Positions 1 through 64,000 of a DNA stretch of 64,000 nt are shown in pieces (the first letter of the stretch is position 1; each line of letters begins with the position of its first letter). A program made the position numbers and the translations under genes. Under the pieces are notes generated by a model. The model was not told the origin of the DNA, did no database searches, and saw only the letters and a list, made by a program, of their open reading frames with translations. The DNA lies in contig JAQYVX010000001.1 of the NCBI GenBank assembly GCA_030145305.1, positions 62,001 to 126,000 of the forward strand. Reading direction: 5' to 3'. This DNA comes from Halarcobacter sp. (GTDB lineage: Bacteria; Campylobacterota; Campylobacteria; Campylobacterales; Arcobacteraceae).

Positions 1-1085
1 CCTGCATAACCTATTAAAAATAAAGTTTTATGCCCTTCATTTATAATTTCAACTGCTTTTTTTTGCTCTGTGCTTAATTCAAAACCTAAAGTTTTTTGTT
101 TTTTTTCTAAATACTCATCAAAAACTTTTATAATTTTTTTATTTTGTTCACCTTCTCGTCTTTGAAAGAATTCCAAAATTCTACGCTCGGCGAAATACAA
201 CATAGCAGGAGCTAAACGATAAGCATTTGTTTGGAAAATATCTTCTTCAACTAGCATTTTAGTTATAACTTCTTCATATAAAACTTCTTCATTTCTAAAG
301 TGTAATGCTTCATCAAGAAGTTTATAAAGATGAGATTTATCAATTGAAGAATTACCGTTGTTATCACAAAACTCTCTTAATGTAAAGTTTATACAAGCAT
401 TAATTCTAAAAGAAGACTTCGGATCAATTCCTAATGACTTTGCAATTTCATCTGATCTTTTAAAGCCTATTCCTTTGATATTTATCAAAATATAAGGATT
501 TTTCTTTATTTTTTCTATTAAATCACTAACTTCACCAAAATGAGAATAAATTTTATTTATTAGATTTGAAGTTACTCCAAATTGTGCTAGAAATTTACCC
601 AGTTCTCTTAAGTGTTTAAATTTTTGCCAAGAACTAACTATTTTTTCAAGTTTTTTTTCTTTTATTCCTTTAAACTGTAAAAGCTCACCTGGCTTTTCAT
701 TTAATATCTCTACTAATTCATCTTCTGAATATTTTTCAAGTAATTCATGGGCAAACTTTTTGCCAATTCCTTTTACTATTTTTGTAAGGAAAAAGAACAT
801 TTCTGCTTCTTTTATTTGTAAAGTTTCAAACTCAAACTGAACACCATATTTTTTGTGTGTTGTCCAATTTCCTCTTAAGATAACCTCTTCACCAACAATT
901 TTTTCAATATCTGTATCAAAATATGAACCACATATTTTTTGATTATTCTCCAAAACTGCAATAGTATATTTTGTTTCTTCATTCTTATAAAGAACTTTTT
1001 TAAGGACGCCAGAGAGGTTAAAGGTCTGATTTTCTAAGGGTTCATTATCTTTTTTTGAATCTTTTGATTTTTTAGAAGTGGTCAT
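1..1085 (-). CDS. recD2: RecD2-type DNA helicase, N-terminal part (runs off left edge)
   Basis: An open frame runs from an ATG to the window edge, giving about 361 residues. It starts in a TAATG one-base overlap with the preceding hypothetical gene. The N-terminal 90 residues look like an OB-type domain. They are followed by helix-hairpin-helix-like segments (IVKGIGKKFAHELLEKYSED, FKGIKEKKLEKI, NIKGIGFKRSDEIAKSLGI). The frame is cut just as the first ATPase motif begins (FLIGYAG at the edge, matching the start of a Walker A loop). This order of OB, HhH modules and superfamily 1 helicase is that of the RecD2/TraA family of 5'-3' helicases acting in DNA repair and recombination. RecD2 proteins are usually 700-800 residues, so about half is outside the window. 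The ATPase core itself is not visible, which limits certainty. Confidence 0.82.
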   Translation of the reverse strand, partial: MTTSKKSKDSKKDNEPLENQTFNLSGVLKKVLYKNEETKYTIAVLENNQKICGSYFDTDIEKIVGEEVILRGNWTTHKKYGVQFEFETLQIKEAEMFFFLTKIVKGIGKKFAHELLEKYSEDELVEILNEKPGELLQFKGIKEKKLEKIVSSWQKFKHLRELGKFLAQFGVTSNLINKIYSHFGEVSDLIEKIKKNPYILINIKGIGFKRSDEIAKSLGIDPKSSFRINACINFTLREFCDNNGNSSIDKSHLYKLLDEALHFRNEEVLYEEVITKMLVEEDIFQTNAYRLAPAMLYFAERRILEFFQRREGEQNKKIIKVFDEYLEKKQKTLGFELSTEQKKAVEIINEGHKTLFLIGYA

Positions 1086-1447
1086 TAATATCCATCATTA
1101 AATTTTGAATGTTTATGTTTGTCTTTTCGGTAAGAGTTTCTATTTTTTTCTTTTTGGAGTAGATTTGCATCTTTTAACAAAGTATCTCTTTCATCTGCAA
1201 AGCTATCTGAATGATTTTCTAAAAAGAAAAGTGTTTTATTAATAAAAGCTATTAAATCAACCAAGTATTTTGAGTTTAAATCAACTGCTTTTACTCTTTT
1301 AATATCTTCATAGTTTTTTAATGTTCTTTCTTTAAAAAGCTCAGTATTAAAATTTTCAAGTTTTATTAAAGATACAGTTCTTGTAAAGAATTTTTCTAAA
1401 ACTCTAATATATCGTATTCTTAGTTGTTTTTCATGTACTTCAGCCAT
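1085..1447 (-). CDS. hypothetical protein, 120 aa
   Basis: I do not recognise this protein. It is soluble, strongly charged and predicted helical, with a lysine/histidine-rich tail (SYRKDKHKHSKF). It has no signal peptide, membrane segment or cysteine. It lies directly behind fliW with no spacer, and its stop overlaps the helicase start, so the three genes are probably one transcript. No function can be deduced from the sequence. It could be a lineage-specific flagellar or repair accessory protein. Confidence 0.7.
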   Translation of the reverse strand: MAEVHEKQLRIRYIRVLEKFFTRTVSLIKLENFNTELFKERTLKNYEDIKRVKAVDLNSKYLVDLIAFINKTLFFLENHSDSFADERDTLLKDANLLQKEKNRNSYRKDKHKHSKFNDGY

Positions 1448-1825
1448 CTATTTTAAACCAGGCAAAATATCATTAAGGCTTTCTAATCCTAATTCATTGA
1501 TATTTAAGTGTATTTGTCCCATTTTCAAGGACTTGTTATTCATAATAACAGGTGAAAAAATATCCATTGAAGAATCAGACACCTGAGCTTGTAGAACAAA
1601 AATATAGAATATTGAAATATCTTCAAGCGATTCTATTTCTAACTTTGTTGTAAAATCATCTGGAAGTTCAAAAGCAAGTGATTTAAGTGCTCCAAAACTC
1701 ATAAGTTTTAAAGTAATACCTGTTTGCATACCTTTTATAACTGAAAAAAAATCATCTAGTTTTGATAATTCAAATTCTATTTCATTTTCACAACCATCAA
1801 TTGGTATAACAACTTCAAATTTCAT
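1448..1825 (-). CDS. fliW: flagellar assembly factor FliW
   Basis: FliW binds the carbon-storage regulator CsrA, relieving its block on flagellin translation, and binds flagellin itself. The 125-residue length is in the normal range. The order of conserved segments fits: an N-terminal strand with PIDGCENEIEF, a central ALKSLAFELPD block equivalent to the family's LxxYxFExPD, an LEDISIFYIFVLQ strand, and a C-terminal SPVIMNNKSLKMGQIHLN block equivalent to APIxxNxxxxxxxQxxL. A good AAGGG ribosome-binding site precedes the ATG. It lies opposite fliK, which supports a flagellar role. The family is divergent, so the call rests on motif order. Confidence 0.75.
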   Translation of the reverse strand: MKFEVVIPIDGCENEIEFELSKLDDFFSVIKGMQTGITLKLMSFGALKSLAFELPDDFTTKLEIESLEDISIFYIFVLQAQVSDSSMDIFSPVIMNNKSLKMGQIHLNINELGLESLNDILPGLK

Positions 1826-1849
1826 TCTCGCCCTTATTTTAGTAAATAG

Positions 1850-1878
1850 ATTCTACTCAAAATTACTTTTGATGTCAA
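1850..1878 (-). promoter_or_regulatory. sigma-70-type promoter of fliW operon
   Basis: On the minus strand TTGACA is separated by 17 bases from TAGAAT, followed by a short leader with an AAGGG ribosome-binding site before fliW. A near-consensus -35 box is uncommon in this lineage. The element overlaps the divergent fliK promoter region, so the two operons may influence each other. Confidence 0.6.
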
Positions 1879-1900
1879 TTATATTCTAATGATTTTATGT

Positions 1901-1906
1901 TATACT
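1901..1906 (+). promoter_or_regulatory. extended -10 box of fliK
   Basis: TGTTATACT forms an extended -10 element (TGn plus TATACT). Its end is only six bases before the ATG at 1913, so transcription would begin at or next to the start codon. Confidence 0.45.
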
Positions 1907-1912
1907 TTAGTT

Positions 1913-3598
1913 ATGTTAGTTTCAAATAATAGTTTATTAAATATTTTACTACCTAATGAAAATAAAGTTTTAAAAGATGTATTAAAAGAAGCAGATATAA
2001 AAACTTTAAATAACATAAAAACAGGAAATACTTCTATTGGAGATATTCTAAAAAATCTTTTTAGTGATTTAAGTACGGGAGAAAAAAATAAAACTACTAT
2101 TGAAAATATATTAAAAAATTCAAACCTTTTTAAAGACTTAGGTAGTTTTACAAAATCCATAGAATCTTTACTATCTCAAGTTAAAGAAGATTCAAATCTA
2201 GCAAAATATAAACCCCAATTAGAAAGCTTTCTAAAAAACATTTCCCAAATAGATAATAATTCTTTAAAAGACTTAATTTCAAAATCTGGAGTTTTTTTAG
2301 AATCAAAAGTTTTAGAACAGAGTAAAACAAACACTAATCTTCCTAAAAACCTAGAAAATATTTTAAATCAAATAAAAACTGTTTTAAATGATATTCCTAA
2401 AGATATATTAAAAAATATGCAAACTTTTGATACAAAAAAAATTGAAAATTTAATTGACAAAATATTACAAAATAATTCAAAAGCAACAAATAATACAAAT
2501 CCCTCTACTACAAATACAAGTGATTTAAAAGCACTTATTTCCCAGCTTCAAAATTTATCAAAGAATATTGGGAATAATCAATTAGGCAATTTAACTTTGT
2601 TAACTAATAATTTAAAAGATATTTCAACTAAAAGTCAATTAAATGAATCTAAAATAGCTAATCAAAATCCTAATACACAGCCTAATTTAATGCAAACAAG
2701 AGAATCACTAAATGTAAATACTCAACAAATATTAACACAATTAAAAAGTGAACTTTTAACAAGTAATACTATTCCAAATGCACAAAATATAATAAAACAA
2801 ATAGATAATCTTCTTCAATCAAATAGCTTATTTTCACAAAATCAAACCACTTTAAATCAAACTATATTAAATCAATCAGCGTTAGACGTAAAAAATCTTC
2901 TTTTTACTTTAAAAGAGAATATTACAACAATAACTACAAATCAAAGTCCTTTATTAGCCCAACAAAATATAATTAAAATAGTTAATCAACTAGATACTAT
3001 TGTAAACAATTTTATCAATAATTCTTCCTTTTCTTTACAAGGAAATGAAAAAAATCCACAACAACAAAATCCTCTTCAAAATGATATGAAAACTGTGCTT
3101 CTTAAAATTCAAGAAGAGCTTGGTGGAAGAACAGACATTAAAGCAACTGACACATTTAAGCAAGTAGATAAAATGTTAATGCAAGTAGAGTATTATCAAC
3201 TTTTATCAATTGCTTCAAATTCAAATAGCGTATATATTCCTTTTATTTGGGATATGCTTGATGATGGTTCCCTTTCAATAAAAAAACTTGATGAAGAAAA
3301 ATTTTATTGTGAAATAAATTTATCTCTTAAAGAGTTTGGTCAAACCCAACTTTTACTCTCTTTGTATGATAAAAATAAGCTTGATTTGACTATTTATGCC
3401 TCTAAAGATAGTTTTAAACAAGCAATTAGAGAAAATGCTATAAAACTAAAACAAGCTTTAAACAAAGCTAATTTAATTCCTATAAATATTAATATTCTTA
3501 ACTTAAAAGAAGCAGAAGATAAACCTAAAGAAGAGCAACAAATAGAGGTTTATTCACAAAATATAAATCTTGGTTTTGGAATTGATATAAAGGCATAA
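1913..3598 (+). CDS. fliK: flagellar hook-length control protein FliK
   Basis: FliK measures hook length and switches the flagellar export apparatus from hook to filament substrates. The protein is about 560 residues and very rich in Asn, Gln, Ser and Thr up to about residue 380, as is usual for the ruler part. It then carries the conserved C-terminal Flg_hook domain (LSLKEFGQTQLLLSLYD, then a helix with QAIRENAIKLKQAL). An ATG lies eight codons further upstream (1889), inside the promoter. I prefer 1913 because a -10 box lies between the two. No ribosome-binding site precedes either start, consistent with a leaderless message. The FlhB-like gene follows after one base. Confidence 0.82.
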   Translation: MLVSNNSLLNILLPNENKVLKDVLKEADIKTLNNIKTGNTSIGDILKNLFSDLSTGEKNKTTIENILKNSNLFKDLGSFTKSIESLLSQVKEDSNLAKYKPQLESFLKNISQIDNNSLKDLISKSGVFLESKVLEQSKTNTNLPKNLENILNQIKTVLNDIPKDILKNMQTFDTKKIENLIDKILQNNSKATNNTNPSTTNTSDLKALISQLQNLSKNIGNNQLGNLTLLTNNLKDISTKSQLNESKIANQNPNTQPNLMQTRESLNVNTQQILTQLKSELLTSNTIPNAQNIIKQIDNLLQSNSLFSQNQTTLNQTILNQSALDVKNLLFTLKENITTITTNQSPLLAQQNIIKIVNQLDTIVNNFINNSSFSLQGNEKNPQQQNPLQNDMKTVLLKIQEELGGRTDIKATDTFKQVDKMLMQVEYYQLLSIASNSNSVYIPFIWDMLDDGSLSIKKLDEEKFYCEINLSLKEFGQTQLLLSLYDKNKLDLTIYASKDSFKQAIRENAIKLKQALNKANLIPININILNLKEAEDKPKEEQQIEVYSQNINLGFGIDIKA

Positions 3599-3599
3599 G

Positions 3600-3902
3600 A
3601 TGGGAGAAAAAGATATAAAAAAAGCAGTTGCTCTTAATTATGAAATAGAAGTAGATTCTGCTCCAAAAATAACAGCTAAAGGGAAAGGTCAGCTTGCAAA
3701 TAATATTATAAAAATAGCTCAAGACAATGATATTCCTATAAAAAAAGATGAAGACTTAGTTGAACTTTTATCTGCAATTGATATTGACAAAGAAATTCCT
3801 GACAGTATGTATAAAGCTGTATCTGAAATATTCTCTTTTATTTATGATTTAACAACACTTGAAAGAAAGAAAAAAGAGATTGATTCTAAAAATCACCCAT
3901 AG
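3600..3902 (+). CDS. FlhB C-terminal-domain homologue (FlhX type)
   Basis: This 100-residue protein matches the cytoplasmic domain of the export gate protein FlhB (KAVALNYEIEVDSAPKITAK, then GKGQLANNIIKIAQDNDIPI and DLVELLSAID with IPDSMYKAVSEIFSFIY). It lacks the membrane part and the NPTH autocleavage site. Such free-standing FlhB C-terminal proteins often sit next to fliK, as here, and can partly replace the cleaved FlhB C-terminus in substrate switching. The gene is one base after fliK and probably translationally coupled to it. Confidence 0.85.
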   Translation: MGEKDIKKAVALNYEIEVDSAPKITAKGKGQLANNIIKIAQDNDIPIKKDEDLVELLSAIDIDKEIPDSMYKAVSEIFSFIYDLTTLERKKKEIDSKNHP

Positions 3903-3940
3903 TATTAATAATATTGATAATATTGTAAGTTCATCTATAC

Positions 3941-3946
3941 TATAAT
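3941..3946 (+). promoter_or_regulatory. -10 box for the mreD-mrdA genes
   Basis: A TATAAT lies 28 bases before the MreD-like start codon in an AT-rich spacer. No clear -35 box is visible, as is usual for this lineage. Confidence 0.45.
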
Positions 3947-3974
3947 CGCTGAAAAAGTAAAGAACTAATAATTA

Positions 3975-4415
3975 ATGAGAATCAATAAATTCGATAATCC
4001 TATTTTTATATTTCTATTCTGTATCTTTGCAGTTTTTATAAATACACTTTCATCTGCATATTTTTTTCCTATTTTTCTTTTGGGTGCACTTTTTGTAGCC
4101 TTTTTTGTATGTTTGAAAAAAGCTTATTATTACTCTTTGTCTTTGGTTATGTTAACTATTTTATTAATTGAACTTAATAGTGGATTTAAAACTTTTTCAG
4201 TCTTACTTTTAACTATTTTTACTTATTTATTTGCTGCACCTTATATTAAAAGAGTTTTATCCTTTGATACATTAAATTCATATATTTATATAGTGGTATT
4301 TTATATTGGTATTTTTATTTTATGGGCTTTAAACAACGATATTACAGCTGAATTAACCTATACTATTTTAATAAATATTTTTATTGATTTATTTATTTTT
4401 GGAGTACTAATTTGA
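3975..4415 (+). CDS. mreD: MreD-like integral membrane protein
   Basis: This 146-residue protein is almost entirely hydrophobic, with about five membrane segments. Size and topology match MreD, the membrane partner of the MreBC elongation machinery. Its stop overlaps the TTG start of the PBP2 gene (mrdA), the enzyme MreD works with in wall elongation. From memory, Campylobacter also has a small membrane protein gene directly before this PBP2 gene. MreD conserves few residues, so the name depends mainly on context. Confidence 0.55.
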   Translation: MRINKFDNPIFIFLFCIFAVFINTLSSAYFFPIFLLGALFVAFFVCLKKAYYYSLSLVMLTILLIELNSGFKTFSVLLLTIFTYLFAAPYIKRVLSFDTLNSYIYIVVFYIGIFILWALNNDITAELTYTILINIFIDLFIFGVLI

Positions 4416-6193
4416 GAAGATTAAATATAATTTTGGTTTTTATTTTTATTATTTTATTAACTCTTTTATCAAGAGTATATTTTCTTAGCATTAAATCAAA
4501 TACTTATTATGAAGAGTTGTCTAAAAGAAATTACATTAAAAGAGTTTATGAAGTACCAAATAGAGGTATTATTAGAGATAGAAATGATGTATCTTTAGCA
4601 ATGAACAAATTAGGTTTTTCTATTAATATTAAACCTCATTTAAGATCATATAAAAACAAACATCTTTTAGATGAATTAGTAAGTTTAATTAATGAACATT
4701 TCCCTCAATATTCAAAAGAGAGTTTATATAAAAAGTACAAAAAGCTTGACTCTTCATATAAGCATGATTTTGTACAAATTGTTGATTATATTCCATATGA
4801 TAACTTCTTTTCAAAATATACACTTTTTAATACAAATGACAATATAGAAATCAAATCAGAAGTAAAAAGAATTTATCCTTATGGAAAAAATGCCTCTCAT
4901 ATCATAGGATATGTAGGAAAAGCTACAAAAAAAGACATAGACAACAATGAGTTTTCTAGACACAGCTCAATAATTGGGAAAAATGGTTTAGAAAAATTTT
5001 ATAATTCAAAGCTTCAAGGTAAACTAGGATTTAAAGATACAAAAGTAAATGCTTTGAATAAAGAAATTGAAGTATTAAAAGAACAAAAAATTTCTACAAA
5101 TAATGACTTAAAAATTTCTCTAGATATTAATCTACAAAAATATGTACAAAAAGCATTTGAAGGAAATAGTGGGGCTGTTATTGTTATGAATGCTAATAAT
5201 GGAGAAGTATTAGCAGCAGGTTCATATCCTGAATTTGATAATAATATTTTTGTGGATGGTATTTCAGTAAAAGAATGGGAAGATATGAGAAATGATTTCA
5301 ATCATCCTTTTACAAATAAACTAGTAAACGGTAAATATCCTCCTGCTTCTGTTATTAAAATGGGAATCGCTTTATCTTTTTTAGAAAATGGTATTAAACC
5401 AAATTATGAGATTTTTGATAATGGTTCTATAAAAATTGGTAAAAGAAATTTTAGATGTTGGAAAGCATCAGGTCATGGAATAGTTGGATTTAGAAAGGCT
5501 ATTAGAGAAAGTTGTGATGACTTTTTTTATAAAGGAAGTCTAATTGTTGGAGTTAATAATATTTCCAAAACCTTAAAAAAGCTTGGAATTGGTGAAAAAA
5601 CTGGAATTGAACTAACAAATGAATTTTATGCTACAAATCCAAATAAAGCTTGGAAACAAGACAAATATAAGCAACCTTGGTATATAGGTGATACTATTAA
5701 CGCCTCTATTGGTCAAGGTTATATGTCAGTAACTCCCATGCAAATTGCTCGTTTTACAGCATTTTTTGCCTCTGGAAAGCTTCCTAAACCTCACTTCTCA
5801 ATGGAAAACTATGAGGCTCCTGAAAATTTAAATGTTAATATGAAATATTTAAATATGATAAGAGAAGGTATGTACGATGTTGCAAATCATAAAAAAGGTA
5901 CAGCAACAAGACACCTTAAAAATAGTAAAGTAAAACTTGCAGCAAAAACAGGAACTGCACAAGTTATATCAATACCACAATCTGAAAAAGTAAGAATGAA
6001 AGAGAGTGAACTTGAATATTATCATAGATCACACGCTTGGCTTACAACTTATGGTCCATATAAAGCAAAAGAAAAATATGTAGTAACTATTTTAGTAGAA
6101 CATGGAGGACATGGGGGTAGTGCTGCTGGTGAGATGGTAAGTGGAATTTATAATAAGCTTATAGAATTAGGCTATATCAAAGAGACTAAATAG
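4412..6193 (+). CDS. mrdA: penicillin-binding protein 2 (cell-elongation transpeptidase)
   Basis: PBP2 cross-links peptidoglycan during lateral wall growth. An N-terminal membrane anchor (about residues 5-25) is followed by the dimerisation domain and the transpeptidase domain. The three active-site motifs are visible: SVIK (Ser about 313, Lys about 316), SCD (about 367, in place of SxN) and KTGT (about 512). The length of 593 is normal. The start is a TTG preceded by GGAG at seven bases and overlapping the MreD-like stop. SCD instead of SxN is seen in class B PBPs of the PBP2 group. Confidence 0.93.
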   Translation: MRRLNIILVFIFIILLTLLSRVYFLSIKSNTYYEELSKRNYIKRVYEVPNRGIIRDRNDVSLAMNKLGFSINIKPHLRSYKNKHLLDELVSLINEHFPQYSKESLYKKYKKLDSSYKHDFVQIVDYIPYDNFFSKYTLFNTNDNIEIKSEVKRIYPYGKNASHIIGYVGKATKKDIDNNEFSRHSSIIGKNGLEKFYNSKLQGKLGFKDTKVNALNKEIEVLKEQKISTNNDLKISLDINLQKYVQKAFEGNSGAVIVMNANNGEVLAAGSYPEFDNNIFVDGISVKEWEDMRNDFNHPFTNKLVNGKYPPASVIKMGIALSFLENGIKPNYEIFDNGSIKIGKRNFRCWKASGHGIVGFRKAIRESCDDFFYKGSLIVGVNNISKTLKKLGIGEKTGIELTNEFYATNPNKAWKQDKYKQPWYIGDTINASIGQGYMSVTPMQIARFTAFFASGKLPKPHFSMENYEAPENLNVNMKYLNMIREGMYDVANHKKGTATRHLKNSKVKLAAKTGTAQVISIPQSEKVRMKESELEYYHRSHAWLTTYGPYKAKEKYVVTILVEHGGHGGSAAGEMVSGIYNKLIELGYIKETK

Positions 6194-6246
6194 CACATTA
6201 ATAATTCTTTAGATATTATACAAATTATTTTAAAAGAAGGTTTTAT

Positions 6247-6978
6247 TTGAAACTAATTATTAGTTTATTAATTTTTTCTATTGCACTTTTTGCAGCAGAA
6301 GAACAAGCGCCAGTAATAAATTTATCAATAGCAGCACTTGAAGAGCCAGCACAATTTGTAAAAACTATAAATATAGCAATAATTTTAACCCTATTAGTTC
6401 TAGCTCCAACTTTACTTTTAATGGTAACAAGCTTTACAAGACTAATGATTGTCTTCTCACTTTTAAGACAAGCTATGGGGTTACAGCAAACTCCACCAAA
6501 TCAAATTATTATTTCACTTTCATTAATTCTTACAATTTTTATTATGGAACCTTATGCCAAGAAATCTTGGGAAACAGGTGTAAAACCTTATATGGAAGAA
6601 ACTATAGGTTATGAAGTAGCTTTTGAAAGAGGGGTTAAACCTTTTAAAGAGTTTATGATAAAAAATACAAGAGAAAAAGATTTAGCCTTGTTTTATCGAA
6701 TTAAAAAAGAAGAAAATCCAAAAAATATAGACGATGTTCCTATGACACTTTTAATGCCTGCATTTATAGTAAGTGAACTAAAGACAGCTTTTGAAATTGG
6801 ATTTTTAATATTTTTGCCTTTCTTAGTTATCGATATTATTGTGGCCTCCATCCTTATGTCCTTGGGGATGATGATGCTACCACCTGTTATGATATCTTTG
6901 CCTATTAAAATTATATTCTTTATTGTAATTGATGGCTGGGCACTAATAATAGGAAATCTGGCCCAATCCTTTAAATGA
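6247..6978 (+). CDS. fliP: flagellar export gate protein FliP
   Basis: FliP forms the core of the flagellar type III export gate with FliQ and FliR. The 243-residue protein has a cleavable-looking N-terminal signal and four membrane segments. It carries the family's conserved stretches: LLMVTSFTRLMIVFSLLRQA, GLQQTPPNQI, LLMPAFIVSELKTAFEIGF and MSLGMMMLPPVMISLPIK. It starts with TTG after a good AAGAAGG ribosome-binding site. It follows mrdA by about 50 bases. Confidence 0.96.
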   Translation: MKLIISLLIFSIALFAAEEQAPVINLSIAALEEPAQFVKTINIAIILTLLVLAPTLLLMVTSFTRLMIVFSLLRQAMGLQQTPPNQIIISLSLILTIFIMEPYAKKSWETGVKPYMEETIGYEVAFERGVKPFKEFMIKNTREKDLALFYRIKKEENPKNIDDVPMTLLMPAFIVSELKTAFEIGFLIFLPFLVIDIIVASILMSLGMMMLPPVMISLPIKIIFFIVIDGWALIIGNLAQSFK

Positions 6979-6985
6979 CAATCTA

Positions 6986-7726
6986 ATGGAAATAGAAATT
7001 TTCATATTATTTTGTCTAGTTTTATTTTTTGCTTCCTTTGTTCACACTGCAATTGGTTTTGGTTTATTATTAGTATCAACTCCAATTTTTGCACTTTTTA
7101 CAGATATACAAACTGCGATTATCTATTTACTCTTTCCTACAATTGCTATAAATATTTTTAGTATATATAATTCTGGTAACTTTTTGTATGCAATAAAGAA
7201 ATATTTACCTTTAGCCATTTTAACAACAATTGGTACAGCAATTGGCACACAATTATTAATAAATTTTCAATCTGATTTATTCAAAATTCTTCTTGCGCTG
7301 GTAATATTTTTCTATTTATTTTCCAAAAAACTACATATTAACTATTCTTGGATAAAAAATAAACCAAAGAGTTCTTTACTTACATTTGGAATAGGTTCGG
7401 GATTAATAGGAGGACTTACAAATGCGATAGGTCCATTTCTTATTATATATACTCTTGAATCTAAATATAAAAAAAATGAACTTATTCAAGCCACAAATTT
7501 ATGTTTTTTATTTGGTAAACTTACACAATTAATACTATTTTCAATAAATGATGTATTAACATATGAACAAAGCTTAAATTCTCTTTTCTTGACTCCCGTT
7601 GTATTAATTGGTTTTTATTTTGGAATTAAAATAAAAGATAAAATCAATGAAGATAATTATAGAAAAATTATTAAAATTTTACTTACATTTATTGCTTTAT
7701 TATTGATATATCAATCTATTGTTTAA
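6986..7726 (+). CDS. TSUP (TauE/SafE) family membrane exporter
   Basis: The protein has about eight hydrophobic segments and the two-fold internal repeat of the TSUP family. The glycine-rich signatures are FVHTAIGFGLLLVSTPIFAL in the first half and GIGSGLIGGLTNAIGPFL in the second. Members export or take up small sulfur or carbon anions such as sulfite, sulfoacetate or thiosulfate. Nothing here fixes the substrate. It begins seven bases after fliP and overlaps the convergent cupin gene by four bases. Confidence 0.82.
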   Translation: MEIEIFILFCLVLFFASFVHTAIGFGLLLVSTPIFALFTDIQTAIIYLLFPTIAINIFSIYNSGNFLYAIKKYLPLAILTTIGTAIGTQLLINFQSDLFKILLALVIFFYLFSKKLHINYSWIKNKPKSSLLTFGIGSGLIGGLTNAIGPFLIIYTLESKYKKNELIQATNLCFLFGKLTQLILFSINDVLTYEQSLNSLFLTPVVLIGFYFGIKIKDKINEDNYRKIIKILLTFIALLLIYQSIV

Positions 7727-8073
7727 TCAATAAAGTTTATTTCGTCTTCTTTTGTATTAATCATACATAAAAATTCATAATCACTATCATAACAGGCTTC
7801 ATAATAATGATTCACACCAGCTGGAATATAAATAAAATCACCCTGCTTTGCTTTATACTCTTCTTCACCTACAATAACCTTTGCGCTACCTTTTAAGACA
7901 TATTGTTGATGTTGTATCAAATTTGTATGATTTGGCATAGAACCATTTTTCTTTAAAATAATTTTTCTAACTATAAAATCTTTATCCTCACTTGGCGTTA
8001 AAACTGCAATTTGAGCATCTACTGTTTTTGGAATATCATTTTTTTTATAATCTTCGGAATTTTTACAATACAT
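7723..8073 (-). CDS. small cupin-domain protein
   Basis: This single-domain cupin has 116 residues. Motif 1 is degenerate (GSMPNHTNLIQHQQYVLKGS), with His residues in place of part of the usual metal set. Motif 2 is clear (GDFIYIPAGVNHYYE). Proteins of this kind act as metal-dependent sensors, isomerases or dioxygenases. The sequence does not say which. It has its own promoter facing the small membrane protein gene. Confidence 0.8.
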   Translation of the reverse strand: MYCKNSEDYKKNDIPKTVDAQIAVLTPSEDKDFIVRKIILKKNGSMPNHTNLIQHQQYVLKGSAKVIVGEEEYKAKQGDFIYIPAGVNHYYEACYDSDYEFLCMINTKEDEINFID

Positions 8074-8092
8074 TTTTTTCCTTTTTGCAAGT

Positions 8093-8098
8093 ATTATA
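8093..8098 (-). promoter_or_regulatory. -10 box of the cupin gene
   Basis: On the minus strand TATAAT is followed 19 bases later by the ATG. The short leader contains AAGGA as ribosome-binding site. Confidence 0.5.
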
Positions 8099-8145
8099 AC
8101 TTTTTCTACTAAAATATAAAATCAAAAAATCAAAAAAGAAGAAAT

Positions 8146-8247
8146 ATGGAAACCTTTCAAAATGAATTAATTAGTTTCAGTGTAATTACTCTTGTAGTCT
8201 TACTCTTAGCTTACTTAACAAAGAAAAAAGAGGATAAGTTTAAATAA
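8146..8247 (+). CDS. 33-aa single-span membrane protein
   Basis: An ATG preceded by AAGAAG opens a 33-codon frame. A short polar N-terminus (METFQNELISF) is followed by one hydrophobic segment (VITLVVLLLAYL) and a lysine-rich cytoplasmic tail (TKKKEDKFK). The positive-inside tail predicts the N-terminus outside. It resembles small subunits or regulators of membrane complexes in general build only. It sits between the divergent cupin and the efflux operon, and a TATACT box lies between it and tolC. Confidence 0.5.
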   Translation: METFQNELISFSVITLVVLLLAYLTKKKEDKFK

Positions 8248-8315
8248 TAATACTTTATTAGACTTATTTTATTTTTTTAAGTATACTTCCTTTAAATAAG
8301 CCCATAGGATAGAAT

Positions 8316-9662
8316 ATGCATAAGCTAATATTATATTTATTATTACTATTATCTCATATGTTTTCCCAAACAATTGATTATGAAAATGCATTAGAGTTAA
8401 GCCTTAAAAATAGTAAAAAACTACAATCTCAAGAATTAACAATAGAGTCTTCAAAGCTAGATATTCAAAAAGTAAAATCTTTTTCATATGGAGAAATGAA
8501 TCTTTCCCATGAAATGAGTAGAACAAATCATGCAGGATATGTTTTTAATTCAAAACTCTCTTCAAGAGAAGCTAGTTTTAATGATTTTGGAGCTTCAAAA
8601 TATAAGGGTGCTTCCACAATTGATATAATTCCTAATAATTTAAATAATCCTGATTCAAGAAATAATTTTAATACAAAAGTTACCTATGATATTCCTTTGT
8701 TTACAGGATTTAAACTACAAAACCAAGAAGATATTTTAAAAATCAAGCATAAAGCACAATTAGTAAAATTAAAACTTGATGAAAAATCTTTAGAATTTGA
8801 AGTCCTAAAAGCTTACAATGCAGCGGTTGTTGCAAAAGAGTTTATAAAAGCTAGTAAAAAAGCAAAAGAATCTGTTTCCTTATTAGTCTTAGCTGCTAAT
8901 GAATTTTATAAAGAAGGCCTTGCAACAAAAATTGATAAAAAGCAAGCTAGAGTTCAGGAATTAAATGTACAAAGTCAGATAATTGAAGCTAATAACAAAC
9001 TTGATATTGCACTTGCATATTTGCGTTTTTTAACTTCAAATGAAAAAATAGAAGATGTAAAAACTTTAAAACTATTTTCTACCCCAAAAGCCAATTTAGA
9101 AAAACTATATGAGAAAGCTTTAAAAAATAGAAATGATTTAAAAATGTTAGAATTTTCAAAAATAGGAATGAAAAAAAATGTACATTTAAATAAGGCTTCA
9201 TATTACCCAACGGTGTATTCACGTTTGGAATATGGGTTTAACGATGATTCAATTACTTTTGATTCAGAAAAAGACTACTATATGGGAATGCTGGGAGTTA
9301 AATATACTTTATTTAATAATTCAAGAGATAAAGATGTGCAGAAAAGTCAAATTGCATTAAATAAAACAATCTTAAATTTAAACGAACTCAAAGAAGCTAT
9401 AAAACTTGAAGTTAGAAAATCAATGCTTAATTTAAATGCAAAAAATAAAATTTTTAAAGAGAAAAAAGAAGTGAAAGAACTATCTTTTGAAGTTTTAGAA
9501 CAAGCTAAACTTATGTATAAAAATCAACTGATTTCAATGACTGATTTACTAAAGCAAGAGGCCTCTTTTAGAGGAAATGAAGCTTCATTGATTATGGCAA
9601 AATATGAACAATCTTTAGCACAAGCTAGATTAAATCTTGTAATAGGCCAAAACTTAAAATAA
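8316..9662 (+). CDS. TolC-family outer-membrane efflux protein
   Basis: The outer-membrane channel of a tripartite pump. It has a signal peptide (cleavage after about residue 17), then two repeats of long alpha-helical segments with heptad character (YENALELSLKNSKKLQSQEL; later KLMYKNQLISMTDLLKQEAS). The length of 448 residues is typical. A TATACT about 30 bases upstream and an AGGAT ribosome-binding site precede the ATG. It is the first gene of the four-gene operon with the fusion protein and the split RND pump. Confidence 0.88.
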   Translation: MHKLILYLLLLLSHMFSQTIDYENALELSLKNSKKLQSQELTIESSKLDIQKVKSFSYGEMNLSHEMSRTNHAGYVFNSKLSSREASFNDFGASKYKGASTIDIIPNNLNNPDSRNNFNTKVTYDIPLFTGFKLQNQEDILKIKHKAQLVKLKLDEKSLEFEVLKAYNAAVVAKEFIKASKKAKESVSLLVLAANEFYKEGLATKIDKKQARVQELNVQSQIIEANNKLDIALAYLRFLTSNEKIEDVKTLKLFSTPKANLEKLYEKALKNRNDLKMLEFSKIGMKKNVHLNKASYYPTVYSRLEYGFNDDSITFDSEKDYYMGMLGVKYTLFNNSRDKDVQKSQIALNKTILNLNELKEAIKLEVRKSMLNLNAKNKIFKEKKEVKELSFEVLEQAKLMYKNQLISMTDLLKQEASFRGNEASLIMAKYEQSLAQARLNLVIGQNLK

Positions 9663-9674
9663 AGGAATAAAAAA

Positions 9675-10442
9675 ATGAAAAATTATTTAATAAGTTTTAT
9701 AATACTAATAAGTAGTACGATTTTACTAAATGCTCTTGAGCTAAGTGGAACAGTAATCTCAGATAATCAAAAAATTATTACAAGTAGATATATGGGCTTT
9801 ATAAAGGATGTTTTTGTAAGTGAAGGTGACTTTGTAAAAAAAGGTCAACTTCTTTATAAAATTGATTCTTCAAACATTGATTCCAATAAAAAAGAGGCAC
9901 AACTTAATCTTTTAATTCAACAAAATAATTTAAATAACATTAAAATAAATTACCAAAGATATAAAAGGTTATATGAAAAAGACTTAGTTCCTAAATACGA
10001 CCTAGAACAACTAGAATTAAAATTAAAAAATATTAAAAATATGATTGCAATTGCTAAAGCAAAATTAAAAGAGGTAAATTATCAATATAAATATTTAGAA
10101 ATTCTAGCACCAAATGATGGTTTAATTATTAAAAAAAATATCAAAAGTGGAGAAATGGCTATGCCTTCAAGTCCAGCTATGCTTCTTTCAGACTTAAACT
10201 CTTTAAAAATTAAGACAAATATTAATGAAAATAATTTGAGTAAAATACAAATAGGACAAGAAGCGGAAATTTTCATTGACTCTATAGGATTAAAAACAAA
10301 AGGAAAAGTAGCTTCAATTATTCCAAATGTCCAAAATATAACACACTCTTTTGTAGTAAAAATTTCATTTGATTCACAAAATAAAAACATCTACCCAGGG
10401 ATGTATTCTAAAATAAATCTAGAATTGGAAGAAAATGAATAA
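9675..10442 (+). CDS. HlyD-family periplasmic adaptor of RND pump
   Basis: The membrane-fusion protein linking pump and outer-membrane channel. After a signal segment there is a lipoyl-like half (YMGFIKDVFVSEGDFVKKGQ), a short helical hairpin (about residues 70-135), a second lipoyl half (LAPNDGLIIKKNIKSGEMAM) and a beta-barrel region. At 255 residues it is short for the family because the hairpin is short and the C-terminal domain is trimmed. It overlaps the next gene by eight bases. Confidence 0.88.
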   Translation: MKNYLISFIILISSTILLNALELSGTVISDNQKIITSRYMGFIKDVFVSEGDFVKKGQLLYKIDSSNIDSNKKEAQLNLLIQQNNLNNIKINYQRYKRLYEKDLVPKYDLEQLELKLKNIKNMIAIAKAKLKEVNYQYKYLEILAPNDGLIIKKNIKSGEMAMPSSPAMLLSDLNSLKIKTNINENNLSKIQIGQEAEIFIDSIGLKTKGKVASIIPNVQNITHSFVVKISFDSQNKNIYPGMYSKINLELEENE

Positions 10443-11979
10443 ACAGTTAGATTCAAATATGAATATAGCAGGAAAACTAGCCTATATTTTTATAGAGCAT
10501 CCTTTGACTTTTATTTTAAGTCTATTTATCTTAAGTTTAGGACTTATCTCTTTAGAGTTTATGCCAAGAGAAGAGAATCCTCAAATAAAAGTAAGCGGAG
10601 GAGCTGTAATTGTAGCACTTCCTGGAGCAAAGCCTAGTGAGATAAGAAAAATTATCATAGAACCTCTTGAAAAGAAGATAAAAGAGATAAAAGGTGTTGA
10701 ACATATCTATTCTTATGCAAAAGATTCATTAGCTATTGTTCAAGTTCAATATTATATTGGAGAAGATAAAGAAGAATCAAACTTAAAGCTTTATGACCAA
10801 GTTATGCGAAATATGGATATGCTTCCAAAAGGAGCAATGCCACCTATTATTAAAACTATGGATATTGATACAGATATTCCAATTGCTACTATTGCTTTTT
10901 ATGCAAACGAAGATAAGATTACGCAAACTAAACTTTATAATGAAATTAGCAAAATCGCCTATGAAATAAATAAAATAAAAAATGTTGCCTTAGTTGATTT
11001 AAAAGGTGAGAGAAAAGAACAATATAATATTGAAGTAAATGCAAATAAATTAGCAGCTTACAAGCTATCGTTAGGACAAATTGCAGAACAAATAAAAACC
11101 TTATCACTTACAACTCCTAGCATAGATTCTAATAATCATTTAAGTAATCTAACAATTTTAAGTATTAAAAATGCTATCGAATCAAAAGAAGATTTAGAAA
11201 ATATTATTATCTCGTATAATTTTGATACTCCTATTTATCTCAAAGATATTGCAAAGATTTCAAAAAGTTTTGATATTCAAAATAAAAAAGAGGCTTTTTT
11301 ATATAAAAAAGATACTGAAGAATTGGCACAAGAACAATTAACTTTATTAATATCAAAATTAAAAGGTACAAACTCAGTTACAATAAATAAAGATATATTT
11401 AAATATATAGAATCAATAAAACAAGAACTTCAAGAAAAGAATATTAAATTTATAATTACAAGAGATGATGGATATACAGCTAATAATGCTGTAAACTCTC
11501 TTGTTCAGAACTTACTAATCTCTATTGTTATTATTGCTATTTTGCTTATCTTTTCTTTAGGCTTTAAAGAAGCAATGATTGTTTCTCTTTTAGTTCCTAT
11601 GATTTTATCACTTACTCTTTTTATTGGCTTTATGATGGATGAAACGATAAATCGTATTACTTTATTTGCTTTAATTGTAAGTTTAGGAATGCTCGTTGAT
11701 GCCGCAATTATTGTAATTGAAAACATTGTTAGACATAAAAAAGAAGATAATGGCAAAACAGAACTTAAAATTATTTCAATAAATGCTACAAATGAAATAG
11801 GAAATGCAACAAATATTGCAACACTAGCAATAATAATGACTTTTATTCCCATGTTTTTTGTGGGTGGAATGATGGGTCAATTTATGCACCCTCTTCCTGT
11901 TTTTGTACCTATTGCACTTATTGTTTCTTTGCTTGTTGCATATATATTTACCCCATATTTAGTTAAAAAATTTTTGTAA
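10435..11979 (+). CDS. RND efflux pump, N-terminal half
   Basis: This 514-residue protein corresponds to the first half of an AcrB-type transporter. It has TM1, the first porter/docking domain (ALPGAKPSEIRKIIIEPLEK) and TM2-TM6. It ends at YIFTPYLVKKFL, which is the end of the first repeat in full-length pumps. The proton-relay helix TM4 reads LGMLVDAAIIVIEN. It keeps the first Asp of the usual DD pair and has Ala for the second, as in the CusA type of heavy-metal pumps. The drug or metal substrate is unknown. The second half is encoded by the next gene, and both must assemble to make a working pump. Confidence 0.88.
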   Translation: MNKQLDSNMNIAGKLAYIFIEHPLTFILSLFILSLGLISLEFMPREENPQIKVSGGAVIVALPGAKPSEIRKIIIEPLEKKIKEIKGVEHIYSYAKDSLAIVQVQYYIGEDKEESNLKLYDQVMRNMDMLPKGAMPPIIKTMDIDTDIPIATIAFYANEDKITQTKLYNEISKIAYEINKIKNVALVDLKGERKEQYNIEVNANKLAAYKLSLGQIAEQIKTLSLTTPSIDSNNHLSNLTILSIKNAIESKEDLENIIISYNFDTPIYLKDIAKISKSFDIQNKKEAFLYKKDTEELAQEQLTLLISKLKGTNSVTINKDIFKYIESIKQELQEKNIKFIITRDDGYTANNAVNSLVQNLLISIVIIAILLIFSLGFKEAMIVSLLVPMILSLTLFIGFMMDETINRITLFALIVSLGMLVDAAIIVIENIVRHKKEDNGKTELKIISINATNEIGNATNIATLAIIMTFIPMFFVGGMMGQFMHPLPVFVPIALIVSLLVAYIFTPYLVKKFL

Positions 11980-11988
11980 GGCTTTGCA

Positions 11989-13647
11989 ATGAAATTAGAA
12001 AAATTTATTTATAATATACTTCAAAGTCCTAATAAATCTTTGCTTATCTATGCAATTACCTTTATACTTTTTATACTTTCAATTGCAACTTTTCCAAGTC
12101 AAATTATAAAAGCTAAGATGCTACCAAGTAAAGATTCTGATACTTTTTCTGTCTATGTTGATTTAAAAGAAGGAAGTTCAATAAAGCAAACAAAAGAAGT
12201 AACTTCTTGTATCTGCAAAAAACTTATTGCAAAAGATTTAGTTACAGATATTTCAGTTTTTATAGCAGAAGGTCAGCCCCTTGATTTTGCAGCCTTAGTA
12301 AAACAAAGTGCACTTAAAGATAAACAATCACAAGCTGAAATAATGGTAAATATAAAAAAAGCGGCAAATAGAGATATTACAAGTTATAACTTTGTAGGAA
12401 GTATTAGAAATGAATTACAAAAATGTTCAAAATATGAAGCAAATATCAAGCTAATAGAACTACCTGCAGGTCCTCCCGTTTTAGCTTCAATTGTTGCAGA
12501 AATTTATGGTGGAGATAGCTTTCAAAGTAGAAGAGATTTTGCAAAAAAAATAGCAAAAGTTTTAAAAAAACAAAAAACTTTAGTTGATGTTGATGTTATG
12601 GCAGATGATAGTTTTGAAGAGTTTAAAATTATTTTAAACAATAATAAAATTATAAAAAGTGGTATCTCTTTAGATCAAGTTAAAAATATACTTTTTCTAG
12701 CTTATGAAGGCATTAATTTAGCTGTAGTAAATGAAAAAGACTCGCAAAGCCAAATTCCAATTTTTCTAAGACTTGATGAAGAAAGAATTTTTAAATCAAA
12801 TAAAAAAGATGACATATTAAATAAACTAGCAAGGTTAAAATTAGTAAATAAAAATGGACAAACAATTGCTTTAAGTGAATTAATTGAGCTTAAAAAAACT
12901 ACAAAAGAACCAAGCCTTACTTCAAAAAATTTAACTCCTATGATAAACGTAATTGCAGAAACAGATAAAGATAGTCAAATTTATCCTTTACTTGATGCTA
13001 GAAATGAGTTTATAAATACATTCAAAGATGAATATGAAGTAAGTAAATCAAATATGTTAAATCTTAAATTTAAAGACAAGAAAACCAAAGAGATTTTTGA
13101 ACTAGTTTGGGATGGAGAATTAAAAGTTACTATTGACACTTTTATAGATCTTGGTGGAGCTTTTATAATTGCTTTAGTTTTAATCTTCTTTTTAATGGTT
13201 ATTTACTATAAAAGTTTTGCAATTTCAGGAGGAATTGTATTAGCTAGTTTTATTTCAATTATTGGAGTTATTTTTGCACATGTAATTATGGATTTATTTA
13301 CTGAAGATACTTTTTATTTAACAGCAACTTCTTTAATTGGATTTATAGGACTTATTGGAATTAATTCAAGAAATTCCACACTTATTATAGATTTTTCAAA
13401 ACAACTTGTTGAAGAAAAAGGTTTAAGTATTAATGAAGCAATTGCAAGAGCTACAGCAACACGCTCTAAGCCAATTATACTAACAGTCCTAACAATGGTA
13501 TTCGCTTCTTCACTTTTAGCTAGTGACGCTGTTTTTGGAGGTCTTGGAGTTGCACTTATTGGTGGAACATTAATATCTTATGTTGTTTCAATGTTTTTTG
13601 TACCTGTTATTATTAAAAATCAAATAAAGAAGATAATAAAAAGTTAA
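11989..13647 (+). CDS. RND efflux pump, C-terminal half
   Basis: This 552-residue protein begins with the equivalent of TM7, then the second porter/docking domain (VYVDLKEGSSIKQTKEV; LPAGPPVLASIVAEIYGG) and TM8-TM12. TM10 carries IGLIGINSRNSTLIIDF, the family's G-I-x-x-R/K-N-S region. It has its own ATG nine bases after the stop of the N-half gene, with GTAAGG as ribosome-binding site. No open frame bridges the two parts, so this is a true two-gene arrangement. Together with the N-half it makes 1066 residues, the size of a normal RND pump. Confidence 0.88.
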   Translation: MKLEKFIYNILQSPNKSLLIYAITFILFILSIATFPSQIIKAKMLPSKDSDTFSVYVDLKEGSSIKQTKEVTSCICKKLIAKDLVTDISVFIAEGQPLDFAALVKQSALKDKQSQAEIMVNIKKAANRDITSYNFVGSIRNELQKCSKYEANIKLIELPAGPPVLASIVAEIYGGDSFQSRRDFAKKIAKVLKKQKTLVDVDVMADDSFEEFKIILNNNKIIKSGISLDQVKNILFLAYEGINLAVVNEKDSQSQIPIFLRLDEERIFKSNKKDDILNKLARLKLVNKNGQTIALSELIELKKTTKEPSLTSKNLTPMINVIAETDKDSQIYPLLDARNEFINTFKDEYEVSKSNMLNLKFKDKKTKEIFELVWDGELKVTIDTFIDLGGAFIIALVLIFFLMVIYYKSFAISGGIVLASFISIIGVIFAHVIMDLFTEDTFYLTATSLIGFIGLIGINSRNSTLIIDFSKQLVEEKGLSINEAIARATATRSKPIILTVLTMVFASSLLASDAVFGGLGVALIGGTLISYVVSMFFVPVIIKNQIKKIIKS

Positions 13648-13651
13648 AAGT

Positions 13652-16507
13652 CTAAGTAGCTGATATTTCCAAAGGTAGCACAATTTTAAAAGTTGCACCA
13701 CTTTTGGAATTCACTACTTTTAACTTACCTTTTAAATGCTCATTTACAATTATTTCACTCATGTAAAGACCAATACCTGTACCATCTTTTGATTTTTTCG
13801 TAGAGAAATATGGATCAAATATCTTATCAAGATTTTCTTCTAAAATACCAATAGCATTGTCTCCCACACTTATTATTGCATGTGTTTTAGTAGTATATGT
13901 TTCAATTTTTATTTCAGCATCAATAATAGAATTCTCTAATAAAGCATCTTCTGCATTTTTTATAAGATTTAAAATAACTTGACTAAGTTCCGTTGCATAA
14001 ATGCTAAGTTCTTTATTACAGTTGTATTTTGTAGTTAATTTTATATTATAAGAGTCTAAAGAACTTTTTACAATTGAAATAGTATTGTCAATTACGCTCT
14101 CTACTTTTGTATTTGTTTTTTCTTTATCAGTTTTAAAGAAATTCCTAAAATCATCAATAGTTAAAGATAGATGTTGAGAATAATCAGATATTAAACTAAT
14201 TTCATTTTCTAGTTCTTCTTTTTCTATTTTTTCATCTAACATCAATTTAATAAGAAGATTATTTGTTGTAGCAGAAATAGCTGTTAAGGGCTGTCTCCAT
14301 TGGTGGGCAATCATTGATATCATTTCACCCATTTGAGCAAGTCTATTTTGAGTAATTAATTGCTTAGTCTTCTCTTGATTTTTTTTAACTTCTTCTTGAA
14401 CTTTTTCTTCTAGATTGTGAGTTAGAACACTTAATTTCTCTTCCATATTTTTTCTATGTTGAATATCTCTCCATACAATATGATTTAATTTTTGATCATT
14501 AAGAGTAATTGAAGTTACTAATACATCTAGCCAAATTAGTTCATTATTTTTTCTTATGTGCATTAATTCAAAATTGGTGCTACCCTTTTTTAAAGCTATG
14601 TCTAATTTTCCATATAAAAACTCGATGGAATTTTTTCCATCAGGTTGAAAATCAGGAACTAATTGTTTATGATTTAAATTTAAGAACTCTTCTTTACTTT
14701 CATAACCTAATATTTTGTATGTAAGTTCATTACAATCAACAAGTTCATAGTTATCAACTCTTGCTAGAAAAATTCCATCAGAAGATTCATAATAAATTTT
14801 CTCGAATAAATCTTTTTGTTTTGCTAATTCTTTACTCTTTTTTTGAAGTTCTATAGTTTTTAATTCAATTACTTTATTAGCATCTTTCAATTTTATATTA
14901 TGTTTATTTAAAATATATTGCCTATAAAAAAGAATCAAAAGAATAATAAAAACAACTAATCCTATTTGCCAAAGTTTTGAATAATCAACTATTTTTTCAA
15001 CTTTTACGGATAACCATTTATTTTTTATTTCTTGTTTTTGTAATTCAGTTATAGAAAAAATTCCTTTATTTATAATAGGTACTAGTTCATCATAATCATC
15101 TCTAACCATTACTCTAACATCAAAATTAAATTCAGTAATTCCAGATATTTTTAAATTTTTAAATCCATAATCAGAAATCATTTGAGATAAAACGGGCAAA
15201 ATCTCTATAACAGCATAAACATCCCCTTTTGATAGGAGTCTTAAAGCTTCAAGATTATCTTTAGTACTTACAAAATCTATATTAGGATAACTTTTTTTTA
15301 AAATCTTATAAGAACCATGAGACTGTCCAACTGCAACTTTCTTACCATTTAAAAAAGAAGTTTCAGAAATATATCTTTTATCTAAGGTTGTAGCAATAGC
15401 AATAGGAGAAGAGACATAAGGAAGTGAAAATTTTGAATATTTAACTTTATCCTCAGTCACAGCAGCAGCTAAAGTAATATCAGCTTTTTTTTCTTTTATT
15501 AATTGCAAGACTTTTTCAAAAGTATCTACAGTTTTGCACTCTGCTATAATAGAAGTCTTATTTTTAATTAAATTCCAATAATCATAAGCAATTCCAAGAT
15601 TCTCCGAATTTTTTGAAAAATTAAAAGGTGGCCAATTTTCAGACATAACACAATTAATTTCTTTTTTTCTTAAAAAATCACTCTCTTTTTTTGTTAATTC
15701 AACAGATGAATTTAAATAAGGTTTTTTTTCTTTTATGTAACTATTTATCCATTTATTATGTAAATCTTGCCATTCTTCGAAACTAATATTATCAAAAGTT
15801 TTTCTAATAATTGAAAATAAAATAGTATTTTGTTTTGCAATCCCAAATCTTAAATCTGTTTTTTTAAGATTAGGTAAATTTAACTCATCTAATACTTTCA
15901 TATTAGTATAGTGACTCTTTTTTATTGCAATTTGTGTACTTAAAAGATGACCAAAGATTACATCTACTTTTCCAAAAGCCAGGGCTTTTAGTTTATCTTC
16001 AAAACTTTCATATTCAACAATGTCAAAAATATTTAGAGCTTCAATCTCTTTTTTATAATAAATATTCTTAGTAATCCCTAGTTTTTTACCCTTTAAAGAT
16101 TCCAAATTATCATATGTTTTTAAATCTTTTCTAGAAAAAATTACTAAAGGAACTTCATAATAAGGTTTGATATAACTTGTAAACTCTAATCTACTTTTTT
16201 TAAAAGAAATAGTATCAATAATATCAATTTTTTGTTCTTTAAATTTTTTGATATTATTTGGCCATTTATCAATTTCATATTTAAATTTTAAGCCTATTTT
16301 TTTAGAAATAAGTTCTAATATATCATAAGAATAACCACTTAATTTTCCATCTTCATATAAACTAAATGGTGGGAAATCAGGAAGCATTCCAACTTTTACA
16401 ATATTAGTTTTTATATACTTATTCTCTTCTTGTGTAAGATAAGCATGAGCAAAAGCGTTTATTGAAAATAAACATATTAAAAATAAAAGCCTTTGCATTT
16501 TAATCAT
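13652..16507 (-). CDS. hybrid receptor histidine kinase with two solute-binding domains
   Basis: Domain order: signal peptide (1-19), a first periplasmic SBP_bac_3 domain (about 30-260), a second one (about 285-505), a membrane helix (about 515-532), coiled coil, a PAS domain (about 570-690), and a histidine-kinase core with MIAHQWRQPLTAI (His about 733), N-box NLIKNAEDAL, G1 box DNAIGI and G2 box GTGIGLYM. The G1 box has Ala where DNGxGI is usual. Such proteins sense a small amino acid-like or other solute outside and phosphorylate a response regulator. None is encoded nearby, so it is an orphan here. It overlaps the preceding GNAT gene by four bases (ATGA). Confidence 0.88.
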   Translation of the reverse strand: MIKMQRLLFLICLFSINAFAHAYLTQEENKYIKTNIVKVGMLPDFPPFSLYEDGKLSGYSYDILELISKKIGLKFKYEIDKWPNNIKKFKEQKIDIIDTISFKKSRLEFTSYIKPYYEVPLVIFSRKDLKTYDNLESLKGKKLGITKNIYYKKEIEALNIFDIVEYESFEDKLKALAFGKVDVIFGHLLSTQIAIKKSHYTNMKVLDELNLPNLKKTDLRFGIAKQNTILFSIIRKTFDNISFEEWQDLHNKWINSYIKEKKPYLNSSVELTKKESDFLRKKEINCVMSENWPPFNFSKNSENLGIAYDYWNLIKNKTSIIAECKTVDTFEKVLQLIKEKKADITLAAAVTEDKVKYSKFSLPYVSSPIAIATTLDKRYISETSFLNGKKVAVGQSHGSYKILKKSYPNIDFVSTKDNLEALRLLSKGDVYAVIEILPVLSQMISDYGFKNLKISGITEFNFDVRVMVRDDYDELVPIINKGIFSITELQKQEIKNKWLSVKVEKIVDYSKLWQIGLVVFIILLILFYRQYILNKHNIKLKDANKVIELKTIELQKKSKELAKQKDLFEKIYYESSDGIFLARVDNYELVDCNELTYKILGYESKEEFLNLNHKQLVPDFQPDGKNSIEFLYGKLDIALKKGSTNFELMHIRKNNELIWLDVLVTSITLNDQKLNHIVWRDIQHRKNMEEKLSVLTHNLEEKVQEEVKKNQEKTKQLITQNRLAQMGEMISMIAHQWRQPLTAISATTNNLLIKLMLDEKIEKEELENEISLISDYSQHLSLTIDDFRNFFKTDKEKTNTKVESVIDNTISIVKSSLDSYNIKLTTKYNCNKELSIYATELSQVILNLIKNAEDALLENSIIDAEIKIETYTTKTHAIISVGDNAIGILEENLDKIFDPYFSTKKSKDGTGIGLYMSEIIVNEHLKGKLKVVNSKSGATFKIVLPLEISAT

Positions 16508-16965
16508 AAATCATAAACCATTGCAATTTCATCACATTTTGGGAAATGTTTACATCTAATACAATCAGCCCAAATTTTATGTTCTGGAATTTGATCTTTT
16601 TCAATTTCATCAAAGCCTAAAGCTTCAAAAAAACCTTTTTGATATGTTAAAGATAAAATCTGCTTAAGTCCTAGTTTTATTCCCTCTTCAATACAAGCCT
16701 CAACTAGTTTTTTACCTAGTTTTAAACCTCTAAATTTTTCTGAAATAATTAAACTTCGAACTTCTGATAATCTTCTTGAATGAATATGAAGTGCTGTAAA
16801 TCCAGCCATTTTGCCATCTACTTCAACAACTGTATATGATCTTATTGTATTTGCCATTTCATCTTCAGTTCGTAAAAGAATAGTTCCTTTATCAACTTCA
16901 GACTTTACTATTTCTTGCATTTTTTCAATATCATCAACTGTTGGTTTATAAAATCTAATTTCCAA
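16504..16965 (-). CDS. GNAT acetyltransferase, N-acetylglutamate synthase-like
   Basis: This is a 153-residue GNAT fold with the acetyl-CoA loop in RSLIISEKFRGLKLGKKLVE (pattern RGxxxGxxL). The C-terminal part (IPEHKIWADCIRCKHFPKCD, then EIAMVYDL) is the cysteine-bearing signature I associate with short N-acetylglutamate synthases of the ArgA type, first step of arginine synthesis. The substrate cannot be proven from the sequence. It overlaps engB by 11 bases. Confidence 0.72.
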   Translation of the reverse strand: MEIRFYKPTVDDIEKMQEIVKSEVDKGTILLRTEDEMANTIRSYTVVEVDGKMAGFTALHIHSRRLSEVRSLIISEKFRGLKLGKKLVEACIEEGIKLGLKQILSLTYQKGFFEALGFDEIEKDQIPEHKIWADCIRCKHFPKCDEIAMVYDL

Positions 16966-17557
16966 ATAAGTATCCTGTTATTGCATTTTGTAAATCTTCC
17001 ATTCCTCTTTTTTTAAGGTTTGAAATAAATATTCCTGTAGGGTATGCTCTTTTTAATTTTTGTAAATCATTTTGCTTTAACTTATCAATTTTTGTAAAAG
17101 CATTAAGTATGATTTGGTCACCTCTTTTATGAGTATTTAAAAACTCATCAACATTTTTATCAATTGCAAGCTCTGGATGTCTTGAATCAATTAAATGTAC
17201 AAATATTTGTAAACATTGTCTTTGTTCTAAATAGTTTGTTAAATTCCTATTCCACTCTTTTTTTAAGCTTTTAGAAACCCTTGCATAACCAAAACCAGGC
17301 AAATCGACAAATCTAGCAAACAAATAAGGTAACTCTTCATTTCCAGTTTTGAATTTAATATCAAAATAATTTATAAGTTGAGTTTTACCAGGAGTTGAAG
17401 ATGATTTTGCTAAACCTTTTCTATTTGTAAGAGTGTTTAATAATGAAGATTTACCAACATTACTTCTTCCTAAAAAAGCTACTTCTGCTGTATCAGGACT
17501 TGGTGAATCCATAATACCTTGAGCTGAAGTTAGAAACGTTGCGTCAACTATTTTCAT
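16955..17557 (-). CDS. engB: ribosome-biogenesis GTPase EngB (YsxC/YihA)
   Basis: This GTPase is needed for assembly of the large ribosomal subunit. G motifs in order: GRSNVGKSSLLN (G1), TPGKTQLINYF (G2), DLPGFGYA (G3) and TKIDKL (G4). The length of 200 residues is normal. Its ATG directly abuts the stop of lptA, so it is in the LPS/EngB operon, an order also known from Campylobacter. Confidence 0.96.
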   Translation of the reverse strand: MKIVDATFLTSAQGIMDSPSPDTAEVAFLGRSNVGKSSLLNTLTNRKGLAKSSSTPGKTQLINYFDIKFKTGNEELPYLFARFVDLPGFGYARVSKSLKKEWNRNLTNYLEQRQCLQIFVHLIDSRHPELAIDKNVDEFLNTHKRGDQIILNAFTKIDKLKQNDLQKLKRAYPTGIFISNLKKRGMEDLQNAITGYLFGN

Positions 17558-18042
17558 TATTTTTTCCCATCACTTTCAATATTTATAATAAATCTTACAG
17601 GTTTATTTTCACTTCCACTAACTTTTGCACTTCCTGTTAATTGATTAATTAAAATCTTTTCACCAAAAAGTTCTCTACTTTCAGTAATTTCTTTTAAATA
17701 TCCATTTCCAAGTACTGTATATTCTTGCTTTTCTGGAATATAAATGATTTTCTTTCCTTTTCCAATATAAATCTTTCCATTTGTATGAATTTCTAAATCA
17801 GCATTTCCTGTTGCAATATATTTAGAAGCTTGTCTACTCTTTCCTTCTTCTTTTGGTTTCATATAAATCTCTAATTTATCTGAATTCAATCTATCTTTCA
17901 CTTTTTTTAGTTTTACGTCACCTGTAAAAGTTGTAAGTCCCTTAATGTCATCTGTTTCAAAATTTTTAGCATCAATAATTAGTTTTTCACTTGCTGCAAA
18001 AAGTAATGTTGATGTAATTAATAATCCAATTAAAAATTTCAT
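17557..18042 (-). CDS. lptA: LPS transport periplasmic protein LptA
   Basis: LptA forms the periplasmic bridge that carries lipopolysaccharide to the outer membrane. A signal peptide (1-17) is followed by one OstA-type beta-jellyroll domain (IDAKNFETDDIKGLTTFTGD; KEGKSRQASKYIATGNADLE). The length of 161 is normal. It lies between lptC and engB in the same direction. Confidence 0.88.
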   Translation of the reverse strand: MKFLIGLLITSTLLFAASEKLIIDAKNFETDDIKGLTTFTGDVKLKKVKDRLNSDKLEIYMKPKEEGKSRQASKYIATGNADLEIHTNGKIYIGKGKKIIYIPEKQEYTVLGNGYLKEITESRELFGEKILINQLTGSAKVSGSENKPVRFIINIESDGKK

Positions 18043-18053
18043 AAAATATTCCT

Positions 18054-18584
18054 TTAATTCTTTTTCATATCTATTTCAAAATGAGTATTATTTGATTTCA
18101 TATAATATTTATTTAATTCCAAATAAATATTTTCACCTTTTATATAATTATTAAAATATGTACCATCAAAAGGTAAGCTATTCGTTGCTATTTCAGTTTT
18201 GGCATTGTAAATTAGCTCATCCGTATTTAAACTAATGGCATTATCTCTTCTATACTTCACATTATTTAAAAATGTAAAACTTTCTCCTCTTTTGACAATA
18301 ACATCCGCATAAAGAACATCAGTAATTTCTTTATCGTTTTTGTCTTTTCCTTTTAATGTTAAAGCGCCTTCTAACATTACATCTTTAGTTTTGTATCTTA
18401 AAACTTTTTTTGAATAAACAATTCTATTCATACTAGCAGGTGTTAGTGTATACATTGTAGAATCATTAAAAGTTAATAGTGCAACATCTTCATTTGGATC
18501 TTTTTTTTCGTTTGTCTTTACTGGCACAAAATAACTAATAATGGCTAAACTTAAAAGAATAAATATAAAACTTTTTATAGCCAT
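18054..18584 (-). CDS. lptC: LPS export protein LptC
   Basis: This is a 176-residue bitopic protein with an N-terminal membrane anchor (SFIFILLSLAIISYF) and a periplasmic beta-rich domain of the LptC type (VALLTFNDSTMYTLTPASMN; later GENIYLELNKYYMKSNNTHF). LptC takes LPS from the LptBFG ABC transporter and passes it to LptA. The start overlaps the kdsC stop by ten bases, and lptA follows after 11 bases. Confidence 0.82.
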   Translation of the reverse strand: MAIKSFIFILLSLAIISYFVPVKTNEKKDPNEDVALLTFNDSTMYTLTPASMNRIVYSKKVLRYKTKDVMLEGALTLKGKDKNDKEITDVLYADVIVKRGESFTFLNNVKYRRDNAISLNTDELIYNAKTEIATNSLPFDGTYFNNYIKGENIYLELNKYYMKSNNTHFEIDMKKN

Positions 18585-19072
18585 GCCTTAATAAAATCCT
18601 CTTCTATACCATCTTCTTTTATAATATACTCAATCATCTCTCGTACAGCCCCATTTCCACCACTAGCAGAACATTTTACATTTACAATATCTTTAATATA
18701 TTTAGAACCATTTGAGGGAGTAAAAGAAAGCCCTGCTTTTTTAAGCATCTTATAATCATTTAAATCATCACCAATAGCTGCAACTTGGTGCCAAGAAAGC
18801 CCTTCTTCTTTTAATATATTTTCTAAAACTTCAGCTTTTTTATGAGTCCCTTGATAAAGATGTTCTATTTTCAAATCCTTAGCTCTTCTCTCAACTATTA
18901 ATGAAGTTCGTCCTGTAATTATTGCAGCTTTCTTACCAAGTTTTTTAGTCCAAGTTGCAATTGCTAGACCATCTGAAACATCAAAAGTTTTTAACTCATC
19001 ACCAGAATTTGAATATATTATTCCACCATCTGTCAATGTTCCATCAACATCAAGAACAATAAGCTCAATCAT
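18575..19072 (-). CDS. kdsC: 3-deoxy-D-manno-octulosonate 8-phosphate phosphatase
   Basis: This HAD-family phosphatase gives free KDO for LPS core synthesis. HAD motifs: DVDGTLTDGG (nucleophile and acid/base Asp), ITGRTS (motif II), and GDDLNDYKML (motif IV). The length of 165 and the tetramer-type lack of a cap domain fit KdsC. It sits between hisB and lptC, whose products also serve LPS or general biosynthesis. Confidence 0.93.
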   Translation of the reverse strand: MIELIVLDVDGTLTDGGIIYSNSGDELKTFDVSDGLAIATWTKKLGKKAAIITGRTSLIVERRAKDLKIEHLYQGTHKKAEVLENILKEEGLSWHQVAAIGDDLNDYKMLKKAGLSFTPSNGSKYIKDIVNVKCSASGGNGAVREMIEYIIKEDGIEEDFIKAWL

Positions 19073-19641
19073 AGAACACCTTTAGTGCTAGGAATACCCA
19101 AGTTGTCATTTTTTGTCATTGCACGTCTAAGAGCTACAGCAAAGGCTTTAAAACTAGCTTCTAAAATATGATGTTTATTTCTTCCTCTATCTTGAATAAT
19201 ATGAACAGTCAATCCAGCATTTCCACTTAAAGCATGGAAAAACTCTTCAACCAATTCAACATCAAAATCCCCTACTTTTCCAGATACATTTACTTCATAA
19301 ACTAAATATGGTCTATTTGATAAATCTAAAGCACAAGTTGTAGCAGCTTCATCCATAACTACAGTTGCATTTCCATATCTTTCCACATTTTTTATTGGAA
19401 ATATCTCACTTTTTAAAGCTTTTCCTAGAACAATTCCACAATCTTCAACCGTATGATGGGCATCAATATGTAAATCACCTTTACATGATAATTCAATATC
19501 AATTCCACTATGTTTTGACAAAGCTTCAAGCATATGGTCGAAAAAACCAACACCGGTATTGATGTTTGAAGTTCCATTTCCTTTAGTATCAACTTTACAT
19601 ATAATATTTGTTTCTTTTGTTTCTCTTGTTAATTCTGTCAT
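19069..19641 (-). CDS. hisB: imidazoleglycerol-phosphate dehydratase
   Basis: Sixth step of histidine synthesis. This is the monofunctional 190-residue form without the phosphatase half found in enterobacteria. The two internal repeats and their metal-binding motifs are present: GFFDHMLEALSKHSGI with DAHHTVEDCGIVLG, and FFHALSGNAGLTVHI with NKHHILEASFKAFA. The stop overlaps the kdsC start by four bases. Confidence 0.97.
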   Translation of the reverse strand: MTELTRETKETNIICKVDTKGNGTSNINTGVGFFDHMLEALSKHSGIDIELSCKGDLHIDAHHTVEDCGIVLGKALKSEIFPIKNVERYGNATVVMDEAATTCALDLSNRPYLVYEVNVSGKVGDFDVELVEEFFHALSGNAGLTVHIIQDRGRNKHHILEASFKAFAVALRRAMTKNDNLGIPSTKGVL

Positions 19642-19649
19642 ATTAATTC

Positions 19650-20459
19650 CTATTCAGCAATAATCATTGAGCCACTTAAACCATTTCTATTTTTGAAATC
19701 AACGGCTTCTGCTTCTGATCTAAATCCTGCTATCCATACTCTATTTAAATCTGTACTTTTAATAATAACATTATAGCCAGGTTCAAGTGCCATTTCAAAT
19801 TTTCTTTTCGTAATTTTTGCACCCTCTAATCGTCTAAATGCACCTATTTGAATAAAATATTTACCAACAGTTGCAGTTTCTTCTTTTTCTGCTTTTGTTT
19901 GAGCAATTTTAGCATGGAATCCTAAAACAGTTACAACAACTTTAGCTGTTCCTTTTTTTACCATTCCTATATCATGGGCAGCTTTATTTGAAAGATCTAT
20001 AATTCTTCCACTTACAAAAGGTCCTCTATCATTAATTCTTAGAATTACTGATTTTCCATTCTCTTTATTATCAACTCTAACCATTGTATTCATAGGCAAA
20101 GTTTTATGTGCTGCTGTATTAGCATACATATTATAAACTTCACCATTTGAAGTTTTTTTTGCATGAAAATTTGGACCATACCAAGAAGCTATTCCTTTTT
20201 GAACGTCACCAACTTTTGCCAAAGTTGGATAATACCACTTTCCTGCAATTTTATAAGGTCTCATTGTAGCTCTATGCATAGCTTTTGAGTTTCTAATTTT
20301 TTCAGGAGGAATTTTTTTATAAGTCTTTTTTCCAATATACGGAAAAGAACTATTTGATGTAGTAGATTTTGAAGAACAAGCCGTAAAAAGAAAAGTAGCA
20401 CTTGCTAAAACTATTATTGAAAAAAATCTATATTTATTGTATTTTTTATTTAAGAACAA
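19650..20459 (-). CDS. rlpA: septal-ring lytic transglycosylase RlpA, lipoprotein with SPOR domain
   Basis: RlpA cleaves glycan strands lacking stem peptides during division. It has a signal peptide ending in a lipobox (FLFTAC). A double-psi beta-barrel domain follows (GIASWYGPNFHAKKTSNGE; VRVDNKENGKSVILRINDRG; DLSNKAAHDIGMVKKGTAKV). The C-terminal SPOR domain (about 198-266, FIQIGAFRRLEGA) binds denuded glycan. The length of 269 is normal. Its start overlaps the end of mltD by 14 bases. Confidence 0.93.
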   Translation of the reverse strand: MFLNKKYNKYRFFSIIVLASATFLFTACSSKSTTSNSSFPYIGKKTYKKIPPEKIRNSKAMHRATMRPYKIAGKWYYPTLAKVGDVQKGIASWYGPNFHAKKTSNGEVYNMYANTAAHKTLPMNTMVRVDNKENGKSVILRINDRGPFVSGRIIDLSNKAAHDIGMVKKGTAKVVVTVLGFHAKIAQTKAEKEETATVGKYFIQIGAFRRLEGAKITKRKFEMALEPGYNVIIKSTDLNRVWIAGFRSEAEAVDFKNRNGLSGSMIIAE

Positions 20460-21843
20460 GTCTATCTCCTATTTTTAAGTGTGTGTTTTTCATCTTATTA
20501 TCTTTCATAAGTTTTTTTATATCAATTTTATGTTTTTTTGCAATTGAGTATAAAGAATCACCACTTTTAACTATATATTTTTTAACTCTATTAGTACTAC
20601 TTGCAAATTTTATTTTCCCAATCATATCACTAGGAATCGGTAAAACTATTTTTTGCTTTATAGATAATCTATTAGATTTAAAATTATTATACTCTTTAAT
20701 CAATTTTGAAGGAACTTTATATCTTCTTGAAATATGAGATAAAGTATCTCCTCTTTTTACAATATGAATTGCAAATTTTGTATCTTCAATATTATTCTTA
20801 TTTTGATTAAATCTTGTAAGTCTACTATATGGGATATTTATTGTGTAATATTTTTGTGATGGTGGAATAATTGATTGTCGAATATGCTTATTTAAAACTA
20901 ATAACTCTTCATATGTCATTCCAATTGATTTTGCAATATTTTTTAAATGTAATCCACCTTTAACAGGGACTGTTGCAATAGTCTGTGAAATCCCCATATT
21001 AAGTAAATGTGAATTTTTACCCTCTTTTATAAAACTTAACGAATTCATCATAGCAAGTGAGATAATTTTTCTAATATATCTTCTACTCTCTTTTGGTAAA
21101 TATTGTCTTTCAATATTATCTTGAACAACTAATAACTCATCAATACCAACTTTTATATTCCATTTTCTAGTCTCTTTATAAACTCTATTAACTTTAGAAA
21201 AGGGTGTTCTTCTTTGTTGATATAAAGCAATAGTTTTTCTAAATGCTCTTATTCTTTTGCTATTTTTTTGTTCTGGATTTTTTTTAATATATAAATCTAT
21301 AGTAGCACGAGTTAGAGCTTCTATAACTCTTCCTTCTCCACAATTATATGAAATTGCTGCTAAATACCATTTATCAAATCTTTTATGCAGTGCATTTAAA
21401 TATTTTGTTGCAGCTACAGTTGATTTAACTAAATCCATTCTTTCATCAACATACAGATCATTTTTTAGACCATATCTTAATCCTGTACCAAGCATAAATT
21501 GCCAAAGTCCTGTAGCTCTAACACTTGACCTTGCATCAATATTAAAATTTGATTCTGCCATTGCCATGTAAATAAATACATCGGGAATGCCTTCTTGTTT
21601 TAAAATATCTTTTACTCTTGGAACGAATAAAGAAGCTTCATTTAGTTTTGTTACATAATGGCGTGAATTTCTGCTACTTTGATATTGCTCATACACTTCT
21701 TGTAGTTTATAATCAGTTATAAAAGATGATTTAATATCTAAATCTTCTAATATTTGTAAATCTCTTTGAGAAAAATTTGATCCTATAAGTGAAGCATAAG
21801 AATATATAGAGAAACCAATAATTAATATAATTAATCTTTTCAA
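20446..21843 (-). CDS. mltD: membrane-bound lytic transglycosylase MltD-like, two LysM domains
   Basis: This is a peptidoglycan lytic transglycosylase. After a signal peptide there is an SLT catalytic domain (about 80-210) with the catalytic Glu in MAMAESNFNIDARSSVRATG and the GLWQFMLGTG motif. Two C-terminal LysM peptidoglycan-binding modules follow (HIVKRGDTLSHISRRYKVPS and YIVKSGDSLYSIAKKHKI). The start is a TTG preceded by an AGGA ribosome-binding site that lies inside a hairpin (see the separate entry). The neighbours rlpA and tatD are the same as in Campylobacter. Confidence 0.93.
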   Translation of the reverse strand: MKRLIILIIGFSIYSYASLIGSNFSQRDLQILEDLDIKSSFITDYKLQEVYEQYQSSRNSRHYVTKLNEASLFVPRVKDILKQEGIPDVFIYMAMAESNFNIDARSSVRATGLWQFMLGTGLRYGLKNDLYVDERMDLVKSTVAATKYLNALHKRFDKWYLAAISYNCGEGRVIEALTRATIDLYIKKNPEQKNSKRIRAFRKTIALYQQRRTPFSKVNRVYKETRKWNIKVGIDELLVVQDNIERQYLPKESRRYIRKIISLAMMNSLSFIKEGKNSHLLNMGISQTIATVPVKGGLHLKNIAKSIGMTYEELLVLNKHIRQSIIPPSQKYYTINIPYSRLTRFNQNKNNIEDTKFAIHIVKRGDTLSHISRRYKVPSKLIKEYNNFKSNRLSIKQKIVLPIPSDMIGKIKFASSTNRVKKYIVKSGDSLYSIAKKHKIDIKKLMKDNKMKNTHLKIGDRLVLK

Positions 21844-21849
21844 ATACTA

Positions 21850-21869
21850 TCCTATTTTGTGAAATAGGA
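21850..21869 (-). promoter_or_regulatory. hairpin enclosing the mltD ribosome-binding site
   Basis: On the minus strand TCCTATTT and AAATAGGA form an 8-bp stem with a CACA tetraloop. The 3' arm contains the AGGA ribosome-binding site for the mltD TTG start. In the folded form the site would be closed. Confidence 0.45.
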
Positions 21870-21879
21870 GATATTTTAT

Positions 21880-22668
21880 CTAAATAATTGTAGAAAACTG
21901 CTTAAATAACCTTATTGCATTATTTGTAGTAAGTTTTTCAATCTCTTCTTTTGGAGTTTCTAGTACTTCTGAAATTTTATCTGCCACATAAATTGTATAT
22001 AAAGGTTCATTTCTTTTTCCTCTAAAAGGATGTGGAGTTAAATAAGGGCCATCAGTTTCAATTAATAACTTCTCTTTTGGAATTTTAGGAAGTACTTCTA
22101 CAAGTTTTTTAGCATTTTTAAATGTTAAAACTCCCCCTATTCCAAAATAAAAATTATGCTCTGCTAAGGGAAGTAGATGTTCACTTGCATTAAAGCAATG
22201 TAAAACACCACCAACCTCTTTTGCATTATAATCTATAAGAATCTGTCGCGAATCATTTGAGGCTTCTCTAATATGAACGATTAGAGGTTTTTTTACTTTT
22301 TTAGCAAACTCAATTTGAGCTATAAAAACTTCTTTTTGTTTTGCTATATTTTGTTTTTTTTCTTCTTCATCTGCAGGAAGTCTAAAATAGTCTAAGCCAC
22401 ATTCACCAACAGCAATACATTTTGGATGAGTAATATACTTATTCATGATTTTTTCATCATATTTTTCAATATCATAAGGATGAATACCAACTGCAAAAAA
22501 TACTTCTTCATATTTTTCAGCCAATTTAATTGCTTGTGGTAAATCATCAAAATCTGCACCAGGGATTAAAAAACCTTTAACTCCCTTTTCTAAAGCTCGA
22601 GTTATTACATCATCAATATCATCGTAATATTGTTTATTATCTAAATGAATGTGTGTATCAAGTATTAT
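21880..22668 (-). CDS. tatD: TatD-family metal-dependent hydrolase with non-canonical start
   Basis: This is a TIM-barrel metallo-DNase. Conserved blocks: LDTHIHLD (metal-binding HxH at the N-terminus), AVGIHPYDIE, GECGLDYFRL, PLIVHIREAS, VLHCFNAS, LLIETDGPYLTP. The frame has no ATG, GTG or TTG before the HxH motif. The first such codon is a TTG at 22524, about 47 residues in, which would delete the essential motif. Upstream the frame is open from a TGA through ATC ATA ATA. With an AAGG ribosome-binding site, one of these (22671, 22668 or 22665) must serve as start. I give the middle one, which yields MILDTHIH as in relatives. It overlaps the stop of the 101-residue gene upstream. Confidence 0.82.
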   Translation of the reverse strand: MILDTHIHLDNKQYYDDIDDVITRALEKGVKGFLIPGADFDDLPQAIKLAEKYEEVFFAVGIHPYDIEKYDEKIMNKYITHPKCIAVGECGLDYFRLPADEEEKKQNIAKQKEVFIAQIEFAKKVKKPLIVHIREASNDSRQILIDYNAKEVGGVLHCFNASEHLLPLAEHNFYFGIGGVLTFKNAKKLVEVLPKIPKEKLLIETDGPYLTPHPFRGKRNEPLYTIYVADKISEVLETPKEEIEKLTTNNAIRLFKQFSTII

Positions 22669-22970
22669 GATAAAAGCCTTTTTTCAATTAGATTAAGCAA
22701 AGAGTTTAAATTATTTAAATCTGAAGCTTTTATCCAAGTATCAATACCAAAATTTTTAAAAGCATCATAATCACCATCATCTTCTATAATAGCTACAGAA
22801 ACATATTCTTTTGCACAAGCACTTGATTTATTTTCTTCAAAATCAAATATTGTGTCAATATCTAAAATTGCAATAACTGCATCTCCTGAACTACCACTTT
22901 GATAATGTTCAACCTCATGCTTATCATCAATGATAGATTGATCCATTTCATTAAAAGTTACTATTTTCAT
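22665..22970 (-). CDS. hypothetical acidic protein, 101 aa
   Basis: I do not recognise this protein. It is soluble and acidic, and has an alternating strand/helix pattern (AVIAILDIDTIFDFEE; YVSVAIIEDDGDYDAFKNFG; LNSLLNLIEKRL). It has two cysteines, no signal peptide and no catalytic motif that I can name. It overlaps the start of tatD and follows hslU at a distance of about 50 bases, with a separate ribosome-binding site (GGAGTA). Confidence 0.65.
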   Translation of the reverse strand: MKIVTFNEMDQSIIDDKHEVEHYQSGSSGDAVIAILDIDTIFDFEENKSSACAKEYVSVAIIEDDGDYDAFKNFGIDTWIKASDLNNLNSLLNLIEKRLLS

Positions 22971-23021
22971 TTACTACTCCATCTTGGGATTTTTAATTTT
23001 ATCAAAAAAATAATTAATTCT

Positions 23022-24350
23022 CTACAAAATATATCTAGCCATATCTTCATGCTCAATAATCTTATCTAATTTTTTTTCTACAAGTTCTTTTGTGATAATA
23101 ACTTTTTCACCACTTTTTTCATCAGCTTCATATGAAATATCTTCAATAACTTTTTCTATAACAGTATGAAGTCTTCTTGCTCCAATATCTTCTGTTTTTT
23201 CATTTGCTGTAACTGAATATTTTGCAAAAGCATGAATTGCTTCATCATCAAATTCTAAATCTACATCTTCAACTTTTAAAAGTGCTTGATATTGTCTAAG
23301 TAATGAATTTTTTGTATTTGTTAAAATTTTATATAAAGCCTCTTCATCAAGATTATCTAATTCTACTCTTAAAGGAAATCTTCCTTGAAGCTCAGGCAAT
23401 AAATCACTAGGCTTTGAAACATGAAAAGCTCCAGCTGCTATAAACAAAATATGATCAGTATTAACTTGCCCAAATTTAGTATGAACTGAACTTCCTTCAA
23501 CTATTGGAAGTAAATCTCTTTGAACACCTTCTTTTGAAGGGTCTTGATTTTGGTTTTTTGAACCAGTTGCAATTTTATCAATTTCATCCAAGAAAATGAT
23601 TCCACCATTTTCAGCTCTTTTTACTGCTTCAATTTTGATAGCTTCTTGGTCAAGAAGTTTGTCACTTGCAACATCTCTTAAAAGAATCCTTGCATCTTTA
23701 ATAGTAACTTCTTTTTTGACTTTCTCTTTATTAAGACCGCCTAACATTTTATTAAGACTCTCTTGCATAGAACTCATATCCATTGGCATTGAAGAATCTA
23801 AAATTTCCACATGGGCTTTTTTAGGAAGTTCTAATTCTATTTTTTTATCATCAAGTTCACCCTTGAAAAGTTTTGATTCCATTTTATTATATGTTTTAAT
23901 AAAAGATTCTCTAGCACTATCAGTTGCACCTTCAGGTAAAGGAGGAAGAAGTTTTTCAATAATTTGTCTATTAATTTCATCGTCAAGTTTATCTTTTATT
24001 TTTTCTTCATATTCTCTAGTTACAAGTTTTATTGATTCGTAAACTAAATCTCTAATCATAGATTCAACATCACGACCTACAAATCCAACTTCAGTATATT
24101 TTGAAGCTTCTACTTTTATAAAAGGTAATCCCATCATTTTTGCAAGTCTTCTTGCAATTTCCGTTTTACCAACTCCGGTACTTCCAATCATAAGAATATT
24201 CTTTGGCATAATCTCTTCTTGAAGTTCTGGTTCTACTTTCATTCTTCTAAATCTATTTCTTAATGCTAAAGCAATTGTTTTCTTTGCATCATTTTGTCCA
24301 ATAATATAATCATCAAGATAAGAAACAATCTGTTTAGGTGTCATATCCAT
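23022..24350 (-). CDS. hslU: ATP-dependent protease ATPase subunit HslU
   Basis: HslU is the AAA+ unfoldase that feeds substrates to the HslV peptidase. It opens with the HslU signature MTPKQIVSYLDDYIIGQND. Walker A is GSTGVGKTEIARRLA, the pore loop motif GFVGRDVESMIRDL, Walker B GIIFLDEIDKIA, and sensor 2 GARRLHTVIEKV. The length of 442 is normal. hslV lies four bases upstream and rplI before that, the same order as in Campylobacter. Confidence 0.98.
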   Translation of the reverse strand: MDMTPKQIVSYLDDYIIGQNDAKKTIALALRNRFRRMKVEPELQEEIMPKNILMIGSTGVGKTEIARRLAKMMGLPFIKVEASKYTEVGFVGRDVESMIRDLVYESIKLVTREYEEKIKDKLDDEINRQIIEKLLPPLPEGATDSARESFIKTYNKMESKLFKGELDDKKIELELPKKAHVEILDSSMPMDMSSMQESLNKMLGGLNKEKVKKEVTIKDARILLRDVASDKLLDQEAIKIEAVKRAENGGIIFLDEIDKIATGSKNQNQDPSKEGVQRDLLPIVEGSSVHTKFGQVNTDHILFIAAGAFHVSKPSDLLPELQGRFPLRVELDNLDEEALYKILTNTKNSLLRQYQALLKVEDVDLEFDDEAIHAFAKYSVTANEKTEDIGARRLHTVIEKVIEDISYEADEKSGEKVIITKELVEKKLDKIIEHEDMARYIL

Positions 24351-24354
24351 TTAT

Positions 24355-24894
24355 CTACTTGTCCTCTATTTCTAATATTTTAATATTTTGATTTGTATAA
24401 ATACAAAGTTCTCCTGCAATCATTAATGATTCACGTACTAAATCAACAGGTTTAAGAGTTGAATGTTTTTCTAATGCCCTAGCAGCTGAAATTGCAAAAT
24501 TTCCACCACTCCCAATAGAAGCAATACTTCCATCTTCAGGTTCAACAACATCTCCGTTTCCAGAAAGTATAAAAATATGTTCTTTGTTTAAAACTATCAT
24601 CATAGCTTCAAGTCGTCTAAGAACTTTATCTTTTCTCCACTCTTTTGAAAAATTTATAACAGCTTTTAATAAATCGCCTTTTGTATTTTCCAAATGACCT
24701 TCAAACATGTCATAAAGGTTAAAAGCGTCAGCTGTACTTCCTGCAAAACCAGATAAAATCTGATCTTTATAAAGTCTTCTAATTTTTGTTGCATTTCCTT
24801 TTAAAACTGTATTTCCAAAAGTTACTTGCCCATCTCCACCAATTACAGCTTGGCCTTGCCCTTTATATGCAAGTATCGTAGTTGCATCAAACAT
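24355..24894 (-). CDS. hslV: ATP-dependent protease subunit HslV
   Basis: This is the proteasome-like peptidase of the HslUV complex. The N-terminus reads [20 protein letters not shown], so the catalytic threonine is exposed only after removal of four residues, instead of just Met. The rest is standard: [52 protein letters not shown] and ICIYTNQNI. The length of 179 is normal. Confidence 0.97.
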
Positions 24895-24897
24895 TAA

Positions 24898-25344
24898 TTA
24901 TTCTCCAATAATTTCTACAGATAAAGTAGCGTGGATTCCATGACCTAATTTACAATCAGCTTCAAAAGTACCTTCTGCTTTGATTTTTGCTTTTAATGAA
25001 ATTGCTTTTTTATCAACTTCAATATCAAATTGTTCTTTTAATGATTCACTAATCTCTTTATTTGTAACAGAACCAATTAAATGTCCATTTGCTCCAATTT
25101 TGTGTTTAATAGTCAATTTAGTTGAATTTAATGTTTCAGATAATTTTTTTGCTTCTTCAACTTCTTCAGCTTCTTTTATTGCTTTTCTTTTTTGTTCAGC
25201 TCTATATTTTGCTAAGACATCATTTGTTGCATGTAAAGCTAAACCTTTTCCAATAAGAAAATTTTTACCATATCCATCTTTTACATCTTTAACTTCACCA
25301 GCTTTACCAGTTCCATTTACATCTTTTAATAATAATACTTTCAT
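24898..25344 (-). CDS. rplI: 50S ribosomal protein L9
   Basis: L9 binds 23S rRNA near the L1 stalk and helps keep the reading frame. The N-domain signature ([28 protein letters not shown]) is followed by the long connecting helix and the C-domain ([18 protein letters not shown]). The length of 148 is normal. It leads the rplI-hslV-hslU transcript. Confidence 0.98.
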
Positions 25345-25425
25345 AAAATCTCCAATTTTTTTAAAATGTTGGATATTCTACTATAAGTTGTTTGAAGTCG
25401 GGATTAATAAAGATTAGAGAGATAA

Positions 25426-27687
25426 TTAAGAAAAGCAAACTCTATTTTTACCTTCACTTTTAGCCTTATAAAGATTTTTATCTGCTACGTCTATAACTTG
25501 TTCTATATTTTTAAACCTATCAAACATACTCAAACCAAAACTTGCAGTGATATTTTTCTCTTTGAGAAAAATATCATTTTCAATATTTTTACGTAATCCT
25601 TCCGCAACATTTATTAAATCTTGTTCATTAATTTTTTGACAAACTATCAAGAACTCTTCTCCTCCCCATCTTCCAAGTTTATCTGTTTGTCTGATATTTT
25701 TAAGAAGTATTTGAGCAAATTTTTTCAAAATTTCATCTCCAAAAAGATGTCCATAGGTGTCATTCACATGTTTAAAATCATCAATATCTAATAATATAAT
25801 GCCACACTCAGTTTTATATCTTTTATTATAATGATGTACTTCTTCTAAAACTTCATTCAACTTTAATCTATTTCCAACTCCTGTTAAAATATCCTTTCGT
25901 GATAATTCTTTTAATTTTTTGTTATTTGTTTTAAGCTGATAACTATAAATACTAAAAAGTAGAAAAACGACAAAGATAGCAGAAAATATTTTCCATAAAA
26001 ATATATAGTCAACTTTTACACTTTCTTTTACTGTTATCCAACGATTTAAAATCTCTCTAATTTCGAAGCTATCAATACTTGTTATAATTTTTTGGAAAAT
26101 ATCGTTTAATAGAGGCTCATCATTTCGAGAAGCAATAGTAAAATCATCATCTATATTTAATCGAGCAGAAACTTTCAGCACATTATAAAAATTTCTTTGT
26201 ATATTAGAACCTGAAACACTTAGATTATCTATATATCCAAACAATTGACCTCTTTCAACTTTTTTCAAACCATCAACAGTATTATCAACTTCAATTATAT
26301 TAATATCTGGATATTTATTTTTAAGAATTTCGATAGTCGCATATCCTCTAATTACACCTATCTTCTTATGTTTTATATCTTCAATATTATCGATAAATGG
26401 CTTTTCAATTGTTGTAATTAAAACAATAGGTGATTTCATATAAGCATCTGTGAAATTCATATACTTTAAACGATTTACAGTAGGTAAGGCAGAACCTATA
26501 ATATCACATTTTCTATTTTTTATTGAAAATAAGCTATCTTCCCAATTTTTTGTAGGATAAACTTCAATATTCAAATTTGCTTTTGTTTTAATTAAATCAA
26601 AATAATCTGCAACGATACCAATATATTTTCCATTATTAAAGCCTTCAAAAGGCATCCAACCTGGAGATACACAGAGCTTAATAACTCCTTTTTGTAATAA
26701 AAAATCACTCTCCTCTTTCGTAAAGAATAACTCCTTTTCATCTGTTCCATTCAGCATATCATCAAATACAATAATTTTATTTCTTTGATTAACTAAAAGT
26801 TTACTAGTTCTTGAAAGTTGTTTATGTACTCTTTGAAGTAATTCTTTATTTATTTTTCCAATTCCGTAAAGATCTAAAAGCATTAATTTTTTTATCTCTT
26901 TTGATTCATACTTTAATTCCTCTATAGTTTTAGTAGAATTATATTTTGCATGAATTATATTTATAGTTTCATCTGTATGGTCAATTGCATATTGCCAACC
27001 CTTTTTAGTTCCTTCTAAAAAAGATTCTATTTTTTTCATATTTCTTTGTGCAAACTCATAAGAACTAAAAAGATTCATTGCATTTGTAAAAAAACCATAT
27101 TCATAAGGATCAATAATATTATAAGGCACTTTTTGTCTATTTAATTCATATAATTCATTTGATGTAAAAGCACTAATTGCATCTACTTTCTTATTTTTAA
27201 ACTCTTCTATACCAAAACTATGAGGAATATAAGTTCCTTCTATAAAAAAATGATTCATAAGAAGAGAAAGAGAACTTTGTTTATACTCATACTCTGTTGC
27301 CATAATTTTTTTACCATTTAATTGTGAAGGTGTTTTTATATTTGGTTGTGTAACAAAAACCAAAGGAGACCGATGTAAATAAGTAGCCAAAATAACAGTA
27401 GGTTGAAGAACTCTATTTTTAATCATAACAGGAGTATTAGATATACCAAAATCTACTTTTTTAGCTAAAACATTATCTTCTATATTAATACCATCTTTAT
27501 ATTCAAGAAGAGTTACGTCTAATCCTAAGTTTTTATAAAAACCTTTTTCTTTTGCCATAATAAATCCAGCATGTTGAAACTGAAACTTCCAATCTAATTG
27601 TAAAGAGACTTTTTCTAAGCTTACTTTAGCATGTAAATGAAAAGAGAATAATAATAAAATAAATATAAATTTAAATGTAGTTTTCAT
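25426..27687 (-). CDS. receptor-type diguanylate cyclase with two solute-binding domains
   Basis: A signal peptide (1-20) is followed by an NMT1/ThiY-type binding domain (about 22-300; VSLQLDWKFQFQHAGFIMAK), an SBP_bac_3 domain (about 315-545), a membrane helix (about 555-575) and a GGDEF domain. The GGDEF domain has a canonical active site GGEEF (about residue 676) and DIDDFKHVNDTYGH, so it should make cyclic di-GMP. No EAL domain is present. The domain layout suggests that uptake-type ligands, perhaps pyrimidine- or amino acid-like, set the signal level. An extended -10 box ends seven bases before the ATG and there is no ribosome-binding site. Confidence 0.88.
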   Translation of the reverse strand: MKTTFKFIFILLLFSFHLHAKVSLEKVSLQLDWKFQFQHAGFIMAKEKGFYKNLGLDVTLLEYKDGINIEDNVLAKKVDFGISNTPVMIKNRVLQPTVILATYLHRSPLVFVTQPNIKTPSQLNGKKIMATEYEYKQSSLSLLMNHFFIEGTYIPHSFGIEEFKNKKVDAISAFTSNELYELNRQKVPYNIIDPYEYGFFTNAMNLFSSYEFAQRNMKKIESFLEGTKKGWQYAIDHTDETINIIHAKYNSTKTIEELKYESKEIKKLMLLDLYGIGKINKELLQRVHKQLSRTSKLLVNQRNKIIVFDDMLNGTDEKELFFTKEESDFLLQKGVIKLCVSPGWMPFEGFNNGKYIGIVADYFDLIKTKANLNIEVYPTKNWEDSLFSIKNRKCDIIGSALPTVNRLKYMNFTDAYMKSPIVLITTIEKPFIDNIEDIKHKKIGVIRGYATIEILKNKYPDINIIEVDNTVDGLKKVERGQLFGYIDNLSVSGSNIQRNFYNVLKVSARLNIDDDFTIASRNDEPLLNDIFQKIITSIDSFEIREILNRWITVKESVKVDYIFLWKIFSAIFVVFLLFSIYSYQLKTNNKKLKELSRKDILTGVGNRLKLNEVLEEVHHYNKRYKTECGIILLDIDDFKHVNDTYGHLFGDEILKKFAQILLKNIRQTDKLGRWGGEEFLIVCQKINEQDLINVAEGLRKNIENDIFLKEKNITASFGLSMFDRFKNIEQVIDVADKNLYKAKSEGKNRVCFS

Positions 27688-27694
27688 AAAATAA

Positions 27695-27703
27695 ATAATA
27701 ACA
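27695..27703 (-). promoter_or_regulatory. extended -10 box of the receptor/GGDEF gene
   Basis: On the minus strand TGTTATTAT (TGn plus TATTAT) ends seven bases before the start codon. No Shine-Dalgarno sequence fits in the gap, so the message may be leaderless. Confidence 0.4.
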
Positions 27704-27731
27704 TAAAATTACTTTTAAGAGTAAGGTCTAC

Positions 27732-28703
27732 TTACATCTGAATAACAAAAATAAGACTTACAGTTAAAAGAATTTGAAATATAAAAATATAGCTAGTTAA
27801 AACAAAAGCATCCCAACCACTTTCTTTAATTGCTCTAAAAGAAATTTTTAGACCAATTGCACTCATAGCTAATAATAAACTTACCTTACAAGTATAAGAA
27901 ATTGCATCAATTATATATGTTGGTAAAAGATGAGTTGAAGCTAAAATTGAAAAAAAGATAAATCCAAATACAAAAATTGGAACTTGAAACTTACTTGATA
28001 CTTCTGATTTATTAGTTTTCTTTTTTACAACTACATAAATAAGCCAAAGAATAACAGGAGTTAAAAGTAAAATTCGCCCCATTTTAACTATTGTTGCACT
28101 TTGTCCTACTGTTTCATTTACTCCAAATCCAGCTGCAATTGCATGTCCTACTGATTGTAAAGTATTTCCTAATAGTATTCCAATTTCTATATCAGAAAAA
28201 CCTATTAAATATCCAAGTAGCGGTAAAGCGAATAAACCAAAAGTACCTAAAATATTTACAATTGCAATTGCAATTGCTGTTTTTTGCTTTTCTAAATTTA
28301 AAATATCCTTAGTTGCAGCAATTGCAGCACTTCCACAAATTGCACTTCCAATTCCTAAAATCAAACCAAGATCTTTGTCAAATTTTAATTTCTTTGTTAG
28401 ATAAATTGCAAAAGCTAAAGTAGCAATTAAAGTTATAATTATAAGTAATATTGTATTTATTCCAAGCTCTCTTAAAACATTAAAATCTAGATTAATTCCC
28501 ATAAGTGAAATAGCAAGAGCTAACAGTGCTTTTTCACTAAAAGAAATACCACTGTTAAATTTTTTAGGAATTCTTACAGTATTCCCTAAAATAGTACCTA
28601 AGATAATTGCCAGAGTAACCGAACCAAGAGCTATATATTTTGAAAGAAGCATTGCTAGTAAAGAGATGCTTGTTGTTAAAACTAATCCATATATTTTATT
28701 CAT
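27732..28703 (-). CDS. YeiH/UPF0324-family membrane transporter
   Basis: This is a 323-residue protein with about ten membrane segments. It carries the family's glycine-rich signatures: ALGSVTLAIILGTILGNTV, ISFSEKALLALAISLMGINL, LGIGSAICGSAAIAAT and GNTLQSVGHAIAAGFGVNE. Members are annotated as putative sulfate or sulfonate-related exporters. The actual substrate is not shown by the sequence. The ATG lies six bases after a TATAAT box, with no ribosome-binding site. Confidence 0.85.
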   Translation of the reverse strand: MNKIYGLVLTTSISLLAMLLSKYIALGSVTLAIILGTILGNTVRIPKKFNSGISFSEKALLALAISLMGINLDFNVLRELGINTILLIIITLIATLAFAIYLTKKLKFDKDLGLILGIGSAICGSAAIAATKDILNLEKQKTAIAIAIVNILGTFGLFALPLLGYLIGFSDIEIGILLGNTLQSVGHAIAAGFGVNETVGQSATIVKMGRILLLTPVILWLIYVVVKKKTNKSEVSSKFQVPIFVFGFIFFSILASTHLLPTYIIDAISYTCKVSLLLAMSAIGLKISFRAIKESGWDAFVLTSYIFIFQILLTVSLIFVIQM

Positions 28704-28709
28704 TCGCGG

Positions 28710-28715
28710 ATTATA
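28710..28715 (-). promoter_or_regulatory. -10 box of the yeiH-like gene
   Basis: On the minus strand a perfect TATAAT is followed by CCGCGA and then the ATG. The expected transcription start is the A of the start codon. Confidence 0.5.
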
Positions 28716-28740
28716 ATAGAATATTTATAAAAAAGTTCAT

Positions 28741-28771
28741 AATAAAAAGATTGAATTTTAATCTTTTTATT
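28741..28771 (-). terminator. rho-independent terminator after the recombinase-like gene
   Basis: AATAAAAAGATT and AATCTTTTTATT form a 12-bp perfect stem around a 7-base loop, with T-runs in the 3' arm. It separates the recombinase-like gene from the yeiH-like promoter. Confidence 0.65.
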
Positions 28772-28791
28772 ATGATATGTTAATTTTTTTC

Positions 28792-29433
28792 TTAACTTGC
28801 AATATCAAGTGTGTTTGGCAAATTATGTCTAATATTCCTTTTTTTAACATAATTATTTAATCCAATGTGATTGTTATATCCTAAAAGTTTTGCAATTTTT
28901 CTAACAGATAATCCTACAGCTAAAAGTTCTTCAATTTTATCTCTTTGCTTATCAAACTTAGATTTCTGAATAGTGCCTTTTGGTTTTCCCAAAGTTTCAC
29001 CTTTTAGTTTTTTTGCTGTTAAGGCTTCTTTTGTTCTTAAACTCATTAAATCTTTTTCTAAACCAAGAGTCATAGAAATTACACCTAAAATCATTTGAGT
29101 TAACATATCTTTATCATCAACTAAATCAAGATTTTGTTTTATTACTAAAATTCTAATTTTATTTGAAAGAAGAAATTTCACAATTTCTAAGATTGTTTCA
29201 ATTGTTCTTCCAAAAACATTTAAATTATATACCAAAAGTGTTGAAGAAGATTGACAACTTTTTAAAAAATCAAGCATATTTTTTTCATCATCAGGGGTAT
29301 CAATTGCTATTTCAATTGATTGATAAATTGAAAGATTGTTCTTTTCTATATAAGAATGCAAAGCTTTTTTTTGCTCGCTCGTATACTGTTCATTATTGTT
29401 GTTAACTCTTAGAAAACTGAAAATTTTAGACAT
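28792..29433 (-). CDS. degenerate serine-recombinase family protein (probable regulator)
   Basis: The fold of a resolvase/invertase catalytic domain is recognisable (IFSFLRVNNNNEQYTSEQKK; LVYNLNVFGRTIETI; GLEKDLMSLRTKEAL), with a C-terminal HTH (VGLSVRKIAKLLGYNNH). The nucleophile is missing: the usual RVS is RVN. The arginine of the R-x-L-G-R motif is also missing (NVFGR for DRLGR), and the arginine after the first helix is Glu/Lys. Of the catalytic set only the Arg of RV and the last Arg of FGR remain. It should therefore bind DNA without cutting it. No inverted repeats typical of an invertible segment flank it. The upstream region contains a repeated AT-rich motif that may be its own operator. 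Confidence 0.82.
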   Translation of the reverse strand: MSKIFSFLRVNNNNEQYTSEQKKALHSYIEKNNLSIYQSIEIAIDTPDDEKNMLDFLKSCQSSSTLLVYNLNVFGRTIETILEIVKFLLSNKIRILVIKQNLDLVDDKDMLTQMILGVISMTLGLEKDLMSLRTKEALTAKKLKGETLGKPKGTIQKSKFDKQRDKIEELLAVGLSVRKIAKLLGYNNHIGLNNYVKKRNIRHNLPNTLDIAS

Positions 29434-29466
29434 CTATATTCCTTTTACAAAAAGTTTAATTATATA

Positions 29467-29511
29467 TTTAATACTAACATATTGTTTAATATTAAATATA
29501 TAAATATTATA
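29467..29511 (-). promoter_or_regulatory. promoter and repeated operator-like motif of the recombinase-like gene
   Basis: On the minus strand a TATAAT (29506-29511) starts a leader of about 65 bases. The leader holds a perfect 12-base palindrome (TTTAATATTAAA, 29485-29496). An 11-base near-repeat lies exactly 18 bases away (TTTAATACTAA at 29467, TTTAATATTAA at 29485). The rest of the 223-base gap up to ubiX shows no further feature that I can support. Confidence 0.4.
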
Positions 29512-29656
29512 CAAAATGATATACATATTTAACTTAAGCTTCCTTTAAACTTTGCTCTCTTAAATAATTTAATTGACAATAAAAATCTTCTTTTTGAAAA
29601 TAAAGTGATTTTTAGGTAATATCTAATTCTTATTAAATATCAAAAAGGTTTTAAAA

Positions 29657-30211
29657 TTGAAATTGGTCGTAGCAATAACTGGTGCTAGTGGTGCCAAACT
29701 TGGATTAAAATTTATTCAATATTTACCAAAAGAGGTTGAAGCATTTGTTGTTATTTCAAAAAGTGCAATAAAAGCTTTGAAGTTAGAAGAAAATATTGAT
29801 ATAAAAAAAGAGTTAAAACAAAGAGAAAATACTCATATTTTTAAAGAAACCCAAATAGAAGCGCCTATTGCTTCTGGTTCATTTAAAACAGATAAAATGA
29901 TTATTATTCCTTGTTCACAAAATACTTTAGCAAAGTGCGCTGTTGGCATATCTGATAATCTTATAACAAGAGCTTTTACAGTTATGCATAAAGAAAAAAG
30001 AGAAGTTGTAATAGCATGTAGAGAAATGCCTTTATCTACAATTGCTTTAGAAAACATGCTAAAACTTTCTAAAGTAGGTGTAATTATAGCCCCTCCTGTT
30101 ATTGGATATTATTCAAAACAGCAAACCTTAGAACAAATGGAAAATTTTTTAATTGGTAAATGGTATGATTTATTAAAAATTGATCATGACTTATATGAAA
30201 GGTGGAAATAA
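29657..30211 (+). CDS. ubiX: flavin prenyltransferase UbiX
   Basis: UbiX makes prenylated FMN, the cofactor of the decarboxylase UbiD. Motifs: VVAITGASGAKLGLKF, IASGSFKTDKMIIIPCSQNT, RAFTVMHKEKREVVIACREM and VGVIIAPPVIGYYSK. The length of 184 is normal. It begins with TTG after an AAGG. coaD follows after one base, and the order ubiX-coaD-tmk-hisS is shared with Campylobacter. Confidence 0.95.
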   Translation: MKLVVAITGASGAKLGLKFIQYLPKEVEAFVVISKSAIKALKLEENIDIKKELKQRENTHIFKETQIEAPIASGSFKTDKMIIIPCSQNTLAKCAVGISDNLITRAFTVMHKEKREVVIACREMPLSTIALENMLKLSKVGVIIAPPVIGYYSKQQTLEQMENFLIGKWYDLLKIDHDLYERWK

Positions 30212-30212
30212 C

Positions 30213-30737
30213 ATGGAAGCAACTATAAAGAAAAACGAGAAAGAACAAGAAAAAAAAGAAATAGTAACTTCACATAAGAAAGCTATATATAGTGGGACTT
30301 TTGACCCTATTACAAATGGCCATATGGATATTATTAGAAGAGCAGCAAATATATTTGATGAAGTAATTATTGCAGTTGCTAAAAGTGAAAGAAAGAAGCC
30401 TATGTTTTCGCATAAACAAAGAGTTAAATATACAAAAGCTTCAACTAAACATTTAGAAGGAGTTAAAGTAATTGGCTTTGATACTTTATTAGTTGATTTA
30501 GCCAGTCAATTGGAAATAAATACAATTATTAGGGGTCTACGAGCCGTTTCAGATTTTGAATATGAACTTCAAATGGGCTATGCAAATTCTTCTATAAACA
30601 AAAAATTAGAAACACTTTATCTAATGCCAACTTTAGAAAATGCCTTTGTATCATCTACAATTGTTAGAGAAATCATCAGGTTTGACGGTAAGTTTTGCCA
30701 TTTAGTACCAAAAGAAGTATTAAAATGTATGTCGTAA
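30213..30737 (+). CDS. coaD: phosphopantetheine adenylyltransferase
   Basis: Fourth step of coenzyme A synthesis, transferring AMP to 4'-phosphopantetheine. The nucleotidyltransferase motif is IYSGTFDPITNGHMDIIRRA. The C-terminal motif appears in FVSSTIVREI. The ATG right after the ubiX stop gives a charged extension of about 22 residues (EATIKKNEKEQEKKEIV) before the conserved part. No start codon lies closer, so the extension is probably real. It overlaps tmk by 13 bases. Confidence 0.95.
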   Translation: MEATIKKNEKEQEKKEIVTSHKKAIYSGTFDPITNGHMDIIRRAANIFDEVIIAVAKSERKKPMFSHKQRVKYTKASTKHLEGVKVIGFDTLLVDLASQLEINTIIRGLRAVSDFEYELQMGYANSSINKKLETLYLMPTLENAFVSSTIVREIIRFDGKFCHLVPKEVLKCMS

Positions 30738-31291
30738 TAGAAGGAATTGATACAGCAGGTAAATCTACACAACTTAATATTCTAAAAGAAAAATATCAAG
30801 AAGCTATTTTTACAAAAGAGCCAGGTGGAACAAAAATAGGCCTAAAACTTAGAGAAATGGCTTTAAATGGCGAAGCAAAAAGTAAAATAGCTGAAATGTT
30901 TTTATTTTTAGCTGATAGAGCTGAACATATTGAAGAGGTTATTAAAGCCAATGAAGACAAAGTAATTATAAGTGATAGAAGTATTATAAGCGGTATTTCA
31001 TACGCTTCTAACATGCCTTTAGAGCTTGTTACATCACTAAATTTAATTGCTACATCAAATATATTGCCAACGCATGTTGTTTTATTAGAATTATCAAGAG
31101 AAGAACTAAAAAAACGATTAGCAGAAAAAGCAAATGATTCTATTGAATCTAGGGGAATTGATTACTTAATTGATATACAAAATAGAATGAAAAAAACAGT
31201 GGAAGTATTAAATTTAAATCATGTATTTATAGATGCTAGTTTAGGCATTGAAGAGATTGCACAAAAAATTGAGGATTTTTTAAATGAGTAA
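30725..31291 (+). CDS. tmk: thymidylate kinase
   Basis: It phosphorylates dTMP to dTDP. P-loop EGIDTAGKSTQLN, substrate motif FTKEPGGTKIGLKLREM, and DRSIISGISYA are present. The LID region RGIDYLIDIQNRM follows. I choose the ATG directly before VVIEGIDTAGK. An upstream in-frame start would add ten residues inside coaD without a family counterpart. At 188 residues it is slightly short but complete. It overlaps hisS by eight bases. Confidence 0.96.
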   Translation: MYVVIEGIDTAGKSTQLNILKEKYQEAIFTKEPGGTKIGLKLREMALNGEAKSKIAEMFLFLADRAEHIEEVIKANEDKVIISDRSIISGISYASNMPLELVTSLNLIATSNILPTHVVLLELSREELKKRLAEKANDSIESRGIDYLIDIQNRMKKTVEVLNLNHVFIDASLGIEEIAQKIEDFLNE

Positions 31292-32519
31292 CACAATAGT
31301 TAAGAAAAATATTCAAAGCCTAAGAGGTATGAATGATATATTAGGAGAAGAAAGCTTATTATTTACATATTTTATTGAAAATGCTGCAAGAATAGCTAAA
31401 AATTATGGCTTTTCCTATTTTGAAACTCCTATTTTAGAAGAAACTGCACTTTTCAAAAGAAGTGTTGGAGAAAGTTCAGATATTGTAAATAAAGAGATGT
31501 ACCAGTTTATAGATAAAGGTAAAAATGATGTTTGTTTAAGACCTGAAGGAACAGCTGGTGTTGTTAGAAGCTTTGTAGAAAATAAATTTGACCGTGCAGG
31601 TGGAACTTATAGATGGTATTATCACGGACCAATGTTTAGATATGAAAGACCACAAAAAGGAAGACTAAGAGAATTTCACCAATTTGGAGCAGAAGTCTTT
31701 GGTATAAGTTCTGTTTACGAAGATGCAAATATCATTATGATGTTAAAAGATATTTTAGATTTTTTCAAAATTGGATTCAAACTTCAACTAAATTCTCTAG
31801 GTTGCCAAACTTGTATGCCACCGTATAGAGAAAACCTAGTTAAGCATTTAACAAATCTAAAGCCTGAGCTTTGTGAAGACTGTAATAAAAGGATTCTTAC
31901 GAATCCTATTAGAGTTTTAGATTGTAAAAATGATAACTGTCAAAGATTATTATACAATGCTCCTAAAATTACAAATAATTTATGTGAAAATTGTGATACA
32001 GACTTTGAAAAATTAAAAGAAATTTTAGATTTTAATGGCATTGCATACGAGATTGATACAAACCTTGTTAGAGGATTAGATTATTACTCACAAACTGCAT
32101 TTGAATTTACTTCTTCTGAAATTGGTGCTCAAAGTGCTATTGCTGGTGGGGGAAGATATGATAAATTAGTTGAATTTTTAGGAGGTAGAGAAACTCCTGG
32201 AATTGGCTTTGCTATTGGTATTGAAAGATTACTTGAATTAATTAAAATGAATGAAACAAATGAAGAAGTATTTTACCTTGGAGCGTTAAGTGATGAAGCC
32301 CTTAACACTTTAACAAAAATTGCAGGAATGAAAAGAAAAACAAATAAAGTCCTTATTGAATATACGCCTAGAGGCTTTGGTAAGCACTTTAAGCTTGCTC
32401 AAAAGCAAAATGCGACGATTGTTTCTCTTATTGGTGAAAATGAATTAAAAGATGGAACAATTTATACAAAAAATCTTATTACTGGTGAAGAAAAAACTAT
32501 AAAAGTTGAGGAATTTTAA
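31284..32519 (+). CDS. hisS: histidine--tRNA ligase
   Basis: This class II aminoacyl-tRNA synthetase starts with LRGMNDILGEE. Motif 1 lies around YFETPILEETALFKRSVGES. Motif 2 is MFRYERPQKGRLREFHQFG. The His-specific signature LVRGLDYYSQTAFE is present. Motif 3 is GIGFAIGIERL. The anticodon-binding domain at the C-terminus (VLIEYTPRGFGKHFKLAQKQ) is shorter than usual but complete to its end. The length of 411 is typical. Confidence 0.97.
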   Translation: MSNTIVKKNIQSLRGMNDILGEESLLFTYFIENAARIAKNYGFSYFETPILEETALFKRSVGESSDIVNKEMYQFIDKGKNDVCLRPEGTAGVVRSFVENKFDRAGGTYRWYYHGPMFRYERPQKGRLREFHQFGAEVFGISSVYEDANIIMMLKDILDFFKIGFKLQLNSLGCQTCMPPYRENLVKHLTNLKPELCEDCNKRILTNPIRVLDCKNDNCQRLLYNAPKITNNLCENCDTDFEKLKEILDFNGIAYEIDTNLVRGLDYYSQTAFEFTSSEIGAQSAIAGGGRYDKLVEFLGGRETPGIGFAIGIERLLELIKMNETNEEVFYLGALSDEALNTLTKIAGMKRKTNKVLIEYTPRGFGKHFKLAQKQNATIVSLIGENELKDGTIYTKNLITGEEKTIKVEEF

Positions 32520-32521
32520 TA

Positions 32522-34318
32522 TTGGAAAATTATGGTATTGACATATGGGCTGACGATAACTTTATTATTGAAGATGGGCTATTAAAATTAAACTATGCTT
32601 CAAAACCTTCTTTAATAGATATGGTCAAAGAGATAAGAGAAGAAGATTATAAAGGACCTTTACTCCTTAGATTTCCTCACTTAAGTTTAAAACAAATAGA
32701 TAAGTTGTTTACGCTTTATGATAATGCAATTAAAGAGTATGATTATAAGGGGAAATTTAATGCTGTATTTCCTTTAAAAGTAAATCAACTTCCAAACTTT
32801 TTATTACCACTTATAAAAAATGCACACAAGTATAATTATGGTTTAGAAGCAGGAAGTAAAGCAGAATTATTTTTGGCAATGACTTATAATAAAATGGGTG
32901 CACCTATTACTGTAAATGGTTTTAAAGATAAAGAAATGATTCATTTAGCCTTTATTGCTAAAAAAATGGGTCATAATATCACTGTTATAATTGAGGGACT
33001 AAATGAACTCGAAGTTATACTTGAAGTTGCAAAAGAAACCTCTTTACCTAAACCAAATGTTGGTCTTAGAGTTAGACTTTTCAATTCAGGAAGTGGTGTT
33101 TGGGCAAAATCTGGTGGTATTGATTCTAAATTTGGCTTAAGTTCAACAGAGATATTAGAAGCTTTTGAGTTATTAAAAAAGAATGACTTAACAGATATTT
33201 TGACAATGATTCACTTTCACATAGGTTCTTCTATGAGTACAATTAAGCCTTTAAAAAATGCTTTAAAAGAATCTGGTCATATATATGCTGAACTAAAAAA
33301 TCTTGGAGCTAATAATTTAAGTGCTATTAATATTGGAGGTGGATTAGCTGTTGAATACTCACAATTTCAAAGAACAACACAATACCATCTTCAAGAATTT
33401 GCAAATGATGTTATTTTTACATTAAAAAACATTGCACGGCAAAAAGGTGTTGAAGAACCAGATATTTATACTGAATCAGGAAGATTTATTTCAGCTTCTT
33501 CAACAGTATTAATAACTCCTGTTTTAGAACTATTTTCTGCTGAGTATACTCCTGAGCATCTAAGATTAAAAGAAGTTAATCCTCCTTTAATAGAAGAATT
33601 AATAGAACTATATAGGGATATAAATTCTAAAACAGCTTTAGAATTTATGCATGATAGTATTGATCATCTAGAATCACTTTTAAAACTTTTTGATTTAGGT
33701 TATATTGACTTAGAAGATAGAAGTAACGCAGAATTACTTACAAATTTAGTTATAAAAAAAGCTATTTGGCTTTTAGAAGTTGATGATTATGAAGAATTAA
33801 AAAGAATTGATAATAAAATTCAAGAGAAATATTTATTAAACTTCTCAATCTTTCAATCACTTCCAGATTTTTGGGGAATACAACAAGAATTCCCAATTAT
33901 GCCAATTACACATCTAGATAAAAAACCTACAAGAAGTGCATCTTTATGGGATATTACTTGTGATAGTGATGGTGAAATTCCTTTTACTCCCGAAAAACCA
34001 CTTTATTTACATGATGTAGATTTGGATAAAGAAGAGTATTATCTTGCTTTTTTCCAAGTTGGAGCTTATCAAGATGTTTTAGGAATGAAACATAATCTTT
34101 TTTCTCACCCAACAGAAATAAATGTTGTTTTTGAGAATAATGAATTAAAACTTGAAAAAATTATTGAATCACAAAAAATTATCGATATTTTAGAAGATAT
34201 TGACTACGATACAAAAGAAATTAAAAATATATTAAAAATGAATTTAGATGACAACACTTATAGAATTTTAAATAAATACTTGAATGAAAATTCTTATCTA
34301 AAAACAGCCTGGAGCTAA
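32522..34318 (+). CDS. speA: biosynthetic arginine decarboxylase
   Basis: It makes agmatine from arginine for polyamine synthesis. It is a PLP enzyme of the alanine-racemase-fold type. The PLP lysine is in FPLKVNQLPNFLLPLI (about residue 82). Other signatures are YGLEAGSKAELFLAM, HFHIGSS, NIGGGLAVEYSQF and TESGRFISASS. The C-terminal part ends with FFQVGAYQDVLGMKHNLFSH, typical of SpeA. The start is TTG two bases after hisS, and the length of 598 is near normal. Confidence 0.96.
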   Translation: MENYGIDIWADDNFIIEDGLLKLNYASKPSLIDMVKEIREEDYKGPLLLRFPHLSLKQIDKLFTLYDNAIKEYDYKGKFNAVFPLKVNQLPNFLLPLIKNAHKYNYGLEAGSKAELFLAMTYNKMGAPITVNGFKDKEMIHLAFIAKKMGHNITVIIEGLNELEVILEVAKETSLPKPNVGLRVRLFNSGSGVWAKSGGIDSKFGLSSTEILEAFELLKKNDLTDILTMIHFHIGSSMSTIKPLKNALKESGHIYAELKNLGANNLSAINIGGGLAVEYSQFQRTTQYHLQEFANDVIFTLKNIARQKGVEEPDIYTESGRFISASSTVLITPVLELFSAEYTPEHLRLKEVNPPLIEELIELYRDINSKTALEFMHDSIDHLESLLKLFDLGYIDLEDRSNAELLTNLVIKKAIWLLEVDDYEELKRIDNKIQEKYLLNFSIFQSLPDFWGIQQEFPIMPITHLDKKPTRSASLWDITCDSDGEIPFTPEKPLYLHDVDLDKEEYYLAFFQVGAYQDVLGMKHNLFSHPTEINVVFENNELKLEKIIESQKIIDILEDIDYDTKEIKNILKMNLDDNTYRILNKYLNENSYLKTAWS

Positions 34319-34319
34319 A

Positions 34320-35096
34320 ATGAGTAAAGAATTAGATAAACACGAAATTATAAAACAAGAGATATTAAAAGAGCAAGAAGAACTTGGACTTTGGAATCAA
34401 ATTAAAGAAGATTTTCTTGTTCCTAAAATCAATGACCCTGCTCTAAACTCAAGTTTTGAACTATTTTTTAACTATCCTGGTGTTTGGGCAATTATAAATC
34501 ATAGAATTGCAAACAAACTTTTTAATAAAGGATATATAAAAATTGCACGTGCTTTTGTTGGTATTACTTCATTATTTAGCAAAACAGATATACATCCAGC
34601 AGCAACTATTGGTAGAAGAGTATTTATAGATCATGCTATTGGAGTTGTAATTGGTCAAACTACAATTATTGAAAATGATGTATTAATTTATCAAGGGGTA
34701 ACCTTAGGTGGGGTAAATTTAGACAAAGGAAAACGACATCCTACAATTAGAGCAAATTCTGTAATTGGAAGTGGTGCAAAAGTTTTAGGAAATATAACAA
34801 TTGAAACCAATGGAAAAGTTGGAGCCAATTCTGTTGTAATTTGTGATGTTCCAGAAAACTCTACTGCTGTTGGAGTTCCTGCTAAAATCATTAAAAGAGA
34901 TGATAAAAATGGAAGACTTAATCATGGAGATTTACCTGATATCGATAAAGAAATGTTTGAATATTTATTAAAAAGAGTTGCCCTTTTAGAACATCATATA
35001 AAAAAATGTGATGGTCTTGATTTAACTGAAAAAGAGCATGACTTAGAGTGTATTTACAAAGAATTTATAACTGCAATGAATTCTATAAAAAAATAA
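34320..35096 (+). CDS. cysE: serine O-acetyltransferase
   Basis: It makes O-acetylserine for cysteine synthesis. An N-terminal helical domain is followed by left-handed beta-helix hexapeptide repeats (HPAATIGRRVFIDHAIGVVI, then GQTTIIENDVLIYQGVTLGG) and the family signature KGKRHPTI. The sequence GNITIETNGKVGANSVV follows. The C-terminal tail after about residue 200 is a helical extension. It starts one base after speA. Confidence 0.94.
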   Translation: MSKELDKHEIIKQEILKEQEELGLWNQIKEDFLVPKINDPALNSSFELFFNYPGVWAIINHRIANKLFNKGYIKIARAFVGITSLFSKTDIHPAATIGRRVFIDHAIGVVIGQTTIIENDVLIYQGVTLGGVNLDKGKRHPTIRANSVIGSGAKVLGNITIETNGKVGANSVVICDVPENSTAVGVPAKIIKRDDKNGRLNHGDLPDIDKEMFEYLLKRVALLEHHIKKCDGLDLTEKEHDLECIYKEFITAMNSIKK

Positions 35097-35100
35097 ATAA

Positions 35101-35835
35101 ATGTTAGAATTAATATTATTTGGAATTATAACAGGCTTTGTATCTGGCTTTTTTGGAGTTGGAGGAGGAATGGTTTTAGTTCCAATGCTTATAATGGCTG
35201 GTTATCTTATGAAAGAAGCCATTGCTATTTCAATCATGCAAATGGTTTTTTCTTCAATCTATGGCTCTTTTCTAAATTCAAAAAAAACACAAGGTATTTT
35301 TAAAGAAGGAATAATTTTAGGGATTGGAGGCTTTATAGGAGGCTTACAAAATAGTTTTGTATTAGCTCTTGTATCTAATGAATTTTTACAATATTTATTT
35401 ATCCTTATTATTATTTTATCTATTATAAAAATATTTATTTCCCCTGCCCAACCTGATTGTGAAGTAAAAAAACATAATAAACTAACTTTATTTATAGTAG
35501 GTTTTATTGTTGGTATTATTGCTATGAGTATTGGTGTAGGAGGAGCTGTTATGCTGATTCCTATTTTAGCTGGGTTTATGAAGTATCCTATTAAAACAGC
35601 AACTACTTTATCATTATTTTTTGTTATTTTCTCATCAATTGCTGGTTTTGCATCATTGTCTTTAAGTGGACAAATGCTTTTTAGTGAAGGATTAAATGTA
35701 GGTTTAGCTTCATTACTTGGTGTATACTTTGGAATAATGGCCAAAAATGCTACTGGAATAACATCTTACAAACAAGCTATTTTAATATTAAATTTTGTAA
35801 TACTAAGTACGATGATATATAAAACTTTTTTCTAA
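35101..35835 (+). CDS. TSUP (TauE/SafE) family membrane exporter, second copy
   Basis: This 244-residue protein has about eight membrane segments and the two TSUP half-signatures: GFVSGFFGVGGGMVLVPMLI and GIIAMSIGVGGAVMLIPILA. It fits the family better than the copy at 6986, with the G-x-G-G-G motif intact in both halves. It directly follows cysE, so a role with sulfite or thiosulfate in sulfur assimilation is plausible. The substrate remains unproven. Confidence 0.87.
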   Translation: MLELILFGIITGFVSGFFGVGGGMVLVPMLIMAGYLMKEAIAISIMQMVFSSIYGSFLNSKKTQGIFKEGIILGIGGFIGGLQNSFVLALVSNEFLQYLFILIIILSIIKIFISPAQPDCEVKKHNKLTLFIVGFIVGIIAMSIGVGGAVMLIPILAGFMKYPIKTATTLSLFFVIFSSIAGFASLSLSGQMLFSEGLNVGLASLLGVYFGIMAKNATGITSYKQAILILNFVILSTMIYKTFF

Positions 35836-35838
35836 AAA

Positions 35839-35881
35839 CTTTTAAATAATATTAGGATTAAGTCCTAATGCTATTTAAAAG
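35839..35881. terminator. long hairpin between convergent genes
   Basis: CTTTTAAATA pairs with TATTTAAAAG (10 bp). After a two-base mismatch ATTAGGA pairs with TCCTAAT around a TTAAG loop. It lies where the TSUP gene and the aconitase-like gene meet and overlaps the last codons of the latter. There is no long T-run on either strand. Confidence 0.5.
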
Positions 35882-37873
35882 AAATGGATAAATTCCACCT
35901 TTTAGATAAACTTCTACATCTTCTTTTGTATCAAGTCTAAGTTTTAATTTAATCTCAATATTTATATTTTCTTTTTCTATAAAAACATCAACTTTTGAGT
36001 TTATTTTTATTTCACTAGCTTCTATATTTAAAGTCTCATTTCCTTTTAACTTTAAACTCTCAATATCATCATCAATAAACTCTAAAGGCAAAATTCCGCA
36101 AGCTACTAAATTTAATCTATATCTTTCATCAAATGACTTTGCAATAATTGCTTTTACTCTTAAAAGTCTTATTCCTTTTGAAGCCCATTCTCTAAAATTT
36201 CCAGATCCAAAATCTTTTCCTGCAAAAATCACTAAAGGCCTACTAATTTCTTTAAATCTTTGAGCTTTATCAAAAATAGAAACAATCTCTCCATTTCTAT
36301 AATCAATTGTAAAACTACCCTCTTTTGTAAGCATATTATTTTTAATATAAGAGCTATCAAATATTGAACGCACCATAACATTTGGATTAGCACTTCTACT
36401 TAAAAAAGTATTATATTCAAAAGATTTAACTCCTTTACTTTCCAAATATTTTGCAGCAGGTGAATATAAAGATATATTTTCCAAAGGTGAGATATATTCA
36501 CTTTTTACTAAATCTTTAAATAAAGCTAATATTCCAGCATTTTGAATATCGATTTTATTTGTTTCTTCTATGTTGTCTAATTCTTTTTCTTCAAAAAGCT
36601 CTAAATATTCCTTATTGTAGAAGTTAATATTATTTGAATTTTCATCCCAAGTATAAGTATCATTTCTTTTAAAATCTAAATTCTGCCAAAAGTCATTACC
36701 TTTAAAGATATTTTCTAAGGCAATATCATTTGTATGAATATTCTCACTAAAAATATTCTCATTAAAAATATTTTTATCTAAAATAGAGTTTTCTAAACTT
36801 TGCAAGTCTATATCTATTATTTCGTCAAAGTCTATTTGTTCATTTTTTTGATGAAATAAACCTTGTTTTTCTAAATATAATTTTATTAATTTCCCATAAT
36901 CTTCATTTTCTTTTATTCTATTTAAATAAGAGATTGTTTCTTCATCTATTGCAAAAAAAGAAGACTCCATCTCATATTTAGAACAAAGTTTCAATATATT
37001 TTTTCTATGGGTAATATTTAAATATTTTAAGCCATTTCCATAAAATTCTAAAACTTTTCCTTTTAAACTCATGCTGTTTAATTTATTTTCTAGGCTAAGT
37101 CCTATTTTTTCAATTATGGAATCTTCTTCTAAAATATCATCTTCAAATTTCATGTGAATTTTAACACCAACAACTTTTGGAAGATTAATAGATATTTCAT
37201 TTCCAAAAATAGCTGTTTTTGATTTAATATTATCAATAGTAAAATTAAGTATTCCAAAACTATTTGGTCTATTTTTATTAGGCTCTTTTTTACTAGTTTC
37301 TATTGATAAAATTGATTCAGGATATAAAAAGAACTTGCCATCTTTTTTTTCTAGATGTAAAATAGTTGATAAATAATTTAAATCAAACTCATTATTTTCA
37401 AAACAGTTTGGAGGAACTACTCTAATATTTTTAAATGCATGTTGTGACCATTTTATAAAAGAGTATTTTTCTATAAGTTCTTTGTTTTCTTCACCATCTT
37501 TTTGATTTAAATTATTCATTAAAATATCAATCATTATTTTTGGATTTATTTTGTCTATATCTTCATTTTTAGATTTAAGAAGATCTCTGATTGTTGCTAA
37601 ATCACTAAAAGTTAAAAGTGCTTCAAAATCTTCCATTACAATTCTTGAAGGATAAAACTTTATCTCTTCTTGATTTCTATTTAAAAAAATATTTATAATT
37701 TCTTGAAACTCTTTTTCATTTTTTGCATTTCTGATATTTAGTTCAAAAAGTATTTTTAAAACTTTTGGTAAGTTTCTTAGCTTTGGATAATTTATTAGAA
37801 GTTTATTTATATCATAAAAATAGAATACTTCATTTTCTATTTCAAAACTATTTATAACATTCAAAATGCACAA
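35858..37873 (-). CDS. degenerate aconitase A-like protein without Fe-S cysteines
   Basis: The whole frame follows the aconitase A plan in order: RLP-type N-terminus (YPKLRNLPKVLKILFELNIR), PSRIVMEDFEALLTFSDLAT, WSQHAFKNIRVVPPNCF, LPKVVGVKIHMKFEDDI, VLEFYGNGLKYLNITHRKNI, DIDLQSLENSI (for LDLstVePSlaGP), YTWDENSNNI, SPAAKYLESKGVKSFEYNTF, SRSANPNVMVRSIF and AGKDFGSGNFREWASKGIRL. Active-site elements are lost. There is no DSHT, no GGIEAE, and no cluster-binding cysteine segment. DSVTTDH is DLVKSEY. It has 671 residues compared with about 890 in AcnA, and the shortening covers the cysteine region. The reading frame is intact, so it is kept as a non-enzymatic protein and is not a fresh pseudogene. 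RNA binding, as in moonlighting aconitases, is one possibility. Confidence 0.8.
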   Translation of the reverse strand: MCILNVINSFEIENEVFYFYDINKLLINYPKLRNLPKVLKILFELNIRNAKNEKEFQEIINIFLNRNQEEIKFYPSRIVMEDFEALLTFSDLATIRDLLKSKNEDIDKINPKIMIDILMNNLNQKDGEENKELIEKYSFIKWSQHAFKNIRVVPPNCFENNEFDLNYLSTILHLEKKDGKFFLYPESILSIETSKKEPNKNRPNSFGILNFTIDNIKSKTAIFGNEISINLPKVVGVKIHMKFEDDILEEDSIIEKIGLSLENKLNSMSLKGKVLEFYGNGLKYLNITHRKNILKLCSKYEMESSFFAIDEETISYLNRIKENEDYGKLIKLYLEKQGLFHQKNEQIDFDEIIDIDLQSLENSILDKNIFNENIFSENIHTNDIALENIFKGNDFWQNLDFKRNDTYTWDENSNNINFYNKEYLELFEEKELDNIEETNKIDIQNAGILALFKDLVKSEYISPLENISLYSPAAKYLESKGVKSFEYNTFLSRSANPNVMVRSIFDSSYIKNNMLTKEGSFTIDYRNGEIVSIFDKAQRFKEISRPLVIFAGKDFGSGNFREWASKGIRLLRVKAIIAKSFDERYRLNLVACGILPLEFIDDDIESLKLKGNETLNIEASEIKINSKVDVFIEKENINIEIKLKLRLDTKEDVEVYLKGGIYPFLLNSIRT

Positions 37874-37934
37874 CCTTCAATTTTTAAATTTCAATAACTA
37901 GTAAAATAGCAAATGATTCTTTAATCTTTTATTA

Positions 37935-37943
37935 TGATATAAT
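37935..37943 (+). promoter_or_regulatory. extended -10 box of uvrA
   Basis: TGATATAAT (TGn plus TATAAT) lies 32 bases before the chosen uvrA ATG. The more upstream TTG in frame (37946) falls at the expected transcription start, which argues against it as start codon. Confidence 0.6.
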
Positions 37944-37975
37944 ATTTGCTTCAAATTTTTAAAGGTTATATAACA

Positions 37976-40786
37976 ATGCAAGATAAAATCAAGATATTTA
38001 ACGCAAAAGAAAACAACTTAAAAAATATTAATTTAGAGTTACCAAAGAATAAACTTATCGTATTTACAGGACTTTCAGGTTCAGGAAAATCCACATTAGC
38101 ATTTGATACTTTATATGCAGAAGGTCAAAGAAGATATATAGAATCATTATCAGCATATGCAAGACAATTTTTAGACAAAGTTGGAAAACCTGATGTAGAA
38201 AGAATTGAAGGTTTAACTCCTGCTATTGCAATTGATCAAAAAACTACTTCTAAAAATCCACGTTCAACAGTTGGAACTATCACAGAAGTTTATGACTACT
38301 TTAGACTTTTATATGCCAGAATTGGAACACAACATTGTCATAAATGTAAAAAACCTATTTCACAAATGTCAGCATCTGATGTTATAGACCAAGTTCTAAA
38401 ACTACCTGATAATTCAAAAATTGTAATGCTAGCACCACTTATAAATAGAAAAAAAGGAACCTTTGCAGACTTACTAGAATCTTTAAGAGGTAAAGGTTAT
38501 GTAAGAGCTATGATTAATGGAGTTATGGTTAGACTTGATGAAGATATAGAACTTGCAAAAACACAAATGCATACAATCAAAGTTGTAATTGATAGAGTTG
38601 TAGTTAAAGAAGAAAATAAAGATAGAATCGCACAAGATGTTGAAAAAGGTTTAAAAGAAAGTTTTGGAGAACTTGAAATTGAGATTCTAAACCATGCAGA
38701 GATTGGTTGCGAAAAACATGTACACTATTCTGAACATATGGCTTGTTTTGATTGTAAAATTTCTTTTGAACCCTTAGAACCTTTATCTTTCTCTTTTAAC
38801 TCGCCAAAAGGTGCTTGTTCCTCTTGTGATGGGCTTGGAATTAGATATGCCTTGGATATGAAAAAAGTAATAAATGAAGAATTACCTTTAGAAGAAGGAG
38901 CTATTAAAGTAATCTATGGATTTAATAAAGGTTATTATTTTAAAATGCTTATGGCTTATTGCGAGGCTGCTGATATTGATATTAAAATTGCCTTTAAAGA
39001 TTTACCTGAACATCAAAGAAAAGGTATTTTACACGGTGGTGTTGAAGATGCAAAATTCATGTGGAAAAGACATAAACTTACTAGAAAATGGGAAGGTGTC
39101 GTAAAAATTGCATATGATATGATAAAAGATGAAAAAGAGATGGCTGAATATATGACAGAAAAGGTTTGTTCAGACTGTGGAGGAAATCGTTTAAAGCCCT
39201 CTTCTCAATCTGTATTTGTAGCACAAAAAACTATATCTGAGATTATAAATAAACCAATTGAAGAGGCCCATGCTTTCTTCCAAGATGAAAAAAACTTTGA
39301 ATATTTAAATGAGCAATACAAAATGATTTCAGCACCAATCTTAAAAGAAATTAAAGAAAGAATTTTCTTTTTAAATGATGTTGGTCTTGGATATATTACC
39401 TTAGGAAGAGATGCTAGAAGTATTTCAGGAGGAGAAGCACAAAGAATTAGAGTAGCTTCACAAATTGGATCAGGACTTACAGGAGTTATGTACGTACTTG
39501 ATGAACCATCAATTGGACTTCATGAAAGAGATACTTCAAAATTAATTAAAACTTTAAGAGCCTTACAAGAAAAAGGGAATACTGTAATTGTTGTAGAGCA
39601 TGATAAAGAGACTATTGAAGCTGCTGATTATATAGTTGATATTGGGCCAAATGCAGGAAAATATGGTGGAGAGATTGTATTTGCAGGAACATTGGCTAAA
39701 ATGCATAAAGCAAAAACTTTAACTGCAAAATATTTAAATGGTGATAAAAAAATCGAATATATGCATAATAGACCCCAAGAAGATTTTATAAAAATTAAAA
39801 ATGTAACTATTAATAATATTGAAAATTTAGATGTTCAAATTCCACTTAAAAATCTTTGTGCAATTACAGGAGTTTCAGGAAGTGGAAAATCATCACTTAT
39901 TTTACAAACTTTACTTCCTGTTGCAAAAGAATTACTAAATCATGCAAGAAAAGTAAAAAAAATTGATGGAGTAGAGATTGAAGGCTTAGAAAAACTTGAT
40001 AAAGTAATCTATCTTGACCAATCACCTATTGGAAGAACTCCACGTTCAAATCCTGCAACATATACAGGGCTTATGGATGAATTAAGACTTCTATTTTCAA
40101 AGACTAAAGAGTCTGAAATTAGAGGATATAAAATTGGCCGTTTCTCTTTTAATGTAAAAGGTGGACGTTGTGAAAAATGTCAAGGTGAAGGTGAGATTAA
40201 AATTGAAATGCACTTTTTACCAGATATTATGGTTAAATGTGATGATTGTCATGGACGAAGATATAATTCTCAAACCTTAGAGATTTTATACAAAGGAAAA
40301 AATATTTCTGATGTACTTAATATGAGTGTTGATGAAGCTTTAGATTTTTTCAAAAAAGTTCCTAAAATATATGCAAAACTACAAACACTTACTGATGTTG
40401 GACTAGGATATATTACTTTAGGACAAAATGCTGTAACTCTAAGTGGAGGAGAAGCACAAAGAATTAAATTAAGTAAAGAGTTAAGTAAAAAAGATACAGG
40501 AAATACACTATATGTCTTAGATGAACCAACAACAGGTCTACATTTTGCGGATGTTGATAGATTAACAAAAGTTTTACATCATTTAGTTGATGTTGGAAAC
40601 TCTGTTCTTGTAATTGAACATAACCTTGATATTATTAAAAATTCTGATTGGGTTATTGATATGGGTCCTGAAGGTGGAAGCAAAGGTGGAAGAATAGTGG
40701 CAGAAGGGACTCCTGAAGATTTGGCAAAAAATCATAAAAAAACAGGTTCATACACAGGTTATTATTTGGAAAAAGAAATTAACTAA
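37976..40786 (+). CDS. uvrA: excinuclease ABC subunit A
   Basis: UvrA recognises DNA damage as the first step of nucleotide excision repair. It has two ABC ATPase modules: Walker A GLSGSGKSTLAF and GVSGSGKSSLI, ABC signatures SISGGEAQRIR and TLSGGEAQRIK, and Walker B VLDEPSIGL and VLDEPTTGL. The zinc modules are visible (CHKCKKPI, CSDCGGNR, and in the C-half CEKCQGEGE with CDDCHGRRY). The length is 936 from this ATG, which is normal. An AAAGG ribosome-binding site is about ten bases upstream. Confidence 0.98.
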   Translation: MQDKIKIFNAKENNLKNINLELPKNKLIVFTGLSGSGKSTLAFDTLYAEGQRRYIESLSAYARQFLDKVGKPDVERIEGLTPAIAIDQKTTSKNPRSTVGTITEVYDYFRLLYARIGTQHCHKCKKPISQMSASDVIDQVLKLPDNSKIVMLAPLINRKKGTFADLLESLRGKGYVRAMINGVMVRLDEDIELAKTQMHTIKVVIDRVVVKEENKDRIAQDVEKGLKESFGELEIEILNHAEIGCEKHVHYSEHMACFDCKISFEPLEPLSFSFNSPKGACSSCDGLGIRYALDMKKVINEELPLEEGAIKVIYGFNKGYYFKMLMAYCEAADIDIKIAFKDLPEHQRKGILHGGVEDAKFMWKRHKLTRKWEGVVKIAYDMIKDEKEMAEYMTEKVCSDCGGNRLKPSSQSVFVAQKTISEIINKPIEEAHAFFQDEKNFEYLNEQYKMISAPILKEIKERIFFLNDVGLGYITLGRDARSISGGEAQRIRVASQIGSGLTGVMYVLDEPSIGLHERDTSKLIKTLRALQEKGNTVIVVEHDKETIEAADYIVDIGPNAGKYGGEIVFAGTLAKMHKAKTLTAKYLNGDKKIEYMHNRPQEDFIKIKNVTINNIENLDVQIPLKNLCAITGVSGSGKSSLILQTLLPVAKELLNHARKVKKIDGVEIEGLEKLDKVIYLDQSPIGRTPRSNPATYTGLMDELRLLFSKTKESEIRGYKIGRFSFNVKGGRCEKCQGEGEIKIEMHFLPDIMVKCDDCHGRRYNSQTLEILYKGKNISDVLNMSVDEALDFFKKVPKIYAKLQTLTDVGLGYITLGQNAVTLSGGEAQRIKLSKELSKKDTGNTLYVLDEPTTGLHFADVDRLTKVLHHLVDVGNSVLVIEHNLDIIKNSDWVIDMGPEGGSKGGRIVAEGTPEDLAKNHKKTGSYTGYYLEKEIN

Positions 40787-41130
40787 TGTATGATAAAACA
40801 CTTTTTACACAAGATTTAGCAATTGAGCGTTTTATATATGCTTTGGAACAAGGTCTTTATATAGAAGCTCATGAACTTTTGGAAGAAGAGTGGAAGTTTT
40901 TAAAAAAGAACAATGAAAAAGATAAAGCAAAGGCAATACAAGGCTTAATAAATGGAGCAACTGCTCTTGCTTTATATTATAAAAAAAATCGAATAGAAGC
41001 CTATAAAAAAGTATGGCCAGTTTTTGAAAAGCATAAATCTTTGCTAGAAATAGTAGAACTTCCGAATAAAGATAAATTCTACGAAGCTAGAGATTTATTA
41101 ATAAAAATAAATAATACAATAAACCTATAA
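40786..41130 (+). CDS. DUF309 protein
   Basis: This is a 114-residue all-helical protein with the DUF309 core (GLYIEAHELLEEEWKFLKK and QGLINGATALALYYKKNR). The conserved HELLEExW and glutamines/glycines suggest a ligand or metal site, but no function is established. Its ATG overlaps the uvrA stop by one base (TAATG), so it is translated with uvrA. Confidence 0.82.
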   Translation: MYDKTLFTQDLAIERFIYALEQGLYIEAHELLEEEWKFLKKNNEKDKAKAIQGLINGATALALYYKKNRIEAYKKVWPVFEKHKSLLEIVELPNKDKFYEARDLLIKINNTINL

Positions 41131-41147
41131 GAAAAAAAATCCAAAAT

Positions 41148-41540
41148 TTAATTGCTTATATTAGCTTGCATTTGTGCTTTAGCTTCTGCTATAAAAAAAG
41201 CTTTTAATTTCATCATTTCGTCAGTAGGATATTGACTTTTGGCCTCTCCTCTAATTGCTTTTACATAAAAATCATGGGAAGAATTGTTATAACCAAAATT
41301 TAAATTTGTAAGTGCAACTTCTTTGTATTTAGAAATCTCTTGATTGCTAACTTCTTTTGTTTCAGACACTTTCTCTACTGATTTTGTCTCAATGCCTTTT
41401 AAAAACGTTTCTCTTTCAATTTGTGCAGATTCATTATTGTTTTTTAATAATGAAACCTCATTTGAAGGCTGTATTTGTTGAATTTTAACTTGAGTATTAT
41501 CAGCATATTGGTTCATTCTTGGTATTAATCCATATTCCAT
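41148..41540 (-). CDS. hypothetical protein, 130 aa
   Basis: I do not recognise this protein. The N-terminal half is Asn/Gln/Ser/Lys/Glu-rich and probably disordered. The C-terminal half is conserved-looking, with NLNFGYNNSSHDFYVKAIRG and YPTDEMMKLKAFFIAEAKAQ. The protein has no cysteine, signal peptide or membrane segment. Low-complexity N-terminus plus short C-terminal motif recalls secreted or flagellum-coregulated proteins of the phylum, but that is inference. It has its own consensus promoter and a GGAG ribosome-binding site. Confidence 0.65.
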   Translation of the reverse strand: MEYGLIPRMNQYADNTQVKIQQIQPSNEVSLLKNNNESAQIERETFLKGIETKSVEKVSETKEVSNQEISKYKEVALTNLNFGYNNSSHDFYVKAIRGEAKSQYPTDEMMKLKAFFIAEAKAQMQANISN

Positions 41541-41580
41541 AATAAAGCTCCTTTTATCAACTAATTAATTTATTAATTAT

Positions 41581-41610
41581 ATTATACTAAAGTTTAGCAT
41601 TTTTTGTCAA
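41581..41610 (-). promoter_or_regulatory. consensus sigma-70 promoter of the 130-aa gene
   Basis: On the minus strand TTGACA, 18 bases, then TATAAT: both boxes are perfect. Strong -35 boxes are unusual in Campylobacterota, so this may be one of the strongest promoters of the window. Confidence 0.65.
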
Positions 41611-41635
41611 AAAAAATTGATTTAAAGTTATATTT

Positions 41636-41644
41636 TGCTATTAT
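41636..41644 (+). promoter_or_regulatory. extended -10 box of the CNNM operon
   Basis: TGCTATTAT after a T-rich stretch fits the Campylobacter-type promoter. It is divergent from the promoter at 41581-41610. Confidence 0.5.
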
Positions 41645-41679
41645 GCGCTATTAATTTTATTCAAAAAAAGGAGTACTTA

Positions 41680-41739
41680 TTGGAAGATAATTCCCAAAGG
41701 TGTAGTTTAATTGTAGGGATAACATCGTGGATGTATTAA
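41680..41739 (+). CDS. 19-aa leader ORF before the CNNM gene
   Basis: A TTG preceded by AAAAAAAGGAG at the ideal distance opens a 19-codon frame (MEDNSQRCSLIVGITSWMY). Its stop lies 13 bases inside the CNNM gene, in another frame. The arrangement is that of a translated leader peptide or a coupling ORF. It could also be a chance frame with a fortuitous ribosome-binding site. Confidence 0.4.
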   Translation: MEDNSQRCSLIVGITSWMY

Positions 41740-42770
41740 TTTTTCTATTTGTTATTGTTCTTGGTACATCGTTTTTATGTTCCGTTTTAGAGTCTGTTCT
41801 TCTATCTTCAAACTATTCATATATATCTGTAATAGAAAGTAATGATGCAAGCGCAGGAAAGCTTTTTAGAAAATTGAAGATTAATATTGATAGTTCTATT
41901 GCTTCAATTTTAATTTTAAATACTATTGCAAATACCTTAGGGGCGACAGCAATAGGTGTTCAAGCACAAAATGTATTCAACGGAGATAAGACTTTAGTTA
42001 TGATTGTCTCTATTATTTTAACTTTCGCTATTTTATTTGTAGCCGAAATTATTCCTAAAACAATTGGAGCAGTATACTGGAAACAACTAGCAGCACCATC
42101 AGCTAGAATAATCAGTATTTTTGTTTTCTTCACATATCCTATAATCATAATAACTAAATTTGTTACAAAAAAAATAAAAGGAAATGAAAGTTCTGATTCA
42201 TTATCAAGAGAAGAACTTATTCATACTACTTTATTAAGTGAAGAAGAAGGTGTTATTGGAGACTTAGAATCAGATATAATTGAAAATACTTTAACATTAA
42301 ATGAAATAAAAATAAAAGATATTTTAACTCCAAGATCAGTTATGTATGCAATTGAGAAAAATACAGCAATAAAAGATATTTTGGAAGATAAAAGAACATA
42401 CAAATTTTCAAGAGTTCCTATTTATGATGGAACTGTAGACAATATTGTAGGTGTAGTTCTTACTAAGAGACTTTTTAAACAAGCAATTAGAGACACAAGT
42501 CAAAGTATGGAATCTATTATGAATCCTGCAATTGCATTAAATGAAAATATTCCAGTATCAAAAGCTTTAAATAAATTTATTGAAAAAAAAGAGCATATGT
42601 TTATTGTTCTAGATAATTATGACCAAACAGAAGGAATCATTACTTTAGAAGATTGTATTGAGACTTTATTAGGTTTAGAGATTATGGATGAACTTGATAC
42701 TACAGCTGATATGAGAAGATTAGCTCTTAATAAAATGAAAGCAAAAAGAAGAGAAAGAGCAAGAAAATAA
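41727..42770 (+). CDS. CNNM/CBS-domain membrane protein (CorC/HlyC relative)
   Basis: An N-terminal CNNM (DUF21) domain with four membrane segments (about 1-160; LFVAEIIPKTIGAVYWKQLA) is followed by a pair of CBS domains (about 190-315; ILTPRSVMYAIEKNTAIKDI; GIITLEDCIETLLG). The C-terminal CorC_HlyC domain is absent. The protein ends in a basic tail. Members are linked to Mg2+ or Na+/Mg2+ transport. The start is GTG with AGGGA seven bases before, inside the leader ORF. Confidence 0.85.
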   Translation: MDVLIFLFVIVLGTSFLCSVLESVLLSSNYSYISVIESNDASAGKLFRKLKINIDSSIASILILNTIANTLGATAIGVQAQNVFNGDKTLVMIVSIILTFAILFVAEIIPKTIGAVYWKQLAAPSARIISIFVFFTYPIIIITKFVTKKIKGNESSDSLSREELIHTTLLSEEEGVIGDLESDIIENTLTLNEIKIKDILTPRSVMYAIEKNTAIKDILEDKRTYKFSRVPIYDGTVDNIVGVVLTKRLFKQAIRDTSQSMESIMNPAIALNENIPVSKALNKFIEKKEHMFIVLDNYDQTEGIITLEDCIETLLGLEIMDELDTTADMRRLALNKMKAKRRERARK

Positions 42771-42837
42771 GCTCAATCCTTTTTATAGCTCTAAAAGTTA
42801 GTAATTAAGTAAAATATACTCCATATTACTTTACTTT

Positions 42838-42874
42838 AAAAGTGAATGTCTACTTAGGCATTCACTTTTTTTTT
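42838..42874 (+). terminator. rho-independent terminator of the CNNM gene
   Basis: AAAAGTGAATG and CATTCACTTTT form an 11-bp stem with a ten-base loop. A run of nine T follows. Confidence 0.85.
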
Positions 42875-42882
42875 GCTATAAT
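42874..42882 (+). promoter_or_regulatory. extended -10 box of the HerA-like gene
   Basis: TGCTATAAT directly follows the T-run of the terminator. The T-rich stretch doubles as the upstream promoter element. The start codon is about 32 bases downstream. Confidence 0.55.
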
Positions 42883-42914
42883 AATCCTAAAAATCATTAA
42901 GACAAAGGCTTATT

Positions 42915-45299
42915 ATGAGTAGCACATTTGATTATGAAAAACTAAAACTTTTTTATATTGGAAAAGAGAAAATTAATGAAAAAGAATCTATTCCTGTAGT
43001 ATATAAAAACAAGTATCTAACTACACATGCAGCAATAATTGGAATGACAGGTAGTGGAAAAACAGGACTTGGTATTTCTTTATTAGAAGAAGCAGCTATT
43101 GATAATATTCCTTCAATTATTATTGATCCAAAAGGTGATATGGGGAATTTACTCCTAAGTTTTCCGGAGCTTAAAGGAAGTGATTTTGAACCTTGGATAG
43201 AAGAACAAGATGCAATAAATAACTCAATGACTAAAGCAGAATTAGCAGAAAAAACTGCAAGACTTTGGGAAAAAGGAATTACTGAAGATTTTCAATCAAA
43301 ACAAAGAATTGGAAAATTAAAAGATAGTGCTGATTTTACAATTTATACCCCAGGAAGTACAGCGGGAGTTCCTGTTTCTATTCTTTCATCTTTTAAAGCT
43401 CCTGCAAAAGAGGTCTTAGAAGATAGCGATATATTAAATCAACTTGTAGTTTCAACTGTTTCTTCTTTATTATCACTTGTTGATATAAAAGATAATTCTT
43501 CTTCAAAAGAGCATATTTTAATCTCCTCTATTTTTATGGAATTTTATACATCAGCTAAAGATTTAAGTCTTGAAGAATTAATCTCATCAATAGTAACTCC
43601 CCCTTTTAAAAAAATTGGCGTATTTGATTTAGAAACTTTTTTTGCACAAGATGAAAGATTAAAGCTTGCACTTAAACTAAATACAATAATTGCAAATCCT
43701 TCTTTTAAATCTTGGATTGAAGGGGAACCTTTAGATATTTCAAATTTATTATATGATGAAAATGGAAAAGCTAGAGTTTCAATCTTTTCTATTTCTCATT
43801 TAAATGATTCCCAAAGAATGTTTTTCGTTTCACTTTTATTAAATCAAATGCTTTCTTGGATGAGAAGACAAGAAGGAACATCTTCTCTTAAAGCCCTACT
43901 TTATATGGATGAGATTTTTGGATACTTTCCACCTTCTAAAAACCCACCTTCTAAACAACCAATGCTGACATTGTTAAAACAAGCAAGATCTTTTGGCGTG
44001 GGAGTTATTTTATCGACTCAAAATCCAGTTGATTTAGATTACAAAGGTTTATCAAATATTGGAACCTGGTTTATAGGAAGATTACAAACAAAGCAAGATA
44101 AAGAAAAAGTAATTGATGGACTAGCAAGTAGTGGAAATGTAAAATTTGATAAAAAACAACTTTTAAATATGCTTTCAAATTTAGATAAAAGAAATTTTAT
44201 TATGAAAAATATCCATGAAGATGAAATAAAAGTATTTCAAACTAGATGGGTTTTATCTTATCTAAAAGGCCCTATTTCTAAAGATGATATAAAAAGACTT
44301 ATGGCTCAAAAGATTAAAAAAGCATTAAATATTTTGCAAGAAAAGAGATCTACTTCTTTAGAAAAAGAAAAAAATTATTCAAATAAGAATTCAAACAATT
44401 CTTCATCTAAACCAATTTTACCAAATGATTTAAAAGAAGTTTTTAACTATTTTTCACAACAAGACTCATATCAAATGCAGCCATATTTATTAACTGAATG
44501 TGAATTAAATTTTTATAATGCAGCTAAGAATATAGATCTAAAACAACATATTATAGAAAAAATATATTTAGATGAAACAGATTCAAATATAAATTGGGAA
44601 GATAAAGAAGTTTTAGAAAATTTTAACTTCTCAAGAAATGAAAAATCCAACTCTAATTATTATAATATTCCAGTATTTTTACAAAATGCCAGAAAATTAA
44701 AATCAATACAAAGAGAGTTTACAAATAAAATTTATCAAAACAATAAATTAACTCTATATAAAAATACGGATTTAAAACTAATATCAAAACAAGAAGAAAA
44801 TTTAATTGATTTTAGAATTAGAATTCAAGATAGATTAAATGAAGCGATTGATGAAAATATAGAAAACTTACAAAAAAAATATGAAAAAGAAGAAAAAAGA
44901 TTAGAAACAAAAGTTGAAAAACTTTATATAAAACTTGAAAAGGAGAAAGACCAAGCAAGTGCACAAACAACAAATACTCTTATTTCAATAGGTACTTCAA
45001 TCTTAGGAGCTTTTTTTGGCAGGTCACTACTTAGTAAAACTAATATAGGTAAAGCAGCAAACGGTATAAAAAATGCTTCAAAAATCTTAAAAGAAAAAAA
45101 AGATGTGAAGTTTGTAGAAGCTAAAATTCAAGAAATATTAGAAGAAATTAATGCTTTACAAAAAAAATTAGAAAATGAAATTGAGAGTATAAATAAAGAG
45201 TATAATATATCAAACTACGAAATAGAAGAAATATATATTAAACCAAGAAGAAAAGATATTTACAATGTAAAAATATCGCTTTTGTGGGAGGAAGCATAA
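42915..45299 (+). CDS. HerA/DUF853-like ATPase
   Basis: This is a 794-residue P-loop ATPase of the HerA/FtsK-like class. Walker A is IIGMTGSGKTGLGISLLEEA, followed by IPSIIIDPKGDMGNLLL. Walker B is KALLYMDEIFGYFPP, then TLLKQARSFGVGVILSTQNP and GLSNIGTWFIGRLQTKQDKE. From about residue 630 there are long coiled coils around a small glycine-rich hydrophobic segment (TLISIGTSILGAFFG), which might anchor it to a membrane. Such proteins translocate or pump DNA. The partner nuclease NurA is not seen here. It is coupled to the HugZ-like gene by TAATG. Confidence 0.8.
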   Translation: MSSTFDYEKLKLFYIGKEKINEKESIPVVYKNKYLTTHAAIIGMTGSGKTGLGISLLEEAAIDNIPSIIIDPKGDMGNLLLSFPELKGSDFEPWIEEQDAINNSMTKAELAEKTARLWEKGITEDFQSKQRIGKLKDSADFTIYTPGSTAGVPVSILSSFKAPAKEVLEDSDILNQLVVSTVSSLLSLVDIKDNSSSKEHILISSIFMEFYTSAKDLSLEELISSIVTPPFKKIGVFDLETFFAQDERLKLALKLNTIIANPSFKSWIEGEPLDISNLLYDENGKARVSIFSISHLNDSQRMFFVSLLLNQMLSWMRRQEGTSSLKALLYMDEIFGYFPPSKNPPSKQPMLTLLKQARSFGVGVILSTQNPVDLDYKGLSNIGTWFIGRLQTKQDKEKVIDGLASSGNVKFDKKQLLNMLSNLDKRNFIMKNIHEDEIKVFQTRWVLSYLKGPISKDDIKRLMAQKIKKALNILQEKRSTSLEKEKNYSNKNSNNSSSKPILPNDLKEVFNYFSQQDSYQMQPYLLTECELNFYNAAKNIDLKQHIIEKIYLDETDSNINWEDKEVLENFNFSRNEKSNSNYYNIPVFLQNARKLKSIQREFTNKIYQNNKLTLYKNTDLKLISKQEENLIDFRIRIQDRLNEAIDENIENLQKKYEKEEKRLETKVEKLYIKLEKEKDQASAQTTNTLISIGTSILGAFFGRSLLSKTNIGKAANGIKNASKILKEKKDVKFVEAKIQEILEEINALQKKLENEIESINKEYNISNYEIEEIYIKPRRKDIYNVKISLLWEEA

Positions 45300-45781
45300 T
45301 GTTATTAGATTATTTAGAAAATTTTAAAAGTGTTGTTTTATCGACAATAGATGAAGACAATGCCCCGTTTACAAGTTACGCACCATTTATAAAAGATGAA
45401 AATAAATATTACGTTTATATAAGTTTAATGGCAAGACATTACAGAAATTTGGATAAAAATCCAAAAGTATCACTATTTTTTATAGAAGATGAAATCTCAT
45501 GTGAAAATATTTTTGGAAGAAAAAGAGTAGTTTTACAATGTGATTCAAAAAAACTTGTAAGAGATGATGATAAATTTGAAAAGCTAATAGAAGTTTTTGA
45601 GAAAAGACATGGTTCAACAATGAAAATGTTAAAATCCATGAAAGATTTTTCTATCTTTGAATTTACTCCATATAAAGGAGAGGCTATCTTTGGATTTGGA
45701 GAAGCTTACGATATTGGTGGGGAAAATACTGATGAACTTATTGAAAGAAAAAATCTTAAAGGGCATGGACATAAGAAATAA
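45299..45781 (+). CDS. HugZ/ChuZ-like haem-binding protein, short form
   Basis: This is a 160-residue split-barrel flavoprotein/haem-oxygenase fold. The motif order matches HugZ/ChuZ: VLSTIDEDNAPFTSYAPF, YYVYISLMARHYRNL, VSLFFIEDE, IFGRKRVVLQC, and AIFGFGEAYDIGG, ending in GHGHKK, where HugZ has its C-terminal haem-contacting histidine. HugZ proteins are about 250 residues; here the N-terminal part is missing. It may degrade or store haem. The ATG overlaps the stop of the HerA-like gene. Confidence 0.75.
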   Translation: MLLDYLENFKSVVLSTIDEDNAPFTSYAPFIKDENKYYVYISLMARHYRNLDKNPKVSLFFIEDEISCENIFGRKRVVLQCDSKKLVRDDDKFEKLIEVFEKRHGSTMKMLKSMKDFSIFEFTPYKGEAIFGFGEAYDIGGENTDELIERKNLKGHGHKK

Positions 45782-45788
45782 AAGAAAA

Positions 45789-45816
45789 AACTAGGAAAGT
45801 TATTCCTAGTTTTTTT
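45789..45816. terminator. bidirectional terminator between hugZ-like and pdxH
   Basis: AACTAGGAA and TTCCTAGTT form a 9-bp stem with an AGTTA loop, flanked by A-run and T-run. It can serve both converging genes. Confidence 0.85.
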
Positions 45817-45828
45817 AGTTTTAAAAGA

Positions 45829-46470
45829 CTAAGGAGCTAGTCTTTCTATCTTCCATGAACTATCTTCTTGTAAGGTATAGACAAATCTATCATGTAATCT
45901 ATTTGTTCCTGCTTGCCAAAATTCGATTACTTCTGGTTTTATAGTATATCCACCCCAAAAATCAGGAAAAGGAATTTCTCCTTTTATAAATTTATTTTTT
46001 ATTTCATCAAATTTAGCTTCTAATAAAGAACGTGAAGTTACTATTTCACTTTGATGAGAAACCCAGGCACCAAGTTGGCTACCTTTTGGACGTGATAAAA
46101 AATATTTCAAAGACTCTTTTGTTGATATTTTTTGAATTGTTCCTTCTATTTTAACTTGTCTATCCAAATCAAGCCAAGGAAATAAAACTGCTACTTTAGG
46201 GTTTTCTTCAATATCTTTTGCTTTTTTACTTTTATAATTTGAAAAAAATACAAAACCCTTTTCATCAAATATTTTTAGTAAAACAGTTCTAACACTAGGC
46301 ATCATATTTTTTCCTGTTGTAGCTAAAACCATTGCATTAGGTTCTCTTAATTGTGCATTTATTGCTTGATTAAACCATAATTCAAATTGTTTAAGTGGAT
46401 TATCATCTAAATCATCTTTGTCTAAACCCTTGTCCATATACTCTTTTCTCATTTGCGTAATATCAATCAT
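45829..46470 (-). CDS. pdxH: pyridoxamine 5'-phosphate oxidase
   Basis: This FMN enzyme oxidises pyridoxine or pyridoxamine phosphate to pyridoxal phosphate. Typical stretches are LREPNAMVLATTGKNMMPSV, RTVLLKIFDEKGFVFFSNY, SRPKGSQLGAWVSHQS, PFPDFWGGYTIKPEVIEFWQ and RLHDRFVYT, with the C-terminal RLAP. The length of 213 is normal. Confidence 0.96.
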   Translation of the reverse strand: MIDITQMRKEYMDKGLDKDDLDDNPLKQFELWFNQAINAQLREPNAMVLATTGKNMMPSVRTVLLKIFDEKGFVFFSNYKSKKAKDIEENPKVAVLFPWLDLDRQVKIEGTIQKISTKESLKYFLSRPKGSQLGAWVSHQSEIVTSRSLLEAKFDEIKNKFIKGEIPFPDFWGGYTIKPEVIEFWQAGTNRLHDRFVYTLQEDSSWKIERLAP

Positions 46471-46540
46471 TTGAAATTCCTATAAAATATTTGTATTATA
46501 ATTCTTATTTTACTATAATCTTTTCAAAAAGATATTAAAA

Positions 46541-47170
46541 GTGATACAAAGAAATACCTGCTATAACTGTTATAGACCAAAAGATTCGTGCATGTGTGAA
46601 TATATAAACCCCATTGATACAAAGACAAAATTTGTAATTTTAATGCATCCAAAAGAGTATAGAAAAACTAAAAATGGAACTGGCCACTTTACAAATAAAT
46701 CTCTGAATAATTCAGAAATTTACATTGGTATTGATTTTACAAAGCATAAGAAAATAAATCAACTTTTAGATAATAAAAATAATGAATGTTTTATTTTATA
46801 TCCAGGAAATGAAAGCATAAAATTAAATTCTCAAAAACTACAAACAAATAAAAATATTGTACTTTTTATTATAGATTCAACCTGGGCTTGTTCTAAAAAA
46901 ATGTTAAGAGTTAGTGAAAATTTAAAAAATTTAAAAAAAGTTAGCTTTGAAAGTGATAGACTCTCTAATTTTAGAATAAAAGCTCAACCTAAAGATTATT
47001 GTTTATCAACAATTGAATCAACTCAATTTATCTTAGAATTACTAAATAATCAAAATATAGAAAATATAGATGAAAAAAGTCTAAATGATTTTACAAGACC
47101 TTTTAATAAAATGGTTGAGTACCAAATTAATTGTATAGAAAAAACAAAAGACATGAGATATAAAGAGTAG
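46541..47170 (+). CDS. tapT: DTW-domain tRNA-uridine aminocarboxypropyltransferase
   Basis: The enzyme adds a 3-amino-3-carboxypropyl group from SAM to uridine in tRNA. The N-terminal CYNCYRPKDSCMCEYI zinc-type cysteines, the KEYRKTKNGTGHF segment and the catalytic DSTW motif (FIIDSTWACSKKML) are present. The length of 209 is normal. The start is GTG 21 bases after a TATAAT (46514-46519), with only a weak ribosome-binding site. Confidence 0.87.
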   Translation: MIQRNTCYNCYRPKDSCMCEYINPIDTKTKFVILMHPKEYRKTKNGTGHFTNKSLNNSEIYIGIDFTKHKKINQLLDNKNNECFILYPGNESIKLNSQKLQTNKNIVLFIIDSTWACSKKMLRVSENLKNLKKVSFESDRLSNFRIKAQPKDYCLSTIESTQFILELLNNQNIENIDEKSLNDFTRPFNKMVEYQINCIEKTKDMRYKE

Positions 47171-47200
47171 GATTTATAATAAATCCCTATAAATAAATTC

Positions 47201-47857
47201 TTACTCTTTAATATCTAAGCTTTCAGCTTCTTTTTGTACATCAGTTTTTAGAAGCTCCGCGATTTTGGCATCAACTATTTCTAAGGTCCTTTTTTGTGTC
47301 TCATAAGAAATCTCAGGAAGATTTCCACCCCACATTTTCTCAGCTTGATTGAAACCTTGGACTATCCCTTCTCTAGCTCCTTGTAACGCCTCGATATTAT
47401 CCCCAGCCATATCCATCACAAAAGAACTAACTCTTGAAGGGGTTTGAGTAATCCCAAAAAACCCTTCTTCTGATACTAAGTTTTTTGCTTCATTTACTGA
47501 AAGTTCAGTTAAGGCTTTGCCTTCATATCCAATTGACTTTAAACTAAATCCCCCATCAAGTTCTTTTCCTGATAAAAAGTCATACATTTCAGGATTATTA
47601 ATAATACCATTTAATAAGTTTTGTGCTGAAGCATTATTTTGAGATAATTCCGTACTTTTAATATTTAAAAATACTTTTATACTCTCCATTGAAATTGAAA
47701 CATTAACAGCAGAATGATGAATCTTGCTATTAAGATTTTCAGAATTATGAATTTCACTTTTTTGTGAAGATTCTACTTTAGAATTAGCATTAACAATATT
47801 TTTATTGTATGCCTCATTTGTATTTGAGTAAACAGTATTTAAATTTAAATTTTCCAT
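47201..47857 (-). CDS. hypothetical protein, 218 aa
   Basis: I do not recognise a named family. The first 60 residues are Asn/Ser-rich and low in complexity. The rest is helical, with a conserved-looking C-terminal part (FGITQTPSRVSSFVMDMAGD; ALQGAREGIVQGFNQAEKMW; LPEISYETQKRTLEIVDAKI). There is no signal peptide or cysteine. In build it resembles the 130-residue protein at 41148: a disordered N-terminus and a short ordered C-terminus. It has a GGAG ribosome-binding site and stands alone. Confidence 0.65.
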   Translation of the reverse strand: MENLNLNTVYSNTNEAYNKNIVNANSKVESSQKSEIHNSENLNSKIHHSAVNVSISMESIKVFLNIKSTELSQNNASAQNLLNGIINNPEMYDFLSGKELDGGFSLKSIGYEGKALTELSVNEAKNLVSEEGFFGITQTPSRVSSFVMDMAGDNIEALQGAREGIVQGFNQAEKMWGGNLPEISYETQKRTLEIVDAKIAELLKTDVQKEAESLDIKE

Positions 47858-48003
47858 TTTTAACTCCTTTTCATAAGTAACATTTCATCTTATTATTACA
47901 ATTCTTAATTTTAGTTTAAATTAATTATTTTTTCTATTTTCTTTTCAAAGGGTTTTTATTAGTTAAATTTCACTATAATTCAAAAAAAGCGCTAGGTTAT
48001 AAA

Positions 48004-49836
48004 ATGAAATTTATAAATATTTTTATTGGAATAATAATTACATATAATCTTACAAATGCTTCAATAACGGTAGTTGAAGAAAATATTTTTAAAGAAAATA
48101 ATGAGATTCATTTTATTATTAAAGAGAATTTTTTCTTTAATCAAAGTAAAAAATCTCTAATAAAATTGCTAAATTCTAAAAAAAATCCAAGTACCATAAA
48201 TAAAAATTTAATAAAAAAATATTATAAAAATCACAAATATATCCCTTTTTGGGTTAATTCAGATGGCATAAAACAACTTGCTTTTGAATTATTAATAAAT
48301 ATAAAAGATGATTCTATTTTAGGACCATTTTCAGAAAAAATTTTTAATCTGGATAAAATATACTTACAAATAGAAAAAGTTAATACTTTTAATAATATTG
48401 ATGAATTAATATATCTTGATATAATGCTAACAAGTACCTACCATCAATATATGAAATATCTTTCAAAAGGATTTATTGATTGGGAAGAATTCCAAAAAGA
48501 GTTAAAAGAACTTGATGAAAAAAAAGAAATAACTGCAAATTGGAAGAAATATGATGTAAGAAAAAACATTAGAAGACTTCTTTATAAAGCCGTTGAGAAA
48601 AATGATATTTTAGTAGCAATAAAAGAAGTAAATTATACTTTTCCCAAAGCGGAAGAATTGTCAAAAAAAATAAAAGAATATATGGAAACTGCGATTAATG
48701 GAGGATATACCAAAATTCCTTCAGTAGAAAAATCTTTAAAAAAGGGAAATTATTATCCTCAAATTGTACATTTAAGACAAAGACTTTTTCAAAGTAAAGA
48801 TTTAGAAGCTATTGAGTGTATTGAGGAAAATACTGAAGACATAAGCAAATATACAAATGAAATTCTAACAGAAAATATAATAGAGGAATCAAATGTAGCT
48901 GAAAAAAACTGCTTAGAATTATATGATGAAAATGTATTTAATGCTGTAAAATCATTTCAAAAAAATCATGGCTTAGTTGAAGATGGAATTATTGGAAGAA
49001 ATACAATTAAAAGATTAAATATTCCAATAGAGAAAAAAATCAAAAAAATGAGAATAAATCTAGAAAGAATGAGATGGATGCCAAGATCTTTGGGAAAAAA
49101 ACATTTGATAGTCAATATTCCTGATTACAAATTAAAAATGTACAATAATGGCGAAGTAAAATTAAACATGGATGTAGTTGTAGGAGAATATAAAAATCCT
49201 ACTCCTATTTTTAGCCATAAAATGAACTCTATTGTATTAAATCCTTATTGGAGAATTCCTCAAAGTATTGTTAAAAAAGAACTTATTCCTAAACTTGTTG
49301 AAGATCCAAGTTATCTTATAAAAAATGATATAAGAGTTTTTGAAAACTGGGATCATGAATCTCTGCAGTTTGATACTTCAAGTGTTGATTGGAGTATGTA
49401 TTTAAATAATGATTTAATTGGAACCTCAAAAGTTGCAGCAATGAGATTTATACAAATACCTGGAAATAAAAATCCTCTTGGAAAAATGAAGTTTATGTTT
49501 CCAAATAGATATTCTGTATATTTGCATGATACACCTTATAAATACCTATTTAAAAACAAGAGAAGAGCTTATTCTCATGGCTGTATAAGATTATCAAGAC
49601 CTAATGATCTTTTAAAAACAATAATGCAAGAAGATAGTAATCTTAGTTATAAAAAAGCTGAAGAAATTTTATTAAATATTGAAAGAACAGACTTAGATTT
49701 AAGTAAAAAGATTCCTGTTCATATTATATATTTAACATCTTGGATTGATGAAGAGGGGAAAATCCAATTTAGAGATGATATATACAACTATGATAGAATG
49801 CAAGAGAAAATTCTATACAGTAAAGCTACTTATTAA
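48004..49836 (+). CDS. L,D-transpeptidase, YcbB-like
   Basis: This periplasmic enzyme forms 3-3 cross-links in peptidoglycan. A signal peptide (1-20) precedes a scaffold domain. A peptidoglycan-binding segment follows (NAVKSFQKNHGLVEDGIIGR), then the YkuD catalytic domain (KKHLIVNIPDYKLKMYNNGE; LNPYWRIPQSIVKKELIP). The active site is YSHGCIRLSRP (Cys about 527). The length of 610 is like YcbB/LdtD. A TATAAT lies at 47974-47979. Confidence 0.93.
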   Translation: MKFINIFIGIIITYNLTNASITVVEENIFKENNEIHFIIKENFFFNQSKKSLIKLLNSKKNPSTINKNLIKKYYKNHKYIPFWVNSDGIKQLAFELLINIKDDSILGPFSEKIFNLDKIYLQIEKVNTFNNIDELIYLDIMLTSTYHQYMKYLSKGFIDWEEFQKELKELDEKKEITANWKKYDVRKNIRRLLYKAVEKNDILVAIKEVNYTFPKAEELSKKIKEYMETAINGGYTKIPSVEKSLKKGNYYPQIVHLRQRLFQSKDLEAIECIEENTEDISKYTNEILTENIIEESNVAEKNCLELYDENVFNAVKSFQKNHGLVEDGIIGRNTIKRLNIPIEKKIKKMRINLERMRWMPRSLGKKHLIVNIPDYKLKMYNNGEVKLNMDVVVGEYKNPTPIFSHKMNSIVLNPYWRIPQSIVKKELIPKLVEDPSYLIKNDIRVFENWDHESLQFDTSSVDWSMYLNNDLIGTSKVAAMRFIQIPGNKNPLGKMKFMFPNRYSVYLHDTPYKYLFKNKRRAYSHGCIRLSRPNDLLKTIMQEDSNLSYKKAEEILLNIERTDLDLSKKIPVHIIYLTSWIDEEGKIQFRDDIYNYDRMQEKILYSKATY

Positions 49837-50953
49837 AAGAAAAACTTTTCAAATTTTGTTTTAATTCTTTTAATTCATCTTTAGCTATAAAATATTTATC
49901 TTCTAATAAGTATTTTACAAATCTAACTTCTGCATTTGTAAAACCATCTAATTCTTTATCTTTTATTGAAGTTTCTTTTGAAGTAACTCTAACACGTCTT
50001 AATTTACCATTTTTATTTTTTACATAAAAAACTATGTCAAAATCTTTTGTATTAATTTTTTCAATAGTCACAAAAACTCTTTCAATTGCATCTGTATAAG
50101 AAGGAACTATTTCAGTAAAATCATTATTGTTATAAAAACCTATATATAATTTTGAAAAAATATCAAAATATAAAGATAATTTTTTTGTTTTAAAGAAATC
50201 TAAATTTATTTTGAGATTCTCTTTATCTCTACATTTTTTAAATATCCATTCTAAAGTTTGAAAATATATAAATTTATTGTGTTTAACTGTGCAAGCTTCT
50301 ATATACTTTTTATCTTTATATTTTGTTATTAAATTAGTTTTCTTTTTATTGAATACAAGTTCTTTTATAAGAGTATTATCTGTTAAATCTTTTGTAATCC
50401 ATATAGTACAGTAGCTTGGGAATCTTTTTAAACCCATTGTTCCTTCTGTTAGGACAATTAAAGCTCTGATGTGAAGATTGGGAAAGAGTACTTTTAATAA
50501 AGCATGTTTTTTATCAAGTCTTTTATTTAAACTCACAGTTTTTTTAGAAGTAGACATTTCTACAAAATATAAAGCATCATTAGTAAAAAAAAGTGCATCA
50601 AATTCACTTATATCTTTATAATTTGATTTATAAACTATTTGCAAACTTCTATCAATCATAAGTCCTGTTTTATAAAACCTGTCAACTCTTTTTTGATGAG
50701 GCCCTTTTAATATAAAACTTGTAATAAACTCATCATCTTTTGCATAATCTAAAAGTAATTCATATATGATATTTTCATATATTTCACCTTTAAAGCTATT
50801 ATATGTTGCAATATTTTCTAATGCTAATTCGTCAACTGTTGATTTTAGAAGTGGTTTTACATTTCTTGTATCATACTTATAATAAGAAAGATAATCTCTA
50901 ATTCTTGTAGTATCTAAATTTTTTATTTCATTTGTTATTTTTAATTGTTGCAC
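49826..50953 (-). CDS. hypothetical protein with possible PD-(D/E)XK-like core
   Basis: This is a 375-residue soluble protein that I do not recognise as a named family. Around residues 50-170 the pattern is GEIYENIIYELLLDYA, then EFDALFFTNDALYFVEMSTS, a basic helix KKTVSLNKRLDKKHALL and IRALIVLTEG. This order of helix-E, hairpin D...VE-x-S/T and a strand recalls PD-(D/E)XK nucleases of the DUF1887 kind, but the catalytic lysine is shifted or lost. The C-terminal 100 residues are lysine-rich. It overlaps the convergent transpeptidase gene by 11 bases. Confidence 0.7.
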   Translation of the reverse strand: MQQLKITNEIKNLDTTRIRDYLSYYKYDTRNVKPLLKSTVDELALENIATYNSFKGEIYENIIYELLLDYAKDDEFITSFILKGPHQKRVDRFYKTGLMIDRSLQIVYKSNYKDISEFDALFFTNDALYFVEMSTSKKTVSLNKRLDKKHALLKVLFPNLHIRALIVLTEGTMGLKRFPSYCTIWITKDLTDNTLIKELVFNKKKTNLITKYKDKKYIEACTVKHNKFIYFQTLEWIFKKCRDKENLKINLDFFKTKKLSLYFDIFSKLYIGFYNNNDFTEIVPSYTDAIERVFVTIEKINTKDFDIVFYVKNKNGKLRRVRVTSKETSIKDKELDGFTNAEVRFVKYLLEDKYFIAKDELKELKQNLKSFSFNK

Positions 50954-51064
50954 TTATAAAACTTTCTACCTATCCCTAAATTGGAGCGATTATATCTAAA
51001 GAAGCATTTTTTGTAAAGTAAAATTCAAGCAAATAAACATATAATATGTATAAAAAAGATATTT

Positions 51065-51595
51065 ATGAAAAAACTCTACCTATGTATTTTCATTATTTTT
51101 AGTTTTTATTTTGCTGGATGTAGTGTTAAATATCAAAACATAAATTTAGAAAAAAAAGTTGATTTTGATAAAAATATGACAATGCTATCTAAAAAAATTG
51201 AAAGTTTATCAGAAAAGATAGATAAAGAAGAGGCAAAAAGAGTTTCTTATGAAGCTATTATTTATTCAAAATATTTAGCAAATAAATATGAAATAGTAAA
51301 ACCAGTACTTTTTCATAATACACTTATAAATTTAGATTTGAAAGAAAAAGGTTATTGTTATCATTATGCAAATGATTTGTTAAGTTATTTAAAAGAGAAA
51401 GGGTTTAAAAGTTTTTATTTTATTAAAGCAGTATCAAATAAAGGTGAATATTTTGAGCATACGAGTCTTGTACTAACAAGAGATGATATAACTTTTGAAA
51501 ATAGTATAGTTTTAGATGCCTGGAGAAATGCAGGAGAACTTTTTTTTTCAAAAGTAAAAAATGATAAAAGATATAAATGGGAGAAGAACAATTGA
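51065..51595 (+). CDS. lipoprotein with possible Cys-His-Asp catalytic triad
   Basis: A type II signal peptide ends in the lipobox FAGC (Cys about 19). A helical linker is followed by a compact domain with KGYCYHYANDLLSYL, EYFEHTSLVL and SIVLDAWRNAG. The spacing Cys ... His ... Asp and the LDAWR end are those of transglutaminase-like or papain-like enzymes, which often cut or form peptide bonds in the cell wall. A TATAAT lies at 51040-51045. It overlaps the SDR gene. Confidence 0.7.
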   Translation: MKKLYLCIFIIFSFYFAGCSVKYQNINLEKKVDFDKNMTMLSKKIESLSEKIDKEEAKRVSYEAIIYSKYLANKYEIVKPVLFHNTLINLDLKEKGYCYHYANDLLSYLKEKGFKSFYFIKAVSNKGEYFEHTSLVLTRDDITFENSIVLDAWRNAGELFFSKVKNDKRYKWEKNN

Positions 51596-52281
51596 GTAAA
51601 AATATATTAATAACTGGATGTAGTTCAGGATTAGGATTGGCCCTTTCAAACCTTTATTTAGAGAATGAATTTACAGTTTTTGGAATCAGTAGAAATAAAC
51701 CAAAAATAGAAAATAAAAATTTTCATTTTAAACATTTTGACCTTTCAAAAGTAGAAAATATTCAAAAAGAACTCACTCCTTTCATCGACAAAATAGAGGA
51801 AATTGAAACTGTTTATTTAAATGCAGGAGCTTTAGGCGATATAAAAGAGATGGCGAATCTCTCAATTGATGAGATTAAAGATGTTTTAGATGTAAATGTT
51901 TTTGCAAATAAAGAGCTTTTAGATATTTTAGCAAAATCAAAAGTTAAAAATATCATAGCTTTATCTTCAGGTGCTGCTGTAAAAGGTTCAAAAGGTTGGG
52001 GAGCTTACTCTTTGTCTAAAGCTTCACTAAATATGTTGATAAATCTATATTCCAATGAAATGCTAAATACTAAACTTTTAGCAGTAGCTCCTGGCGTTAT
52101 AGAAACACCAATGACAGATATAATAAGATTTGAAGTTGATGATAAAATTTTTACTTCTGCAAAGATTTTAAAAAAGGGAGAGATTCAACGAGCTCACGAC
52201 GCGGCAAGTAGATTGGATGAAGTAGTAAAAAGAATTGATGAATTTGAAAGTGGTTCTTTTATTGATGTAAGAAAAATCTAA
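51592..52281 (+). CDS. short-chain dehydrogenase/reductase
   Basis: This is a classical SDR of about 230 residues. The cofactor loop is ITGCSSGLGLAL (TGxxxGxG), NAG is in VYLNAGALGD, and the catalytic set is Ser in IALSSGAA plus YSLSK (YxxxK), followed by VAPGVIETPM. The substrate is unknown. I place the start at the TTG in a TTGA overlap with the lipoprotein stop, since GGAGAAG lies six bases before it. An ATG 15 bases upstream is possible. Confidence 0.9.
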   Translation: MSKNILITGCSSGLGLALSNLYLENEFTVFGISRNKPKIENKNFHFKHFDLSKVENIQKELTPFIDKIEEIETVYLNAGALGDIKEMANLSIDEIKDVLDVNVFANKELLDILAKSKVKNIIALSSGAAVKGSKGWGAYSLSKASLNMLINLYSNEMLNTKLLAVAPGVIETPMTDIIRFEVDDKIFTSAKILKKGEIQRAHDAASRLDEVVKRIDEFESGSFIDVRKI

Positions 52282-52304
52282 AAAGAGCTAAACTCTTTTT
52301 AGAT
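52276..52304. terminator. bidirectional terminator
   Basis: ATCTAAAAAGAG and CTCTTTTTAGAT form a perfect 12-bp stem around CTAAA. It overlaps the stop codons of both converging genes, the SDR and the MFS carrier. Confidence 0.8.
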
Positions 52305-53535
52305 TTTGTTTTTTGATTTGTTTAATATTTATAATCATTAAAATTGAAATAATAAGCCCTATAACAAAAAATCCTGCAAACACATAAAGTGTTTGAGAAT
52401 ATGAACCTGTAGCATCTTTTACCATTGAAATAATCAAAGGTCCTACTAATCCAGCAGCTGCCCAAGCTGTTAAAATATAACCATGAATTGCTCCTAGTTC
52501 TTTTGTTCCAAAAATATCTCCAATATATGCAGGAATTGAAGCAAATCCTCCACCATAACAAGACATAATAAAATACAAAACAACTTGAAATACAATAATT
52601 TCACTAATAGAAGGAAGCATATAAAAAGCAAGCGCTTGTGTTGCAAAGAAAATTACATAAACAATAGGCCTTGTCAAGAAATCAGATAATGACGCCCAAA
52701 ATATCCGTCCTGCTCCATTAAAAATTCCCATTAAGCCAACAGCCGCTGCTGCTGCAATTGCTGAAATTCCAAGTACTTCTTGAAGAAGTGGTGAAGCCAC
52801 ACCTATAATTGCAATACCGCAAGTTACGTTGATAAATAACATCAACCAAAGACCATAAAACCTAGGAGTTTTTATAGCATCATTAAGACCTAAATTTTCA
52901 AGATCTTTTTTGATTTTCTTTTTACCCTCTTTGATTTTTTGCTCAAACTTTTTTGGTAAATAATCTTCTTGTGGTTTTTCAAGATACAAAGCAGAAGCAA
53001 ACATTACTACAAAATAAACAGCTCCTAAAATAAAAAATGTTCCAGAAATACTAACAGCCTCAATTAAAATTTTAATTGTAGGACCCCAAATAGCAGAAGC
53101 AAAACCAAAGCCCATAATTGCAAGACCTGTAGCCATTCCCCTTTTATCAGGAAACCATTTAACTAACGTTGAAACAGGCGAGATATAGCCAATTCCAAGA
53201 CCACAACCACCTAATACTCCATAAAAGAAATATAATAAAATCTTAGATTCCATCATAATTGCCAAGCCTGAACCCATAGTTCCTAATCCAAACAAAGAAG
53301 CTGCAATAATAGCTGATACTCTAGGGCCATTTCTCTCAACAAACTTCCCCATTAAAGCTGCTGATAATCCTAGAAAAAAGATAGCTACACTAAAAGCAAT
53401 AGTAACATCGGTCAAATCCCAATTCATTTGAGTTTGTATTGGTTTTACATATACGCTCCATGCATATACAGAACCAATACAAATATGAACACCAACAGCA
53501 GAAAGAGCCATAAGCCAACGGTTTTTTTCAATCAT
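52288..53535 (-). CDS. OFA-type MFS transporter (oxalate/formate antiporter family)
   Basis: This carrier has 415 residues and 12 membrane segments. The OFA signature of the N-terminus is present (GVHICIGSVYAWSVYVKPIQ), with GGCGLGIGYISPVSTLVKWF, PDKRGMATGLAIMGFGFA and the long central loop before helix 7. Relatives exchange oxalate, formate or other monocarboxylates. The substrate is not decidable here. An AGGGA ribosome-binding site precedes the ATG. Confidence 0.88.
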   Translation of the reverse strand: MIEKNRWLMALSAVGVHICIGSVYAWSVYVKPIQTQMNWDLTDVTIAFSVAIFFLGLSAALMGKFVERNGPRVSAIIAASLFGLGTMGSGLAIMMESKILLYFFYGVLGGCGLGIGYISPVSTLVKWFPDKRGMATGLAIMGFGFASAIWGPTIKILIEAVSISGTFFILGAVYFVVMFASALYLEKPQEDYLPKKFEQKIKEGKKKIKKDLENLGLNDAIKTPRFYGLWLMLFINVTCGIAIIGVASPLLQEVLGISAIAAAAAVGLMGIFNGAGRIFWASLSDFLTRPIVYVIFFATQALAFYMLPSISEIIVFQVVLYFIMSCYGGGFASIPAYIGDIFGTKELGAIHGYILTAWAAAGLVGPLIISMVKDATGSYSQTLYVFAGFFVIGLIISILMIINIKQIKKQNLKRV

Positions 53536-53588
53536 TTTAAATCCCTAATTAATAAAATTAGTTGGATTTTAACTATTTTTTTTGAAGA

Positions 53589-53628
53589 AACAGATAAAAA
53601 ATAAAATTATTATTACTTTTTATCTGTT
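53589..53628 (-). terminator. terminator after sstT
   Basis: AACAGATAAAAA and TTTTTATCTGTT form a 12-bp stem with a 16-base loop, just after the sstT stop. Confidence 0.6.
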
Positions 53629-53644
53629 TTAGAAGAGAGTTTAC

Positions 53645-54862
53645 TTATAAATTTATTTCGCCTTTATGACAAGCAGCAGTAAAGACAACATCGGTTGAAG
53701 AGTTAAGTGCTGTTTCCATAGAATCTTGCACAACCCCAATTACAAATCCAATTGCAACAACTTGAAGAGCAATATCATTTGAAATACCAAATAATGAACA
53801 AGCTAAAGGAATTAGTAATAAAGAACCACCAGCAACACCAGAAGCTCCACAAGCAGCTAAGGCAGCAATTAAACTAAGTAGTAAAGCCGTTCCTATATCA
53901 ATAGTCATACCCATAGTATGAACTGTAGCAAGTGTTAAAACTGTAATAGTAACAGCAGCTCCTGCCATATTTGTTGTAGCTCCTAAAGGAATAGAAATAG
54001 AATAAGTATCTTCATGTAAATTTAACTTTTTACAAAGATTTAAATTCACTGGAATATTTGCAGCACTACTTCTTGTAAAGAAAGCAGTAATTCCACTTTC
54101 TTTAATACAAGTTATAATTAATGGATATGGATTTTTTCTCATTTTTATAAAAACGATAATTGGATTGATAACAAATGCAATAAAAAGCATGGTTCCAACT
54201 AAGACTAATAAAAGTTTAGAATAACTTAAAAGTGCAGCAAAACCAGTTTGTGCAAAGGTATTAGCAACTAAACCAAAAATACCAAAAGGTGCAAGTTTAA
54301 TTATAAATTTAACAATCTTTGTAATACCTGTTGATACATCAAAAAATACATTTTTTGTATCTTCTGAACTATAATGCATTGCAAAACCAATTGCTATAGC
54401 CCATACTAAAATACCAATAAAATTTCCACTTTGTAATGCATTTATTGGATTATCAACCATATTAAATAGAACTGTTTTTAATACATCAATAACATTATCC
54501 GGTGGAGTTAAGATTTTTTGTCCAGCATCTATAAGTACAAGTTCTACAGGAAAAAGAAAACTTGCAATTACCGCAGTTAAAGCAGCTAAAAACGTTCCTA
54601 TTAAATATATAATAACAATTGGTTTCATACCAGTTTTAACACCAACTTCTTTAGTTGCAATAGCGGTAGCCACTAAAACAAAAACTAAAATTGGCGCAAT
54701 AGCTTTTAAAGCTCCAACGAAAAGAGTTCCCAAAATAGAGAATGCCATAGCTAATTCTTTTGAAAGCATAGCCACAACAACACCTAGAACAATACCAATT
54801 AAGATTTGTACTACTAAATTACCATTTGCATACCTTGCAATGATACCATTTCCATTTTTCAT
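53645..54862 (-). CDS. sstT: Na+/serine-threonine symporter SstT
   Basis: This is a DAACS-family sodium-coupled carrier with 405 residues. It has the re-entrant loop motif [20 protein letters not shown], followed by [20 protein letters not shown]. The second hairpin carries [20 protein letters not shown] and [15 protein letters not shown]. These fit SstT better than the glutamate or dicarboxylate branches. It stands alone between a terminator and a divergent regulated promoter region. Confidence 0.93.
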
Positions 54863-54942
54863 AGATTAATCCTATTAATTAATTTTAAAACATCAGAATT
54901 GTATCAAATAAAGTTTTTAGAGTAGATTATATGATAATTATA

Positions 54943-55033
54943 TTTTAAGTGTATATTAATTTCATACTTAAAAGAATTTAATTTCATTTACTTACCTAAA
55001 GTAATGTAAGGTAATATTAAGTACATTAAGTAT
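54943..55033. promoter_or_regulatory. cluster of inverted and direct repeats upstream of mdaB operon
   Basis: In the 201-base gap between sstT and mdaB there are three elements: TTTTAAGT/ACTTAAAA (54943-54950 and 54966-54973, perfect 8-bp inverted repeat, 15 bases apart), TTACCT/AGGTAA (54992-54997 and 55009-55014), and a tandem ATTAAGTAC-ATTAAGTAT (55016-55033). The shared AAGTA/TACTT core suggests several sites for one dimeric regulator, for instance of the HxlR or MarR type. No regulator gene lies next to it. Confidence 0.5.
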
Positions 55034-55063
55034 ATTATTCTCTCGAAATAAATAAGGAGTATC

Positions 55064-55651
55064 ATGAAAAATGCATTAGTTATAAATGCCTATGAAGGTT
55101 ATAAAGGAATAGGAGAAGGAAAACTTAATAAAAGTCTTTGCGAAATTGCTGAAAAAAAACTAATTGAAAAGGGTTATTCAGTAAAAACTACAATTCTTGA
55201 AAAAGGCTATATTTTAGAAGAAGAATTAGAAAAGAATATTGAAGCAGATCTTATTTTTGTACAATTCCCAGTATATTGGTTTAATATGCCTGCATTATTT
55301 AAAAAATACATTGATGAAGTATATGGTTATGCATATGCAAATGGAATTCTTTGTAAAGGTGATGGAAGAACAAGAAGTGATTTAAGTAAAAAATATGGTT
55401 CAGGTGGATTAAAAAATGGTGCTAAATATATGATTTCCACAACATGGAATGCACCTGTTGAAGCATTTGAAGAAAAAGGAGAATTTTTTGAAGCGAAAAG
55501 TGTTGATGAAGTATTAATTGGAATACATAAAACTTATCAATTCTTTGGAATGAAAGCACTACCTTCTTTTACAATGCACAACATTTTTAAAGGAAATACT
55601 ATAGAAAATGATGTTGAACTATTTAAAGAACATGTTCAAAATATATTTTAA
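55064..55651 (+). CDS. mdaB: NADPH:quinone reductase, MdaB-like
   Basis: This is a flavodoxin-fold FAD enzyme of 195 residues. It has the family's VINAYEGYKGIGEGKLNKSL, IFVQFPVYWFNMPALFKKYI, DEVYGYAYANGILCKGDG and MISTTWNAPVEAF. It reduces quinones by two electrons and so avoids semiquinone radicals. A GGAG ribosome-binding site precedes the ATG. It leads an operon with a YgiN-like monooxygenase, a nitroreductase and a DoxX protein. Confidence 0.9.
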   Translation: MKNALVINAYEGYKGIGEGKLNKSLCEIAEKKLIEKGYSVKTTILEKGYILEEELEKNIEADLIFVQFPVYWFNMPALFKKYIDEVYGYAYANGILCKGDGRTRSDLSKKYGSGGLKNGAKYMISTTWNAPVEAFEEKGEFFEAKSVDEVLIGIHKTYQFFGMKALPSFTMHNIFKGNTIENDVELFKEHVQNIF

Positions 55652-55665
55652 TAAAGGAAATTACT

Positions 55666-55956
55666 ATGTCAAAAATAACAATCGTAGCAAAAATTAAAAT
55701 AAAAGAAGAATTTACAAATGAAATTTATCCATTATTAGTAGATTTACATAAAAATACACATAAAAATGACCATGGATGTATCCAATATGATTTACATAAA
55801 GATATAAATGATAAAAATAGTTTTACTTTTATCGAAACATGGGAAAACAGCGAGTTTCTAGATATTCATATGAGTAAAGAACATTTTCAATTATTTGTAA
55901 AAAAAACTGAAAATAAATTAGAAAATTTAGATATTACTAAATTAGAAAAAATATAA
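55666..55956 (+). CDS. YgiN-like antibiotic-biosynthesis-monooxygenase (ABM) protein
   Basis: This is a 96-residue ferredoxin-like dimer protein with ITIVAKIKIKEEFTNEIYPL, HKNDHGCIQYDLHKDIND and FIETWENSEFLDIHMSKEHF. In E. coli YgiN and MdaB act on the same quinones in opposite directions. Their adjacency here suggests the same pairing. Confidence 0.87.
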   Translation: MSKITIVAKIKIKEEFTNEIYPLLVDLHKNTHKNDHGCIQYDLHKDINDKNSFTFIETWENSEFLDIHMSKEHFQLFVKKTENKLENLDITKLEKI

Positions 55957-55967
55957 AAAGGAAAAAA

Positions 55968-56603
55968 GTGAAAAAAGATTTTATGGAAGCCATGGATTTT
56001 AGACATGCGTGTAAAGTTTTTAATGATACAAAAAAAATATCAGATGAAGATATAAAATATATTCTTGAAGCTGGGAGAAAAAGCCCAAGCTCTTTTGGAC
56101 AAGAAGCTTGGAAGTTTTTAGTAATAACAAATGAGGATTTAAAAGCAAAAATCAAGCCTTATTGTTGGGATCAAATACAAATTACAAGTTGTTCTCACTT
56201 GCTTATTATTTTAACAGCTATTGAAGATGTGAAACCTGAGAGTGGAGTTCCTGCTAAAAGATTTGGAAGACGAGAAATGCCTCAAGAGAAAAAAGAATTT
56301 TATGATAATCTTTATAAAAACCATTTAACAGTAACTAAAGTTCTTGATAGTGATGAAAATGTTTATTCATGGACTGCAAGACAAACTTATATAGCAGCAG
56401 CAAATATGATGACAGCAGCAGCTATAAAAGGTATAGATTCTTGTCCTATAGAAGGGTTTGAAAAAGAGAATATTGAAAAGTTACTTGGATTAGATACATC
56501 TAAATTCCAACTATCTTTAGTATTACCATTTGGATATAGATTAAATCCACAAGCAGAACAAATAAGATTAGCTATTGATGAAATAGTCGAATTTATAGAT
56601 TAG
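55968..56603 (+). CDS. NAD(P)H-dependent nitroreductase
   Basis: This FMN enzyme has 211 residues and is similar to NfsB. It has DFRHACKVFNDTKKISDEDI, ILEAGRKSPSSFGQEAWKFL, YIAAANMMTAAAIKGIDSCP and IEGFEKENIEKLLG. It can reduce nitroaromatics, quinones or flavins. The GTG start follows AAGGA at normal spacing; an ATG five codons in is an alternative. Confidence 0.92.
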   Translation: MKKDFMEAMDFRHACKVFNDTKKISDEDIKYILEAGRKSPSSFGQEAWKFLVITNEDLKAKIKPYCWDQIQITSCSHLLIILTAIEDVKPESGVPAKRFGRREMPQEKKEFYDNLYKNHLTVTKVLDSDENVYSWTARQTYIAAANMMTAAAIKGIDSCPIEGFEKENIEKLLGLDTSKFQLSLVLPFGYRLNPQAEQIRLAIDEIVEFID

Positions 56604-56618
56604 GAGAATTGAGTTATT

Positions 56619-56996
56619 ATGAAAAAAGTATTATATATAGTGTTTAAATATTTATTAGGAATATTGTTAGTATTTGGAGGAGTAGCGCATTTTACAAAAA
56701 CAGAATTTTATTTAAAAGCAATGCCCTCATATTTACCCTTTCATGAATTTATAGTTTATGCAAGTGGAGTCTTAGAAGTTGTGTTAGGTGTATTATTAGT
56801 AATTTCGAAAACAACAAGAAAAGCAGCAATAGGAATAATAATATTATTTATAGCAATTTTCCCTGCAAATATAAATATGTATTTAAACCACACAGATTTC
56901 CCAGAAATGAGTGAAACTGCCCTTCTAATAAGATTACCAATTCAGCTAATACTAATAGCATGGGCTTATATCTATGCTAGAAAAATCAATAATTAA
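56619..56996 (+). CDS. DoxX-family membrane protein
   Basis: This is a 125-residue protein with four membrane helices and the DoxX pattern (LLGILLVFGGVAHFTKTEFY, GVLEVVLGVLLV). DoxX proteins are linked to redox and thiol stress and often sit in operons with oxidoreductases, as here. No enzymatic motif is visible. Confidence 0.85.
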   Translation: MKKVLYIVFKYLLGILLVFGGVAHFTKTEFYLKAMPSYLPFHEFIVYASGVLEVVLGVLLVISKTTRKAAIGIIILFIAIFPANINMYLNHTDFPEMSETALLIRLPIQLILIAWAYIYARKINN

Positions 56997-57020
56997 AAAT
57001 ATTTATAATTTAAATATATA

Positions 57021-57052
57021 CAATAATAAAGGATTTACTTCCTCTATTATTG
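57021..57052. terminator. hairpin between convergent genes
   Basis: CAATAATA pairs with TATTATTG. After an A/C mismatch AGGA pairs with TCCT around a six-base loop, then ATTTTAAAAA follows. It likely ends both the mdaB operon and the methyltransferase operon. Confidence 0.6.
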
Positions 57053-57067
57053 ATTTTAAAAATTATT

Positions 57068-57979
57068 TTAAAGTAAATCTCTTTTAAAGACTAGATTTTT
57101 AAGTGTTTTTTCTTCTTTATTAGTTGGAAAAGTATTTAAATTTTCTAATCTTTTTACAAATTTAAACTCTGGAGCATTTTCTTTAAACAAGTCTTTCATA
57201 AAATTTGTATCTAATTCTGGGGCATTTAAACAAGATAAGACTATACACTCTAAACTTGCTAATTGATCTAATCTTTTTACTATCTTTTTATAATCCAAGG
57301 TAGCTGCGAAACTTCCTTTTTGAAAAGATGGAGGATCAATTATTATAATATCATAAGGTGCATCTTTTTTGATTCTAGACCAAGATTTTAAAATATTGTA
57401 TGGCAAAAATTTTACTTTTTTTGTATCTTGATTATTTAGATGATGGTTTGCTCTTCCTATACTTAAAGCACCTTTTGACATATCTACATTTACTATTTGT
57501 TTTGCTTCTCCTGCAAGTGATGCTATAGAAAAGGCACAAGTATATGAAAAAAGATTTAGTACATTTTTATCTTTTGAAATACTTTTTATAAATTCACGAC
57601 CTTTTTTCATATCAGGAAATATTCCTATATTTTTTTTAGAAAAATCAATTGAATATTTCAAACTATTTTCAAGAGCAAATAAATTTTCTTCAAGTCTGCC
57701 AAAAACTATTTCGCTGGGTGCTTTACTTAAATATCTTTTTTGAACAACAAAAGTTTCAAAGTTATTGTTTTTTGCTATATTTTTTAAAAGATTTATAATC
57801 TTTTGTTCTTCTTTATTCTCTTGGAAAAAACATGCAAATAATATTTTATCTATGGAATCAACTGTCAAAAAAGTATATGCTTCATAAAAATTTCCACGTC
57901 CATGAAAAACTCTTTTAAACTCTTCTGTTTTATCTTTTAAATTTTCACAAATTAAAAGTTCTAATTTTTCCATATTCAT
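57068..57979 (-). CDS. RlmI-like class I SAM methyltransferase
   Basis: This is a 303-residue protein with an N-terminal beta-rich domain and a Rossmann methyltransferase domain. It has VLNLFSYTCAFSIASLAGEA (motif I), NVDMSKGALSIGRANHHLNN and the catalytic DPPSFQKGSF. The pattern matches the RlmI/RlmK C-terminal domain, which methylates 23S rRNA. The PUA domain of RlmI is not evident, so the exact target is open. Its ATG overlaps the greB stop (ATGA). Confidence 0.82.
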   Translation of the reverse strand: MNMEKLELLICENLKDKTEEFKRVFHGRGNFYEAYTFLTVDSIDKILFACFFQENKEEQKIINLLKNIAKNNNFETFVVQKRYLSKAPSEIVFGRLEENLFALENSLKYSIDFSKKNIGIFPDMKKGREFIKSISKDKNVLNLFSYTCAFSIASLAGEAKQIVNVDMSKGALSIGRANHHLNNQDTKKVKFLPYNILKSWSRIKKDAPYDIIIIDPPSFQKGSFAATLDYKKIVKRLDQLASLECIVLSCLNAPELDTNFMKDLFKENAPEFKFVKRLENLNTFPTNKEEKTLKNLVFKRDLL

Positions 57980-58461
57980 TTTTCAAACTCATACATTTTT
58001 ATTTCCAAAACTTCATACTCAAATTCTTGATTATTTATACTAAAAATAAACTCTTCATTTAATTTTTTTCCTAAAAGAACTCTTCCTAAAGGAGATTTAT
58101 TTGATATTTTATTTTCATTTGGACTAGTTTCATGTGTTCCAACTAACACAAAAATCTTTTCTTCTTCATTTTCTAAATTTAATAATTTAATTTCTGAACC
58201 AAAATTTACTTTTTCATGGGGTAATTTTGTAGTATCAATTACCTTTGAGTTATTAATAATCTTTTCTAAAAACCTTAGTCTTTTATCAATATTTCTTAAC
58301 ATTTCTTTTGCAGAAATATATTCAGCATTTTCACTTCTATCCCCATGCTCAGCCGCAACTTTTTTTTCTTTTACCCAAAAAGGTTTTTCTTTTTCTAAAA
58401 GATTTTTAAACTCTTTTACAATTTTTTTATATCCAAACTCTGTTATTAAATCATTTTGCAC
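57976..58461 (-). CDS. greB: transcription elongation factor GreB
   Basis: It inserts a coiled coil into the RNA polymerase secondary channel and stimulates transcript cleavage. The tip motif is AEHGDRSENAEYISAKEMLR, followed by IDKRLRFLEKII. This 'RLRFL' pattern and ITEFGYKK at the start are GreB-like. The C-terminal domain ISNKSPLGRVLLGKKLNEEF is complete. The length of 161 fits. It overlaps the upstream flavoprotein gene by 11 bases. Confidence 0.87.
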   Translation of the reverse strand: MQNDLITEFGYKKIVKEFKNLLEKEKPFWVKEKKVAAEHGDRSENAEYISAKEMLRNIDKRLRFLEKIINNSKVIDTTKLPHEKVNFGSEIKLLNLENEEEKIFVLVGTHETSPNENKISNKSPLGRVLLGKKLNEEFIFSINNQEFEYEVLEIKMYEFEK

Positions 58462-60019
58462 TATTTATAAACCTTTCAAACCCTTCAGGGTAAGGATGAT
58501 TAAGTAAATCCCCTACTCTCATTGGTGTATATAACTCATCATATCTTTTATAAGATATTTGATCTAATCTTCTAAAAATATGTGTTCTATCAAGTTTTGA
58601 ACAATCATCTAATCCAGCACTTGCCAATATTTCTACAAAGCTCTCAACTGTTCCACTATGAAAGTTTGCAACTCTTTGTTTTTTATCTTCAACAACTAAT
58701 CCTCTTGCCAATTGTGGATTTTGAGTAGCAACTCCTGTAGGACAAGTATTTTTATGACATTGTAAAGCTTGAATACAACCAAGGCTTAACATCATTCCTC
58801 TTGCACTTGCACATAAATCAGCTCCTAAAGCCAAGGCTTTTGTTATATGCATACCATTTAAAACTTTTCCAGAAGCTATTATTTTTATATCTTTTTTTAA
58901 ATCAAATCCAATTAAACAATCTACAACAAAAACTAAGGCTTCTCGTAAAGGCATTCCCACAGAATTGGTATATTCAAGGGGAGCAGCTCCTGTTCCTCCT
59001 TCTCCACCATCAACAGTAATAAAATCTGGTTTTATACCATATTCAACCATTGCTTGACAAAGTTCTATAAATTCTTCTTTTCTTCCTATACAAAGTTTAA
59101 AACCAATAGGTTTGCCCATACTTAAAGTTCTTAATTCTTTGATAAAATTAAGTAGTCCCTTAACAGAAGAAAATGAACTATGCGTAGGAGGAGAATCAAC
59201 TCTTGTATTTGCTTGAACTCCCCTAATTTCTGCAATTTCTGCTGTATTTTTGTATGCAGGTAAAATCCCTCCATGCCCAGGTTTGGCACCTTGTGAAAGT
59301 TTTATTTCTATCATTTTAACATTTTCATAATTTGCTTTTTGTTCAAATTTTTCAGCATTAAAAGTTCCATCTTCATTTCTACAACCAAAATATCCCGTGC
59401 CAATTTGCCAGATTAAATCACAATTAGTAAGTAAATGATACCTACTTAATCCACCCTCTCCCGTATTTAAGGCAAAGTTTCCAATTTTTGCTCCATGACC
59501 TAAAGCCATAACTGCATTTGCACTAAGTGCTCCAAAACTCATTGCTGAGATATTTAAAATTGAAGAAGAATAAGGCTTTTTACAATCTTTACCTCCAACT
59601 ATAATTCTTGGACTTTGTTCTAAATCATGCGACTTTAAAGCATTTAAAGAGTGACCTATCCATTCATATCCAGCTTTATACACATCAACTTTTGTGCCAA
59701 AAGGAATTGTACTCATAAGTTTTTTTGAACGTCTATAAACAACAGACCGTAGTTGCCTATTTATAGGAACACCATCTATATCTGATTCGATAAAATATTG
59801 TCTAATTGGGGGTCTTAATTCTTCTAGAAGCCATCTCATTCTTCCTAGGATTGGGAAGTTTCTCCATAAAGAGTGTTTACTTTGTCTTATATCATAAAAT
59901 CCTAATAAAATAAGTGCAATAAAAATTACAGCTAACCATAAGTAAGACCAATCTAGAATTAATAGAATTAAGATTGAAATAGAACCAATAATTATAAAGT
60001 TTTTAAAAAGTTTAGGCAT
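58451..60019 (-). CDS. FMN-binding glutamate synthase-family protein
   Basis: Two N-terminal membrane helices (about 10-45) are followed by a glutamate-synthase-like FMN barrel. It has SSSILNISAMSFGALSANAV, GGLSRYHLLTNCDLIWQIGT, LSQGAKPGHGGILP, FITVDGGEGGTGAAPLEYTN and the 3Fe-4S cysteines in GCIQALQCHKNTCPTGVATQ. The amidotransferase domain is missing. It is a membrane-tethered relative of GltB (YerD type) with an unknown donor and substrate. A TATAAT promoter lies at 60040-60045. Confidence 0.88.
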   Translation of the reverse strand: MPKLFKNFIIIGSISILILLILDWSYLWLAVIFIALILLGFYDIRQSKHSLWRNFPILGRMRWLLEELRPPIRQYFIESDIDGVPINRQLRSVVYRRSKKLMSTIPFGTKVDVYKAGYEWIGHSLNALKSHDLEQSPRIIVGGKDCKKPYSSSILNISAMSFGALSANAVMALGHGAKIGNFALNTGEGGLSRYHLLTNCDLIWQIGTGYFGCRNEDGTFNAEKFEQKANYENVKMIEIKLSQGAKPGHGGILPAYKNTAEIAEIRGVQANTRVDSPPTHSSFSSVKGLLNFIKELRTLSMGKPIGFKLCIGRKEEFIELCQAMVEYGIKPDFITVDGGEGGTGAAPLEYTNSVGMPLREALVFVVDCLIGFDLKKDIKIIASGKVLNGMHITKALALGADLCASARGMMLSLGCIQALQCHKNTCPTGVATQNPQLARGLVVEDKKQRVANFHSGTVESFVEILASAGLDDCSKLDRTHIFRRLDQISYKRYDELYTPMRVGDLLNHPYPEGFERFINSAK

Positions 60020-60039
60020 ATATACTCTTTTTTATTGTT

Positions 60040-60045
60040 ATTATA
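60040..60045 (-). promoter_or_regulatory. -10 box of the glutamate synthase-like operon
   Basis: A perfect TATAAT on the minus strand lies 20 bases before the ATG, with AAAGAG as ribosome-binding site between them. Confidence 0.5.
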
Positions 60046-60118
60046 ATATTAAAAACTTTAAATAGTTTTCTTTGCCTTATTATTTACAAAAAATATTGAT
60101 ATTATTAAAGTAATATTT

Positions 60119-60220
60119 CTATTTTTTCATTCTTTTTTCTATTCTTTTTGAAGTTTTATTTATAGTTTTTAAAGTTATTGCTGCAGTTAAAACTGAGGCT
60201 AGAGGTAGTAAAAATGCCAT
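60119..60220 (-). CDS. 33-aa basic membrane-associated small protein
   Basis: An ATG with AAAAGGA six bases before it opens a 33-codon frame. A hydrophobic start (MAFLLPLASVLTAAITL) is followed by a very basic tail (KTINKTSKRIEKRMKK). It could be one membrane anchor with a nucleic acid- or lipid-binding tail. A Fur-box-like palindrome lies 60 bases upstream, and the metal-ATPase operon ends just before it. Confidence 0.5.
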   Translation of the reverse strand: MAFLLPLASVLTAAITLKTINKTSKRIEKRMKK

Positions 60221-60279
60221 TTTTTTCCTTTTTAATAATAATTATCAATAATTTTATCAAAGAAATACTTAATTAAAAC

Positions 60280-60294
60280 TGATATTTATTATCA
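60280..60294 (-). promoter_or_regulatory. Fur-box-like palindrome
   Basis: TGATATTTATTATCA fits the 7-1-7 Fur pattern (TGATAAT-N-ATTATCA) with a single mismatch. It sits in the gap upstream of the 33-residue gene and suggests iron control. Confidence 0.5.
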
Positions 60295-60312
60295 TTTAAA
60301 ATGAAAAATGAA

Positions 60313-60346
60313 TTAAAAAAAAAGGAAGTCTTTAAAGACTTCCTTT
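60313..60346 (-). terminator. terminator of the metal-ATPase operon
   Basis: AAAGGAAGTC and GACTTCCTTT pair around TTTAAA. On the minus strand a run of nine T follows. It closes the operon 30 bases after its last gene. Confidence 0.85.
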
Positions 60347-60375
60347 AAAATACAAAATTTATTTGAACTTCTAAT

Positions 60376-60597
60376 CTAAGATTCTTTTACTTCTATAAGC
60401 TCTTTTGTTTTTTTCTTCTTTGGATCATATAACATTGTATGCCAAAGACTAAAGGCACAAAATGCAACACCAGCAACAACATGGGCTTTTTTAGCAGTTT
60501 TATTTTTCATAAACATAGAAGTTGCAACCGTAACACCTAAAGTTGCGGTCATGCCTACTTTGGCAGCTTCTCTTTGTAATTCTTTATCAAATTTCAT
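60376..60597 (-). CDS. 73-aa hypothetical membrane protein of the metal-ATPase operon
   Basis: I do not recognise this protein. It has an amphipathic start (KFDKELQREAAKVGM), one or two hydrophobic helices (TATLGVTVATSMFM; AHVVAGVAFCAFSLWHTML) with glycine and alanine spacing, and a lysine-rich end. It lies two bases after the P-type ATPase gene and is the last gene of the operon. A role as accessory or structural membrane protein of the same system is likely from position only. Confidence 0.65.
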   Translation of the reverse strand: MKFDKELQREAAKVGMTATLGVTVATSMFMKNKTAKKAHVVAGVAFCAFSLWHTMLYDPKKKKTKELIEVKES

Positions 60598-60599
60598 AC

Positions 60600-62702
60600 T
60601 TATACCTTTACCCCTTTTATAGAATTAAGCAGTAAGCCAATTGTAGTTCCATTGTGTAGCATAGCTGTTACTACAGGAGAAAATAATCCAAATGTTGCAC
60701 CTGCTAAAATAGCTGAATTGATTCCAACGGTTGCATTAAAGTTGTTGTTAATTAACTTCATTGTTTTATTTGCTAACTCTTTTGCTTCAACAACAGCAAA
60801 AATATCATCTTTTAATAAACTAACATCAGCAGTAGCTTTTGCAATATCAGCTCCTCTACTCATAGATATTCCAACATGTGCAGAAATCAAGGCAGGAGCA
60901 TCATTAATACCATCTCCTACAAAAGCTACTTTTTTACCTTCATCCATAAGCTCTTTTACAATTTTTGCTTTTTGAGTTGGTAAAAGTTCAGCTCTAATTT
61001 CATCAATATCAAGCTCTTTTGCAATTTGTTCTGCTTTTTCTTTTGTATCACCTGTTAGCATTACAATATTTTTAACACCTAATTCTCTTAATCTTTTTAT
61101 TGATTCTTTAGAATTTTCTCTTAGGTTATCAGATAAAGCAATTGTTCCTAAAAGTTTTCCATCAAAACTTATATAAAGAAGAGTTTTCCCACTTTCTAAA
61201 CATTTTTCTATCTTTTTTTTGTGTTTTGAGAAGTCAATTTTTTCATCATCTTCTAAAAAATGTCTGCTTCCTATAATCACTAATTTATTATCAACTTCAG
61301 TTTTAACCCCATGAGCGACGATAAACTCAACTTCTTCATGATGCATATGAATAAAGCCTTTTTCTTTTGCCGCTTTTACAACAGCTTCTGCAACAGGATG
61401 AAAATAATGCTCTTCAGCAGAAGCGGTAAGATTTAATAAATCATCACTAGTCCACTCATCATCAAAGGATTCCACCGAAATAACTTCCAATTCACCTTGG
61501 GTTAGAGTTCCAGTTTTATCAAAAACAAAAGTATCAGCACTAGCTAAAGCTTCTATTGATTTTGCGCCTTTTATCATAATACCATTATGTCCAGCTTTAG
61601 AAATTGTTGCTTTAAAAGCAACAGGAGTTGCAAGTTTTAAAGCACAAGAATAATCAGCTTGCAAAATAGAAGCTGTTCTTTCAAAATCTCTTGTTAAAAT
61701 ATAAGATGTTCCAGCAAGCCCTAAAGTTACAGGCACAAGCTTATCTGCAAGTTTAGTAGCTTTTAATTGTACTGAGGACTTTTCATTTAAAGAGCTTTCA
61801 ATATAGTGTTTTATTCTTTGAGTAGCCGTATCAGCACCTACATATTCAGCCCAAATTCTTAATCTTCCATCTTCTATAATTGTTCCAGAAATAACTCTAT
61901 CACCTCTTATTTTCATAATTGGTTCAGCTTCTCCTGTCATAGAAACTTGATTTACACTTGCATTTCCATCAATAATATGTCCATCTACAGGAATTGTATT
62001 TCCAACCCCTACTACGACAATATCACCAATTTTTATATCTTTACTTTTTATAAGTATCTCAGTGGTTTTACCTTCAATTTCTCTTTCAACCCAAGCTTCT
62101 TCTACATTTGGTTTTGAAAGTTCTTTTAATAAATCATCACTTTTATGAACAGTTGTCTCTTCAATATACTCACCAAGTTCTAACATAGCACTTGTAGAAT
62201 TTGCAGCTAAATAATCTTTTCTATAAATAGAAATTCCCACTGCTGCACTTTCTAAAACTCTAGAAGTCAAACCCTCTTTAAAAAGCTCTTTAACACCATC
62301 TAATAAAATAGGATGTGAAGCTCCTGCTGTTACTGAGAATTTTAAGAAATCATTTGGCATAAATCTTTCTGCAATCAAAGCTGAACTTGCAATTGCTGTT
62401 CGTCGAAAGCTTGGATTTTCACTACTTACACAAGAAACACAAGCTGTTTCTTTACTCTTTGTTAATAAAACTTCAGGAGTCAAAGAAGATAATTTATTTT
62501 CGATTTTGGCACATACGGAAGAATCTTCAAAATTAAAAACAATACTGTTTGCTTTTTTATTTATTCTTACGCTAGTAACTCCTGCAAGACTTTCTAATTC
62601 TGTTTTTAAAAGATTTTCATCTAAAAAATTTTCTTTTAAAAAGGAAGATTTATATCTAGCTCTTTTTGTAGTACCATGTACTTTTTGAAACTGATTAACC
62701 AT
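60600..62702 (-). CDS. P1B-type metal ATPase with SCA motif (FezB-like candidate)
   Basis: This is a 700-residue metal-transporting P-type ATPase. The N-terminus holds an HMA-like ferredoxin fold (about 25-75) without the CxxC, followed by a separate CVSC (about 88-91). The core has TGEAEP, DKTGTLT (phosphorylated Asp about 396), HYFHPVAEAV (HP motif) and VAFVGDGINDAPAL. In the metal-binding membrane helix the usual CPC is replaced by YSCALKLATP (about 350). Non-CPC motifs define separate P1B groups. My recollection is that group P1B-6, to which the ferrosome ATPase FezB belongs, has such a motif. The small glycine-rich membrane proteins around it support an iron or other metal storage function. 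Confidence 0.85.
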   Translation of the reverse strand: MVNQFQKVHGTTKRARYKSSFLKENFLDENLLKTELESLAGVTSVRINKKANSIVFNFEDSSVCAKIENKLSSLTPEVLLTKSKETACVSCVSSENPSFRRTAIASSALIAERFMPNDFLKFSVTAGASHPILLDGVKELFKEGLTSRVLESAAVGISIYRKDYLAANSTSAMLELGEYIEETTVHKSDDLLKELSKPNVEEAWVEREIEGKTTEILIKSKDIKIGDIVVVGVGNTIPVDGHIIDGNASVNQVSMTGEAEPIMKIRGDRVISGTIIEDGRLRIWAEYVGADTATQRIKHYIESSLNEKSSVQLKATKLADKLVPVTLGLAGTSYILTRDFERTASILQADYSCALKLATPVAFKATISKAGHNGIMIKGAKSIEALASADTFVFDKTGTLTQGELEVISVESFDDEWTSDDLLNLTASAEEHYFHPVAEAVVKAAKEKGFIHMHHEEVEFIVAHGVKTEVDNKLVIIGSRHFLEDDEKIDFSKHKKKIEKCLESGKTLLYISFDGKLLGTIALSDNLRENSKESIKRLRELGVKNIVMLTGDTKEKAEQIAKELDIDEIRAELLPTQKAKIVKELMDEGKKVAFVGDGINDAPALISAHVGISMSRGADIAKATADVSLLKDDIFAVVEAKELANKTMKLINNNFNATVGINSAILAGATFGLFSPVVTAMLHNGTTIGLLLNSIKGVKV

Positions 62703-62705
62703 TGT

Positions 62706-63062
62706 TTACTCCGCAGAAGCTTCCATTTGTGCTTTTGCATCTTCATATCGTTCTTTCATCTCTTCCATTCCAGCTTGGAAAAGTTCATTCCCTTTTGAGG
62801 CAGCTTTCATAATAGATTCTTGCGCACCTTTATTTGTTAAAAGAAAAGTAACAGCAGCACCTATTAAAGCACCTTTTACAAAGTCTGCATTACTAAAAGT
62901 ATTTTGTGTTTGAGAAGATACATTATTAGTCATTGGATTTTGGTTCATTGTTTGATTTATATATGGATTTTGATTTATTCCCATATCTTGCAGATGAGAA
63001 TTGTGTGCTCTTGTAGAATTAATATCTGTATTATATCTATTTTGATTGTTTCTATTATTCAT
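62706..63062 (-). CDS. YtxH-like small membrane protein, Asn-rich N-terminus
   Basis: This is a 118-residue protein. The first 60 residues are Asn/Gln-rich and disordered (NNRNNQNRYNTDIN). A glycine-containing hydrophobic segment follows (FVKGALIGAAVTFLLTNKGA), in the pattern of the YtxH family, then a charged helix (AGMEEMKERYEDAKAQMEAS). It lies three bases before the ATPase gene and overlaps the previous stop by one base. It could coat or shape a membrane compartment; the enzyme motifs are nil. Confidence 0.72.
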   Translation of the reverse strand: MNNRNNQNRYNTDINSTRAHNSHLQDMGINQNPYINQTMNQNPMTNNVSSQTQNTFSNADFVKGALIGAAVTFLLTNKGAQESIMKAASKGNELFQAGMEEMKERYEDAKAQMEASAE

Positions 63063-63424
63063 TATTTACCTTCTTCAATTTCTATATTATTATTTTCAAG
63101 AGCAAGCTCTTTTTCTTCTAATTTATCATTTATAACTTCAATTGCATAAATACCAGCCATTCCAACAGAAAGTGCTGTTAAGGCTTTAAAAAGTCCACCT
63201 TTTTGTCCAACATAGTTTGCAGTTGCAATTGCAGATCCTGTTGCAATTGCACCTTGAGAGGCAATTTTCACAGTATCTCTAGTAGCTTCTTTTGAAGTAA
63301 TTTTATTTTCTTTTACTTTTTTATAATTTATTGAACCTGAAACAATTGCCGAGGCAACTGCTCCACTTACGATATGTCCTAAAACATTTCTAGGTTCTCC
63401 TGTATTTATTAAGACTTCTTTCAT
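63062..63424 (-). CDS. MamC-like small membrane protein
   Basis: This is a 120-residue protein with two hydrophobic segments joined by a short helix. From about residue 16 the order is VSGAVASAIVSGSINYKKVK, ENKITSKEATRDTVKIASQG, AIATGSAIATANYVG and LSVGMAGIYAIEV, then a Glu-rich tail. This follows the magnetosome protein MamC, as I remember it, nearly position by position: membrane segment, KEKRIT-EA-DT-K loop, Ala/Gly-rich helix, then a segment ending in an acidic E-L region. MamC's loop binds iron minerals. The similarity supports an iron-storage or vesicle role but needs a profile search. Confidence 0.65.
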   Translation of the reverse strand: MKEVLINTGEPRNVLGHIVSGAVASAIVSGSINYKKVKENKITSKEATRDTVKIASQGAIATGSAIATANYVGQKGGLFKALTALSVGMAGIYAIEVINDKLEEKELALENNNIEIEEGK

Positions 63425-63753
63425 TCTTTTTCCTCTTCAATTTTTGTCTTCCTAGCTCTTTTAACTGGTGTTTTTTTTGTTTCTTTTACTATTTTTGTTT
63501 CAAGTTTTTTTTCTGCTTGTGTTTTCTCTTCTAAAGCAGCTTGTTCTTTTTTCTCTTTAATACATAAAGCTGTTGCATTTATTGTTTGTTTTACATCATC
63601 AACAGTCTCTTTTGATTTTTCAAGTGAATTATTTGCAAGATCTTTTGATTTATCAAAAAGTGAACATGCTTTCTTTTTAATTTTGTCTGATTTATTAAAT
63701 GCAACTATAGCTCCTGCTCCAACTGCTAATCCTAATATAAATGGTAATGCCAT
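63421..63753 (-). CDS. YtxH-like protein with basic C-terminus
   Basis: This is a 110-residue protein with an N-terminal glycine-zipper-like membrane segment (LPFILGLAVGAGAIVAF). A helical linker with two cysteines follows, then a long lysine/glutamate-rich tail ending with TPVKRARKTKIEEEKE. The build is that of a small anchored coat protein. It overlaps the MamC-like gene by four bases (ATGA). Confidence 0.7.
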   Translation of the reverse strand: MALPFILGLAVGAGAIVAFNKSDKIKKKACSLFDKSKDLANNSLEKSKETVDDVKQTINATALCIKEKKEQAALEEKTQAEKKLETKIVKETKKTPVKRARKTKIEEEKE

Positions 63754-63756
63754 GAT

Positions 63757-64000
63757 TTATTCCTTTTCTTTCTTATCTTTGTTGTCCATATAATTATTTA
63801 AAAATGCAATTGAAGCTCCACCAAAAGCAACTCCACTAATCATAGAAATATTTAGTTTTGAGAAAAGTTCAGTTAACTTACTTTGATCTAAATTTCCAGA
63901 CATAGCATCTTCAAATAAACTTTGATACTCACCCAATTTTTGCATAAGTTCTTCTTGATTAAAGCCCTTAGTATTTAAGTCTGAAGAACTCGTATAATGA
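63757..64000 (-). CDS. small membrane protein at right edge (start outside or at 63945)
   Basis: The frame is open from the edge to the stop at 63757, about 81 residues. An internal ATG at 63945 would give 62. The visible part has a helical N-terminus (SLFEDAMSGNLDQSKLTELF), one glycine-rich membrane segment (ISMISGVAFGGASIAFLNNY) and a charged tail. Only a weak GAAGAA precedes the internal ATG, so the gene may begin beyond the window. It belongs to the metal-ATPase operon by spacing (three bases). Confidence 0.6.
   Translation of the reverse strand, partial: HYTSSSDLNTKGFNQEELMQKLGEYQSLFEDAMSGNLDQSKLTELFSKLNISMISGVAFGGASIAFLNNYMDNKDKKEKE

Follow-up and report, generated by a model that had tools for sequence, protein, structure and literature searches.

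A probable ferrosome-type gene cluster with a predicted ferritin-like membrane protein and a distant MamC homologue in Halarcobacter

Why do several small membrane proteins travel with a single metal-pumping ATPase in Halarcobacter sp., and do they build a compartment for iron? The question arises at the right end of the 64,000-nucleotide stretch of DNA analysed here (the window). A preliminary description had proposed a ferrosome-like operon of six tightly packed minus-strand genes that enters from outside the window, so that a regulator and further genes might be missing. Reading frames and spacing from 60376 to 64000 agree with this (gaps of 2, 3 and 3 bases, overlaps of 1 and 4), with one exception. 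The sixth "small protein" belongs to a larger ferritin-like membrane protein of 230 aa (FLP), whose C-terminal end it forms; the 62-aa ORF at 63757-63945, being that end, was rejected as a gene of its own. Sequence past the right edge did supply further genes, namely HMA2, FLP and a Fur-family gene (Table 1). The full order is 5'-(Fur-family gene)-HMA2-FLP-CC-MamC-like-YtxH-like-P1B ATPase-FezC-like-3', plus a 33-aa microprotein that in the window lies beyond a terminator-like hairpin downstream of the last gene. The hairpin is a consensus match only (2 sites in the region, 1.8 expected), and a promoter scan gave no excess over shuffles (36 found versus 33.3). I consider it very probable that this operon is a fez-type (ferrosome) cluster with which an Arcobacter relative builds an iron-storage compartment.

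Table 1. Features of the operon. Positions refer to the window unless preceded by L007, which denotes the sequence reaching beyond its right edge. Membrane segments of the small proteins and FLP come from hydropathy counts made by a skipping algorithm; those of the ATPase were redone otherwise.
Feature	Position	Strand	Remarks
33-aa membrane microprotein MAFLLPLASVLTAAITLKTINKTSKRIEKRMKK	60119-60220	-	Pattern search; missing from the gene list of the preliminary description
Terminator-like hairpin, operon end	60321-60346	-	11-pair stem, 4-base loop, T tail
FezC-like (DUF4405-type) membrane protein, 73 aa	60376-60597	-	Candidate haem b cytochrome
P1B-6 ATPase (FezB-like), 700 aa	60600-62702	-	N-terminal HMA2-type domain, SCA in TM4, HN in TM6
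YtxH-like protein, 118 aa	62706-63062	-	One weak membrane segment and charged helix
MamC-like protein, 120 aa	63062-63424	-	Two membrane segments and charged loop
CC110, 110 aa	63421-63753	-	N-terminal membrane segment and Lys/Glu/Ala-rich tail
FLP, C-terminal part	63757-64000	-	Open frame leaves the window at its right edge
FLP, whole gene	L007:7758-8450		TTG start; ends 449 bases beyond the window edge
HMA2 protein, 105 aa	L007:8453-8770	Same as FLP	Outside the window
Fur-family gene	L007:8880-9329	Same as FLP	Outside the window

The ATPase carries in TM4 the SCA motif (ADYSCALKLATP) already noted in the preliminary description, and SCA is the TM4 motif of P1B-6 pumps. The HN motif of TM6 is present in 118 of 119 cluster ATPases, that of the window included, and is given as a P1B-6 feature in the available part of PMC9374683. 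In a phylogenetic tree, the window ATPase and that of a Rhodopseudomonas cluster fall in a 100/100 clade that leaves E. coli CopA, E. coli ZntA and a CtpC-like ATPase (so labelled for the DUF1490 gene before it) outside; this position led me to reject a CopA, ZntA or CtpC-like identity. The tree lacks a FezB proven by experiment. With that proviso, the two motifs and the tree assign the ATPase, on sequence grounds, to the P1B-6 type and mark it as FezB-like, and a placement outside the P1B-6 branch, which would have refuted the ferrosome reading, was not obtained.

The gene set is no chance assembly, since it is kept across 38 Campylobacterales loci (own locus counted in; L067-L069, which have weak FLP matches and no cluster, excluded). 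The ATPase, YtxH-like, MamC-like and CC genes occur in all 38, HMA2 and FLP in 37 each, and the FezC-like gene in 31, within the stretch fetched. Iron genes recur around them: a Fur-family gene lies near 25 of the 38 loci and feoA/feoB near 13, feoB is found in 22 of 68 proteobacterial loci (loci of at least 12 kb), siderophore-type receptors are among the neighbours, and plasmid copies are flanked by iron ABC, FeoA, TonB receptors or ChaN. A Fur-box scan of 37 upstream regions gave p<=0.05 in only 6 and p<=0.01 in 1; regulation of a fez cluster by Fur and iron is reported for C. difficile in the available part of PMC12574912. A general YtxH stress operon was rejected, the gene set being specific and iron-linked. 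The small proteins could have undone the preliminary description by matching only YtxH families without any tie to metal; they are instead accompanied by HMA2, DUF4405/FezC-like and FLP proteins and a MamC relative, with fur and feo genes nearby in many loci. The operon is not the sole iron store of the cell, because the genome also encodes an ordinary ferritin.

The same neighbours bear on whether a genuine compartment might store or detoxify a metal other than iron, such as Zn, Co or Ni. The P1B-6 substrate is not definitively defined according to PMC6884021 (available in part), and there is no substrate measurement for this ATPase. The recurring iron genes nevertheless speak for iron, as does the listing of P1B-6 pumps as Fe(II) transporters in a review (PMC7558416, available in part), and I judge another metal to be very improbable.

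R. palustris CGA009 forms ferrosomes from six fez genes (PMC12016538), and rpa2333-2338 move with iron genes (PMC6879726), both sources being available in part. The cluster of Rhodopseudomonas sp. BR0M22 consists of six genes of the same families as the window operon (an overlap filter retains five), with HMA2, CC, MamC-like, YtxH-like and P1B-6 ATPase in the same order and FezC as the sixth. The window operon differs in having FLP inserted after HMA2, and in encoding FezC as a separate protein at the 3' end, in contrast to the HMA2-FezC fusion at the 5' end in Rhodopseudomonas; the microprotein is part of the window operon and was not sought in Rhodopseudomonas. The BR0M22 genome has no second ATPase of this kind, the four other matches being at most 36% identical and starting at residue 157 or later. 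This cluster type occurs in only 4 of 16 Rhodopseudomonas genomes and in divergent form in one more (G115); HMA_2 matches across the 16 comprise those four, G115 and a marginal one in G123 (E=0.0046). That the Rhodopseudomonas cluster corresponds to RPA2333-2338 is inferred, without CGA009 sequence for comparison: each has six genes, and in a relative with a complete genome the ATPase gene sits at 0.484 of the total length, RPA2333 at an estimated 0.482 or so. Together with the P1B-6 marks and the FezC-like histidines described below, these common families lend good support to the ferrosome-like reading, neither FezA nor a proven FezB being among the sequences compared.

FLP is predicted to consist of a four-helix ferritin-like domain and a C-terminal membrane segment. 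Its putative metal ligands E35, E62, H65, E106 and H140 are conserved in 37-38 of 38 Campylobacterales FLPs. The fold was taken from a model of the Thauera orthologue, not of the window protein: block means of pLDDT are at least 90 across residues 11-150, VIA Z reaches 16.9 with the best-scoring bacterioferritin and 16.0 with MJ0754, and MJ0754 is the top Foldseek match (E=2e-4). Model and ligands together indicate a ferritin-like di-metal fold. FLP has the four helices and di-metal-type ligands in common with ferritin, bacterioferritin, rubrerythrin, MJ0754 and DUF2202 proteins; unlike them, it is joined to a membrane segment and encoded within a fez-type cluster. Four plasmid-encoded proteins with a DUF2202 annotation (H43-H46) share 44-50% identity with it over 121-136 residues; against DUF2202 (PF09968) it scores 19.7 bits, under the gathering cut-off of 22 bits. 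FLP is present in 43 of 45 sampled genomes carrying the ATPase, and in 2 of the 45 relatives the cluster is reduced and lacks it. It also occurs within Azotobacter (a laboratory strain of A. vinelandii included), Thauera and Aromatoleum clusters, and in 28 of 68 proteobacterial loci, so that it is missing from many; its ligands are partly lost in proteobacterial clusters.

Stand-alone DUF2202 relatives have varied neighbours: one adjoins a catalase and a DNA starvation/stationary phase protection protein, a different one feoB. These settings pull in opposite directions on the role of the FLP domain, which could be a rubrerythrin-like scavenger of peroxide or O2 guarding an Fe(II) store, and not a ferroxidase building it. 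The first setting fits a scavenger, as does one orthologue (L057) that exceeds the Rubrerythrin cut-off (25.9 versus 22.8 bits), while the feoB setting and the lack of any rubredoxin-like domain among the matches listed for three FLPs scanned tell against it. I find this role less likely than not, though a real possibility; it would in any case be compatible with the ferrosome explanation.

The preliminary description had also seen a resemblance of one small protein to MamC, and this proves to reflect distant homology. Among NCBIfam models MamC fits the 120-aa protein best (E=6.4e-7), at 29.6 bits, far short of the 100-bit cut-off of the equivalog NF038051; the best score among 100 relatives is 36.8 bits. 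Comparison by hhalign of the MamC-like family with Magnetospirillum SS-4 MamC gave E=4e-7 (87 aligned columns, the window protein 33% identical), and a bona fide MamC scored 31.3 bits against the family HMM, versus 15.0 for the best of 5000 shuffles. The MamC model matched none of 14 control genomes and 30 of the 100 relatives, once each; all 26 matches checked lie within this operon, the other 4 being in places not fetched. A chance match was rejected on the shuffles, the control genomes and these positions. With the fez MamC-like proteins of six Magnetospirillum genomes the model failed to reach E 0.001, and in a mixed alignment of 32 members only 12 gave a match to it at E 0.01; the link to MamC therefore rests on the Campylobacterales branch. 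As judged from these alignments, the protein is a distant homologue of MamC and not MamC proper. Like MamC (Mms13), it has two membrane helices and a charged loop. The MamC loop acids known as Glu66 and Asp70 (PMC6584501) align with E and D of the window protein, the numbering having been matched here via the D-x-G context. In contrast to MamC, only 9 of the 21 members of the family from Campylobacterales have acidic residues at both positions, and the loop is shorter in aligned proteobacterial members.

The FezC-like protein matches DUF4405 under the cut-off (E=0.0017). H39 and H53 are invariant in 31 of 31 aligned members of its family (32 in all), and all 63 HMA2-FezC proteins aligned from proteobacteria show the same 14-residue spacing; no proven FezC sequence was included. 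FezC is a DUF4405-like cytochrome (PMC10979944). Judged by the available part of that source, the window protein resembles such cytochromes in being a short membrane protein with invariant histidines that adjoins a ferrosome-type ATPase, and differs in having no HMA2 domain. I class it as FezC-type and as a candidate haem b cytochrome, haem binding being inferred. Stand-alone HMA2 proteins carry an H-x(3-5)-R-x-R motif in 114 of 116 cases. The pattern search, made in 36 Campylobacterales stretches and the Arcobacter plasmid L080, located the microprotein in 20 of 37 ATPase loci: 17 times between the ATPase and FezC-like genes, twice after FezC (window and L038) and once fused to the FezC-like protein (L080).

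A Pfam scan of CC and YtxH-like proteins gave sub-threshold matches only, and the layout of CC110 (N-terminal TM, charged Glu/Lys/Ala tail) resembles that of PacL. This layout raises the possibility of a plain metal-efflux platform, in which the small TM/coiled proteins would serve as a scaffold for a P1B pump of the plasma membrane, like PacL proteins for CtpC in mycobacteria, and Fe(II) would be exported without any organelle. In the available part of PMC9374683, PacL1-CtpC likewise combines a P1B ATPase, with HN in TM6, and small TM/coiled partners, and genes for similarly built DUF6110 proteins typically accompany those of P1B-6 ATPases. However, no DUF1490 or DUF6110 match is listed for the scanned CC and YtxH-like proteins, TM4 reads SCA and not the CPC of CtpC, and the CtpC-like ATPase stands outside the clade. 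Ferritin-like and FezC-type proteins, none of which that part of the source describes for PacL1-CtpC, would moreover suit storage better than export. An efflux platform is thus unlikely.

For the ferrosome explanation, both the compartment and iron as its cargo are inferred: the ATPase would pump Fe(II) into small membrane compartments. The part played by each small protein is equally an inference; the Gly/Ala-rich ones (CC, MamC-like, YtxH-like, microprotein) may shape or coat the membrane, and HMA2 domains with their H-x(3-5)-R-x-R motif may dock metal or hand it over. The likeliest role of the membrane-fixed ferritin-like di-metal domain, again inferred, would be iron oxidation or nucleation at the compartment. 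The FezC-like protein would dimerise into a haem b cytochrome, carry electrons across the compartment membrane and reverse iron oxidation on demand. On which side of the membrane each domain lies is also inferred.

In the literature searched, which did not extend to Grant 2022 and Pi 2023, no description was found of a ferrosome variety with a ferritin-like, DUF2202, Arcobacter or MamC link, and this is no proof of absence. An attractive, if tentative, possibility is that of a hybrid organelle, in which a ferrosome membrane bears a tethered ferritin-type ferroxidase and a haem cytochrome, so as to oxidise iron for storage and reduce it for release, and in which the MamC-like protein shares ancestry with the crystal-shaping protein of magnetosomes, one family serving both organelles. 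Ferrosomes are a recent discovery and few of their parts are known. A conserved variety shared by Arcobacter relatives and nitrogen fixers amenable to genetics, such as Azotobacter, would join ferritin chemistry to a membrane organelle and assign a candidate enzyme to each side, iron loading and iron release, and the sequence link between ferrosomes and magnetosomes would be testable by single deletions.

The operon, 5'-Fur-family gene-HMA2-FLP-CC-MamC-like-YtxH-like-P1B ATPase-FezC-like-3', is read as fez (ferrosome)-type, its iron cargo and organelle being inferred. Re-reading bore out the six tightly spaced minus-strand frames and the SCA motif of the preliminary description. The window spans positions 62001-126000 of its contig. 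The operon does continue past its right edge, as the preliminary description proposed, but what seemed a sixth small protein is only the C-terminal end of a ferritin-like membrane protein of 230 aa (FLP). In the sequence past this edge, a Fur-family gene and the gene for an HMA2 protein of 105 aa stand upstream of FLP; farther upstream lie genes for a MetA-type outer-membrane protein, LTXXQ, DUF4198 and NikL-like proteins, then feoB and feoA, names that rest on reading and on clustering alongside other FeoA/FeoB proteins. Past the last operon gene comes a terminator-like hairpin, and behind this stands a 33-aa membrane microprotein, recovered by pattern search in 20/37 ATPase-bearing loci, 17 of them with it between the ATPase and FezC-like genes; in the Arcobacter plasmid locus L080 the microprotein and the FezC-like protein form a single fused chain. 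The source genome also encodes one ordinary ferritin.

The window ATPase falls among heavy-metal P1B ATPases (NCBIfam), and its earlier comparison with the pump of ferrosome clusters was supported by a 34-row maximum-likelihood tree. Twenty cluster ATPases, the window protein and Rhodopseudomonas among them, form a 100/100 clade, outside which lie E. coli CopA and ZntA, an ATPase that I call CtpC-like (a DUF1490 gene comes before it) and the source genome's other P1B ATPase. The conserved HN motif in TM6, a P1B-6 feature according to PMC9374683, is present in 118/119 cluster ATPases. The structural model of the window protein (mean pLDDT 79, pTM 0.67; other four models 70-73) combines a P1B fold with an HMA-type domain at the N-terminus, and its best match is a copper P1B ATPase (E=9e-36). 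One review's table gives Fe(II) as the P1B-6 substrate (PMC7558416), while another calls it "not definitively defined" (PMC6884021). The membrane helices of the cluster ATPases are strikingly polar: 19-residue hydropathy segments of at least 1.6 have a median of 1 in 20 cluster ATPases versus 3.5 in 14 other P1B ATPases. Separately, some Arcobacter relatives carry a second P1B ATPase just upstream of the cluster; those of L052, L059 and L061, the three included in the tree, group on a long branch apart and are without the HN motif.

Positions of features in the window and in fetched loci (L-handles)
Feature	Locus	Position	Remark
Cluster P1B ATPase	window	60600-62702 (-)	
Second P1B ATPase	L052	3365-5551	SCPC-type motif
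Second P1B ATPase	L056	3083-5236	SCPC-type motif
Second P1B ATPase	L058	3457-5610	SCPC-type motif
Second P1B ATPase	L059	3240-5393	SCPC-type motif
Second P1B ATPase	L060	3813-6005	SCPC-type motif
Second P1B ATPase	L061	3607-5760	SCPC-type motif
Second P1B ATPase	L063	3330-5483	SCPC-type motif
FezC-like frame	L056	9569-10246	SpoIIAA-like domain, Pfam E=2e-20
FezC-like frame	L063	9805-10470	SpoIIAA-like domain, Pfam E=1e-21
DUF2202, feoB, P-type ATPase	L187	2726-5800	Methylotuvimicrobium plasmid

The resemblance of the 120-aa protein to MamC, first noticed from the sequence alone, proved to be homology (magnetosome MamC model, E=6.4e-7). The match is specific: exactly one each occurs in 30/100 relatives, 26/26 checked lie in this operon, and 14 control genomes gave none. 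The bona fide MamC of Magnetospirillum SS-4 (142 bits to the model) aligns with the family by hhalign (E=4e-7, probability 93%) and scores 31.3 bits against it, the best of 5000 shuffles reaching 15.0. Loop residues Glu66 and Asp70 of MamC, tied to magnetite nucleation (PMC6584501), correspond in the alignment to E and D in the window protein, although only 9/21 Campylobacterales members have acidic residues at both sites. With the MamC-like proteins of Magnetospirillum fez clusters, the model does not attain E 0.001. Judged from sequence, the link to MamC is one of homology, not of family membership.

According to PMC10979944, the FezC of ferrosomes is a haem b cytochrome of the DUF4405-like kind, for which a homodimer was modelled. 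The 73-aa window protein matches DUF4405 weakly and has in common with proteobacterial HMA2-FezC fusions a pair of histidines 14 residues apart, invariant in 31/31 aligned family members and 63/63 aligned fusions. In two loci the FezC-like frame continues into a SpoIIAA-like domain, a fusion that remains unexplained; the frames of L058 and L059 are similarly long (the domain scan covers L056 and L063 only). L147, L148, L158 and L164 (Azotobacter, Thauera) carry an HMA2-FezC gene a few kilobases past the cluster and in the opposite orientation.

FLP matches DUF2202 and rubrerythrin weakly; with four plasmid proteins that carry a DUF2202 annotation its identity is 44-50% across 121-136 residues (11 non-Arcobacter records matched in all, 36-50%). 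Its ligand sites are kept in nearly all of 38 members, from 37 Campylobacterales loci and plasmid L080 (E35 37, E62 37, H65 37, E106 38, H140 37; L067, L068, L069 and L083 left out), and partly lost in 27 proteobacterial FLPs (E35 23, E62 16, H65 17, E106 21, H140 20; without L112 frames). The model of a Thauera orthologue is a confident four-helix bundle with an uncertain C-terminal region; Foldseek ranks MJ0754 first for it (E=2e-4), and the VIA Z scores are 16.9 for the best bacterioferritin and 16.0 for MJ0754. Residues 199-217 of the source genome's FLP form a C-terminal hydrophobic segment, the membrane side of the ferritin-like domain being unknown. On a Methylotuvimicrobium plasmid, the gene of a stand-alone DUF2202 protein is immediately followed by feoB and a P-type ATPase gene.

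Of 100 related genomes, the source genome counted among them, 45 have the ATPase (E<=1e-100) and 46 FLP (E<=0.001), 43 of the 45 ATPase-bearing genomes having FLP; the G035 contig holds only the FLP end. Genomes G073 and G090 have reduced five-gene clusters (L184, L185) in which no FLP was found; there the ATPase match lacks the HMA2 part and does not begin before about residue 98. ATPase, YtxH-like, MamC-like and CC genes are all present in 38/38 Campylobacterales loci (excluding L067-L069, which match FLP only weakly and have no cluster), accompanied within the stretch fetched by HMA2 (37), FLP (37), FezC-like (31), Fur-family (25) and feoA or feoB (13) genes. A genome scan with the N-terminal half of the ATPase gave 452 relatives among 482 pattern matches. 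The best 80 of the 452 yielded 68 loci of at least 12 kb, either strand counted: every one has the ATPase, a YtxH-like and a CC gene, 67 have HMA2, 64 MamC-like, 59 FezC-type, 28 FLP and 22 feoB.

R. palustris CGA009 is said to form ferrosomes by means of RPA2333-2338, a set of six genes (PMC12016538), and these shift in step with iron genes (PMC6879726). Rhodopseudomonas sp. BR0M22 has a row of six genes from the same families as the present cluster, and on the chromosome of a complete relative the ATPase gene is found at a fraction of 0.484 (2,549,416 of 5,269,926). Given the gene total that I assume, the number of RPA2333 would put that gene close to this place. Only 4 of 16 Rhodopseudomonas genomes have this cluster type, one more having a divergent form. 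Its identity with RPA2333-2338 is an inference, because the CGA009 sequence was not compared.

Among the named copies in the plasmid collection, that of Arcobacter sp. AZ-2023 comes closest (ATPase identity 73.6%). Arcobacter plasmid copies adjoin TonB receptors and ChaN, an Azospirillum copy iron ABC genes, and a Cereibacter copy FeoA and a siderophore-type receptor; in L080 and in L083, a Cereibacter conjugative plasmid, the cluster is beside iron-uptake genes. In L080 the annotation splits the ATPase into two frames. A Tn3 transposase gene and an integrase gene flank the L080 cluster, one on each side, which suggests horizontal spread of the cluster.
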